Assembly (NCBI GenBank): GCA_027596075.1
Contig: JADGJC010000158.1
Span: 1 to 64,000 of the forward strand
From: Rhizophlyctis rosea
Lineage: Eukaryota > Chytridiomycota > Chytridiomycetes > Rhizophlyctidales > Rhizophlyctidaceae
DNA: 64,000 bases
Direction: 5' to 3'
Shown piece by piece: positions 1-64,000 of the stretch. A program made the translations under genes and the position numbers. Numbering within the stretch: position 1 is the stretch's first letter; every line of letters begins with the position of its first letter. Below the pieces are notes generated by a model that searched no databases, was not told where the DNA came from, and worked only from the letters and a program-made list of their open reading frames with translations.

Positions 1-1
1 C

Positions 2-622
2 GGTACTCACGGTTTCATGAACTCTTATGGGATCAAGCCAACTGCCGATGGTTACATTGAGGCGAGGGAGTTGCGGGAGACATTTAAGCAGCATTCGTGG
101 GAGAGTGGGGAGTATCATGATTCTTTGAAGGAGGCTGGGTCTAGAGGTGGACGAGAGGGTGGTGCGGAGTATGATGGAGGGTTTGGCCAACAGGGGTATA
201 ATGAAGGTGACGAGGGTGAAGGGGAAGATGAGATGCACGAATACCATGAAGGGAGCAACCATCCTCAGGAGGAAAACAATGGTAGAGGTGAACATGATGG
301 ATATCAGGATGACGAGGAGGGTGCAGAAGGTGATGATGGTCAGGGATATGAGGAGGGAACTGGAGAAGGTCAGGAAGAGGGTATTGACCACGGCAATGAT
401 GACTATGTGGACGAAGATCATGTCAGGGATGATGATGGCATTGCTGACTATGGCGGTGAGGATCACGATGGGAATGATTATGCCAGGGATGGATATGGCG
501 GGGATGACTATGGCGGGGATGACTATGGTGGGGATGACTATGGTGGGGATGACTATGGTGGGGATGACTATGGCGGGGATGATTACTGTGATGATGACAA
601 TGGATATGATGATGAGTATTAG
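2..622 (+). CDS. Acidic Gly/Asp-repeat protein, 5' end missing (paralog 1)
   Basis: The reading frame is open from base 2 and begins GTHGFMNSYGIKP, which matches the interior of the paralog at 1839 (GTRNFMNAYGIKP), so the true start lies left of the window. The N-terminal part is a short conserved module (YGIKP...EAxxLRxxFKQxxWExGEY). The rest is very acidic low complexity rich in Glu, Asp and Gly, ending in six near-perfect GDDYG units (about 490-580) and a Tyr/Asp tail. No enzyme motif, signal peptide or membrane segment is visible. The family is not recognised; the tail would be disordered and strongly negative. Confidence is in the ORF and the paralogy, not in a role. Confidence 0.7.
   Translation, partial: GTHGFMNSYGIKPTADGYIEARELRETFKQHSWESGEYHDSLKEAGSRGGREGGAEYDGGFGQQGYNEGDEGEGEDEMHEYHEGSNHPQEENNGRGEHDGYQDDEEGAEGDDGQGYEEGTGEGQEEGIDHGNDDYVDEDHVRDDDGIADYGGEDHDGNDYARDGYGGDDYGGDDYGGDDYGGDDYGGDDYGGDDYCDDDNGYDDEY
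490..582 (+). repeat. 15-bp coding tandem repeat (GDDYG units)
   Basis: About six copies of the unit GGGGATGACTATGGY follow each other in frame. The variation is almost all third-position C/T. The repeat encodes the Gly-Asp-Asp-Tyr-Gly tail of the partial gene at the left edge. Confidence 0.85.
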
Positions 623-1838
623 TGTTTGATTGGGATGGAAAATGCAGTACATGTAAGAATACAGTCAATGAAGTGTGTATGCATCGGAGAACTCAGTGAC
701 TCACGATCACCGTCTTAATGACCATTTCGATGAGGGCCAACATCATATTGATCCGAATGGAAATCTTGGGTTCCAGTATCGTAAAGGACTCACAAGCACC
801 TTCCATGAGGCATTGAAATTTAGTCTCGTGTGAATGGACCGACGACGCATCCAGCTCACTATTCCGTTTCTCCCTTCCCTTTTGTTTCGATCGTCTTCTC
901 ACGCACACACATCGAACGTAATTTGTTATCATTCACCGTACAAAGACAGTATCCTGTTTTCCACAGCTCTTTTTCCCATTTCTCGTCCCTCGTCATCCAC
1001 TCGTCACACTGTTCAACCCACTTCATCCCACCCTACACTCCACAAAGGCATCTCCAATGAAGTCGCTCACCCTCAACGCCTCCCGTCTGAAGTGCTCCGC
1101 TAGTAAGTTCATACCTTCCCATACCTTATCATGGTCTTCTAGACATGGGGGAGGGAATAGTTATGGGCATTCGAAGGGCACCTTCTTGACCGGACAACGC
1201 CGAGGTTTCCGTTGTTGTCGTCGAGGCTCCTCGATACGAAGAATGACTCATGGACCCTTGGTCTTTCGGTCGTGACTTGTGTGTCCGAATTTGTGGACGA
1301 TCCCGGCAGTCTTCCAAACAATGTTGCAAGATCACCTGCAGATATCCCCCCTCCGGTGTTTACTGTTATGGTGATTGACGCCTTTCTGTTTCCCATACCG
1401 ACACAAGACATAAAAGGCCGTGACAGGAACCTTCCCCCCGCCAGAGCGGTCTTGCCAACCATGAGTTAGAGTTGGTCATAGTCAATTCAGACTTGTTGAG
1501 TTCTAAAACTGCCCACAAATTAACGCCAATTCTTCAATCCCCCTTACCATTTTTGTTGACAATCTCTGCTGCCAACGCGGAGATTCGCTCTCGCTTTGGC
1601 TTTGATACTGTCACGGGAGGTAAGTTTGAATTCAACCGTCACGATATTGCGCAGATTGCTCGCCGATGATTCACACAATTGAACCGCCGCACTATCGTTT
1701 CATCCGTTTCCCCCAGGCACAAATTGCTACCACCATCCCATTCTTGATACTTGAAGGAAGTCATCGCTTACATATATACATTCGCTGTCTCCCCGTTTTG
1801 CGCTCCGCAAACCCTCTTGCGTGCCTCCAACCGCTACC
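623..1838. other. Intergenic stretch with one possible small gene
   Basis: A possible small gene runs on the + strand. An ATG at 1057 opens MKSLTLNASRLKCSA and is followed directly by a strong donor (GTAAGTTC, 1103). A second coding-like piece at about 1568-1669 reads NAEIRSRFGFDTVTGGKFEF and ends in a stop at 1669. A spliced join of the two would give a short basic-start protein, perhaps mitochondrial, but no acceptor can be fixed with certainty. Nothing else in this stretch is convincing. Confidence 0.3.
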
Positions 1839-2606
1839 ATGTCCAACAACCAAACGGAATCGGAAGCCTGGCGAGCCATCCCAAATTCCTACATCGACAA
1901 GGCCTTCGACGGGACTCGCAACTTCATGAATGCTTATGGCATCAAGCCTAATGGGTTCGCCGAGGCTGGAAAGTTGCGGGATGCGTTTAAGCAGCGTGCA
2001 TGGGAAACTGGAGAGTATCAAAAGTTTCTGAGGGAGAGGGAAGCTGGGAATGCATGTGCAGAAAGTGCGGAAGGGCCGGGTGGGGTTGTTGGTGGAGGGT
2101 ACGGACAACAGCAGTGTGATGAGGGAAGGTTAGAAGTTGATGATGCCCGTGGGGAATCATCATAGAGCACTCAGCAGGGTGGATGGAATGATGGGGATGA
2201 TGTGACGGATGGATATACTACAGGGATCATCCAGTACGAGGAAGAGAGCGATGAGGATGACGCAACGAATGATAATACAACAGGGATCATCCAGCACGAG
2301 GAAGGAAGGAATGGGGATGTCGCAACGGATAATTTCACAACCGGGATCATCCAGTACGAGGAAGAGAGCCATGGAAATGATGCGACGGATATATATACAT
2401 CAGAAATCATGCAGTACGATGGGGACGATGACTGTAGCAATGACGGTCATGGCAATGCTGACGGCGGTGATGATTTTGACGATAGTAATGTTGATGGCTA
2501 TTTTGATGATGCGGGGAGTGGCGATGATGGGAGCGATGGGTACAGCTGGGATAATTCTGATGAGGATGATGACGATGAGGAGGACGGATACGATAATGGG
2601 TGGTAG
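1839..2606 (+). CDS. Acidic repeat protein paralog 2, ORF crossed by an in-frame TAG
   Basis: The start is ATG 1839 (MSNNQTESEAW). The first 75 residues carry the same YGIKP...FKQRAWETGEYQKFL module as the gene at the left edge. A TAG at 2163-2165 stops this frame, yet the same frame then continues as STQQGGWNDGDDVTDGY, four 20-residue repeats (TTGIIQYEEES type) and an Asp/Gly tail to a stop at 2604-2606. So the gene is either broken by a nonsense change, really ends at 2165, or is spliced by an intron of 78-87 nt with weak donors near 2085/2088 and acceptors at 2165 or 2174. Paralog 1 has continuous coding at the matching place, which favours a nonsense change. Function unknown. Confidence 0.5.
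2214..2453 (+). repeat. Four 60-bp coding repeats
   Basis: Four 60-bp units encode 20 residues each, starting TTGIIQYEEES, TTGIIQHEEGR, TTGIIQYEEES and the more diverged TSEIMQYDGDD. They lie in frame with the coding sequence upstream of the TAG at 2163. Unit length is exact, with no indels. Confidence 0.8.
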
Positions 2607-3318
2607 TTTTTTGGAATTACGAAAGCAGAGTGAAGGAAATACGTATTAGAGGAATGGAATATATTAGGTTGTGTTTCATGGTGCAGTTTCGTGAAAACAT
2701 GGAAGAACCCAAGCAATTCATTCCCGACGTTCATGCGAAATTTAGGCCTTGTTCCTCACTTGTCTTTTATACCCAGAAAGTATAGTGGACAAATGAAATG
2801 CACACAGCCTGAGTATGTCATTCTGAAATCTTTACCGTTCCACGTCTCTCGCTGCGTTGATTGCCTGTTGGGCCATCTCCGTTGAAGCTCATGGTAAGAT
2901 TACTCTTCCCAAGCGGCAGAAGTGGTGGCCGCATACAGCTTCTATTATGCGCAAATGAACCGCCTCATAATTAAACCTTTGGGTGATTTCCCACGTTGTC
3001 AAGGATAAGGTCGGGTTCATGTAAAACAAAGGTGCAACAGGGTATGCTGACCCGAAGATCCGGGTTCAATGAGGGCCAGCTCATTGGCATCCCGATCAAT
3101 CCTGGACACCGGCTTTTGATAGACATTCTGCGGTTGCGAATTTATGCCCTTTCTTATAAATCAGTAGAAAGGTGGAACAACAAATCGTCAACAATCAGTG
3201 TGGCCCATGTGTGGACTCTCAAATCCACCCTGAACAGAAATAACCCCGGCCACCCAGAGTCCACATTCCTGCCCCAACCCGTGCACGAAACAAACCCTCC
3301 AAACTCACACTCTCCAAC
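2607..3318. other. Intergenic, no gene seen
   Basis: No coding-like ORF, tRNA or strong repeat was found. A TATA-like CTTATAAATC lies near 3154, about 160 bases before the start of the basic protein at 3319, and may be its promoter. Confidence 0.4.
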
Positions 3319-3558
3319 ATGACTCTCTACGTCAATATGAGCAAAGGTCGTCCCCCCACAAAATCCAGTCCCGCAAAAATGCCGGCTGGTGTTCGCAAAC
3401 CCCCTGCTAAGAAGCCTGCTGCTCCGCGCAAGCCTCCCGCTCCCAAATCGAAAGCGGCTAAGAAGCCAGCCACCAAGAAGGCCCCTAAGAAGACGGGCGG
3501 GATTCATTTCGTCAGTGGGAACAAGAAGTATCCGGCCAAAGGGGGTCCCAAAATTTGA
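3319..3558 (+). CDS. Small Lys/Pro/Ala-rich basic protein, histone H1-tail-like
   Basis: This is a single-exon ORF of 79 aa. Two starts are possible: ATG 3319 (MTLYVNMSKG) and ATG 3337 (MSKG); the second gives a more typical nuclear-protein N-terminus. Residues 15-60 are made of KKPA, RKPPA and KKAPKK motifs like the C-terminal tail of linker histone H1 or a protamine-like protein, but there is no winged-helix globular domain. The C-terminus (GGIHFVSGNKKYPAKGGPKI) is less repetitive. It is probably a DNA- or RNA-binding disordered protein. A ribosomal or nucleolar role is also possible. Confidence 0.55.
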   Translation: MTLYVNMSKGRPPTKSSPAKMPAGVRKPPAKKPAAPRKPPAPKSKAAKKPATKKAPKKTGGIHFVSGNKKYPAKGGPKI

Positions 3559-3922
3559 AGCTTGTCCGGGGCGAGCTGAGAGGTAGAGGATGTGATTTAG
3601 TGTAGGTACTAGGAAGTTGTCATACCAGATAGTGTGATTTGCTGCGAGTAAATTGTCTTCCATATATATACGGGTGACATCTTGTCTTACTGTGTAGGCA
3701 TGCAAATGGATTAAGAATCTCACGAAAGGCAAAGAAACTGAAGAATCTTTTGTGGGTTGTGTCCTGGGTTATGGCATTGGCACGATGCGAAGTGTGCGAG
3801 TTATAGGAGGGAAATTTGAAGTTGTGTTCAAATGTGGCGCAGCTGACGCGTTTGATTCGGAGAATCTCCCGTCCGTGTCTACGGTGCCATTCCCATATTT
3901 GCTATTCCACTCTGTGGAACGG

Positions 3923-3998
3923 TGTAATGTCGCCACGACATTTCGTCGTGAGGGTGGCAAGCCCCTGTAAAGACAGAGTCATCCATTCCTATCAAGAC
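3923..3998 (+). repeat. 76-nt structured element, copy A
   Basis: This copy aligns without gaps to 5302-5377, with 63 of 76 positions identical by hand count. The middle folds as CACGAC-5 nt-GTCGTG, followed by the invariant block GAGGGTGGCAAGCCCCTG and a possible CTG/CAG stem. The strand shown is arbitrary. It could be a short dispersed repeat (MITE or SINE fragment) or a structured RNA. Confidence 0.6.
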
Positions 3999-5301
3999 TT
4001 GACAATTCGAAAGCAAAATCTCAAAGGTACGCTATCATCAAGTATCGGTGGCTTTGAGGACAACTAAAACTCCTTCTTTCTGTTTCAAGACACGGCGATC
4101 AAGCTGGATATCTACTCCTTACACAGATACACACTTCGACCACTGGTTTACAACCTACTGGTTTACAACCTCAGATTGCCTTTGGCGGAACTCTTCACAA
4201 GCTCCTACTTGGTAGGTTCTCATCTCTGAACAGACTGCACCTTGGGTGCGAGTGCTCCTTTCTCACGTATACGTTCTGACACGTTTCCGCCGTCAGGATT
4301 CTTCTCCCCCAAGTTGAAAAAGCTGCTCTCTGAAACGGTCCATCTTCTCCATGGCCACGGCGCCTCCTCCTACCTGCATCAGAATCGTCACACCCGGTTC
4401 CCATATTCGCGTCACAATATTCTCCTTGCCGCCGAATTGGTCTGTTCCCACTTCTGGCAGATTGTCGAGTAAGTTCAAAGGTTTTGGGAATCTCTGGACG
4501 ACGGTATTGTCGTTTTCATATTCACTGTTTCCTATTCAGATACTGGCCGTTGCCAGCACCGTCCGCTTCCATACCAAGACCCGGCGAGTTCGCACCTGAC
4601 TACGCGGCTCCCGGTGAACACAAAACGACGAACAACCAAGAGCAACCTCGTGGCCACAATGTGACCCTCTTTCTGAGGGCGCGGACCATTATTACAGTGA
4701 TCTATGCAGGAATGTATCTTGATAGTTCAGTTCTCCACCTAGGCGTCCGCATAAAGGGACCCCCTTTTTGGGAGCAAAGCCATGTTTGGCAGTCCTTGGG
4801 ATGTATGTCGATCTATCGCTTCTCCAGCTTGTCGAAGGGGTTGTTCAAGCCGTTTTCAAGACCAAGGCCCCCAGCTTGTGGGCAGGTACGAGATACATGT
4901 ATAGATTAGTTGGAGGGATCGGCACGAGAAGGATTCGAGTTTTGGAGGTATGTCATCCCATCCATCCACAAATCGATCATAAAATGTGGCACTTACGCAA
5001 TTTCACACCAGAAGGCCAAAACTCTTTCGACGTCGTTGCACTTTGGGGTTTGTGCGTACTGCAGGGCTTTGCGCGAGTCATGGTCGCGGACAACATCAGC
5101 TTCCGGTTTGGTGGCATCCGACTCCTCCAGCTAGCCTTCGCCGGGCAAAAGGAGACAAGCGTCCCGATAATGATCTTTCAGCATCTTCCCATCTCGCCTT
5201 ACCGAGTTCAACGGTCGATGGCATCAAGAGCATTTCCTCAATGAAGACTGCACGTCTTCCATCAATTCGACTGCGGTCCATGCAGACAGTCCTGGGAAGG
5301 C

Positions 5302-5377
5302 TGTAATGTTGCCATGACTTCTCGTCATGAGGGTGGCAAGCCCCTGAAAAAACAGAGCCGTCCTTCCCGAACAAGAC
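5302..5377 (+). repeat. 76-nt structured element, copy B
   Basis: This is the second copy of the element at 3923-3998. Its hairpin reads CATGAC-5 nt-GTCATG, so the C-G pair of copy A is replaced by T-A and pairing is kept. The block GAGGGTGGCAAGCCCCTG is identical in both. A short related piece (CAATGTTGCCACG) occurs again near 5452. Confidence 0.6.
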
Positions 5378-5877
5378 AACTCTTCTTCATTGCACTCTGA
5401 ATGTAATTCGCTCGTTATGCGGGTGCCATTACTGAATTGTGATGTATCAGCAATGTTGCCACGCGTTGCACAATCCTAACTTCAATTTCGACGAATGACA
5501 TTGGTGGAGCGATGCGCGTCCACCACCCCTTCGGCAAAAGACCGGTCAGCATGAGTGCATTTGAGTTGTAAGTATGCGTTTTTGATGTAGATGAGAGTGG
5601 TTGAGTAGTGATGTAACGTGTATATATGTGGCCCATCACCAGTCCAGGTGAAATGCTGCATTGCCAGCTGCTGCTTAGGTAAGTCATTTGAGATTGCGCA
5701 GCTGTTGGGCGGGCGAAGCTGAATGGGGCAAGTGGGCGAGTTCTCCACCGCACGTCATGATCCTTGCGGTCTTCACTGTCTTCCAGGCCCCTAAACCACG
5801 AGATGCAACATTATCAATCTCAGCTGTAGCCTCTTATTTGGAGCAGGACACGACAATTTGCAGAAGGGAAAATCATT

Positions 5878-7882
5878 ATGCACAAAGAGCTCGTCTCCCG
5901 AGTGTGGCCGCTGGTCGTGCTACTCTCCTCTGTGTCTGTTGCAATCTGCGTGTCCGCCCAAATTATCCCACTTCCGCACGCGCCACTCCCAGCAGGAGTC
6001 AGCCTTACCCCCGTTCCCTCACTCACATTCCTTTCTACTGCGACCTCACTTCCAGCTCCACTTCCTCAACTTGAAACAGTCCCCACTTTTTTATTATGTA
6101 AAACCAACGCAACACACTATTGCATCCCCACCGGAGCGGATGTAGATGAAACAGTTGCTGTTGGTGATTATCTCACCATGTTTGTGGGTGGGCTGACGCA
6201 CGAATTGTTGGCCTCTTCCGCTGGGCGCCCTGTTCAGGCGCAATTGATAATTTCTTTGAGGTCGGGGAACCGGACGTTCAAAATTGTGGTAGGTCCTCAC
6301 TATGCCGATTTTCATCAGCGCAAAGTGATCGTGATGGACTATATGAGGGACGTGCAAATGGAAGGATGCAATGTCTGAAATTTGATGACAAGATTGGGGG
6401 GAGGGGGGCATGTGGTAGGATTGATAGTTAGCGAGGTTCGGGGGAAGAGGGCGGAGGGTCAAGAAGAAGGGGAAAGCCATAGGACGATAAACTCAAGAAT
6501 ACCATTTCGCATTTACTCCGTGCAGACTCCAAGTCACAATCCTGTCAGGCCTGAGAGTTCAATCAATCTAGACACAGCACTCGAAGACCTCCAGCAGTCC
6601 CTCCTTCTTTACAACAAATCCCATCCCACTCCCACATCAGATCTGCTTCCACTCTTTGGCTGGCAATTTATCGACCAACGACGTTCGTTCGGCCACCTCA
6701 TCTCACAGAAGACAGCCAACACAAACTTTATCAGGATGACTACGGGTGAATGGAACCTTGCTCCAAAAAATGACACTCGAAAGGGGTATAGACCCTACTA
6801 TTTCGACACTCCGCCATCACCATCGGAGCGAATAACAGTGAAATACGCTCTCCAATTCATCGGCCAGAAACTCCCATCAACAGTTGGTATCTTCCACCTC
6901 CAACTTCCCCCATCACCCCAAGAAACCCCATCCACCACCCCCATTGACCCACCCCGCATCCCCAAAAACATCATCCCACCACCACCACCCCCACCCACAT
7001 GCCTAAATCTCGACGCATCAACGCCCTGTGGCCCTTCTTTTGCAGGCTGGCCAATCCAAAAATACCCAGGCATGGAAAACCTTACTGCCTTCTCCCAATA
7101 CGTCACAGACCAATGGGGCGGCACAATCTCTCAGTATCAATCATTCGCAAAATACCAACGCTGTGGACCATTCGATGGTGTATTCCCACCCTTGCGGTAT
7201 CAACAATCCATCTGGTGCGCGTTGATGGTCGTTACAGCGCTTCAGACGGGGGAGAAAGAGCTCAGCTGTCGACCGCCCACGGACGGAAACATCGCGAGTA
7301 TCTTGCCGTGTGAGGATGTTTGTGCGATTGCTGGGGAGTCGCTGGAACGGTTTTTTGGATCTGAGGCCTGTCCAAAGGATACTACACATGGGGCAGTTGC
7401 GGCTAGACGTGGTGCCATGAGGATGTTGAGAGGGTTCTGTAGTGCTATTGTGCGGAGCGAGGTGGTGAATGCCCCAACTGGAGAGGGGAGATGTCTGGCT
7501 GGTGCAGGAGTCGAAGCGGAAAATTGTGGTAAGTGAAGTCTAAGGATGACGTAGCTCCTCAACGCGGATTGTTGAAATTTCTCTCCGCCTTTCACCCAAA
7601 GGCTTTTTGTCTCGCTCAACAGCACTTGCCCAGTGCTCCAATCTTACTTCGGACCCATGCTGCGTTGCGTTGCTTGACTCTATGACCAATGAGCGGTGGG
7701 GTAGCAAAATGGAATGGTCAACTTTAGGGTCTTTTGCGCTTGTACTGGCAGTCTTTGCAGTCATAACGTTCATGGGATGGATGGCGAAGTGGTATCAGGT
7801 TGGGAATAGCTTTCGGTATCAAAAGGTGCAGTGTGAGGATGTCGAGGACGAGGCGGGCGAGGCGGACCGGCAGAAATTTTAG
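5878..7882 (+). CDS. Type I membrane protein with Frizzled-like Cys-rich ectodomain
   Basis: Proposed exons are 5878-6288, 6526-7528 and 7623-7882; all phases agree and the product is about 557 aa. It starts with a signal peptide (MHKELVSRVWPLVVLLSSVS...). A largely beta-like region with several N-glycosylation sequons follows, then a Pro run near residue 275. Next comes a cysteine-rich region with spacing like Frizzled/Mid1-type domains: CLNLDASTPCG, YQRCGPFDG, SIWCAL, ELSCRP, PCEDVCAIAGESL, EACP, GFCS. One membrane helix lies near the C-terminus (STLGSFALVLAVFAVITFMG), followed by a short acidic cytosolic tail. It is probably a cell-surface protein; a Mid1/NALF-type channel accessory is an alternative. 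The first intron (237 nt) is the least certain join. Confidence 0.6.
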
Positions 7883-8308
7883 ATATGCTTTTCTTCCTTC
7901 TGGCTCCCTGGGCCCCAGTCATGTCTCTGTCGAGCCATTCAAATTGCATTGTTCCTCTGACTTGGTCTGTTATGGCTTTTGTTTATACCAATAAGATTGT
8001 TGACAATGAAGAAAGCCGCGCTGAGGCGCTGCATCACTGTTACAATTTCCCACCTTTTTTACCCCGTCTGTGGGTGCGATGGTTCTGCACTTTGCACCTC
8101 TCCACCTGGTACCCTGGACGGGAGACTGTGCAAAGGCTTGGTTAAGGTTGTCCAACAGAGACCCGCTTGCGGTTCGCGGAAGGCGATGACACGTGGTGCG
8201 ACCAATGTGTCCCGACCAGACCTCCTTCTCGAGCACCAACAACAGAGCCTGAGCAGATGCAACAATCCAAAGTGCTCATCCCATAAAAGAACGTGGCCGT
8301 CTCCATGA
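7883..8308. other. No clear gene; possible missing 5' exon of the next ORF
   Basis: No coding signal can be assigned with confidence. The ORF that follows (8309-8848) has no suitable ATG at its head, so a first exon may be hidden here. Confidence 0.3.
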
Positions 8309-8848
8309 CCCCTCCTTCTCCAAAGAGACAGAGCAACAAAACTCCCCAACATATCCAATCACAAAACAGTTCCTCGTCCGTCGCAACGAGCAGAAAACAA
8401 ACATGCTCAGAACCAAGCCATCACCCTTAAAGACGACCTGGACCTCAAATCTGGGTTCAAAACCACGCCTCCTACCGCCCTGCCCCCGTCCATCCCGGCA
8501 CAAGACTGGTCAACATTCATTAACGGCGCAAACCTCATTCTTGCCCACTACGCTCCTCACCAGCTCTTCAGCGGCACCGCTCTTGCCGGTCTCAGCGGGT
8601 TCTTGTCCCCAGTGCAACACGTCATTACGAGGGAGAAGTTGGAGAGTGGGAAGATGAGCTTGTTGGAGTATGTTGAGGGATGGAATGTTGGGTATTTTGT
8701 GGCGCGCGGAGTTAGGGTTGTGTTTAGGGAGGAGAAGGTTGGAGTTGGGGAGGTGAAGACTGATGGAGTTGGGAAGATGGTGTTTAGGCAGGTTATGAGG
8801 TTTGGGACGGGGGAGTATAAGAGGTGGTTGGAGGTTCGTGATATTTGA
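8309..8848 (+). CDS. Hypothetical protein, 5' end unresolved
   Basis: The frame is open from 8309 and coding-like from about 8400 to the TGA at 8846-8848. It includes DWSTFINGANLILAHYAPHQ, LFSGTALAGLSGFLSPVQHV, and a C-terminal part with SLLEYVEGWNVGYFVARG and FRQVMRFGTGEYKRWLEVRD. The middle has a weakly hydrophobic Gly/Ala segment that could cross a membrane once. No Met occurs before GKMSLLEY, so the start must be in an upstream exon or be altered by a frameshift; an ATG at 8306 lies in another frame. The size and single hydrophobic segment would suit a small organelle membrane protein, but I do not recognise the family. Confidence 0.4.
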   Translation, partial: PLLLQRDRATKLPNISNHKTVPRPSQRAENKHAQNQAITLKDDLDLKSGFKTTPPTALPPSIPAQDWSTFINGANLILAHYAPHQLFSGTALAGLSGFLSPVQHVITREKLESGKMSLLEYVEGWNVGYFVARGVRVVFREEKVGVGEVKTDGVGKMVFRQVMRFGTGEYKRWLEVRDI

Positions 8849-9075
8849 GCATGACAATGGTGTGCATGTACGATGATTGGGGGAAAATCTCAGCATACAT
8901 TTTGTTGAAGTCTGTAGGCATAGGCGGGCATGTCATGCAAAGAAAGTGGGCAGGTTGGTTGACTGCGAAAGCAATACCATTTTATACACATTGCTACTAT
9001 TTTTGCAGCAGAATGATATCTCACTACCACTATTGCTGAATCAAACTTCCTCTCAGCAAATCTTCCAGAGCCAAA

Positions 9076-9960
9076 TTATTTTAGCTTGGCAACACGCCTA
9101 CTAATGCTGCATGGTGTCCTCTTCAATGCACGGCTCATTTCAGCTTGAGAAGCTCCCTTCTGACTCAATTCCTCCAAGATGGCGTCTTCCGCAACCGTCC
9201 AGGGACCTTTGATGAGTGTTGGATTCAACACACGCTCCCAATACATCCAGACTTGTTGTGAACTTCTTCCTGCCCTAAATGCCACCTGATTCCAATCAAC
9301 ACGCCACCCAGTTTGTGAGGGTCGTCTACCTCTTCTTGAACCAGGTCATCTTCCCAGGGTAACCACTTCTTCCCAATTTTCCTGGTCGGATTCAGAATAT
9401 GCGAGCACTTATTCTACCAGAACCCCCGCATAAAATCAAACTCAGCCTACGCCAGTCCGGATGTCGTTGTTCGGTCGCTGCCTCCAAGCCTTCATGCCTG
9501 ACTATTGCATCTTCGTCGGAGGTCCAATTTCCAAATTTCAAGTTGGGAGCTAATACGTTCTGCCATCGCTCTCTGACGGCATCACCTCGCCGTCCCAACT
9601 GTCCCAGCGGAGTGAACACCTTGGTCCACGGCAACTTTGCTACCGCCTGCCCCAATTCCGACATCCTTTCCACTATGTACCGATCTTCTTGCTCAGTAAA
9701 ATACCCCTTCCGAAAAACGACCACCGTGCACACACTGAACCATACGATCTACCCAGCCTTCTGGCAAGCTTCCGAAACTGTGGACTGCGGCCCTCCGCCT
9801 TAGCCATTTGCACTTCCTTGCAAATTTCTTCACCTTCGTCCAGGAGATATTTGCCCGTTTTGAGAATGGGGATGGTGAGCTCGAAAGGGACATTGGTCGG
9901 GAGGGTCCGGAGCAAGGGTTACTGGTTTTCGAACCAGTGGAGCGGCACGCGGGTAGGACG
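9076..9960 (-). pseudogene. Broken multi-repeat Myb/SANT DNA-binding protein
   Basis: Read right to left, the minus strand shows successive Myb-type repeats in three frames. These are: EGEEICKEV...FRKLARRLGRSYGSVCARW; YFTEQEDRYIVERM...GRRGDAVRERWQNVLAP; FGNWTSDEDAIVRH...DWRRLSLIL; ILNPTRKIGKKWLPWEDDL; and WNQVAFRAGRSSQQVWMYW followed by IKGPWTVAEDAILEELSQKG. The frame changes at an A5/T5 run (9714-9718), again near 9400-9405 where several residues of a repeat are missing, and again near 9320-9330. An in-frame TAA lies near 9916. The segments are too close for introns. The gene is most likely a decayed Myb transcription factor; a cluster of sequencing errors is the alternative. Confidence 0.65.
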
Positions 9961-10866
9961 GATTTTTTGGTGTGGCTGAGGTGGAAAGATGGTGCTGAGC
10001 GAATTGGGAACAGGTGGTGAGTCAGGAGCGTTCGCGAGAGGCCAATCATGCTTGATTTTTAACGGGAGATGAGCTAATTGATGCGGCAAAAGTGTAAGAA
10101 ATATGGTCGCAAGTGCTTTAATCGAGTAGGGGTTGTGTGGAGGTCTAGGACGTCTTAGGAAGCCTGGTTCTGAGACAAGGTACGTAGTGGGCGGTGCAGT
10201 GTCTCGGGAAATGGACAGGCGAGGTGAAACATGATGACGTCGACCTCAGCTGACTGAAGCTGGAACGGAACTTAAAGACTCTTGGGAGAGATTTAAGAAA
10301 GCGCGCAGACGCCGTCACTAATCGCTTCAGTATTGTGCAGAATATTACTTGACGGCACTGAAGGTGTTGACTGGATGCTGAATACTGTTGAAATGCCCTT
10401 TGCACCTACCCAGTGCTCATATCATTATTGGCAGTCAAGCAATATTCCAAACACATCTGTGTGTTACACAGTGTGAAAATAGTACTTATAGTGAAAATTG
10501 GTGATGAGCATGGTGGTCTAGCTTGCCTATTGCTGCGATGTAAAAGTGCTCAATCAGCATTTTGTGCGCAAAAGCAGTCACCCTTTGAATTTCAAGTTTC
10601 AGACCGGTGGACAAAAGATTTTAGGGTGCCGTGATCAACTTACTGATAGATGAATGAACGCCTTGTGTTGGTGTCTCCGGCAGGGAACACAACCTCCCTC
10701 TGGTGCGACCAAACCACCCAAATTTGTATGCTTTTTGTGCTGCGGGCGAGTTCTCAGTGAAGTGACCGAAAGACATAAAAACCCTTTTGCACTTTCAGCC
10801 CCCGCGTTGGCTCGATATATTCAACTTCACCTATCGCTGTCACGACGTCAAGAGTTGACTTCAAAC
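9961..10866. other. Intergenic, no gene seen
   Basis: No coding-like ORF or RNA gene is visible. Near 10815-10822 a CGATATATTCAAC sequence about 50 bases before the ATG at 10867 may belong to that gene's promoter. Confidence 0.4.
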
Positions 10867-12636
10867 ATGTCTCTCGGCAGCGCTTGCACCTTCGAGTAAG
10901 CAGTGGTGTACTGAGCCTACTCGTATAATCTTGTGTATCACAGCACTAATCTGGCGGTTTTCCTCTGTTCATCTTCCTCAGCTCCAGCTGCAGCTCGGAC
11001 CTCTTTTGCGACGGAGGAGCGTGCAACACGAAACGTGATGAGGGACAGTCTTGCTTGACTGGCACCCAATGCAAATCTGGATACTGTCCAACGCTTACCG
11101 GACCCTATGTCTGCAAGGTTAGTTCGAGTGCCGTGCCAATCTTAGTCAATGGTGGACGATGTGTGGGTTTGCCTTCAATTGGCTGGAAAATGCGCCGGGC
11201 TGCAAGGCCAGCGACAATAGTCATCCTCATGAATGACTTCTGCGGCTACATCGCTCTCAGGCCTTTCCGACCAATAACCCAACGAGCTCCTCCCTCTACG
11301 GTGCCACCTGCACTTTTGAGTAAGTGATATTCTGATGATTTCAGTACATCTTCGCCATTTTATGTCCATCCAAACTGAAACAATGTTCAAAGCACATCAT
11401 GTTGTGGAGGATCCAACACGTCTTCTTGCGAGTTATATTGTATGGGTGGCAGGTGCAAAGCGAAGGAGGATGACGGGACCACTTGCTTGGGAGGAAATTA
11501 TTGCAAGTCAAATTACTGCCCGACGAATACGGGGTCGCAACCTGTTTGTAAGGTTGGTTGGAATGGGCTGAGACAATTGACACCTAGGCTGCTGGGGCGG
11601 AATGATGGGCCCAGCGTTGCGCAGAAGAAAGGGCACATAGGGTTGAATCTATTCGGTCAAGATTCTTATCAGAACTTTTCCCCTATCTCAGCCCAATCCG
11701 GCAGGTAGTGCGCCATCCTCCACCACTAGTACAGGAGCATCCACCACAGTGCCATCCTCCATAACTACCGGGGCACCCACTGCAACCCAGCCGAATACTA
11801 CGTCATCCCAAAGATCAACGTCTGCTCCATCGACAACATCTGTCCCATCCGGGGCGGACTCATCCTCCTCCTCTGGCCTCTCCAGCGGGGCTATTGGCGG
11901 CATCGTAGTGGGGGTGGGTCTCGTCTTTGCCATCTGGTTAGTCTGGGCAATCAGGTGGTACAGGAGGTACAAGGGAAGGAACCATAATATTTCCGTGACG
12001 TACAACGAGACGCCGTTGAGACCCTTTGGGCCTGGGAATGGTGGCAACGTTACCGCAACGGTGACGTATCAGACCAATGAGATGAGTTATCACCAGAATG
12101 TAGTGTCACCGGTGGTGGCTCCATCTTCGGCATACACGGGAGGAAGTCCTCAGACTTACCCGCCGCAATCATACCCACCTCAAACGACTTCGTATCCGAC
12201 GCAATCTTACGCACCTATGCAACCGAGTCCTCAACCACCTGCCACAACGTTTGCCCAACCATACACGCAACAACAACAACAACAACAACAACCTCTCTCG
12301 CAGCCAACAACTTTGCAACAGAACACCAACAATTACCTCCAACCACAACAGCCCGCGTACCGAACACAAACCGCATCATCCGCAAACACATCCTTCCCAT
12401 CAGAACCATCAACCTCACAATTACTAGACCATGCTGTTGTCGGTTCATTGTCCCAACTAACAACCATTGATAACACTCCAGCTGCGTCATCCTCTTCGGC
12501 GGATGATGTAGCCCCGCCTTCTTATGAGTCGGTGGGTGGGCCTGAACAGCATATGAGGGACGCGACGGCGGTGAAGGGTATGCCTGGAGGGTTGTATGAT
12601 CCGGAGCCAAGACAACCTGGGAGGGGTTTTAGATAG
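10867..12636 (+). CDS. Membrane protein with duplicated Cys-rich repeats and Pro/Gln-rich tail
   Basis: Five exons with consistent phases (10867-10895, 10982-11117, 11261-11319, 11393-11552, 11692-12636) give about 442 aa. Two ectodomain repeats align: ACTFDSSCSSDLFCDGGACN with CLTGTQCKSGYCPTLTGPYVCK, and ATCTFDTSCCGGSNTSSCEL with CLGGNYCKSNYCPTNTGSQPVCK. Each repeat is cut by a phase-2 intron after CTF and closed by a phase-0 intron after VCK. A Ser/Thr-rich stalk and one membrane helix follow (GGIVVGVGLVFAIWLVWAI, then RWYRRY). The long tail is rich in Pro, Gln, Tyr and Ser, with a run of eight Gln. No classical signal peptide is seen; a further 5' exon is possible. It is probably a cell-surface or wall-associated protein. 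Confidence 0.7.
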
Positions 12637-13882
12637 ATGGTGGTGGGGTTGCGTATGATTGTCGTCCTGGCTATGATTAGATGGTGTGGACTGGCTATTC
12701 TATAATGTACTGCTGTTGATCAGCATTTTACCAACTTCTTATGATAGATGATATATTTTGTGTATTGCGCCGAATATCTCTCGGTATGAAAATCTTCGGG
12801 GGTTTGGCACGGACCAAATCGTTTTGATGTACACCATGGTGAGATATTTTCAGCATGTTGTTGCTTCGACTGATCTCATTCAATGCGTCTGTCCCATTTC
12901 CCGCCATCGGGAAACGATGTGTTAGCCATCGGCCCAGGCTGGATCAATCAATGCGATAAATAAATAACAAAAGTGTCAGCTGTACCAGCTGGATGCGGTG
13001 GATGTGGGGCTCGAACGCCAGGCGTCTGCTTTCCACACCCCGTGCATTTAGACAGTTTACGCGCGTCGACGGGACTTCCCAGTGCGCTAAGCGACTGGTT
13101 TACATTAGCGGTAGATGAACGACGCATGAAGAGGTTGGTCGCGTGTGGCTTGGAGTTTGGACACACTTGATCATGACTGTGCCGCTAATTTGGAAGGTCA
13201 ACCTTATGAACGCGTTCATCAATCGTAACCGAGCCCACATAGACGGGTGGATTGTATTCGCGCTCTGAGCGCCCGCGGTGAACGGTCTTCAGGAGATCCG
13301 TGGTGCGATCCCCGGTGGGTTCGGTAATCAAAGAAGAAAACCCAACCAGCCCATCACAATATATCAATTCAATGAATTGCCAAACCCCCCCCCCCCTCTT
13401 TTTTTTCTTCTCTTTTTCTGCGGGCCGATGGGCAAACCTCAAGAAAAGCACGTAGGTCAAATTCAAGTGCAACGAACACATATATTGGTATTGGCCGCGC
13501 CGACCTCCGCATCATTGGGTAGACTGCCCACTTTCTCTATCATGTATGGACCCTGACGGTGTCGCCAACGTGGAACTGACGTTTGCCCTTGAAGAAGTCG
13601 TCCGACAGACAACGTAAAGGCCACCCTTCCCTGCTTATCAACCCGCCAGTTGCCGACTCCGTGTTATCAAATGCAGATGGAAACATATAGTATGAAGTTT
13701 CTTTGGGAGTTCAGGAGCGGTTAGGCCCACCCGCCATACCGCCGCCACATATCTCACGCGCCGAAGCGGGTGGCGTTGCGTTCCACCAAGGGCACATCTC
13801 CTCCATCTTCCATCTGGGCGTGTCTCCTTCCTTCCCATCTCCAAACCTCATCCGCACACCTCACACCAAATATATAAAGAAA
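12637..13882. other. Intergenic, no gene seen
   Basis: No recognisable gene lies in this 1.2 kb. A poly-C run followed by a poly-T run occurs at about 13385-13407. A TATATAAAG at 13871-13879 lies directly before the Asterix ATG, so it is more likely leader than promoter. Confidence 0.4.
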
Positions 13883-14463
13883 ATGCCGAGACTAGTGAGA
13901 TACGATGATCCTCGCCGCCCAGAAGGTAATAATTCTCGGGTTCCTTAACTTCGCACCTCCGGATTCGCCTTGTGACTTACACCTTTCAAAACGTGTTTGC
14001 AGAGGCAACACCTTACAAAGTCCCCACCGTCCCCGAAAACGAGGAAGCCGAATTCGCAGAATACTTCACAATGGGTGGTTTTGGTCTAAGTACGTCAACG
14101 CTCCTTCTGACACTTTTGTGAAGCACGTCATGAACTGAGAAAACTGACTGTTCACCGCAGGCATTATGGCCGTCTTCACCAAAAACCGTTTCTCAAGCTG
14201 GGGTGCCGTGCTCCTGGCCGTTATGGGTTTCCTCAACGGACGTTCAAAGAGCGGAGAGAGTACGAGTAACTTCAGTGCTATCTTGTGAGTTATCTTGTCT
14301 GGGGTGGGGGAAAGGTCACGAAGCAAACGCAGTTTTTGTTCGGAACTCATGACCGTTTTTTTTTTTGACTCTCATTAGGATGGCGCTCGTCGGTCTCAAC
14401 TTGACTTACATGAACTACCTCGCGGCATTGAGCCACGAACGGGCAAAGCAAGCAGGGCTATGA
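13883..14463 (+). CDS. Asterix (WDR83OS/PAT10) homolog, PAT complex subunit
   Basis: Four exons (13883-13925, 14003-14089, 14161-14284, 14379-14463) join in phase to give 112 aa, the usual size of Asterix. The diagnostic N-terminal DPRRP motif is at residues 9-13. The cores of the membrane helices are preserved (GGFGLSIMAVF, GAVLLAVMGFLNGRSKSGES, SAILMALVGLNLTYMNYL), including the NxRS segment followed by acidic and polar residues typical of the family. In animals Asterix pairs with CCDC47 as the ER PAT complex, which shields polar membrane segments of multipass proteins during insertion. It lies tail to tail with GET3, another membrane-insertion factor. Confidence 0.85.
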
Positions 14464-14633
14464 TCTCGCCGGGCACCAGCAGAAAAATCCATTACTAGTC
14501 AGTGGGAAAGGAAGGATTCACACTGTGAAAGAACGACAACCAACACCCGTCATCTTCCGCTTGTCACAAGAGAAGTATCTAATTACAATATAGTACATGA
14601 CACACACGCAAAATCCATATGCACCTTAGCCGT

Positions 14634-16153
14634 TTACTGCGGAGGTTGGTACGGATGCACCAAAAGTTCCGAAAACTCTTTGATGTTGTCCGTACCCCTG
14701 ATCTCCTTCGTCAAGAGGGGCATCTTGATAATATGGAAGTCCTCGTATAGTTCGGTGATTTGTTCCAGGTACTTGGCTTGCATCTTGGCACGGACTGAAC
14801 AATGTTCGCAATTCGATCCTGGGTGATGTTGGAAGAAGCATTGTTTGGATGTGGCGGGCAGGCGATGCATCGCGGATGTGACTTACCGGCTTTAGGGTAC
14901 AGCAACTGGTTCACGACGATGTTATGTGTGTCGATGTTGAAGGAGGTCAGCTCTTGGATCATGCGCTCGGTTTCGTAGAGGGACAAGAATTCGGATATGC
15001 ACACGCAGATGAATGTCGTCTTGTCCTGTTGTGGATCGACACGCATCAGCACCGGCCCGAGCCACAAAGCTCCGTATGATCCAACATACCGGATCTTGGA
15101 ATTGCGAATTGACTTCCTGAATGACCGTACGCATGCTCTCCAACTTGGCAAACATGTCCTCCGGGTTTGCCTGACCACCTCCCATCAAACCGCTCATCTG
15201 CAAGATCGGGAAGCGTCAAAATCTCGTGTCTACGCCCTTCATGTTATAAATTCCCACCTGCTGCATCATCGGCCCGAACCGTCCGCCCAACGCCGAAAGC
15301 TTCCCAAGAGCCTTATCCAGAACCGTGGGGAATGACAAGAACCGAAGGGTATGCCCTGTCGGTGCCGTGTCGAACACGATGCAGGAGTAGTCCATGGACT
15401 TCACCAATCTTGATGTAAAACAGGGTCAGGCGCCACCTTCTGGCTACATGCAACCTCAAACACATACTTCATAACTTCCGCAAAGCTCATCGCCTCGTCA
15501 ACACCAGGAATGGCGAATGCAATGTCTTGCAGATGCGAGCTGACACCGGAGTCTTGAGCTTTTAGATTATGGACGCCATGAGTCCAGCTTTGCCACATAT
15601 ATCACTCACGCACCACGAGACACCTACCGCCTTCAATCATTTCTTGAATACTGCCGGTGGGGTCGATTTCCTATTTGGGAAGACCAATCAGCAAGAGCAC
15701 AAAGATCAAAGGTAAGGACCGGCACAGGTCCAATACAATTGAAGCTCACCATGGCGTACAAGTTGGTGTACCCATTGACAAGTTCAGGCGTTTTGGAGAA
15801 CTTCTGGCTGAAGGCATCTGTTCATCCACGTTTGTCGGTCAGTCCAAAAGGCTGATAAGGGTTTCCCATATGAGGCCTTCAGATTTGACTCACCGGAAAG
15901 GTTGTGTGCGGGGTCGGTAGAGATGAGCAGGACGGACTCGCGTACTTTGGCGAGCTGGGTTGCGAGGGAGCAACTATACGTGTGAAAAGTTTATTGAATG
16001 TGCCGTGGAGTCACTTTTTGGCAATGGGGTAAGGGTATACCTGGTGGTTGTCTTTCCCACACCACCTTTACCACCGACGAAGATCCATCGCAGGTCGGTT
16101 TGGTCAAGCACGTTCTGAAGGGAGGGTTCTAGGGCTTCGTAGTTGTCTGCCAT
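14634..16153 (-). CDS. GET3: GET3/ArsA-type ATPase for tail-anchored proteins
   Basis: The start is the ATG at 16153 ([20 protein letters not shown]) and the stop is at 14634. The first exon contains the deviant P-loop [14 protein letters not shown]. Later exons give [39 protein letters not shown] (switch II), the Met-rich substrate-binding region ([25 protein letters not shown]), [20 protein letters not shown] with NQLL, and the C-terminal [20 protein letters not shown] ending in HPYQPPQ. The CxxC pair of eukaryotic GET3 appears as CEHC in the last exon. It is a cytosolic ATPase that binds tail-anchored membrane proteins and hands them to the ER receptor. At least seven short introns interrupt it; not every join was fixed. 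Confidence 0.9.
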
Positions 16154-16432
16154 TGTTGTGGAATATTTGATGGATGGTGGAAAATCGTAATGGAAGTGAA
16201 TTGACAGGGGCGAAGCTCACGAGCTGAAACGGCCCAAGACGGGCCTGACGCGGGGCTGGTGGGAGCAAGCCCCAGCAGCCTCGATGTCCCGTTCGCGTTT
16301 TGGATGCCATTATAGCCATTATTCTCCAGCTCCTCCCTTCAACAGTAATGCAATGAAAATTTTGTAGAAGAGGTGACCGCGTTCTAGAGCTAGAGCGACT
16401 TCCCAGAGACGTACCTTGAGGTTGCCGGCAGC
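16154..16432. promoter_or_regulatory. Shared divergent promoter region of GET3 and the hydroxylase gene
   Basis: Only 279 bases separate the two start codons, which face away from each other, so both promoters must lie here or in the first exons. No TATA box is obvious. The assignment rests on position. Confidence 0.5.
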
Positions 16433-17533
16433 ATGGCAGAAAGTCCTATCAACGTCCCAGCAAATTCCGTTCCTCCCCCCCCATCCCCGTCCTCCCTCCC
16501 CACCATCCACACCGCCTCCCTCATAGTCGGCCTCCTCGTAATAACCTCCTACATATCCTTCAACTACTTCCTCCAACTAACCTACTACACCTCCCCCTCC
16601 ACCGCCCCAACCTGGAAAGCTCAACCAAAACGCGGCTCCCACTCCCTCTCCCCATCCCGCACAGCCCGAATCCCTTGGCTACCATCCCTCAATCCAAAAC
16701 CGCACTGGAAACCCCATTACTGGATGCTGGCGACATGGAATATGCTCATGGCTGGCGTGTTTGCCGCTGTTGTTGCTGAATTGACGATCAGAGAGAAGAC
16801 AAGTCTGGTATGGACGGGGGAATGGACGTGGGAGGGTGTAGGGAAGAACGTGGGGTGGGTCTTAGTGGCACATTTATGGCATCAGTTTTTGGAGTATTGG
16901 TGGCATAGAGGGATGCATTCTCCGTTTTTGTATAAACGGATGCACAAGGTACGCTATTTCGCTGTCCTTCCCTCATTTTGAGCGTTTCTTCATCTCATCC
17001 CCGTGCTGACATAGTTTCATCACTACAATACATCACCTGGTATAGTTCCCCGCACTTCTGAAGGAGTATTACTTCACGATGAACAACCTAACAACCATTG
17101 CTTCAAACAGAGCCCTTCGACGACATGCTAATACACCCTCTAGAAGCCTTTGGCTACTACTGTCAACTCTGGTCCCCAGCCTTCCTCATGCCTCTAGATG
17201 TCTGGGTCTTCCTCTGGCTCTACATGGCGCCGAATGGTCTGTGCGGGATGCTGGACCACTGTGGCGTCCGCATTAGTTGCGGGGTGTACAGCACCAAAGA
17301 TCATGGTGAGTTTGAAAAGGACCAGCCATGTCGGATCCTGTTGATGAGGGGAAGTGGGGCGTCAACATTGGTGATTCCCTAACATCACATACGCACGGAA
17401 TTCTCCAGATGTACATCATGAAAAGTTCCACGTCAATTACGCTTTCCCTATACCAATTATGGATATCCTCTTTGGGACCTTCGAAGGGGAGTATTTTGGA
17501 AGAAGGTATATCGCCAAGTCTAAGAGAAGATAA
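16433..17533 (+). CDS. Fatty acid hydroxylase/sterol desaturase superfamily protein
   Basis: Exons 16433-16948, 17015-17039, 17111-17305 and 17409-17533 join in phase to give 286 aa. The second exon is only 25 nt. The N-terminus is Pro/Ser-rich, then a membrane helix (HTASLIVGLLVITSYISFNY). The diiron histidine boxes are present: HQFLEYWWHRGMH, HKFHHYNTSP and, near the C-terminus, DVHHEKFHVNY, followed by the conserved FPIPIMDILFGTFEG and YFGRRY. It is therefore an ER membrane non-haem diiron oxygenase with four or so membrane segments. The substrate (sterol, sphingoid base or alkyl lipid) cannot be told from the sequence. Confidence 0.8.
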
Positions 17534-17874
17534 ACTGTTTTCTAGTTCTTTGGAGGTTTGGTAGCATAGAATCCGAGTGTTGTCTGCTGAAAAATGAAAT
17601 GATGAGACCTGTTACAACTGGAAATAGAAAGACATGCTGCTCCCCAGATACGTCGTCCAGTGTTTGGTGGGTTTCTCATGTTAAGTGAGAGATAGTTGCG
17701 CATCTCGGACATCGCATCGGCGAAATATCCGGGGTGCATATTTTGAATGAGCCCACCCCACACACCATCACCGATAGGATGCATTGTGGAAGAACAAGTC
17801 AAAAGAAAAATGCATAATGATATGATGTAAGAAAGACCAAAATATATACGGACACCCTCACCACCTAACTGACC

Positions 17875-19303
17875 CTAAGACTCCAACAAAACCTTCCCAC
17901 CCCTCCCCGCCTCCCCGGACTTCTTCACCGCCTCTTTAACATCGTCCAACTTGTATCGCTCGCCATGGAACGGGACCATGATACCCTTCCCCATCAGATC
18001 AAAGGTTTCCTGAATCCAGGCCTTTTGTGCTTCCTTTGAGGACTTGAGGAACTCGGATGTCACTGTGGGAGGGTGTTAGATTGTGGGAGTGAGGATGGAT
18101 GAGAGAAAGAGATGCTTACCCCAGTAACCGGTGAAGATGACACCACGGAATAGGGCATCAACTGCGCTGATGCTTGCCTCAGTCCCTTCCATCATCCCAT
18201 AATTCAAAATCCACCCTCCATCTTTAACACTCAAACTCAATGCCAAAGCCGCTTTCCCCGCCACGGCATCAACAGCGCCGTAAACCGGTCCACCAGCAGC
18301 AGTCTTGATCTCATTTGCGATGTCTTGCGGCGATTTGCCTTCAGTGACGATGACAGCGTCTGCGCCGAGGGCTTTGAGTTCCTCAATTTGGGATTCCCGG
18401 CGGACGAGGTTGACGGTTTTGATGTTCATGTGGCGGGCGACAGGGATGAGCATGCGGCCTAGGGTTGAGGCTGCGGCGGTTTGGGCTATGTATTGGCCCT
18501 GGGGGTTGTGAGGGGTAAGGATCTTTTGGTCATGGCGAAGGAGCATGAGCGATGACGTCTTTACCTTTGGAACCTCGAGCTTTTTGAGGAGACCAATGAC
18601 GGTGAGGGGGTTGATGATGAGTTGGGCCGCACTTTCGTCCGGGATGTTGTCTGGTACTGCCTTTGAAGTAGGTACGAATCATTTGGTGAGATCGAACATC
18701 CATCCAGTGGATGTTCATTGATTTACCACCACATCCTCCTGCTTGATCACAACATAGTCTTGCCAGGAGCCGTACGCGCGATCCTTGGCATAGAGGAAGA
18801 ACAAAGGCACAACTCGTTGACCGGGCTTGACTGGATGTACCGGTTGCATGGCATTAGTATGAGACCTGTCAAGTCCACTCTACCGCCTGGAAACTCACAT
18901 TGACTAACACCAGCACCAACAGAATCAATCACCCCCATTCCTTCCAACTACAATAACAAAAACATCCAGTAAATCAGTTCCTTCTGATCCAATTAAACCC
19001 CACTCTTCCACGCTCAGTATTCTACACGTACACCAGGTATGGCGGGGAAGATCTTCCCCCGGTTATAGCCGGGGTAAACTCCGAGAATAGAGTAAACGTC
19101 GGATGGGTTCTGCGAGAGGTATGCCGGGTTAGCGGTCATTGCGAAGGGTAACTGAAGGAAATAGTTCCTCTTGTCCTTACCACAGGCCTCAATTTCATCT
19201 TAATGACAACCTCCCCCTGCCCCGCCTGGGGTTTGGGGACCTCGACGATTTCGAGGGTTTTGGTGGGGGAGCCATGTTCTTTGAGTTGGACGGCGCGTGG
19301 CAT
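17875..19303 (-). CDS. MDR-family NADPH oxidoreductase (quinone/2-enoyl thioester reductase-like)
   Basis: The start is ATG 19303 (MPRAVQLKEHGSPTKTLEIV) and the stop is at 17875. The product has the GroES-like N-domain (NPSDVYSILGVYPG, GMGVIDSVGAGVS), a conserved middle (SAAQLIINPLTVIGLLKKLE, with GQYIAQTAAASTLGRMLIPVARHM forming the cofactor-binding fold) and a C-domain. The C-domain includes TVNLVRRESQIEELKALGAD and GGWILNYGMMEGTEASISAV, and ends KVLLES. No structural or catalytic zinc cysteine cluster is visible, which fits the zinc-free quinone oxidoreductase and mitochondrial trans-2-enoyl-CoA reductase (ETR1/MECR) branches. Several short introns interrupt it. No clear mitochondrial presequence is seen, so the specific branch is left open. 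Confidence 0.75.
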
Positions 19304-20031
19304 TGTTGAGTTTTGCTTATAATGGACGATGAATTTGGTGATGACAGGAAGTGATGACCGGAATTTGGTAGGGGGGATGAGCGTGGGAAGGTGGTTTTAT
19401 TACCGTTGTGGGGGTTGTCTACGTGTGTAGCGTCGGCCTTTGTTTACCCGTGGTTATTTTTGGAGGGAGGTTTGATCTGATCATGGATTCATTTTGGAAA
19501 CGCGAATCCGTCAAATGAGTTGAAATGACATCGTTGTGTCATGTGATACGCGTTTCTCCCTGGTCTGAATTTAGTCAGCATTGGAAATGCTACCTCACCT
19601 AGTTCACATCTATTGCTTTCCTGTCGATTAATGACCTCAATCATCTCATTGCTGATGGAACGGAATGTTGGAACCGACCACATGTGGACTATCGAGTCGT
19701 ATCGGTAACTTGTGCAGATTTGCCGGGTTCGCCTTGCGTTTGCAAAACGCCAGGGTTTTGTCAGGGTCCATATAATTTTAGCGCAGCCGCCGGTTGGGAC
19801 AATGCACCATCCAAAGGGAGTGGGTATCATGGAAAGCCGAAGAATATATGAGCTTCACACCATCCTCTTCTCCTTCCCCACGCCACGAAATCGCGAAAAC
19901 CACACGCAAAATTGCAAAACCACGAAATTCACTATATTGCAAGAAACTCCCGAAACTCAAAAACACACAAAAGATCCCGCTAATCCTGAATCATCCAGCA
20001 GCACCCAGCTCCCCTCCTCTCGCCCACCCTC
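19304..20031. other. Intergenic, no gene seen
   Basis: This separates the start of the oxidoreductase gene from the 3' end of the small gene at 20032. ORFs here lack coding character. The A/C-rich stretch 19870-20000 is probably 3' sequence of the small gene. Confidence 0.4.
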
Positions 20032-20706
20032 TCATTCCGGCAACCCCTCAAGAAGATCCGACACGAGGTCGTGCGCCTCGCTGAGGAGATCGCTCCTGTA
20101 ACAGGGAAGATGAGAGGTGTATTAGATACAAGCGGGTGAGTACTGGAGATATTGATATCTACATGCGCGACTTACAAAGCAGCTTGACCGGGCGACACGC
20201 TGCCGTCGTCTTCCTTGATGGCGCCTTCGTTCCACTGTGGGGTCGACGAGAAAATGATATGTGGAGAGTGAGTTATGCGGAGTCGAGAAAAGCGGAGTTA
20301 CATCGATGCCGATTCTTGGCGTGTGAGAGGTCACTTCTGAAAGGGTTTCCATACGCCTGATGCACATGTACATACCTTCTCGTCGATGTTGTGGAGCTTC
20401 TCTTGGATGGGTGACACTGTTTTGTGAAGAGTTCGGTTAGGGCACACGCGGTGGAAGAGGAAATCAAGAGACAGCGTCAAGACTTACAGTCATCCTCCGT
20501 GTACTGCCCCTTGTTCTTGACTTGGTTCAAATCGGTGATGATTTGTTGGAGTTGTTGTTCGTATTCATTGACCTGTTTGTGTTTGGTTTGGGTGGTTGTG
20601 AGACATGCGTCAGAGCTCTGTCAAATGAGAGCATGTGTGCAGTCGCGGTCGCTGAACTTCTCGCAAGACGCGCATAAAGAACGTCAAAAGCACTTACTTT
20701 GCCCAT
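20032..20706 (-). CDS. Small conserved-looking helical protein, 85 aa, five exons
   Basis: The first exon is just ATGGGCAAA (20706-20698). Four more exons joined in phase give MGK-VNEYEQQLQQIITDLNQV-KNKGQYTEDDLSPIQEKLHN-IDEKWNEGAIKEDDGSV-SPGQAALSDLLSEAHDLVSD-LLEGLPE (hyphens mark readability breaks, not domain borders). The product is acidic and mostly helical, without signal or membrane segment. If the last intron were retained, a TAA just after GQAAL would end the protein at 65 aa, so two products are possible. It has the look of a small cytosolic fungal family, but I cannot name it. Confidence 0.6.
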
Positions 20707-20829
20707 GTTGACAATATTACTTGATTAACGATGTATGTGTGAAGTTGTTTGGTGAGACGATACTATTTGAGTTGAGGTTATTTTTCGTGCGATGCGAATG
20801 AAGGTTGCGAAGGTGTGGGGTGATCGGGC

Positions 20830-20841
20830 TTTATATATTGA
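20830..20841 (-). promoter_or_regulatory. TATA-like element upstream of the small helical protein
   Basis: The minus strand reads CAATATATAAAG about 125 bases before the ATG at 20706. Placement and sequence fit a TATA box; there is no other support. Confidence 0.4.
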
Positions 20842-21061
20842 TGGGTTGTGGGAAACAATTCATGCAGCCACATCCAAGGATTCACGGGCACTAGGGAGAC
20901 TATTGTCAGATGCCCCTTACGTAACATAGGGTGTTTCGGGTGGCTGGCCTATCGAATGGGGAGAAACGGGGGCGAGACCGCCGAGTCGCGATCATGTTAA
21001 TATTTACTGGCATAAGCCTTATGACCAGGCCCAGTACGTTTTACGACGTCAGTTGTCAATT

Positions 21062-21415
21062 TCAGATGTTTGAGGACGTGGACGGTGGTCGGGAAGTGCC
21101 GGTTAAGAAGCCATACACCCGGGCTGCTCCCGCTAATGGGAGAAACAGTACGCCCGTCATGAAGCCGCAGCCCGCCACCGCGGTTGCTACTCCGGCGTAT
21201 CCGGTGAACTCGATGATGACAAGTGGTAGTGGGTCATGGGGCACTGGACGGTCGGATGCATGAAGAATTTTTCGTTTTTCTAGTTCGACCATCTTTGCGT
21301 CATAGAATGGACGTGCAAAGATATCGAGTGCGAAGCAGGCCCCAAATGTGCCAGTGAAAGCACTGTACCCAATTAGGCACCGTCGTAATAGTGAATTTTG
21401 GACAAGGGGAGGCAT
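21062..21415 (-). CDS. Small two-helix membrane protein, hypothetical
   Basis: This single exon gives 117 aa if translation starts at MPPLVQNSLLRRC (ATG 21415); the frame is open further upstream, so a longer N-terminus is possible. Two hydrophobic segments are visible: GYSAFTGTFGACFALDIFA (about 16-34) and GYAGVATAVAGCGFMTGVLF (about 77-96), joined by a charged loop with FYDAKMVELEKRKILHASD. The C-terminus is a Ser/Thr-rich tail. The basic, Leu/Arg start and two short helices would suit a mitochondrial inner-membrane protein, but the family is not recognised. Confidence 0.5.
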   Translation of the reverse strand: MPPLVQNSLLRRCLIGYSAFTGTFGACFALDIFARPFYDAKMVELEKRKILHASDRPVPHDPLPLVIIEFTGYAGVATAVAGCGFMTGVLFLPLAGAARVYGFLTGTSRPPSTSSNI

Positions 21416-22192
21416 TTTATGAGGAATGACGGTACCTAGATAGTGCTTGACGATTGCTGTTACAAAAGCTTCGATAAGTATGTACAGGACGCAGGCACTG
21501 ACTATGCAGGGAGGACGACACACTCATACATAGTATTCAGGAGAGGAAGTATATTTGCAGGACATGTGGGGTACACGATGTCAACAAAGCGAAGCAACAG
21601 CCAGCCTCCTGACCAACTGGATTGTCTTTATGGTCGTGGAATAGGTGAGGTCTTTTCAAATGGATAGGGACGGACGTAGATGACTTGGATGCTCAGTTGA
21701 AGATGAGAATATGAGTAATATGGGACGACCCCTGGGGAGATGCAAAGCAATGTGGGAGCAATGTATGGCTTGATGCTCCAGAGTGCACAGTGACATGGCT
21801 GATTTCAACCAATTCCAAATCGGGTCAGATTTGATAATCTCGTCACTCACTGTGCCATCCATAGGAAAATCCAAGCTTGTCAAGGCTAAGCCTCTCTCAC
21901 AGTCTCTCCACTCTTGAATGTTGAGAGCACTGAGCACTGAGCTCTGAGCAAGCACTCCGCTCCAGCAACCCCTTCCCACCACCCAATCCTTCTTTTCCCA
22001 CCAAATTCAATCGCGATACTCAGCGTCGGACCAAAGGGTACCTTTTCAGTCTTCACTATCATATATTGGACCACTGGTTCAATACCTTACATCTGGTAGA
22101 CTCAAAAAGTTGTACACCCCTCAGTTCCGTCTGCCACCACACACTTGCTGCGCATAACTATCGAGTAGTAGATACTAGATACTTGGCGCACC
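21416..22192. other. Intergenic between a minus-strand membrane protein and Dicer
   Basis: No gene is seen. Because the flanking genes are divergent, both promoters should lie here. No element is distinct enough to name. Confidence 0.4.
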
Positions 22193-25100
22193 ATGTCGTC
22201 GTCTTCAGAGCTGCAGCCTTACTATTTCCACACATTGCTCGAGGCATATAACCGCAATGTCATCACTCATGTCACCAGCAAGAGCGCCAGATCCCTAATC
22301 TTAGCCTGCCTTACCAAACAGTTCGTGGGAAACCAGCCCCCAGTGCCCTTGTCGACCGAGACAGCTGAAGATGGAGAAGTTGACGACCCTATTCCAAAAG
22401 CGAAAGCTGTCATGGTCCTGCCAAACGACTCTCGAATGATCCTCGCTACGGTTTCTGAGCTCGGATCCAAAACCGACTTTCAAATCGGACAATATGCATT
22501 GACACCCCGTTCACCTTGGACCCTGGAATCTTGGCGGCTGGAGATCGCTACCAAACATGTACTGGTTTTCTCATGGGACATGTTCGCGCTCGTTCTCTGC
22601 GAAGGCCTTTTGTCACTATCCGAAGATGTCGGGTCACTGATGTTCGACCAGATAAGCGAAAACACTCCCAAAAAGGTGCATCAAGAGTTACTGACAAGAC
22701 TGTACACCACCTTGCCGCAACACCAACGACCCCGCATATTCGCATCAACCGCTGATCCCATCGTCGACCACACCTCTGCAATGCTCACGTACTGGCAAAC
22801 TCATCTCACGTGCATCATCGCAAAGACACATCCGCCTGCAACATCCCCAAAGCAGTCCATAGTCGAATACAGCCAGGAACCGCCCGAGCAAGGGCACACC
22901 GTATGCGAAACTTACTACAACCACTACTACCAAGCTCTCGAAGATCAGTCATCTGAAGACACTGACGTCGAAGACAGCGATACCACCTTGCAGGAGATCA
23001 CCCAGTTGAAAGCGGAGCTGGGCACTTGGTGTGCCGGAAGGGCCGCAGAACACATATACACTGATACCATCAAAACGGGAACAAAAAGGAGACGATCATC
23101 AGACGCCTCCCTACCATCCCCAAAGCGCACAAAGCAACAATCTTCACCACCGCCATCTTCCTATTCTAAGCCACTCCACGCGCGTACACCGCCCATGTCG
23201 GAAGTCACCGCCATCGATTTGACACCCAAGGTGCTGACGTTACTCCGCGTTTTGGAGGAGAGGTCGAAGAGCTGGAAGAAGGATCGGAGTGAGCGGTCAG
23301 CGCGGGTGGTCATTTTGGTTGAGAAGGGGATGAGGGGTAGGGTTTTGGCCGAGTTGATCAATAATGTTGCGCCGGCTAGGTTTCCGGTTGTGAGGGCGGC
23401 GTTTCGGGGTGGGACGAGGATGGCGGGGTCGGGTTTGGACAGGAGGAGCGATAATACTAATGTGTCTCTCTTGTCAGTTGACGAAATGGGTCAATGGTAA
23501 GTGATTGATGTGATTGATTTCGGACACTTATCTGCAACGGATTTTAAAGTCCTGCTCCTCCCATCCAGTCCGCCCAGCGACGTCGCCATAATTTTTGACA
23601 TTCCACAGCCCACAACCGAAACGCTCAGCATCCACTTACCCAAAAACGTCCGGGAACGCATCATACTCGTCGGCAGAGGCGACCTGTCCGCCCTACAGCT
23701 CTTGGCCCATGCTGCCGTAGAAGAGATGGAGCGATCCACATCTTCTTCATCTTCGGCCTCCATTTCAACAGACACCGCCCTCCACTACATACAAAACTCT
23801 TTGGACGACGCGATCGCCGACGTCCTGATGGACTCTGCTAACACCCACATCGTATCCCGCACGGGAGCAACGTTGGTGCCCTCCAAAGCACCCGGTGTGC
23901 TGGGGAAGTATTTTGCGAGTGTTTATGGAGAGGGAACGACAGTGGACTATAAGACGGTCGTCGCGCCCGGTGCTGCAAACGGGGACAGGGCATGGCACGA
24001 GTACACTCTCGGACGCAAACGCCAAACGGGTACACTCGATCGCGCCAATGTGAAGATCGAAAAATCACACGCGGAGGCGATAGACGAGATCGAGAAGCGG
24101 AAAGGGTTTGGTGTGGGGTATGCGATGAAGGTTTTGTTACCTGGTGTGGGCAGTTATTTGGCGACGGAGGTGTATGGGGGTGTGAGGGCTAGTGAGCGGT
24201 TGGCGAGGGAGGATGTGGCGTTTGAGTGTTGTCGGTGGTTGAGGAGGGTTGGGGCTTTGGATGATCGGTTTGTGAGTTGTGCGGGGGTTAGGGAGGGGGG
24301 TGATGGTACGGGTGTTGGGCAGACGGTTATTCAGCAGCGTTTGAGTAATTGGAAGAGTCGGAGTCGTGGGGGTGGTGGTGGTGGGGGGGAGGGANNNNNN
24401 NNNNGCTTTGGGTGGGGGTGGATCTCCGGGTGGTGGTCACTCGTTTAAGCCTCCTGTTTTTCCCTACGTGCACCCGTCGCCGCGGGGGGGGGGTGGTTGT
24501 GGGGGGCGCGGGCGGCAAGCATGGTGGTGTGGGGGTTGGGGATGTGGTGGTGGGGGGTGGGGAAAGGATGTTGATGGATGAGAGTTTGAGGGAGTATCGG
24601 AGGAGGATTCCTGGGGTATTTTGGGATGATGAGTCTTGGGGAGGGTTGAGGCCTGATGGGTTTGTTATTGCGAAATCGAATCGGGCTGCTATTGCTGATG
24701 GTAGTATTGATCAGGAAGACGAAATGCCATCCTCATCAGCACCTATCCCACCGGCCATCACCCTGCCCGCCCACGTAAAGCTATACGTAACCCTCCTATC
24801 CTTCGGCCCCCAACTCGAAGTCTTTACCCGTGCGAACGACCCACCCATCGCCACTCCGCGCTCCCTGCTCCACCCGCCATACTTCCCAACCCCACCCTCA
24901 CCCTACACAAACCACTACTACCACTACCCAAACCCGAACTCCTACGGACTCGGTGCCGGGGAACCGCGACGGACCTTCGCGGTTCTGACTACAAAGCCGG
25001 TGCCAGCAAGGGAGATTGAAGGGTTCTTTGTGTGGCTTGGAATGGCGGGGGCTTGTAGGGTTGAGGTGTTGAGTTGGAATGGGGAGGAGAAGAAGGGGAG

Positions 25101-28100
25101 GGGGTTCCGGAGGAGTAGACGACGGGCTGGTGGAGTGGTGGGGTTGGAAGATGAGGAGGACGATGAGGATGAGGATGAGGAAAGGGGGGTTAGGGTTAAG
25201 AAGGAGGGAGGGGGCGAGGAGGAGTATAGGCCGGTACTGTTTGAGAGGGCAGAGGTTGAGATGATCAGGAAGTTTCAGAGTCGGTGGTGGGGGATGGTGT
25301 TGAGGAAGCCGCCTTGGGGTGGGGAGGTTTTGACTGCTAAGGCAGCTTTGGAGAAGGAGGAGGGTGGTGGTGGGGATGGTGGGGATGCGTCTACGGCGGA
25401 AGAGAAGAAGGAGGCGGCGGGTGCGAAGAGTGCCAGTAAATCCGCTTCATCGTCATCAGAGTTATACGAACCGGATCCGTCGATGTACCTCCTCGCACCC
25501 ATGCTCGGCCGTCCCTGTCCACCACGACGCAAAAACCGAACGGTGAATGGCGGTCGGGACCCGGCGTTGGATTATTCTTCTTCGGTTCCGAAGTTGAAGG
25601 TTTGTAATAAGCGGGTTCCGGGGGAACGGGACGTTCCTGCTCCGCCTCGATGTACGTGGGATATCGATTGGAACCTCGTCAAGGCCGTGTTGGAAGGGCC
25701 CGAAGTCTCCTTGTACGATTTCGTGAGGGGTTTGGGCGATGTTTGTGCGCAGTTGGTTGAGAAGGCTGGGGGGTTGGTTGGGGCCAGCGGTGGGGAGGGT
25801 GATCTTTTGGGTGGTGGGGTGTTTGAGGATGATGGTGGCGACGGTGGGGGCAGTAGTGATGAGTTTGAGAGGATGTTTGAAGGGACTGATGATGATGGGT
25901 ATAGTTTGAGGGAGAGGAGTGTGAGTGTGGAGGAGTATTCGGAGGATGAGGATGGGAATCTTGTTAGAGTTAAGGTTGAGGAGAGTGAAAGTGAGAGTGA
26001 GGAGGAGGAGGTTGTTGCAGAGGGGGTTGTGAAGATGGAGGTTGAGGGTGAGGGGGGGAGGGGTGATGGTGGTGGTGGGGAGCCGTCGTTTGATGTGTTG
26101 TTGAGGTTGGTTGCGGAACGGTGTGCGGTCGGGAATGGCGGGTCGGAAGATCAATCGTCCGACCCCGACGCTTCAGCAAATGACAAAACAACCACTTACT
26201 CACCCCAAATCCTTGCAAAAATCGCTGAAGTACTCCAACAATGCGTCGCAACCACCCCGCACAACCACGCAAAATACATGATGCACTGCCTGATACCGGA
26301 CAAGACGCCAGAAGACGAGATGGGGATCAAGCGGTTCAAAGAGAAATACACTTTCCGCCGGTATGTGGAGAAACTCGGATACGTCGTCCCGCATGCGAAC
26401 AGCTGTCTCGTCGAAGCGCACTTGACGGGCAGTGTACGGAATTACCTAAAGCCTTTGCGGAGCGGTGGTGGTGATACCGCCGCGAGTGGGACGATCAAAG
26501 CTAAAAGCAAACGAGCGGAGCAGAAAAGCCATAAAGTCCTCCTCGTCCCCGATGCCTGCAAAATCCTCCCCCTGCCCGCCGAACTCCTCCGCCTATCACT
26601 CATCCTCCCCTCAATCCTCCACAAACTCAGCAACCTCTGTCTCGTAGACGACTATCGCCGTTCCCTCTCCATTCCCAACGTCACAACATCGACGCTTTAC
26701 GGAGCGTTTTGCGCGCCTTCGGCGTACGAGATGGTGAATTACGAACGGTTGGAGACGCTTGGAGATAGTTTTTTGAAGTTTGCGGTTAGTTGGGATTTGT
26801 TTCGGCGGTTTCCGGGTGGGAGTGAAGGGTTTTTGAGTGGGCGGAGGGGGAGGGTGGTGAGTAATTGGTTTTTGTGGAGGGTTGCGAGGAGGGTTGGGTG
26901 TGGGGGTTTGATGGTTGTTACGCCTTTTGATGCTAGGGGGTGGGTTCCTGTTGGCAGTGTTCCGCTCAAGGGTAGTGGTGGTGGAGGGGGGAAGGACGGG
27001 GAAGATGGGGAGGAAGAGGGGGAGAGGAGGTTAGTTAGTTCTCGGGGGGTTATGTGGAGGAAAATTAGTAGGAAGATGATGGCGGATTGGGTTGAGGCTG
27101 TTGTTGGGGCTTATTATGTTGATGGGGGGCATGGCGCTTGTTTGAGGGTTTTGGGGAGGTTTGGGTTGGTTAGTGAGGGGATGGTTGGGGATGGGGGTGG
27201 GGGTGGGGTTGGGGTTGATGTGCATGTTGGGGATCGGACGGGGGATTTGGGTGAGGAGGGGATTGGGGAAGAGGAAGAGGAGGAGGAGGAGGAGGAGGGT
27301 ATAAAGGAGGACGAGGAGATGGAGGAAGGCGAAGTGAGTCAGGATGAAGATGATGCTAAGAGGGAGAGAGAGACGATCGTGTTTGGGAGGAATTTGACGC
27401 TCCCGTCGAATTTTGCGTTCGACTTTGAAGGGATTGAAGCGATTCTAAAGTATCGGTTCCGTAATCGAGCTTATCTATTAGAAGCCTTCACGCACCAATC
27501 CTACGACCGACCCCTGACACCCTGCTACCAACGCCTCGAATTCCTCGGCGACGCCATCTTGGATTGGGTCATCACCCGTCTCTTTTACAACTCCTACCCA
27601 GACCTCGCACCAGGAGCCCTCACCGACCTGCGCCAAGCGGCCGTCAACAACGAATCCTACTCCCGCATGACAGTCCTTCTAAACCTCCACCCACACCTCC
27701 TACACTCCTCCTCCGCCCTCGGGAAGGAGATAGGCGAATACGTCACGTATATCAAACGCACGGGGGACGCCTTACATCCGACGGATACTAAACATGAAGG
27801 ACCGAAGGTTTTGGGAGATTTGTGGGAGAGTGTTGTAGGGAGTGTGTTTGTTGATTCGGGGGGTGATTTGGTGTGGATGTGGAGGGTTGTTAAGCCGTTG
27901 ATGATGGGGTTTTTGGATGTGCATGCTCGGCCGGAAGTTGCGGGACGGAGTCCGATCAGGAAGTTTCATGAGTGGTTTCAGAAGTTGGGGTTTGCGGTTA
28001 ATGATGTTGGGTATAGGTGGGTTTTTTTTTTGTTTATCTTTTTTGGGAAGGTCTCCTTCTGAGGAGGGTGATGTCGATGGGCTTCATCAACTCCTTTGAA

Positions 28101-29132
28101 ATTTTGACTTATTTTCCTTTCCCACGAACCAAACAGATACGCCCTCCACCAAGACCCAACCCACGGCGCCTTCCACATCTGTCGGATCTACGTGCTGGAT
28201 TTTGCGGTGACGACAGCGGTGGCGAATAGCAAGAGTCTTGCGAAGCGGTTGGGGTGTATTGAGGGGTTGGAGTGGATCAAGGGGAATGGGAGGAAGATTG
28301 AGGAGTTGTTGGAGAGGAGTTTGGAGGCTAGGAGGGTTGGGGATATTATTGATGTGCCGGAGGAGGAGGTGAGGGCGCCGGAGGGGTGGAGTCCGGTTGT
28401 TGGTGAGGGGAAGGGGAAGGGAAAGGGGAAGGGGAGGGAGGTGGTCGAGGAGGAGGAGGAGTGGGAGGGGGTTGTTGATGGTGAGTTGGGCGGGTTTTGG
28501 GTTTTGTTGGGCTTTTACTTGTTTGTGAGGATATTCACTGATTCTTTTGTGGCTCAGGACGGTTGCCGAGGATCAAGAAACGGAAGCGGCCGGCTGAAGT
28601 CGAGTCCGTGAAAGAAAGTGGAACTTCTCAACGCGGACGGGAAGACTCGCCTCCCACTTCCGCCGCCGTCTCAATGGACCATCAAGGGGGCAGCGCCACC
28701 CCGACCGACGGCATGCAAGTCAACGCCATGCCGACAAATCTGGCACCCATCAACATGAACCTACCCGTCAGCATGCCAATCAACATGCCCCTCCCAACCA
28801 TGCAACCGCAAATGATGCCGATGCAACCTCCCATGCTCATGAACCCCTTCGGTATGGTTCAGCAACCCATGATGATGATGGGAGGAGGACAGTCGTTCCA
28901 GATGAATCCGGTGCAACAGTTGCAGATGCAGCAGTTGCAGCAGATACATCAATCACAGCATTTACAACAGTTGCAGCAGTTGCAGATGCAGCAGGTGCAG
29001 TTGCAGCAGCAGATGATGGATGGGGGATTGGGACAGGGAGTGGGACAGGGACAGGCACCGAGACAGGGAGGGTCGCAGGGGCTAGGGCACGGGCAGAGGT
29101 CGAGGGGAGGGCAGGGTGGGGGGAGGAGGTGA
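22193..29132 (+). CDS. Dicer-like ribonuclease III with degenerate helicase domain
   Basis: The start is ATG 22193. An intron begins at 23496 (GTAAGTG) with a likely acceptor near 23569. An N run breaks the gene at 24395-24404, an intron follows TATAG at about 28017, and another spans 28480-28557. Order: helicase-like domain with ELQPYYFHTLLEAYNRNVI but no P-loop lysine (VTSKSARSLI) and LMFDQISE in place of DECH; Dicer dimerisation-like region (VLLPG...AREDVAFECCRWL); platform/PAZ region with the IDWNLVKAV element; RNase IIIa (YERLETLGDSFLKF, MMADWVEAVVGAYYVDGG); RNase IIIb (YQRLEFLGDAILDW, VLGDLWESVVGSVF); a C-terminal dsRBD-like segment; a basic NLS (PRIKKRKRP); and a Met/Gln/Gly-rich tail. 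All eight RNase III acidic positions are kept, so dicing should work without ATP-driven translocation. Confidence 0.85.
24395..24404. other. Assembly gap (10 N) inside Dicer
   Basis: Ten N bases lie between the dimerisation-like region and the platform region, within Gly-rich, G-heavy sequence. The reading frame differs on the two sides, so the true gap length is not ten, or the flanks contain errors. Confidence 0.95.
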
Positions 29133-29487
29133 TTGGTAGGATTTGGGAGTGGAGATGGGGTTGTGGGGAGGAGGGGAGACATTATGGGGTTCTTGTGTAA
29201 TGGTATGCCATGAATGCATTGTGCTGTAAAAGCTGTGTCAAATGTGGGATTCATTCTTCCGCAGAGACTTCCGAATACCCTGGCGAGGAGTTGAACCAAT
29301 GAGACCTTGCCGCGGGAGGTGCAGCACATGCGAACCAATCGCAGCACCATTGCATCACCGCTCTGTCGATCCAGCCCAACATTTGCCTCCTTTGCACATG
29401 TCATTCGTGTTATCCCACCAACATATCGGAGGTGGCACCAAGCAGCATCAAGAAACGCTTATATTCCAATTTACACCTCACCAGACT
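29133..29487. other. Convergent 3' region of Dicer and the methyltransferase gene
   Basis: These 355 bases hold both 3' ends and nothing else that I can see. The two transcripts may overlap here. Confidence 0.4.
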
Positions 29488-30881
29488 TCACAATTCATTT
29501 CCAATCGTAACCCAAAAGTCTCTCAAATTGTTCTTCCTCCCGAAAATCTCTAGATACTTTCCTGAAATCCAAATAAAATAGTCAACACTATTGCAAATAC
29601 GCACGAGGGGCGTAAAAAATGGATCAAAAAGCCAACACTCACCATTCGGTACCAATTCCTCGATCATCTCATACAATTCCTCGGGCTTCTGACTCTGACC
29701 TCTCCGTTCCGAAAAGATAACGTCACTTCCAATGCCTTTCTTACATCCAGGCGGATCTGTGCCTTTCCGACCAACGAGACATGTTTCTTTTGCGTGTTGG
29801 AGGTAGTATCCGTGGCCTTTGGCCATGCGCCGGTTTACGGTTTGTTTGACCCATGTTATGTCATCCACGTAGCTGTGATTTACGTTCGAAAGTGTTCATT
29901 TGATGGAGAAAAGACGCGGGTCATGATGGTGACAAGGACTTGGACTTACGTATAACCCCACTTCTCCATCAATTCGAATGCTTTGGCGTATTTGTTATTG
30001 ATGACCCATATGAAGATAAAGCCGTTTGTTTGGAGCTTTTCTATTGGCAGACGCTCGATGAGGAGATCGGGAAGTTGCTGGTATCCAATTGCGACCTGTA
30101 AGAGTACAACATTACAGCGATGAGTTGTACTATGGTGCGAGTAAACAATCGTCCGGTGTAGGTGTGCGATACGAACCCCGCGAGTTGGTGCAGAAGAAGC
30201 CAGTTGCCATGGTGGGTCCATCGAAATGACATCAAACTGGCACGTGGCAGCGAGTTCCTAGTGTCACATATGTTCATTAGCGATGCTGTGGATTACATAC
30301 AAACAATTTGATCTAATACTCACATCCCATTCGAAATCTAGAACATTGGCTTTGATGGGTACGCACCACTCTGGTGCTTCGAATTCCTCGTAGTTGATGT
30401 CTATTGTTTACAAACAAACTGGTCATGCCAATGACTGGCTGATCATTATTGCCCATGACAACATACCCTCTTCTCCATCGTTATCACCGTTCGAGCCATT
30501 GATTTGTTCCTCAAGGGTCTTGATCTCATCCAACAGTAAATCGATCCTATTCTGAAGTTCTGCTTCCCGCGCTTCAAGCTCCTCTGTTGTGGCCCTCTTG
30601 ACGTCAAAAGCTTCAGTTTCAGGAGAGGGGCTATCGGGTGGGGTACTATCATCGGAAGGTATGGGAGACGAGACGCTGCTGCGGTCAATAGCTAGGGATG
30701 ACTTTTTGCTGCGGGAATTGGCTGACGATTTTCGCAGGGGTGGTCGTTTGGCTTTGGTCTTTTTGCGGCTGGAAAAGGGCTTCGACGGTGCTCCATTGTC
30801 TGCGGAATCAACGTAGTCAGACTCTGCGTTTGAAGAGGGCGTTGGGGGTGTGTCGGTGTCTGTGCCAGCAAGCATTTTCAC
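29488..30881 (-). CDS. MT-A70 family adenine methyltransferase, MTA1-like
   Basis: The start is ATG 30881 and the stop is at 29488, with five or so exons. The N-terminal third is Ser/Pro-rich with a basic patch (RKKTKAKRPPLRKS) and a short coiled coil (TEELEAREAELQNRIDLLLD). The catalytic domain follows: EAPEWCVPIKANVLDFEWD, the DPPW motif in FDVISMDPPWQLASSAPTRG, GFIFIWVINNKYAKAFELME, DDITWVKQTVNRRMAKGHGY, LQHAKETCLVGRKG, and a C-terminus KYLEIFGRKNNLRDFWVTIG-NEL. The PWQLASSAPTRGV stretch, the lack of CCCH zinc fingers and the end straight after GNEL fit the MTA1 clade (DNA N6-adenine methylation in ciliates and early-diverging fungi) better than METTL3/IME4. RNA m6A activity is the alternative. 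Confidence 0.8.
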
Positions 30882-31504
30882 AGTTTCAGGAATTGACGAT
30901 GGTGGAAAGAGATGATGGGGAAGTCTGAAAATATGGAGGGGATGGGAACGATGTTCGAATCATCGGACATGGGGCTTGTCGGTCACGGGAACATTTGAGG
31001 GTCCTAAGAACTCCTTTTTGTTTGTTTACACGGTATGTACATTGCGTCCACCAGGCCACCAAATTGCAATATGACAATCATAACAATGCCAAGCACGAAT
31101 TCTCTCTCCCTGCAACTTCCCCATATCTCTATGGTACTTTCAGAATCGCCTTGCGGCAATCTTCACCAACTTCAGCAGATCGATATCTAAGCTGAATTGC
31201 TGTACAATCAAGTCATGGGCCTGCCCTCGCCGAGCTCTGAACATCAACCTCAGGTCCCAGACCGCCATATCAGAGTCAATCAGACGTACGCCAAAAGGCG
31301 AGTTGCGTCTCAGCATTTGAAACCAAAGTTTCTCATCCATTTCACACCCAATCTTGGCGGGTAAGTCTTGTTTGTTGTATAGTCCAATGAATACTACGGA
31401 AATATGTATTGAAAGAAAAGGGACCAGCCCCATAATTTGTATCTGCACAGCAGATACAACCATTGAGCTACGTTCTAATTGAACCAAAAACCCAACAACC
31501 CAAT
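30882..31504. other. Intergenic, no gene seen
   Basis: This holds the 5' flank of the methyltransferase gene and the 3' flank of the xylanase gene. ORFs overlapping the xylanase end are in the wrong frame. Confidence 0.4.
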
Positions 31505-33113
31505 CTACAAGCACTGAGAGTACCAGTTGTTGGAGAACTTGCAGGTGGAACCGGATTGGCAGCAAGTGGGGCCTGAAAGCAAGGATTTCAATAATACTTC
31601 AACGAAAACAGCTAATTGTACTGGGCCTATAACTCACCGGTGAATCCCTGACCACCACACTGTCCGTATTTAGCAGAGCACGAACCGCCGTTGTTGGTAG
31701 CGGTGGTGGTAGTGTGGACAGTGGTGCCGCCATTCTGAGTGGTGGAGCCCCCGGCGGTGGTAGTGGGGGTACTTCCGCCAGCCGTGTATCCCAGAGCAGA
31801 GTAGATACCCGTAAGAGCGGGCTTAGGGTTGTAGTTAGAATCCCAGGGCAACGCAGCACCTTGACCGGAGAAAGTGCTGGGAATCCAGGAGGAGCCGTCC
31901 TCGTAACCCCAGGTCTCAATGCCGACGCAGTTGGAAACTTGCAAGCAGGCACTAACAACTGAGTAGTAGTCAGTCTTTTGTTGCGCCAAGTTGGAGGAGG
32001 AAGCGGGGGTGTTCATGCGGATGTCGAGTTCGGTGATGGCAACTTGGATGCCGGAGATGGAGGCGAGCTTTTGCATGTTGGAGAGGAAGGAGGAGGCAGG
32101 GACTTGGCCTACAATCAAGTGAGACTCAAGACCAATACCGTCAATGGGGACGCCTTGGGATTTGAGGGAGTTGACACTGGGCGTGGTCAAAATAAGTGTC
32201 AATTTGAAATCAAATATCCCATCCACTATAGATGAACAAACTTACAGGTTGTACATGGCGGTGGATTTCGCGCCGGGGAACTCGATGTTGTAGTCGTTGC
32301 TGTATCAGATTTATCAATAAAACTAACGCGTGATGGCTCAAATGGGAGCAAAGCATACATACATGTAAAGCTTGGCATTGGGGTCGGCCTGGTGGGCAGC
32401 GTTCAACGCGATGTTGAAGTAGTTCTGACCCAAAACCCTGTAGAAGACAGAAGAGCGGAAGGTACCGTCTTCATTGAAGGGCTAGCATGGTATGATTTAG
32501 AGACAGTGATTGAAAGCATTATGACGACACGATCGCGCAAATGAGGAATCTTTATGACAATAAGACGCATACCTCGTTGACGACATCCCAGTGAAGACAT
32601 TTGCCCTTGTACCGGCCGACCACCGCAGCGATGTGCTCTTGGATGGCCGCAGTGAGAGTGGACGCAGTCCACGAACCGTTCTCAACCCAGGAAGGAAGCT
32701 GAGAGTGCCAGACCTATTTTGACGTTGTGTAAGTTATTTTTTGAAAGATAACCCTTTCGCGATGTAAACAAATCGCTATCCCCACATTCCTCATTTACAT
32801 ATCTCACCGCTCAACTCACCAAGTTGTGGCAACGCAACTTCATGTTGTTGTTCTGCGCAAACGACACGATAGCATCGGCAGGGGACCAGTTGAATTGACC
32901 CCTGTTGGGCTCAATGGGACCCCACTTCATGGCATTGCCGGGAGTGGTCAAGTCAAACTGCTGGGCATCGAAGGCGGTGTACTTGCTGTTGGAGAGGTCA
33001 CCGTTGTCGATGGCGGCGCCAAAGTACCTGCCCTTGGCCTCTGCGAGACTCTTAAGAGAAGGTTGCGCGGTAACGCCTGCAATAGCGGCGAAGGCGAGGG
33101 CAATGTACTTCAT
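31505..33113 (-). CDS. Secreted GH10 endo-1,4-beta-xylanase with C-terminal CBM1
   Basis: The start is ATG 33113 (signal peptide [17 protein letters not shown]) and the stop is TAG 31505-31507; about six exons. The GH10 barrel shows [33 protein letters not shown], the acid/base Glu in [15 protein letters not shown], and the nucleophile Glu in [13 protein letters not shown]; later landmarks are [15 protein letters not shown] and [17 protein letters not shown] Thr/Ser/Gly linker leads to a CBM1 ([32 protein letters not shown]) whose aromatic residues and four cysteines are intact. The enzyme cuts internal xylan bonds outside the cell, held near cellulose by the CBM1. This is typical of plant-matter-degrading fungi. 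Confidence 0.92.
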
Positions 33114-33185
33114 TTTGGGCGCGGAGGAAAAATACAAAATGGAAGATGACTTGATCGAACACTCAATGTAGAAGGAAGTTCATTC

Positions 33186-33194
33186 TTTTTATAT
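33186..33194 (-). promoter_or_regulatory. TATA box of the xylanase gene
   Basis: The minus strand reads CATATAAAAA about 75 bases before the xylanase ATG at 33113, a good TATA sequence at a normal fungal distance. Confidence 0.55.
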
Positions 33195-34978
33195 GAGTGC
33201 GCGGCTGACATTTTGGCTTGCATAGAATGGAGGTGGGGTTTGCGAAAATTCGATGGGCTTCACGGCAATGTTCGATTTGCAAATGCGAAGTTGGGAACCA
33301 TCCGCGAACGCGCGGCATCCGGCGATGTGCGCATTGGGAACGGTCCTCCGCATTTGGACCTCCGCACTCCTCCGCATGTGGAGAGACAGGAATTTAGGAA
33401 TCGGCCCGACAGCGAACCTTCCAAAAGCCGAAGATTCCAACCGCGCACCACTTCCATATTTGTCTGCTCTGACCAAATAAAAAGAGTCTTTTGAACTTGT
33501 TTGGCGGCAATGGCACCGAGTGGGAGGCTGAAATATCTCTGTTGAGCATTGTGACTTCTGTGGCGGCTTTCTGACTCTCCTTGTTCCTTGCGTCTGCAAA
33601 TCCGGAAGGACGAGCCCCTGAAATTCTTAGTCCCATTTTTGACGTCTTTGAGGAACATACCTGCGAATTCTGATGTGTCCCAGGACCTATTTTCGCCACG
33701 CGTAGCACCACATGCCTAGCGACACAAATGCACTGCCGATATGCTCGCTATGAGTGCGTCTTCTCTGTGGAGTGAAGGTATATGCTACACTTCACCGCCA
33801 AATCAGCAAGGTCATGGTGATGGCGCAACATGGAGGAAGGACACCGCAGGTCCCAACTAAATGCACGCGTGTAAAGGTGGTGCCAATCTGCATTCAAGAA
33901 CGGACCCCTTCTCCCCTTTGATGCAAACGTGGATATCCTCCCCGAGCTCAGAACTGCAGCTCCGGGACCCACCGCCCACTGATATATCATTGACAGGACT
34001 GGTGGACATCTACTGTTGTTTTGAAGACGGTCGTGTTCGTTCAGTTAAAAAAATGGTACGAATACGTTCAGCGTTGTAGGGATTATCAGCCAAGTTTCAG
34101 TTCTCACGTAGGACAGATACCTCCGAATGGATGACTGCAGGGCAAACTCATGCCTCTCAGGTCACATCGTCTCCGAGACAAGCTCAACAGTGTGTATGAG
34201 AACTTGGTGCGATGAGCAATTTGGAGATGACTAGTGGGATGTTAGTTTTCCCGCATGGGAAGAAGCGCAATCCAGCATGGGCAAAAGTCTGCAATCGTAT
34301 CCGAGTCTCTCAGCACCATTCAAGCCAGCCATGTCATCACAAGAGGCTACAGTGACGAAATGATGTTTACAGCGAAAGGCCCGGTAGTGAGAAGCCACAT
34401 ATGTTCAGCAATGTTAAACTTCTGGGGAATAGCACAAGCGTTCTCGTCCTCGGGGTTGGAAGAGTACCAGAGCGTGCCGTTCGGGACGGGGTCGCCCTCG
34501 TTTACGAGGAGGGTTGCTGAGGTGGGAATTGCGGTCATCGCCAGCAAGTCTTCACCAACATCAACGATCACGAAGGGGATACGTTCACTCCCTTATATCA
34601 GCCATTTCGACGGTAAGTCCACGTTGAGTTTCAATTGGGGAAACTGGGTAAGCTCAAAAACAGAAACAGATGAAGCTGGGGTGGGAAACTGATGGGCTGG
34701 AGGTGGGGTCAAAACATGCCGCAGGCGTTGTGTGCGTGGGCATTTTTTTACCCCACCACCAGCCCAAGGAAGGGTTTTGTTTATTGCCGTTCACTCTCCC
34801 AGCAGCAATAGGTGCTGCGCCATTTTCGTTTGATGTCAGATGCATAAGGAAACCTGGATGGAGCTTCATTGGGTTATATGAGTTCACTGATGCGACCACA
34901 AAAATATCGTAGTGTTAGATTTTGGTCCCTTTCTCATTTCAATGCTTTTCTGTCAACGACACATGATTAGTCGCCCGG
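33195..34978. other. Long upstream region of the xylanase gene, no certain gene
   Basis: Between the xylanase start and the TPR gene start lie 1.8 kb. The sequence TCCGCA recurs within 33345-33380 (CCTCCGCATTTGG, CTCCGCACTCC, TCCGCATGTGG) and could be a regulator site cluster. A minus-strand ORF at 34347-34571 (starting MIVDVGEDLLAMTAIPTSAT) has some coding character but no start context or homology that I recognise. Nothing else is supported. Confidence 0.35.
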
Positions 34979-36709
34979 ATGTCCCACATCCGCAGGACCT
35001 GTCTACGGTCCTTGAAGAAGCCGACCCTCCCATCTCCACCAAGCTCGATCCTCCGCCACAGACAACCACTCCGACCCTACACAACAATCAAAGACTACCA
35101 CTACCGCAAACGACCCCTCATTTTCCACCCTGTGTCTCTAACTCTCCTCACACTTCCACTTGTGGGAATTGCAGCTTGGTACTGGTACACCGCCAACCCT
35201 TACCCTCCCGAAGCTCGAAAAGCCCTACGACGCGCCTTGTTGGCGCATCACTATAAGGGGAATCCTGACGATGCGGAGAAGGATTACATATTGGGTATGT
35301 TGTGCAATAGGGTTGGAACTCCACGTTTCCCCGTTCTGACTCCTCTCTTCTTGTTTAGCCATTGATGAGTCTATCAAAGGTGCGGGTGGAAATTGATCTT
35401 CCCTCCTTAATTGTCAGATGCTCAACGCATCATTGCAGCCGGATTGCCAGAACATGGGGAGGAAGTGACGGGTATCTTTCTCCGATTGGCCGATCTGTAT
35501 GATAAACTAGGGCGGCATGAAGACGCTGTCGCGACCTACTGGCGGGGATTTGTCAATTTCGGTGGGCCCGCATTCAAGAACATGCCTGAAGTTTCGCAAT
35601 CAAATGATGCAATGAGGATGCGGAAAATTGTGGGCATTGCACAGAGGGTTGGCGACGTGTATAGGAGTAAAGGGGATGTGAAGTTGGCGGAGGAATATTA
35701 TGAGGTGAGAATGCGAAACGGTAGCTTGGGACTCTTATGACTAAATGAGGAGTGGGTAGCCATGCTAACCGGAGTGTACCCAAAACAGTGGTCAATAAAA
35801 ACCATAATGGGTCTATATGAGCCCCCACCCATCTTGCAGTCCTGGTCCATGCCCAGTGCAATATCTGACCAAGCGACAGAACTATCAGAATGGTCTACGC
35901 CAGATGAACCTTCTATAACAATTCCACCAACAGCCCCCAAACCACCACCCTCCACTCCAACCCTGACACAAGCACCATCATCACCCCCAGCACCCCAGTC
36001 AAAAGCAACACAAGAACTCCTCCCCGCCCCATGGGCAACTTCCCGTGATCTAGGCGCAAGCTTGGAACAACTTGCCGGCCTCTATCGCGAAACAAGGAGG
36101 AATGATCTGGCCATACCACGTGAGTAATCGCTAACCATCTGATTCCGGATCCATCGGCAATAATGCTTCCTCCCCTTCTCTGAATTAACAACCCTCCAAA
36201 CATCTCCTCCTAAGTTTACTTCCGGGCCCACCAACTCCTCCACCAAGACAGCGACATCTCCACCTCCGAACGTCTCTGCCATTCCGCAACAATAGGAAAT
36301 AATATTGCTGAATGCTTTGTTGGACTCGGGAGCAAGCATATTGAACACGGGCGGCATTGGGCCTTGAAAGCATTGCGGGATGCAGAAACGGCCAAGAAGG
36401 AAGGTGGGAGGAAAGGAGGATGTGAGGAGTGCTTAAGTGTTGTATCGCATAATTTGGGGATGATGGATGAGGTGAGGATTTGTCCTTCTGTGGGGAGTGG
36501 GGTTTGGTTGCCTTGTGTGTGGTGAGTGCAATTGATGGCGGTTTATATGGCTAATACTCTTTTCTCACTAGATGGCTGGCGATTATAAGGGTGCCATTAG
36601 GTATTATGTGAGATGTAGAGAAGTGGCGGCGGAGGTCAAGTTCGTGGACGGGGTGACGATGGGACGGGAGGGTTTGGTGCGTGCGAGGCAGTTGCAGAAA
36701 GAAGGATAG
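34979..36709 (+). CDS. Mitochondrial TPR protein, Mgr3-like
   Basis: The start is ATG 34979 (MSHIRRTCLRSLKKPTLPSP), a basic, Ser/Arg-rich presequence-like N-terminus. One membrane helix follows at about residue 52-70 (SLTLLTLPLVGIAAWYWYTA), then NPYPPEARKALRRALLAHHY, KGNPDDAEKDYI and TPR-like helices (IFLRLADLYDKLGRHEDAVA, IVGIAQRVGDVYRSKGDVKL, LEQLAGLYRETRRNDLAIP, AGDYKGAIRYYVRCREVAA). Six or so exons; the stop is at 36707-36709. The order presequence, single helix, TPR array matches yeast Mgr3, an adaptor of the inner-membrane i-AAA protease. A Pro-rich insert splits the TPR array. The family call is inferred from layout. Confidence 0.65.
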
Positions 36710-37010
36710 CCTGTACGAAAGATGTTTTTGGTTGAGATCCCGCAAAGACACAAGTCCTGAACTGTGCAGATCTGCATGGTTCCGACAAGTAATTTGATGT
36801 GACATCACCATCTGTTTTCAGCTGATGGAGTTGCATGGGCACAACTGCCAGTCCATTGAAAATCGAGGCTGTAGCTTGCTTTGTTGAAAAGAAGGGGTAA
36901 TGCATATGTATTTCGCCTCATCCCACACACCGGGATGAGAACTCGACGCGCTATCTATTTACACTAAAAAATATTGGCCCGACCGGATATCTCATCATAT
37001 CATTCAACGC
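36710..37010. other. Convergent 3' region, no gene seen
   Basis: These 301 bases lie between the stops of the TPR gene and the TB2/DP1 gene. No feature was found. Confidence 0.4.
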
Positions 37011-38434
<1,424 letters not shown>

Positions 38435-38647
38435 TCACAATCAACTTTATCCAGTCCTGATCTTTTGGCTCAAAACGGTCGGCTGTGCTGCGAGAGTTGG
38501 TGGACACATCTCTTCTCCGTCTTTCTCGCCCACAAGACAATCGAACTGATACGGAAGCACTTCCCAAGCAGATACCGGCGCGGCCACAACTCAAGGTAAT
38601 GCTTCGCCATACTTTTTGCTATTCCGCATTCAAGTTACTAAATCTGG

Positions 38648-38676
38648 GGAACGCGGAGTATCAATCTCCGCGTTCC
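38648..38676. repeat. Perfect 11-bp inverted repeat (hairpin)
   Basis: GGAACGCGGAG at 38648-38658 and CTCCGCGTTCC at 38666-38676 are exact reverse complements with a 7-nt loop. It may be a terminator-like or mobile GC-hairpin element. Confidence 0.85.
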
Positions 38677-38828
38677 TTTGCAAGCAGGTTACTGGTCAAA
38701 GTCGTCTCTCGGTTGTGTTTCGCTCCGCACAAGGGCGCTCCTCTCCCTTCGGGGTTGGGTTTCACTACGGTGCACAAGTCCAGAACTATTGCCTTAGGTT
38801 CAATATACCGTGGCATCGTATCCAGCAG

Positions 38829-39057
38829 CCTGCGGCCCTATGGGCGGGGTAACGGAGGGTCGAAATGGATCTCATAGTCTGCATACCCGGCGTGGCCATG
38901 GGTGGCCGTACTTTTTCCCTGCATTCTCAGCAACCTGCGGCCCTATGGGCGGGGTGACGAGGGTGTTTCAAGCCCAGCAACCTGCGGCCCTATGGGCGGG
39001 GTGACGGGTGGTTCGTTTCTTCTTCCTCTCCGCAACCTGCGGCCCTATGGGCGGGGT
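38829..39057 (+). repeat. Four copies of a 22-bp GC cluster
   Basis: The 22-bp core CCTGCGGCCCTATGGGCGGGGT plus GACG/AACG occurs at 38829-38850, 38934-38955, 38981-39002 and 39036-39057, identical each time. Each core contains a GCCC-TAT-GGGC hairpin. Spacing is irregular (105, 47, 55), so these are dispersed copies rather than a tandem array. GC clusters and double-hairpin elements of this kind are known from chytrid mitochondrial genomes. Confidence 0.85.
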
Positions 39058-39081
39058 GACGAGGGGGTTTGGCCTGGCCCT

Positions 39082-39148
39082 GCTCCGGTAGCTCAAGGTA
39101 GAGCAGCTGCTTCGGCAGTAGATGCTGGTTCAAATCCAGTCTGGGGTA
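39082..39148 (+). tRNA. tRNA-like gene of organelle type, shortened
   Basis: The sequence has a D arm (TAGCTCAAGGTAGAGC), a T arm with GCTGG-TTCAAAT-CCAGT, and an acceptor stem GCTCCGG/CTGGGGT that pairs at all seven positions with three G-T pairs. The anticodon arm is irregular. With the loop TTCGGCA the anticodon would be CGG (Pro), but the variable loop is then only 1 nt and the top pair fails; a TTC (Glu) reading is also possible. At 67 nt it is about five short, so it may be a degraded copy. The style is bacterial or mitochondrial rather than nuclear. Confidence 0.45.
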
Positions 39149-39426
39149 GTAATTATACACTTATACACGTCCTTCCTTGTACTCGGTAGCTACCGGCAAT
39201 GGTGGACAAATCATACTTTAGATACAAGTTGTAATTGCATCCAAAATGTTGAACACAAAACTATCGGTAATAAACGTAATTTCACGCACAGAACATGGCG
39301 ATGCTGCGCCGGTGAACAGTGCATAGTGCATGCACACAAAGCAGTCCGACTTCCACTTCTTCGACGGAAACAATGTTGCATTACATCTATGTACAACAAC
39401 CCCAGTCCCCAGTCCCACCTACAAAC

Positions 39427-42944
<3,518 letters not shown>

Positions 42945-43140
42945 GAGTTGCCGTCATCATGACTCATCGATGAGCAAATCCGCAGCGAGTTCCGGGCCTT
43001 GAGTTTGCGCCCTATTGAAGGGGTTCCAACTCTTTGCATCTCTGCACCTTTCCCAATTTCCATCCATTCTCACGGTAACTGTTGGGAAAGGTTTGCGAAC
43101 CATACAATATACAGTCAAAACAAGTCCGCAAAGTCCAGCC

Positions 43141-44221
43141 ATGTCGAACAGTGTCGTGGTGTGTATGCCCTGTCCCAGCGTCGCGTTCGCGACCTCTTGA
43201 GAAATGCCGGTTGTGGGTGCAAGTCCTGAATGCTAACCCCACATTCTGTTGACCACTCACAGCCCAACGTTTACAAATGGGTCATGGACGATGTGACGGA
43301 GAAAATGAAGGGACCCTTCGCCGAACACGGTGTAGGCGAGAATATCTTACAGGAACTCCTGCGGGTATGTTCTTGCCTTGACCTTGAGTAGTCTGCAGGC
43401 ATCTGAAGGCGGACCTCTTAACCTGGTATCTTGTTTAGTCTTGGGAAGACAAAATCTCACGCATGGCTGTTGCCAACTTCCCAACCCGCTACGAAGAACC
43501 CTATGCCTATGATGGAGCAGAGGACCTCTCTCCAAATGGAAACCAGTACGGCTATGACACCAATGAAGGTCTATCACCCTACGACGGTGGCTCCAGCTCG
43601 CAGAATGGCGGTGCCAATGGATACCGTCTTCCACAAAATGACGGTGCCAATGACGACGTCAATGAAGACGCCGTTCCAAATCCTTCCATGACAACACAGG
43701 TATGGTTCCATGGAACAAATACGGACCTACTTTCATTTATGCTGAGATGAAATGCAAACTCTCACCACAGCAAATCGACGAACTGATCCTACAAAAATGG
43801 AACAAAGCTCAATCCAAGAAAACCAGTATGTGCTCACATCTCATCCTATCCAAGAGGCAAAATTCTTCAACCGCCATACCTAACCTCATCCCATCAGAAA
43901 TCCCTCAACACGACGGCGCCGACGACGATGACGACGATGATGACGACGACGAAGTAGCTGAGGAGATTGGTTCCGACCTGGATGACGACGAGGAAGACGA
44001 CGAAGAAGCCGAGACGGAACACTTGATTCTTTGCCAGTACGAAAAGGTGAATAGGATCAAGAACAAGTGGAAGTGCACGCTGAAGGATGGCATCGTGAAT
44101 GTCAATGGAAAGGATTACTTGTTCAACCGGGTATGTCTTATTTCCGAGCATACTGTTTTGTGGTTTTCGCTGTGGGTTTTGATAAAGGATTTCGCAGGCG
44201 AACGGTGATTTCGAATGGTAA
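43141..44221 (+). CDS. TOA1: Transcription factor IIA large (alpha/beta) subunit
   Basis: The start is ATG 43141 (MSNSVV), with an intron to 43261. The next exon gives the N-terminal four-helix-bundle part (PNVYKWVMDDVTEKMKGPFA, GVGENILQELLR, then SWEDKISRMAVANFPTRYEE). A Gly/Asn/Ser-rich spacer follows, then a long acidic run (DDDDDD...DLDDDEEDDEEAE) and the C-terminal beta-barrel part (LILCQYEKVNRIKNKWKCTL, KDGIVNVNGKDYLFNR, ANGDFEW) that contacts TBP and DNA. The TAA ends at 44221. Length and order match TFIIA of fungi. It is head to head with the cullin gene, about 200 bases apart. Confidence 0.92.
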
Positions 44222-44629
44222 AAATGCCATACGACAGTATGGCCTGTCCATCCCGCCAGTTGCACTTTTTTTTTCATATTTCAGCTCCATATCATGCTGG
44301 GAATGTTTTGAAACATTTCCGCATGGTACAAATATAGCGTTACAGCATTACCAAAAAAGATGGGGCCCTTGTCGTTGTAGTATATCAAACCCTTTTTCGG
44401 CCGTCAAAAGCCTGTACATACTTATGTATAAAAAACCCACAAAAAATATATCCGGTGCACTACTTCGCAATTGTTGTGAAGTCAAAATCACATAAAATCG
44501 CAACTGATTTCGGTGTCATAGAAGTCAGGTCGTGCGCCACGTTGCCCTCTGGTCTGTGTGCAGTTTGTGGGTTATGGGGAGGAGGACACCGAGCCCTCTC
44601 TTACACCTGACAATACTAATGTATTTACA

Positions 44630-47600
44630 TCAAGGAACTCTCACATCCCCATTCTCCTCAAACCACTCACACATCCTCCTCATAAACCCCTCTCCTTCAC
44701 TCTCCGCACCATCCCCCTTCTTCCCCTTCCCCTGCTCCCTCCTCCACCTCCCCTCTCCTCGAATACACGCCATATCCCCAACAATAATACAACACTTCCT
44801 CGCCCTCGTTAACGCGACGTTCATCCGTCTACGGTCCGCCAAGAACCCGATATCGGACGTCGGGTTGGATCGTACAAGAGAGATAATGATACATTCTTTT
44901 TCGCGGCCTTGGAAGCCGTCGACTGTTGTTTGGGTGTGGAATGGAGATTACGATTGTCAGATTTTGACCTTTCATTGCCCTTCCTCACCTCAAAGACGAC
45001 AAAACAAAAGAGAAAAAGAGCATGAAACGCACCAGTCCCAATCTCAATCCCCTCCCACCGTTCCCTTAACGCCAACTTCAGCAACGCAACCTGTGCGCTA
45101 TACCCGCTGATCACACCAATATCTGCAACCTTCACGCCCTTCTCGACCAGCTTCTCCACCGTCTGAACAACAATCTCCACCTCAGACGGATTACATTTAC
45201 TGTCAACACTTAATTGCGCCGCCGACCCAGATGATGGCAACTCAGTTTGCTCCGTCATGTCTTGGTTGGAGGTGTCGATGAAGATTTGGGGGGTTGTGGT
45301 GTCCTCTTGGTGGGGAGTTTTAGATGCGTGACTGGAGTGATGATAGGGGGCGAATGGGTTGACCAACCATCTCGTTCCACGCCGTCAATGTCTGCAAGGA
45401 GCCAGTCTTTCACTCCTTCCCACGCAACCAGCTTCCCTTCGTACAATTCATTTGATGAAAACTCCATGATTTGTTGATTCTGAATGGAAATAGACGGGGG
45501 GTTAAAAAAATCATTCAAGGCATGATGGATAACTGGTGCAAAACTTAGACACACTTACCATGCGATACTGCACTTGCAACAGCGTTTTGATCGTGCTGCC
45601 GTAAATGTCGAGAAGGCGGTCGAATATGGTATACTCCAAGTTTGGCGCATTAGGTGTGATGGAAGCGAGTGCGGGTGGAGGTGGAGTTTTGTTCGAAGAC
45701 GTTACCCGTGTCGAAGATTTGACGGTTGGCTAATATGGTCGAGATTGTTGATGAACATTGTACACTGCAGAAGTCTACATAGAAATTCCCAAATCCGATA
45801 ATTACCGGCAACTGCAAATGATCCCCAGCCAACAACAACCTCGCCTTCCCCACACTCCCACTCATGACCCCCTTTCCTCTCGAAACAGCAACCCACGCCT
45901 CCCCCTCAGTCCCCTGCGCCGCCTCATCAATCAAAATCGTATCAAACTCCACCCCATTCAACAACCTTCCCCCCGCCGTCGTCAACGTCGCCAAAACAAC
46001 CTTCGCCTCCCTCACAACCCCCTCCGTAACACCCCGTTCCCTCGTCCGCAACTCCCTCCGCAAATGCTTGACGTCATCATAAAGTTTGCGCCTCTCACTG
46101 CGCATTTTGCATTTCGGGATCTTCCTAAGCGTGGCGTCAAGGTCGCGTCGGACATCAGCGACGACTTGGCCAGCGGAGCAGGTGGTGACGATGTAGTCGA
46201 GGGAGAAGGGGGTGATGGCGGGGAGAAGACGGGCGGGGTGGCCTAGGCGGACAACGGGGTATTGGTCTTTTGCGGTCATGGTGGGGGCTAAGCGGAGGAG
46301 AAGGTTGTCTGGAGTTTCGTATTACAAGATGATGCTCAGATGTCAGCGCGCGTTATAAGACAGATGAATTGACTTCATGCCGTACCATGTCCCACCCACC
46401 TACACTGATGTTGGATGGACCGCACACCAACACTTTTTCTCCTCTCTCAACGAGCTGTCTAATAATCTCCACGCACGTGTATGTCTTTCCCGTTCCTAGA
46501 TCACGAACCCCATCAGCACCCCTGGAATCACTTCAGCTCTCGACCATTCCATACCTGGCGGTCCATGCACGATTCCAACCTCCTGACTCCTCAACGCATG
46601 GCTAACAGCTTCCTTCTGGCTTTCGTTCAAAGTTTCATCAAAGAACTTCAGATCCGGTATAGGCTCGTCGAAGCCTGGCCGCTGACAGTTGAGGAGCACA
46701 TTGAGGAGTGCGGATGTTGGGTTGTGGTTTTTGCGGAGAAATTGGAGACTATCTGTGAGACTGGGGCAATAAATTGATGAATGAGCTGATGCGGGCAGTG
46801 TCCCACATGCAGCTGTGTTACGTACCGCTCGTATGTGATGTTGTTTGCTAGCTTTGATCTACAGCGGGTTTCAGCATCACAACACTTGAGATTGATCAGA
46901 TCAGAAGACCAATCTTCGTGTACTCACATTCGACACCTATCAGACAACTCATCAGGGAGGTCTATCTTTAATGCGATAGTAATGGTCTGATCTGTCACTT
47001 TCGAAACCTGTTCATCACGAACTTAGTTATCCCGCTCCTCAATGTCCTTGCACATATTACTTACCACACCCGACACTTTCCCCCACACTGCAGCCGCACC
47101 ATCGCTCTCTTTTTCTTTACTCTTTTTGGACTTTCCTCGATCACTCCCGGAAGATGTGGGCGGATCGATTGAAGCGATGTCTCCCACTCTGGAGAGGTGT
47201 GAGGTCGTCAATGATTGAGAGAGAATCTTGACATGGTGAAAATCATAGCCCATACCGAAACTTATGAGGTGGAAGCGGCACCATTCCTGGTGAAACATGC
47301 TCAATATCCACTAATCTAGCACATGCCATGAGAAATATGTGTGAGTGTCCGTACTTTGAAATGCTGCGTCAGTATTTGCTGCTCCTTACGTTTTGCCTCC
47401 TAGACCGGAGCGCACACCTGGCCAAAATACGAAGGTTCCTTGTCAGCTCGGTATGTTGAGGCTATGAGATCAATAGGGACCCTCACACACCCGCTATTCG
47501 GACATTGCTCAAAGCAATACCCCGTTTTTGGAGGTCCTGTTGTGAGCAGTTCTCGTAAAGGGAAGCTACTTCGGCCAATTCTGCATCCCGCTCTGTGTTG

Positions 47601-47659
47601 ACTAGTTGGCAGAGGCTGTCCATCCAATGTTCCAAGCGAACGCCTGTGTCGTCACCCAT
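44630..47659 (-). CDS. SF1B helicase, IGHMBP2/SMUBP2-like (Upf1-like family)
   Basis: The start is ATG 47659 ([20 protein letters not shown]) and the stop is at 44630. N-terminal beta-barrel 1B pieces ([10 protein letters not shown]) are followed by [20 protein letters not shown] and motif [20 protein letters not shown]; the P-loop is split by an intron. Then come VCGPSNISV (Ia), [14 protein letters not shown], motif II in [14 protein letters not shown] (DEAA), [12 protein letters not shown] (III), [20 protein letters not shown] (IV), [34 protein letters not shown] (V) and [20 protein letters not shown] (VI). It is a 5'-3' helicase on RNA or DNA. No R3H or AN1 zinc finger is seen downstream, so it resembles the shorter fungal members of the family. 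Confidence 0.88.
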
Positions 47660-48671
47660 ATTGACCTTGAAAGTGCCTGTGGGCTGCAAGGCAATCGGTT
47701 CGAAGTATGTACGGGAAGTTTGCAGATTGGTGGTTTGAAATATTTGAAACAGATGAAGCGATCGTGAATCAGGACAACCGCGTTTCACTGACCAACACCC
47801 ACTTCACCACCTTGTGTAACAGTCCAGTCACAGACATATGACAGGACCCCTATGGGGTTCAAACCCAACGAACTAACCCCTACGCAGGGTTGAGGTCTCG
47901 CCAGTGCCAGAGCAAGTCATAGCAATCTTAATGAACACGACCCAAGCATTATTTCACACGACGCGGAGGGAGTGAATCCCGCAAACCTCCGGTCCCCTAG
48001 GGGGCACGCCAGAGTGTGCAGGTATCGTGCATGGATGGGGCAGATGACATGGGTGTAAGTTCACAGGGACATGAATCCAGAGTGGGAAGCATGTTGTTGA
48101 GAAAAGCAGCATGCGGTGAAGCACATGAACAGCCGACCTGGCCTGCTTGCCGTAGACTTAGCACGATAGTACTAGTCCTGCTGCAAGGTTGAACCCTCGC
48201 GGGTATTGTGTGCCTGATCATCCATTCAGTGAGGCATGGTGCACCAAGCTTACAGAAGGGAAACGCAGTCCGTTCTCGATAGGGAGAACGCAAGTTTATA
48301 TTGCTGGTCAGTCTGGTTTTGTGTCCGAAGGAGACTCTGGACCCTCTCCAAGGACCCTGAGGATTCTCCCGAACGCGTGGCTTATAATGCGCAGTGATGA
48401 TGATGATGATGATGATGCGAATGTTGACCAGCATGACGCGTGTGTGTGGGGACTGGTGAGGGACCCCAAAAATTTCCATTTGCTCTCTCCACTCTCTCCA
48501 CTACTTATCTTCAGGGATTCGTTAACCTTGACTTTTTTGACCAGTACCCCACACTTACCTACAAACACCTCCCACAAACAACAACCCTCCCTTCCCTGAC
48601 ACCAATTGCGGGTGGTCAACTCTTTGCTCGTTGCATCACCTCCACCTACCCAGTTCCTACCCTTCCCTGCT
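47660..48671. other. Intergenic, no gene seen; TGA microsatellite
   Basis: No gene is supported. An (TGA)8 microsatellite lies at about 48395-48418. A small hairpin ACCCC-TAT-GGGGT occurs near 47850. As the flanking genes are divergent, both promoters should be here. Confidence 0.4.
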
Positions 48672-49959
48672 ATGGTCAGCTGGACAATAGTGCTCGCCTT
48701 CCTAGGCGGCGCCTGCTTGGCAATACAAGGCGGAATGAACGGCACGCTCAAAACAAAAGCTAACAACTCAACAACCTTCGCCGCAACATTCAGCTTCACC
48801 GTCGGTACTATCCCACTTCTCATATATTGGTTGGCAGAAACCAAAGGTCAAAAGCCATCAACAGAAGAACTGGCCACAGGTACTTCCCACTTCCCACCCG
48901 CCCTTTTCCCACCCGTCACCTAAACTACTGCCGTCATCCAGTACCATGGTGGGGCTTCATCGGTGGCGCCCTAGGCTGCTGGTTCATCGCCTCAACCGCA
49001 TACCTCGTCACCCGTCTAGGCGGCGCCATGGTCTTCGGTACAGCCGTCGCATCCCAAATGGCCATGGCCGTCATATTGGACGCATTTGCCCTCGTAGGTC
49101 TCATCAAACGTACCGCAACACCAGAACGCATAATCGGGCTCCTCATCAACATTCTGGGGGTGTTGTTCATCTCTGTTGATGTCGATGGCTGGATACGCAA
49201 GCGGGTCAAGGGGAGGAGATCTCAACGCCAGGATGCGAATGGAAGCAATACAGCGGTCGACACACAAAGTTCATGGGGTGTCGACAACAACACAAAAATC
49301 GAGATCGAGGACGTAGATGCACAACCACCGCCCTCCCCCCCAACCGCCCAATCCACATCCCTAACAACCCTTCCAAGCACCCAAACCCTCCTCCAACCTA
49401 CCCCTCCACCAACAAAACCCACCCGCAAACTGCCCCTAGACCCAACAATCATCTTCGCCGTCATAGCAGGGTGCTGCATCTCCATCCAAGCCGGCGTAAA
49501 CGGCACCCTAGGTCGCCATACCATCCCTTCCTTCGCATCATTCTACTCTTTTGCATCTGGCACAGCCATCCTGTATGTCTTCCTATTGGCGGACTTCAGG
49601 TGGGGGAAAGCAAAGGGGTTGAATGTAAGGAAGGCGTTGAAGGCAACACCGTGGTGGGCCTATTTGGGTGGTATTTGTGGTAAGCACTCATTGTTTTTGT
49701 TCGCATACGATAGGTAAGGGCTTCCAATGAAAACAATGCCACTTTCGCAGGTGCAATATACGTGATCATAGTAGTCGTCATCACACCTCAACTAGGCGCG
49801 GCCATTCTTCTGGGCGCCAGTGTATGTGCCCAAGTCATCACCGCGGTCATCATGGACCACTTTGCCCTCTTCAACCTACCCCACAAACGGGCCCGTCCCG
49901 GTCGTCTCTTCGGCGCATTGCTGATGATCTGTGGCGTCGTGCTAATTATCTTATATTAG
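48672..49959 (+). CDS. DMT-superfamily transporter, two YdcZ (DUF606) units
   Basis: Exons 48672-48879, 48942-49679 and 49751-49959 join in phase to 384 aa. Two homologous halves are visible. Half 1: FLGGACLAIQGGMNGTLK, WGFIGGALGCWFIASTAYLV, RLGGAMVFGTAVASQMAMAV, DAFALVGL, IIGLLINILGVLFISVD. Half 2: VIAGCCISIQAGVNGTLGRH, WWAYLGGICGAIYVIIVVVI, PQLGAAILLGASVCAQVITA, DHFALFNLP, FGALLMICGVVLIILY. Each half has five predicted helices. A soluble Pro/Ser/Thr-rich linker of about 90 residues joins them. YdcZ-type proteins are mainly known from bacteria as single or double units. The substrate is unknown. Confidence 0.8.
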
Positions 49960-50232
49960 TGTCCAGGGTTCCGGGCATTTTTGGTTGTAAGAGGTGTAGA
50001 TAGTCAAACACTTGCGAGAAGGCTAGAATGGCACTTTCCATTTGTACATATATTTTCACAAGTAGCACATCAACGCCAACCGTTCCGAGGAACGGAAGGG
50101 TCGCATCGTCTGTAGATATTTAGATGTCTAGCTAGACTAATTATAATGGCACTCTAATATAGACCACGGGAGGAGAAACCTATCTCTTTCCTTCATCTGA
50201 CAAGCGTATGGTATCTATATCAGTGAAAAGTG

Positions 50233-52770
50233 TTAGCCAGTCACTCTACGAAACGGGACTGCGACCCAGACTGTACCAAAAATCTGTCCTTCCTGCCCCG
50301 CACTCGTCGGACTCTCCATCATCAACGAATCCGTCACACTCTCCATGCTCCCTCTCGACCGGGTATCAACCAACAAGTCCCCTCTCTTTCCAATACATCC
50401 AATAGGGAACAATCCTCTATCTCTTGTCGTTTCGTTGTATCCTATTTGGAGGAAAAGAACAGCGTGGATCAACACCAAAAGAGAACAAAATACGGCACAG
50501 TGCGAAGACTCAAGTAACAAACCTAGACACCATCCATCCCTATAGAAATGCTCCACGACCACGCTCTGTCCCTCCCGTAACGGCATCTCGTCCAGCAAGT
50601 CCGGCCGGTGGTTTTTGATGACGTTGTAGGGGACCGGTGTTGACCCGTGGATGGAGTTTTTAGGGCCTAGGACCGAAGGCGGTTCGATGTTTCCTCGCGA
50701 CTCTTCGACGTCGGTTGCGTCGATGACGGTTGTGCAAGAAAGCGGGAACATCCCGCGATGGCCCGTGCGGTGTGTCCAGCCTGATGAGTTGGGAGCTCGT
50801 AGGTTAGAGATCTCTAGCTCATAGTATGTGATAATGCGGGACTACGTACCAAGACACCATTGATCCTGGAATGCCCTTTCAACCGTTACGACCTCCCCAA
50901 CAAATAATCCCAACTCATCCGCATTTCTCGGCACATGAGCCCTCACAACTCGGTACCTCCTCCTCATAGGATCATACCCACTCCCATGCGCGTCACTCGG
51001 TAATGGCATGGCGGCACCAACCACAGCACCTCCCACTGCCGCCGCTCCAACACCCATGGGATTCACCACACCCCCACCCTCCAAATCAAAAACCCTCAAA
51101 CTCGCCCCCCTCTTTAAACTCGTCTCCTCCATTTCCGGCGCCCTTCCCATAGTAGTGCTCGCAACACTACTCCCACCCCCAACACTACCATCCAAACTCG
51201 GTTTGCCGTCTCCTAACAGCCCAGCATCGCTAGCATTGGACGAGATGTACTCCTTATTCCGCGTTCCCGACCCGCGTGTCCAGTATTTGATGGAGAACGC
51301 TATGCCGATGATGCCGAATATGATGCCGACGACGCTGCCGGCTATGTAGGGCGCGTACTGTTGAGCGGTAGTTTGACTGGATTGTTGAGTGGAGTCGTTG
51401 GATGTGGTGGTGTTGTTTGAGTTTTCGGCGGCTGCTGTTACGCCTGGGCCTGGGAAATGTGGAATATGTGACTTGTCGGTCGGGGTAAAGATATAAAGTG
51501 ACACTTTGATGCACCTTACATTGGTTGAGCAGTTCCTCCGTACAAGCAGGTATTGACGCATCTGAGCAGGTCTTGCCTGATGGGAGGCATACACTCGAAC
51601 CGGACCATCCTGCGCACGAGCTACTTGCCCAACTATCTGGTAGAGGCCCGCAGATATTTGTATTTGTTACATTCCTGCGATGATATGTCAGTCGCATGAT
51701 GTGAGACGAATATGAAGGCTCGACATACACTGCCGTCAGCGACTTCAGGTTGTTGATTGAGGCCCCTTTGACCTGATTGCTATCCAAATCAAGATGTTGT
51801 AAACCTGCAAATCAGTGAGTTGACTGCAACCATGCTATCATATGTATTATTTGGTGTTACCTTGTGCCTTTCCCCAGTCGTTGGGCAGCGAGCCCTGGAT
51901 TTGATTTTGCCCCAAATCCCTGAAATGACAAAACGTGAGATAATCAAAATACGCGATGTACTGCAGCGAACATACAAGTAAGTCAGTTTCGGCCATGTGA
52001 GGATTACACTGGGAAAGGGACCGCTCAGTTGATTGCCTCGCGCTTTGCTGGAAAATGGTAATCAGCTAGGGCTCAGTACAGAATGGTACAGTGCATGTAC
52101 TGACAAGGTGCTGAGCTCAGGTAAGTCGGCCAGATCTGATGTTAGTTTCTGTATTTTGTTGTTGTTGAGAGATCTGAATTGAGCGTGTTAGTCCAAGAAT
52201 GGAGGTTTGACGCGTTGGACAGGGTTTGTTTGTTTACATTTCACGGAGGTTCCTACAAATAGCCACACCAAATCTGTCAATTTGAGTTGCGCGTTTTAGC
52301 ATGGCATGCTGCATCTAAACTCACTTCAAGCGCCCGAGGACAGCAATATCTGATAGTTGGTTGTTGTCCAGTTGTCTGCCATTGAGTGCAAATAAGAATG
52401 ACAGATTTGAGGCTTGCACGGGAACATGAGACCCACGTACAATATGCGAAGTTGAGACAAGTGCGCCAGCTCCTCCGGCAGTGACACCCATCCGTTGTCA
52501 CCCGCATACAATTCCTGCAAGTCTTTCACGTTCTGAAGCGCGGCAGCAGCCACGCCAAGGGGAGCTCGTCCAGTAATGTTGAGAGACGTCATATGCCCTG
52601 TTTCGTCGCATTGGAAGATATGGTAGGACCGCCCAAACTGTGTGACAGGAGAAGGGATAAGCGAGTCTTCTGGACTCCGTGCTATAGCAGAAGTTTCCCA
52701 CCTCACAGCACTCCGGTCCCGCAGGTATGAAGCCAGGGACCCAGGCACCCAGAGCCGTGCAGTCCGCCAT
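50233..52770 (-). CDS. LRR receptor-like membrane protein with two cytosolic SH3 domains
   Basis: The start is ATG 52770 (MADCTALGAWVPGFIPAGPE); the next exon (FGRSYHIFQCDETGHMTSLN) completes a plant-like LRR N-cap. Leucine-rich repeats follow, mostly one per exon: LQELYAGDNGWVSLPEELAH, QLDNNQLSDIAVLGRLK, NNNKIQKLTSDLADLPELST, GNQLSGPFPS, LGQNQIQGSLPNDWG, LDSNQVKGASINNLKSL, ICGPLPDSW. A Cys-rich cap and a Ser/Thr stalk lead to one helix (APYIAGSVVGIIFGIIGIAF). The cytosolic part ends in two SH3 domains: YRVVRAHVPRNADELGLFVG to GHRGMFPLSCTTV, and NVIKNHRPDLLDEMPLREGQ to RGLFPIGCI. A surface sensor that recruits proline-rich partners is inferred. No signal peptide is seen; a 5' exon may be missing. 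Confidence 0.82.
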
Positions 52771-53810
52771 TATGTCCTACGGGAACGCTACTTAGGTGAA
52801 ACGTCCAGCGCGTGCCGGTGAAGCAGGCTATTGTAGTTGGTCGGTGAACAAGTTTTGGGGGTTGCAATAAGTCGGTGTGGGTATTATTAGCAATGGCTTC
52901 GACGGACAGACAAGCTTTCCGGGAGTTGAGTTGATCCGAGGGAGACCTTCTGGCAGCAACAAGTGGCAGGGCCTTTTGGGGCCTGCTTTGTGACCGCGCG
53001 CAGCCCGCGCGTGCAACATGTGGCTGGGGGGGTGTGAGACAGAGTCAATTTGAGATGTAAACAAACAGGGTCGTTATTGAGAAGTGCACAACACAACCGA
53101 CCCGATAGCTAATAGACACCAAATATCATCTGATGGGAATGTGGGAGGTAAGATGAATTTCATCACTAAGCTGCCAAAACTTGATTGAAATTATACAAAG
53201 TCTCAACCCATGTATGACTGAATTGCATACTGCCCACGTCGAGTTGATGAAAGTTGGACATGCAATCAGTTGACATACAGTCCCACCCAGCCCTGTTTGC
53301 ATAAGCGTCGACCCTCACTCATCTCCATCTGACTGCCGCATGAGCTCTATTGGCGACATGTTCTCAATGGGCCGTAACAGCTCGGGGTATGTCAACATCA
53401 TGCATCATGGTGCACTTTATTGGACCCTGATACCGTGGCGGTCAGCAATCTAAGCCACATCCGATGTGTAACCGTGCCGTCCACGCCAATGGGCACCTGC
53501 GCGCTGTGGGCTGTCAGGTCCCAGTCGGTCCTTTGCAGGTTGAAACTCATACTTCCATTGTCCAAGATCTCTCATTCCACACCAAAAGGTTCATTGTCTG
53601 ACCTCCAATACTCACCTTTACATAACTGACGACGAGCCGTTTCACCCTTTTGCTTATACTGACCCACTCCATATTTTCATTTGACGGCCGACAACAGTCC
53701 CTTCTCACGGCAGACCGCCTCGCTTCCCATAGTTCTAACGTACTTTCGAGTTGGGCACGAGCAACAGTTTTTCGAAGTCATAGCCTGAGACCAGACCACA
53801 CCACCTAACC
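52771..53810. other. Divergent intergenic region with a possible short spliced gene
   Basis: An ATG at 53340 opens MSSIGDMFSMGRNSSG and runs straight into a GTATGT donor. Further on, + strand sequence to about 53610 reads MCNRAVHANGHLRAVGCQVP and VETHTSIVQDLSFHTKRF, which looks coding. A gene here is possible, but no join could be fixed and the product is not recognised. Confidence 0.25.
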
Positions 53811-56569
53811 ATGTTGTCGACAGATAAGCGGAAAGAAGGTGCGTCTGAATAGTACTATCTTTTCCTCCCAATATTAACGGAAAACTCCTCAGAGTTGGAG
53901 AAGAAGCGAGCAAAGCTTGCAGAACTGCGGCGAGCGAGGGAGGAGCGGAGGTTAGCTTTGCAGGATGCGCAGCATAGAGATCCTGTAAGGCCTGCCCGTT
54001 GCCATTACAAACTCCTTGGCGGAGTCGCTTGACACTTTCTCATTAGGGAGCTGGCACAATAAGAGACCGCCGAGACATTGATGAGTTGGTGGCGTCCTTG
54101 GTTGGGGAGAAATCAGCATCTCCAACACCGTCTTTAAGCGCTCCGAGATCACTTGCAACGCCATCACCTGGTCCTGCTAGCGTGACGTCTCCAACCCCAG
54201 ATGGAGAAAATGTGGAGGAGAAGGCACCAGAAGCTGGAACAGCACCGGAGGTGCAGGAGAAGTAAGAGTGAATGCAACGTCCATTTTGACGATTGAAGGC
54301 GCTTATCCCGGTGGTGCAGGATTGTTCCCAACCTGAGCGTCAGTGATTTTGTCATCATCGATGTTGCACCCAAGGTCCGGTGAAATGTCGTTTTTGTTTA
54401 TTTACATCTCTCCAGCCACAGCCGCTCATCTCCCCACCCAGGAAGTCGTCACGTACAACAAAGAAATCCAAACAATGGAAATCATGACCGACACATCCGA
54501 TTTGAAACGCGACACCGACGAAGACAGAAATGCATCCGCAGAGGACACTTCAGTGGAGGAGGATGGGGAGGAGGTTCCGGCGACGGATTTGGAGAACAAT
54601 GCACCTCCCGGTACAAATTGGAGGATATGATCAAATTCGGGATAGATGGACTCACTCGCTGTTCGAATCGTAGAACTGACGGAAGCCGAACGAAAATCAA
54701 TCCTAACATCAGAACGTTTCATGGATTTCTTCGATTTCTCGTCAAAGTTGGTGGAGAGGGCATTGAACGACCCGTATGATTTCATGACGGATTATACGAT
54801 TGGGGATGCACAGTTGACGTATGTTTTAATTTCGTGGGGTATTTGTCGGAGATATGATCGTTGATACGTGCGGGTTCCTAGGGACGTGGGTGCCGGCTCA
54901 GATGTCAAGTCGATATGCACGTTCTTCGATGACCGGTTGGTCCGGAATAGATGTGTGACGGATTTGGATTGGTCGCCGAAGGTATGGGAGTCGGCTATGA
55001 TTGGCTCGCTTTTTTATGATGGAAGCTGATTTGGCATTTCAGTATCCGGAGCTCCTCTTGGCTTCATATAACAAAAACGTCATGGCGGTTAACGAACCAG
55101 ATGGATTGGTCCTCGTATGGAATATGCATCTAGTAGAACGACCGGAATTTGTTTTCCATTCCCAGGTTTGATCCGAGGTGTTTGCATCAATCGGCAGGCT
55201 ATGGTTTAACGTACAAGTCTGGCAGTCCGACGTAACATCCGCCCAATTCTCCGAATTCCACCCAAACCTCATCATCGGCGGGACATACTCCGGTCAAGTC
55301 GTCCTTTGGGATACTCGTGCCAAATCCCTCCCTGTGCTGAAAACGCCACTTTCTGCTGCGGGACATACGCATCCGATCCACGCAATGACGATGGTGGGGA
55401 CGCAGAACGCGCATAACTTGATCACGACTTCGTCGGATGGGTTGGTGTGTGCTTGGCAGCTGGATATGTTGGCTCAACCCCAGGTTGGTTTTGTTGGGGG
55501 TGTGGCAAGTCATGTGGTGGACTGATCCACTCGGATGTGAACAGGAAACGTTAGATCTAGTCCATCCTTCACATCCAAAAACGGACGAAATTGCCATCAC
55601 GACACTCGGATTCCCTGCGAACGAGACGACGACATTTTGGGTTGGGACGGAGGAAGGGAACGTGTATCAGGCAAATCGATATGAGCGGGCTGGAAGGTTG
55701 GTTTTAGTATCAATTTCGGCTTTGTTTGTTTATCTTGATAGATGTTGGGGTTGCTGATCGCTCGGCAAAATCTTTCTTCCGTTTGCAGCAAAGCTGGCAT
55801 CAACGCCGCGGAAGCGTATAAAGGCCACTACGGGATGATCACAGGACTTGATTTCCATCCTCTGCACGGGCCGGTAGATTTCTCGGATTTGTTTGTGACG
55901 AGTAGCGTTGATTGGACGGTCAAGTTGTGGAGGGTGAAGGTGGGTAATCTGTTTCGGGAAAAGGGGCATAGGGATCAAGCATCTGTGTGTGCAACAGCAA
56001 TGCTGATCATTGATTTATTTTGTGGTTTGCAGTCCTTTGCCAAAGCACCGACAGGAGCACAAAACCTTGCACCATTGCATTCATTCGAAACGGCCGAAGA
56101 TTACGTGTATGATGTGCGGTGGTCGCCTGTGCATCCGGCGTTGTTTGGTAGTGTAGATGGGACGGGATATTTGGATTTGTATAATCTCAATCAGGACTTT
56201 GAGGTATGTGGGTTTTGCGGTGTGAGGTCAGTCGGGCATTCGCATGTCGGGCACTGACTTATTCCGATTTCTTTTGTTCGTGTTCCAGGTGCCTATCGTG
56301 AGTGTGCCCGTGACGAATGGAAAGGCGTTGAATAAGTTGAAGTGGGATAGGGAGGGACAGAAGACTGCCGTTGGGTCGTCGGATGGACACGTTTATTTGC
56401 ATAATGTTGGAGAGGTGGGTGATTGATGCTTTCGGGCGGCGGTCGTTTCACATCGCTAATGGTCTTTCCATCCCTCCAGTTCGGCCAACCCCTCAATGAG
56501 GAATGGTCAATACTGCAACGCACAATCGCCGAATTGGAGTCGACAGACCAGTCCGCATCATATCAATGA
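53811..56569 (+). CDS. Cytoplasmic dynein intermediate chain
   Basis: The start is ATG 53811 (first exon 28 nt) and the TGA is at 56567-56569; about a dozen exons. The N-terminus is the p150Glued/NudE-binding helix ([20 protein letters not shown]), followed by the conserved [16 protein letters not shown]. Next come a Ser/Pro-rich linker, the light-chain-binding stretch ([30 protein letters not shown]), and a WD40 propeller: [149 protein letters not shown]. It links dynein heavy chain to light chains and dynactin for minus-end transport. Confidence 0.92.
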
Positions 56570-56707
56570 AGAGCAACCAGACAGCATCACACCAACGCTA
56601 GAACAACCATCATCCCTTTTGTCTTCCACCCTGTACAGAATAGAAACATTCCACCTCCACGCGCGGAGACGATTGGTGCCATTAATATAGTGAACACAGA
56701 ACGCCTA

Positions 56708-57575
56708 TTAAGTCCCAGGAGGTTTATTATTATCCTTTACTAGGAATCCAATAAAACACTTATCCAACAAATTGTCCACATTCACCCACGGATGCACCTG
56801 CAAAAACAGTTCTGTAGCATCTTTCCCAGCGCCACGCATCAACTGTCCCGCACCACCGGGATGAAACTTTACGTAAGATGTCACGTTATAGACTTTACCC
56901 TGAATGGCCATCCAGACGTTGTCGCGGGAGCGGTGTTCGGCGAGGTCAGCGAGGGTGTAGCGTTGGAGTTGGGTTACGCCGCCCCGGAGGTCGGTTGAGA
57001 GTTTGAGTTTTGCCCAGTCGAGGGGGGAGAAGCCGGGGCCTAGGGGTACCTTTTTGCGGGTGCGGTCGGAGGGGGTTGAGGCTCTTTGGTGGGAGTTTAG
57101 GGCGGGGAAGATGTTCAGGGTGTCGGAGGTTGCGGGGGATGAGGGTGAGGGTGGGGTTGGGGATGCTGTGAGGGAGAAAGTGGTGGATGAGCAAGTGCAC
57201 AAAACCCCATTTATCGCCCAGATCCCGCTATTGCACATCAACAGCCTTCCAGCCCAAGCACACGCGGCCGCAAGGGACTTGATAATATGGAAGATGCTGA
57301 ACCTGATACCCACCTGAAGGTTGACGAGCCGCATGCGCACTACTTGGACTTAAAAAAGACGACCCAGAGGAAGGGGAGGCAGAGGAGGAGGTAGGTGGTA
57401 TAGACTCGACGGCTAAGGACTGACTCGACGTTGTAGGTTTAGTGTTATCCGCATTCTCGTCGTCGTCCTCAACATCGTCTAGTGACAATTGCGGTATTGC
57501 CGGTGGAGGCGGTGTCGAGTCGGAAGATTTGCTACTTCGAGATGGTGAGGAAGTGCCTGTGAGCCAGCTAAACAT
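56708..57575 (-). CDS. Cytochrome b5 domain protein, Irc21/CYB5R4-N-terminal-like
   Basis: Exons 57314-57575 and 56708-57165 join in phase to 239 aa; the 148-nt intron could also be read through in part but would add an odd hydrophobic stretch. The N-terminal half is Ser/Pro/Thr/Asp-rich and disordered. The b5 part begins LGPGFSPLDWAKLKLS, then YTLADLAEHRSRDNVWMAIQ, GKVYNVTSYVKFHPGGAGQL, MRGAGKDATELFLQVHPWVN and LLDKCFIGFLV. The two haem-ligand histidines are those of FHPGG and QVHPWV. There is no membrane anchor and no reductase domain. The FSPLDWAKL lead-in and HPWVN matches fungal Irc21 and the N-terminus of CYB5R4. Confidence 0.82.
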
Positions 57576-57737
57576 GTTGCGAGATTGCTAACTTTATGTG
57601 GTTACGTGGGTGTACTGTATTAGGTGTCTGTTATATGTTATATGTTACTAAATATTGTAATTCGGTGGGTGAAGAATGGACAAGTGGGCAGGGTCAATCA
57701 TGGAATGATTATGGGCAACAGGGGTTAGGGGTCGGAC

Positions 57738-57749
57738 TTTTCGCGAAAA
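57738..57749. promoter_or_regulatory. Palindrome TTTTCGCGAAAA (E2F/SBF-like site)
   Basis: This is a perfect 12-bp palindrome containing TTTCGCG on both strands, the core bound by E2F and by fungal SBF-type cell-cycle factors. A second partial TTTTCGC follows at about 57759-57765. Binding is inferred. Confidence 0.5.
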
Positions 57750-57772
57750 GTGCCTTCTTTTCGCTTCATTTC

Positions 57773-57786
57773 AATTCACGTGAATT
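57773..57786. promoter_or_regulatory. Palindrome AATTCACGTGAATT (E-box)
   Basis: This is a perfect 14-bp palindrome centred on CACGTG, the E-box core of bHLH factors such as Cbf1. It lies 24 bases from the TTTTCGCGAAAA site. Binding is inferred. Confidence 0.5.
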
Positions 57787-58325
57787 TCATGAAAAGTGAC
57801 ATCTCAGTGTACATCTCAGTGTGGCTTGGGTCTCACTAAGGCGCACCCATAGATCTTCTTCTGTACCAAACCCATATGTGGCGGTCATGTGATTATATAT
57901 GTGGCTTTTCTATATGATTAGTCATTACTTTTCTGAAAGGTCCTAACTTTTCATTTCATTCACTCAACATTTCGAGGAATTTCAAGTCGTCTGTGTCGTT
58001 GTCCGATCTCTAACAGGAGTCGGGAACTGGGTGGTGGCACAGTTCCTACCCCAGCCACTCACCGCAGTCTGGAGATCAAATTGAAAAACGGCCCTAACGG
58101 CCAGGTGTGCCGCTTGGACCCTGCATGGACCCTTGCGTATAAGAAGATGAAGGGATCGGGCCACCATCAGAGGCGATCATCTCACACGTTCAAACACTTT
58201 CCCACACTTTGTCAGGCATCACTTCACACTCTGTTTTCTTTTTGGCTTGTTGGCTTGTTCATCCCACTGTACAATACTTCATCTTAGTAACAGCTCGTCA
58301 TACCTTCGTTGCGAAGACTGGCCCA

Positions 58326-61300
58326 TGGAGGAGCAGGAGAGGGAAAGGCTGACGCAGCAGGTGGGAATCAAATGTAATACCATAATTCTGTCCTAGCATT
58401 ACTGACACGATTGGATTGATTTCGTTTGTAGATATTGCATCTCAGCCAAGACAAAAATGAGATCCAAAATACGTTGGAGAAAGTCCAGGCTGGTCGGTAA
58501 TAGATTTCGGCCATATCTTTCGCAAATAAGCAAACTGGAATTTTGTTTAAGATTTGGGCAGAGAGAAGGCAGAGAAAGAGCTGCTGTTGAAGGAGAAGGG
58601 CATATGGGACAGAGATAAGACGTTGATTGAAAAGGACTTGAAAAAGGCAAACAGTATGTGGGCTAATTGTTTCGTCAAGATTTGATCATTCCCGCTGACA
58701 AATGACCTTTCAGCTGTTATCGCCAAGTCAAAAGACCAAAAATCACTTCAGCAGGCTCTAGATGAGAACGCAAAACTGAGAAATGAAGTAGAAATGCTAC
58801 AGGATCAGAAACTGCAGGTTCATCAAAGTCCTTTGAAAAATAGTTTGCGATAATCTAATACGCACCTACACAGAACCAAGCTCTGAAAGAGAACATACAC
58901 CATCTAGTTGCCCGGGGCGACGAACAGAGAAAGGATCTGGAGTTGAAGCTGAAGGCTGCTTTGAGTGAGATTCAGCAACTCAAAGCAACACCTGGCCAAC
59001 CATTACCAGCCGCTGAAGAAACGACAACGCATCCTCCACCGCCATACTCTCCCACTTCTCAAAACGCAGCAGATGCAGCAAGTCTCGAAATTCTCAAAGC
59101 GGAGGTGAAAGCAATGGCCCAGAGCATTCAAATTATGCGCACAGAGCGAGAGAATCTACAGGGATCCCTCGACCAGGCGGTGACTGAGCTGAAAGAAACG
59201 AAGGAACAGCTGGAGGTTGAGAGAAAACGCCACGAAGCACCTCATCCTGGACAGGCCGCTGCCGCTACCCATCCAAATGCAACACCTTCTGCAGGCACCA
59301 CAGCGGCAAACCTAGCTGCATCAGCGAAATCATGGTGGGGCAAAGGAGCAGCAGGTACAGCTCCAGCCGGGTCGGCAGCACCAGCATCAGCAGCGGCTAC
59401 TAGTATGCCTGCCGGTGCCAGTACATCGGAACATTCACTTACGGAGAAAGATGAGGCAGGAAAGGGCGGTGTAACGGCTGCGGCAAAGGGATGGTGGAGT
59501 AAAACAGCGGCGGCGGCAGGGGCCGCGGCAGGGGCAGCGGCGCATCCTGAGCTCAGCCATAAAGAAGTGGATGATCTTCGGAATGAGCGCACTAGATTGG
59601 AGCACCTACTCAAAGAAGCCCGTAATGAAATTGAGACTCTGCGTAGCGAACTACAAAACGCAAGGGCAACAGGTCAAAACCAACAACAACAAAATGGCAT
59701 TAATGCAACATCAACACCTTCCGCCTGCGATGACTTGAAGAAGCAATTAGAGGAGAAAGAGAAGGAGGTGACAGCATTGCGCGCAGAGTTGGAAGCCCAA
59801 CGGAAACAGCCAGAGCGGCCGACTTCTTCACCACCTGAGCACTCACCGTCACAACATCTCGAAGCAGAATTAGCAGATGTCCGGAAAACGCTGGAAGGGA
59901 AACAGGCAGAGTTGGACGATGTGCGGCGGAAGTTAGAGTCCCACGAGAGCGGGAACAAGGAGGCGCATCAGGATTGGGAAAAAAAGATTCAAGAGCGGGA
60001 GGAGGAATTGCGTAAATCAAGGGATGCCATGCAGCACATGCAAGGGGAGTTGGAGGCGGTGCGGAAGGATTTAGAGTCTGCGAAGAGGGAAACAACGGTG
60101 GTGGAGGGGTTGCGCGCCGAAATCGGGAATTTGAAGGAACAGCTGCAACAGGGTCAACAGCAATCTGGTGAGACTGGAGCCCAGCTGGAGTCATTGAAAA
60201 ATGAACTGGAAGCTGCGAGGAGGGCGAAGGAGGGCTTGTTAGAGTTCCAGCAAAGGTCTGCGGAAGCGCAAGCTGCGTTGGAATCACTGAGGGGTGAACT
60301 AGACGCTGCAAAGCGAGAGCAGGAGGAGCCGCTACAGTATCAGCAGAAGTCTGTAGAAGTGCAAGCTCAGCTGGATTCTCTCAAGGGTGAACTGGAAGCC
60401 GCAAGAAGGGAGAACGAGCATTTGCAGCAGAATCGTTTTGAGAGCCAGGGCCAGCTCGAGTCTCTAAGAAAGGAATTAGATGCTGCGAAGAAGGAGAAGG
60501 AGGAAGAGATACGTCGTCAGCAGGAGCACCAAACACAGATAGCTTCACTGGAACAGATTGTCAAGGAGTTGGAGGCGGAAATTGCGGGACTACATGAACG
60601 TCAAGGTGCACACGACGATGTTCGCAGGAGTGTAGCAGCTTCATTAGAATCAGAAACGGCTGCAAAAGCAGCGCTGGAAAACGAGAAGAATGAGCTGCAG
60701 TCTAGATGTCAAGATTTAGACCGGCAGCTTGCGGAAGCGAAGGCACAACTTGGGGATCTTGATGTATTGAAGCAGCAACAGTCGGCGCAAACTGAGGAGC
60801 ACCAGAAAGATAAAGACCGTGTGGCGGCGCTGGAGGGAGAAGCACACGCGAAGGCGGAACTGGAGGCACGAAACGCCGATTTACAGTCTCAAAATCAGAA
60901 CTTGGAAGCACAGTTAGCGGCAACGAAGCAGCAACTGGAGGAGGTGAATGCACGGCATGCAGGTGGTGAACAAGCCGGTCAAGAAGCATCACGGAAGGCG
61001 GCGGACTTGGCTGCGACTTTGGAAGCAGAAATAGCAGCAAAAGCGGCGTTGGAGATAGGAAACGCGGACCTACAATCCAAGTACCAGGTGTTGCAGGAAC
61101 AGGTTCAGACGCTTACGTCTCAGCTGGAGCAGGAGAGGACTCGGGCTGAGGGAGCGTTGGCAGAACGGGCAGATCTGCATAAGAGGTTGGAGGATGGGGC
61201 GGGTGCTAGTCAGTCGGAATCGGAAGGGCTGCGACGGGAACTGGACAAGGAACGGGAGGAAAGTTCTGGGGTTCGTAAGCGGTACGAGGAGGAAAAGCAG

Positions 61301-64000
61301 CAATGGGAAGAACAGCAGCGACGGCACGATGACTCCATTCGGGACAAGGCTGGTGCATTGGAAGATTTGGAACGCAGAGTCAGAGAGCAAGAAGCGCTGC
61401 TGGCACAGCAGAAAGAACATCACGAACGGGAACTTCACACTCTTCGGGATAGCGCCAACGTAGCAGAGTCGGTGCAGGTAGAACTTAGGCAGCTGGCGGA
61501 GAAGAATGCGAGTCTTGAGGCACAACTTGCAGAGGTACATAAGGCACATGGAGACCAACGGTTATCATTGGAGAGGCGGTTGGAGGAGGCGGATCAGCAA
61601 CGGCACGGAATCGAAACTCAATTGGCAGAAGCGAAGCAGCATAGACATACGGCGGAAACGCAATTGGAGGAGGTCAAGCAGCAGCGACAGGTTGTGGAAA
61701 CTCAGTTGGAGGAGATTAGACGGCAGCATGATGATGCTATGCGAGATCTTAGAAATACTCATGAGACGGACAGGAATAATCTGGTGTCTACTCATGAAGA
61801 TCAGTACAAAACGAAGGACCGGGAGCTGGAGGTGGCGAAAGAGCGCTTTGCGGAGGAGCAGCGGTCCCTCCTTGCGGCGGAAACGGAAAAGGGCAACCAG
61901 CTCAAGAAGCAACACGAAGACCACGTCAACCACATCCAACAGCAATACCAGGAAAAGATCAATCTGTTAGAGGAGCGCGTCCGTGCACAGAGCATGACAA
62001 ACTCTCAAGAACAGGCCGACGCTATTCGGGCTCTGGAGGAAAAGTACGAGATGGCGTTGAGGGATAAAAATTCCCAGATTGAGAAGCTTCTGGTGGAAAA
62101 TGAGGGGGTGATCAACGAGTTGAAGGCACGAACTGAGTCGATTTCAGCGGAGAAGGATGCGGCGGTTGGGGAGAAGAATGCGCAAATTGAGAAACTTTTG
62201 GCGGAGAATGAGGCGAAGGTGAAGGAGAAAACGGTTGAGATTGAGAAAATGGTGGCGGATCATGGGGCGGAGCTCGCACGCTTACGGGCTGAACATCAGA
62301 CAGCGACCAACGACTTACAATCTCGATCGCAACTCAAAGCCGACAAAGAGGAGATTGAGAAGCTACAGCAACGAATCAAATCCCTTGAAGGCGACAGCTC
62401 CAAAAAGACTGAAGAATCATCCACACATCAAAAACAGATCGAAACGCTCAAAAAAGAAATCGAAACTCTCAACAAACGCATGGCACAAAACAAAGAAGGC
62501 CACGACATCCTCGTCAAGTCTCTCCAAGAGCAAATACAACAGGCCCATGGTGATAAATCTGGTGTTGAGAAGAAGCTGCGTGCTGACTTGGAGGACAAAT
62601 TCAAGCGGGATCGTGCGGATATGGAGGAGAGGTTCAAGAAGGATCGGGCGGACATGGAAGAACGGCAAAAGAAGGACCGTGCCTTAGCCGAGGAGAAGAT
62701 GAAGATTGAGAAAGACAAGATGATGAAGGACGCAGAAAAGATGAAGAAAGATTCCGGGGATTTGGCGAAGAAGTTCGAGAAGGAGTTAGTAACCAAGGGA
62801 GAAGAGCTGGGGAAAGCGCAGGGGCGATGTAAAGAGTTGGAAAAAGAGATCCAGACCATGAAATCTGACCACCTTCGCGCCGTGAGTGATTTGAACGCCA
62901 AAATTGCCGAAACGCAACAGGGACATGGGTCCAAGCTGGCGGAACTGGAAAGTTTGCGGAGCGAGGTCGGGAAGATGAAAGCTGAGTTGGAGACGGTGAG
63001 GGAACAGGCTAGTTCGTGGCAATCTAAACATGATGTATTAGCTGCAGAGTTAGAAGTTGCACGCGCGTCTTTGGAAAGAGGGTCTAAGAGCGCGCAAGAA
63101 AAGGACGAGGCGAACAAAAAGTTGAAAGCCCGCGCGGAGGAATTGGCTGGGAATGAAGAAGGGTTGAAGAAGACGGTTGGGAAGTTGGAGAAGGAGAAGG
63201 AGGCGTTGATTGGGCAGGTTGCGCAGTTGAAGGAGCAAGTGGCGGGGTTGGAGGAGAGGATGAAAGGGGTTATGGCGGAGTTGGAGAGTATGAAGGCTGG
63301 GATGGAGGATAGGGTTCGAGAGACAGTTGCTGAAGTGGAGACGCTGAGGAATGAGAACGGCGTGTTGGTGAAGAAGTTAAAGGATGTAGAGGGGGAGAGT
63401 AAGATTGCTGAACGGAAGTCTAATCAAATTGTGAGTTTCTGACATGTGTGTTCACTTTGACATATTTGATCGATTCATCGCTGACTCCTGTGCCAATACC
63501 AGATCAAAGATCTCCAAAAGCAACTGTCCAAGGAGAGAAAGCAGAAGGAAGTGCAGGAAGACTCGTTGGATTATGGATGTCAGTACAACAGTGGTGCTCT
63601 ATATGGTTGGATCGACACTAAAGGATTTGGTGTAGCACACGCATTGCACGAACCAAGTCGTCCGAGTAGTGTAGATTTACCACCCCGTGCCGGCACTCCG
63701 CAGAGAATAGGAGATCCAAATGTGGAAAGAGTAAGTAATTTTAGTGCGCTAGACAGGGTTCTCCTATTTGCTTGCTCACTCATCATTCAGATAACGGACG
63801 AGTTGCTCCTTCTCGCCCAAGAAAACGAATCACTGAATAAGCGAGCACGTTTTGCAGAGGATGAGGTGAGAATGATAGTGCGATCGCATGTCGGGAAGCC
63901 TGTCTCACAAGAAGTTTTCAATATATCAGTTGAGATCAGCCTCCGACCGAATCAACAAACTGTCCGACGAGGTTGCACAAAAGTCCAAGATCCTCCAGCA
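58326..64000 (+). CDS. Golgin-like giant coiled-coil protein, 3' end missing
   Basis: The start is ATG 58326 (MEEQERERLTQQ). Short exons lead into one exon of about 4.5 kb, then an intron at 63432 and further exons past the window edge. Almost the whole protein is coiled coil (heptads of Leu with Glu/Lys/Gln). Near residues 200-290 an Ala/Gly-rich interruption carries two similar motifs, AASAKSWWGKGAAG and AAAKGWWSKTAAAAG. A run of four units of 31-34 residues occurs at about 60170-60510 (LESLKNELEAARRAKEG, LESLRGELDAAKREQEE, LDSLKGELEAARREN, LESLRKELDAAKKEKEE). After the coil comes IKDLQKQLSKERKQKEVQED and a Pro/Ser-rich piece. It is probably a tether at the Golgi or another compartment. A GRIP or GRAB domain would lie outside the window. 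Confidence 0.75.

Follow-up and report, generated by a model that had tools for sequence, protein, structure and literature searches.

A gene, referred to here as MTA1, lies on the minus strand at 30875..29488 of the window (the whole 64-kb stretch of Rhizophlyctis rosea DNA that was analysed). According to a gene model built from the sequence alone, it consists of six exons separated by five GT..AG introns and encodes a protein of 338 aa. The initial annotation had placed an MTA1-type adenine methyltransferase at 29488..30881; the gene and its end at 29488 were right, but the start has to be shifted, since the start codon is the first ATG, located at 30873-30875, and position 30881 corresponds to a GTG 6 bases upstream. 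All features described in the following are on the minus strand. Exon 1 (30467..30875), in which the reading frame is open throughout, carries the ATG, a basic NLS-like patch read from the translation at approximately residues 35-60 (30696..30773), and an N-terminal helix rich in leucine and glutamate at approximately residues 98-127 (30495..30584). The helix was assigned by aligning the protein to its Tetrahymena counterpart and to 20 homologues from fungi, where it falls on the p1/p2-binding helix of Tetrahymena MTA1. A basic patch and a helix had both been predicted for the N-terminus, and both exist in the translation. The methyltransferase domain begins in exon 2 (30324..30400), where Asn is found at the SAM-adenine position (Asp182 in Tetrahymena). 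Exon 3 (30177..30257) encodes the catalytic motif DPPW (residues 176-179, 30207..30218; identified by translation and alignment), and here the residues matching the p2-contact loop 196-201 of Tetrahymena are missing. After exon 4 (29950..30095), which was defined by splicing, exon 5 (29643..29872) contributes the MTA9 interface loop with YLQH and the SAM-binding Ser and Lys. Finally, exon 6 (29488..29561) contains FGRKNN and a Lys at a p2-contact position (Arg358 in Tetrahymena), and the protein terminates with GNEL, directly followed by the stop codon TGA, which ends at 29488. As had been proposed, DPPW is read within FDVISMDPPWQLASSAPTRG, which is present once the exons are spliced, and the protein ends after GNEL. 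The Pfam MT-A70 match of the protein (E 2e-37) scores 129.2 bits, where the cut-off is 23.9, and is thus not due to chance.

The gene adjoins a Dicer-like gene (23501-28062, plus strand) with Dicer dimerisation and RNase III domains. GH10 exons are located at 31627-33137 (minus strand), and their C-terminal stretch YGQCGGQGFTG presumably resembles a cellulose-binding module. Of the 802 homologues of the MTA1 protein, none of the best 120 bears an R. rosea name, which suggests that the deposited annotation either lacks the gene or contains a poor model of it. For the MTA9 protein described below, by comparison, the two top-ranking matches are deposited R. rosea proteins.

When compared to PDB, the predicted protein has its best match in Tetrahymena MTA1 (E 3e-74, 253.5 bits), followed by METTL3 as the next-best family (E 2.8e-35, 125.4 bits), METTL14 (E 1.4e-14, 57.3 bits) and MTA9 (E 3.3e-7, 33.1 bits). 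In a tree of 26 rows (22 for MTA1, two each for METTL3 and METTL14, and none for the long-branched MTA9 and METTL4), the split between METTL3/14 and MTA1 is supported with 100/99, the fungal MTA1 proteins group with 99/99, and R. rosea MTA1 is found beside Entophlyctis (97/90). In two trees with MTA9 rows, one of which also includes METTL4, no branch separates MTA1 from all other rows; the bootstrap for such a branch is 2% in the first tree and 0% in the second, with 200 replicates each. The MTA9 and METTL4 rows show very long branches, and every other family stays whole. We attribute the loss of the MTA1 split upon addition of these rows to the points at which the long branches attach, an interpretation that the data do not prove. 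Since both trees containing MTA9 suffer from long branches, our placement rests on the 26-row tree.

A Pfam search of the genome yielded eight exon matches corresponding to four MT-A70 loci, and a fifth locus, C321, was found with the R. rosea MTA1 protein as query (E 6.7e-9). Besides MTA1, the genome harbours METTL3 (C502, PDB match to METTL3 with 2.7e-98), METTL14 (C34, PDB match to METTL14 with 2e-89) and METTL4 (C367, 1.7e-42 to 7cv6, labelled Methyltransferase-like protein 2). The locus C321 encodes an orthologue of MTA9/AMT6-7 with DPPL instead of DPPW. Its best PDB matches are chain B of the MTA1-complex entry 8xyl (2.3e-22) and the chains named MTA9/AMT7 (2.1e-18), with MTA1 (2.8e-17), METTL3 (1.5e-8) and METTL14 (1e-4) ranking lower. 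The protein groups with fungal and Tetrahymena MTA9 in the first of the two trees with MTA9 rows (100/100) and retains the ELRHQR stretch of ciliate MTA9. It is 94% identical over the whole query to the R. rosea protein HDV00_007601, and the MTA9 of Spizellomyces punctatus, which belongs to another chytrid order than R. rosea, shares 65% identity with it over 84%.

Fungal P1 is termed Myb-like in the review PMC13297926. Our search for p1 proceeded from 148 matches to PF00249 (Myb) in the genome at E <=1, of which 50 were inspected and 15 compared to PDB. An initial piece at C94:21384-21509 matched Tetrahymena p1 with 8.4e-14, and the spliced protein of 215 aa matched it with E 2.8e-35 over residues 13-194 (182 residues), including the C-terminal helix region. 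With this p1 orthologue as genome query, its own locus was the sole match at E <=10. Only K46 is retained in the alignment with Tetrahymena p1 out of the three lysines K44, K46 and K47, the joint charge reversal of which lowered activity in Tetrahymena according to PMC9852454. An indirect test for p2, the comparison of 15 of the 148 Myb matches to PDB, did not reveal it, the best E-value to a p2 chain being 0.32, at the p1 piece. Thus, out of the partners suggested for a genome search, MTA9 (C321) and p1 (C94) were found and p2 was not found by this indirect test. Homeodomain proteins as a source of p1 were dropped, since comparison of 4 out of 23 homeodomain matches to PDB gave no p1 chain among the matches listed (in one case the best 60 of 127). 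PF02384 (MetB-type) gave no match in the genome, while 13 of 14 control genomes were positive.

Myb-like domains are abundant in R. rosea: many of the 148 PF00249 matches are in tandem on C624 (e.g. C624:72871-90251), and one is located inside the window (9551-9709, minus strand). Related TALE-like homeodomain exons with a YPTEAEKDQLC-like motif are present at C471:160933-165837 (three exons), C400, C112:46821 and C540. At C614:21500-27000, a homeodomain exon is followed by a region reading like a TFIIS N-terminal domain, an arrangement which we take to be reminiscent of plant LUMINIDEPENDENS.

For the comparison of individual residues, R. rosea MTA1 and Tetrahymena MTA1 were aligned with two sets of homologues, chosen by likeness to the one and to the other protein. 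The first set comprises the best 120 of 802 homologues nearest to R. rosea (106 with fungal names, one coded, P0007, and 13 without organism name), and the second the best 120 of 740 nearest to Tetrahymena (mostly without names, those named being ciliates, thraustochytrids and a foraminiferan). At 11 of the 12 SAM positions R. rosea MTA1 is identical to the Tetrahymena protein, the exception being Asn instead of Asp182. Asp209 of DPPW is present in 119/120 rows of the R. rosea-nearest set and in 120/120 rows of the Tetrahymena-nearest set. The homologue P0053 of Rhizopus stolonifer has NPPW for DPPW; this protein may lack activity, represent a second copy or reflect an error in the sequence. 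All five MTA9-contact positions are identical to Tetrahymena and nearly invariant across both sets. The p1-contact positions 139, 142, 146, 150 and 153 are occupied by L, R, L, I and L in R. rosea; large hydrophobic residues are found at positions 139, 146, 150 and 153 in 120, 111, 117 and 118 of the 120 R. rosea-nearest rows, respectively, but not at position 142.

In Tetrahymena, the N-terminal helix of MTA1 binds p1 and p2 (PMC9852454, PMC9174199), MTA1 needs p2 for SAM binding, and p2 opens the SAM pocket via Arg358, the exchange R358A abolishing SAM binding (PMC9174199). Position 358 is Arg in 116/120 Tetrahymena-nearest and Lys in 119/120 R. rosea-nearest rows, position 195 is Gln in 104/120 and Cys in 98/120, respectively, and the loop 196-201 is a gap in 120/120 R. 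rosea-nearest rows, although such differences are exaggerated by choosing the sets by likeness to each reference. The suggestion that the N-terminus could recruit partners of the MTA9/p1/p2 type is supported for p1, given the aligned helix and four hydrophobic residues at five contacts, but not for p2, whose contact residues are changed and which was not found in the indirect test. Replacement of Asp182 by Ala abolishes the activity of Tetrahymena MTA1 (PMC9174199). This position is Asp in 101/120 Tetrahymena-nearest and Asn in 110/120 R. rosea-nearest rows. However, eight R. rosea-nearest rows, named Gigaspora, Rhizophagus, Glomus or Entrophospora, have Asp182, and 13/120 Tetrahymena-nearest rows have Asn182, so that not all of these fungi carry Asn182, and it may also occur outside them.

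Based on the intact DPPW, the nearly intact SAM site, the placement as MTA1 and the presence of orthologues of MTA9 and p1 in this genome, we suggest that the product of the gene is very probably MTA1 (AMT1), the catalytic subunit of a eukaryotic complex that methylates DNA at N6 of adenine. The gene itself is unsurprising, since the fungal MTA1 pathway was already described: in PMC11258239 and in the review PMC13297926, MTA1, MTA9 and p1 are reported for early-diverging fungi, with Mucor lacking p2. Deletion of mta1 or p1 in Mucor led to the loss of all symmetric 6mA, and growth was restored by wild-type mta1 but not by the APPW variant (PMC11258239). By comparison with the structures from ciliates and the genetic data from Mucor, MTA1 of R. 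rosea would use its conserved interface loop to pair with an MTA9 devoid of catalytic activity, and its N-terminal helix would grip the Myb protein p1. The complex, which probably operates without p2, would then act in the vicinity of transcribed genes, methylating adenine in ApT on each of the two strands. By analogy 6mA is likely to be present in R. rosea, a literature search for which returned no 6mA report; the levels vary among chytrids. Against this explanation stand the mostly low 6mA of chytrids, p2 not having been found in the indirect test, Asn182, the retention of one of three p1 lysines, and the two trees with MTA9 rows, in which the MTA1 split is lost.

The alternative that deserves most attention is that R. 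rosea has an MTA1 orthologue which is idle or shows very weak activity, so that, like many chytrids, the organism would contain hardly any 6mA or none. Most measured Chytridiomycota have less than 0.3% 6mA, although some exceed 1% (PMC11258239), and the outcome of the indirect test for p2 as well as the changes Asp182 to Asn and Arg358 to Lys would be in line with an idle or weak enzyme. On the other hand, DPPW and 11 of 12 SAM positions are unchanged, and the genome has kept both MTA9 and p1. Further, Asn182 and Lys358 are shared by the Mucor homologues P0054, P0074 and P0078, and Mucor Mta1 is functional (PMC11258239), although none of the three is by name the Mucor species of that study. 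In addition, the close homologues of R. rosea MTA1 (best 120 of 802) include Fimicolochytrium, Powellomyces and Phlyctochytrium, the first two of which are genera named among the chytrids with more than 1% 6mA (PMC11258239). Taken together, we regard an idle MTA1 as rather unlikely.

Much less probable still is that the gene encodes the METTL3/IME4 mRNA m6A methyltransferase of R. rosea. It has DPPW and the MT-A70 fold in common with METTL3, which is the next-best family in PDB (2.8e-35), and many homologues among the matches listed are labelled 'mRNA m(6)A methyltransferase' in databases. Yet MTA1 is ahead by approximately 128 bits in the PDB scores, the true METTL3 (2.7e-98) and METTL14 (2e-89) are encoded at C502 and C34, respectively, and a grouping of R. 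rosea MTA1 with METTL3 was rejected in the 26-row tree (p-AU 0.022). A METTL3 identity was rejected on these grounds, and the MTA1-type assignment of the initial annotation is supported by the PDB scores, the 100/99 split and the p-AU value. The annotation had further argued that the protein ends after GNEL without the CCCH fingers of METTL3. The fingers of METTL3 precede its methyltransferase domain instead of following it, and the METTL3 locus at C502 has a cysteine-rich stretch upstream of its DPPW. Nevertheless, the absence of a finger stands, since residues 1-148 of R. rosea MTA1 are free of cysteine, the first Cys being residue 149. Finally, that the gene is a contaminant or laterally acquired and does not belong to the genome's own system, as might be considered for an assembly of 634 contigs, is hardly credible in view of its GT..AG introns, its position between the Dicer-like gene and the GH10 exons, its closest kin, which are chytrids, and the MTA9 of the same assembly, which matches a deposited R. 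rosea protein.

Accepting MTA1 as the probable catalytic subunit of a 6mA writer, the absence of the loop 196-201 from all 120 and of Arg358 from 119 of the R. rosea-nearest rows, together with conserved catalytic residues, conserved contacts to MTA9 and mostly conserved contacts to p1, suggests that the fungal complex may do without p2. Three of the four p2 side-chain contacts are diverged, as compared to 42 of 202 columns (p 0.029, uncorrected, for one of five contact sets); when main-chain contacts are included, four of eight are diverged (p 0.06). The corresponding values are 1/12 for SAM, 0/5 for MTA9 and 1/3 for DNA. The enrichment of divergence at p2 contacts is thus weak, and several of the nine fixed differences in the 202 columns have no known link to p2. 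For these two reasons we offer the following as a hypothesis and not as a result: early-diverging fungi may have a three-subunit MTA1-MTA9-p1 complex, which has shed the p2-docking surface, has adjusted the SAM-adenine contact, and binds SAM and methylates DNA independently of p2. We consider this tentative idea quite possible, while leaning slightly against it. In a literature search covering paper listings and text passages, no paper on changes of the p2 site in fungi was found. The pattern at the p2 contacts turns the printed remark that Mucor is without p2 into a testable idea of complex simplification in fungi. At the same time, the gene predicts a 6mA methylome in a cellulose-degrading chytrid whose genome gave no match to MetB-type proteins.

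With respect to known systems, R. rosea MTA1 resembles METTL3/IME4 in the MT-A70 fold and DPPW, but METTL3 is a separate gene at C502 in R. rosea. The AMT1 pathway of Spizellomyces punctatus is similar in that it belongs to a chytrid, which was chosen for its high 6mA (PMC12695648); there, 6mA is measured, whereas for R. rosea it is predicted. Mucor Mta1 and the Mta1-Mta9-P1 complex of Rhizopus microsporus are alike in representing an early-diverging fungal MTA1 together with MTA9 and p1, while R. rosea is a chytrid without a PF02384 match, and most 6mA sites in Mucor are of the asymmetric type made by MetB (PMC11258239, PMC13297926). In comparison to Tetrahymena MTA1 (MTA1c; PDB 7yi8, 8xyl, 7f4l), the R. 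rosea protein is without equivalents of residues 196-201, and Arg358, Gln195 and Asp182 are replaced by Lys, Cys and Asn, respectively, but it shares the domain, DPPW, 11 of 12 SAM positions, the MTA9 loop and the aligned p1-gripping helix.
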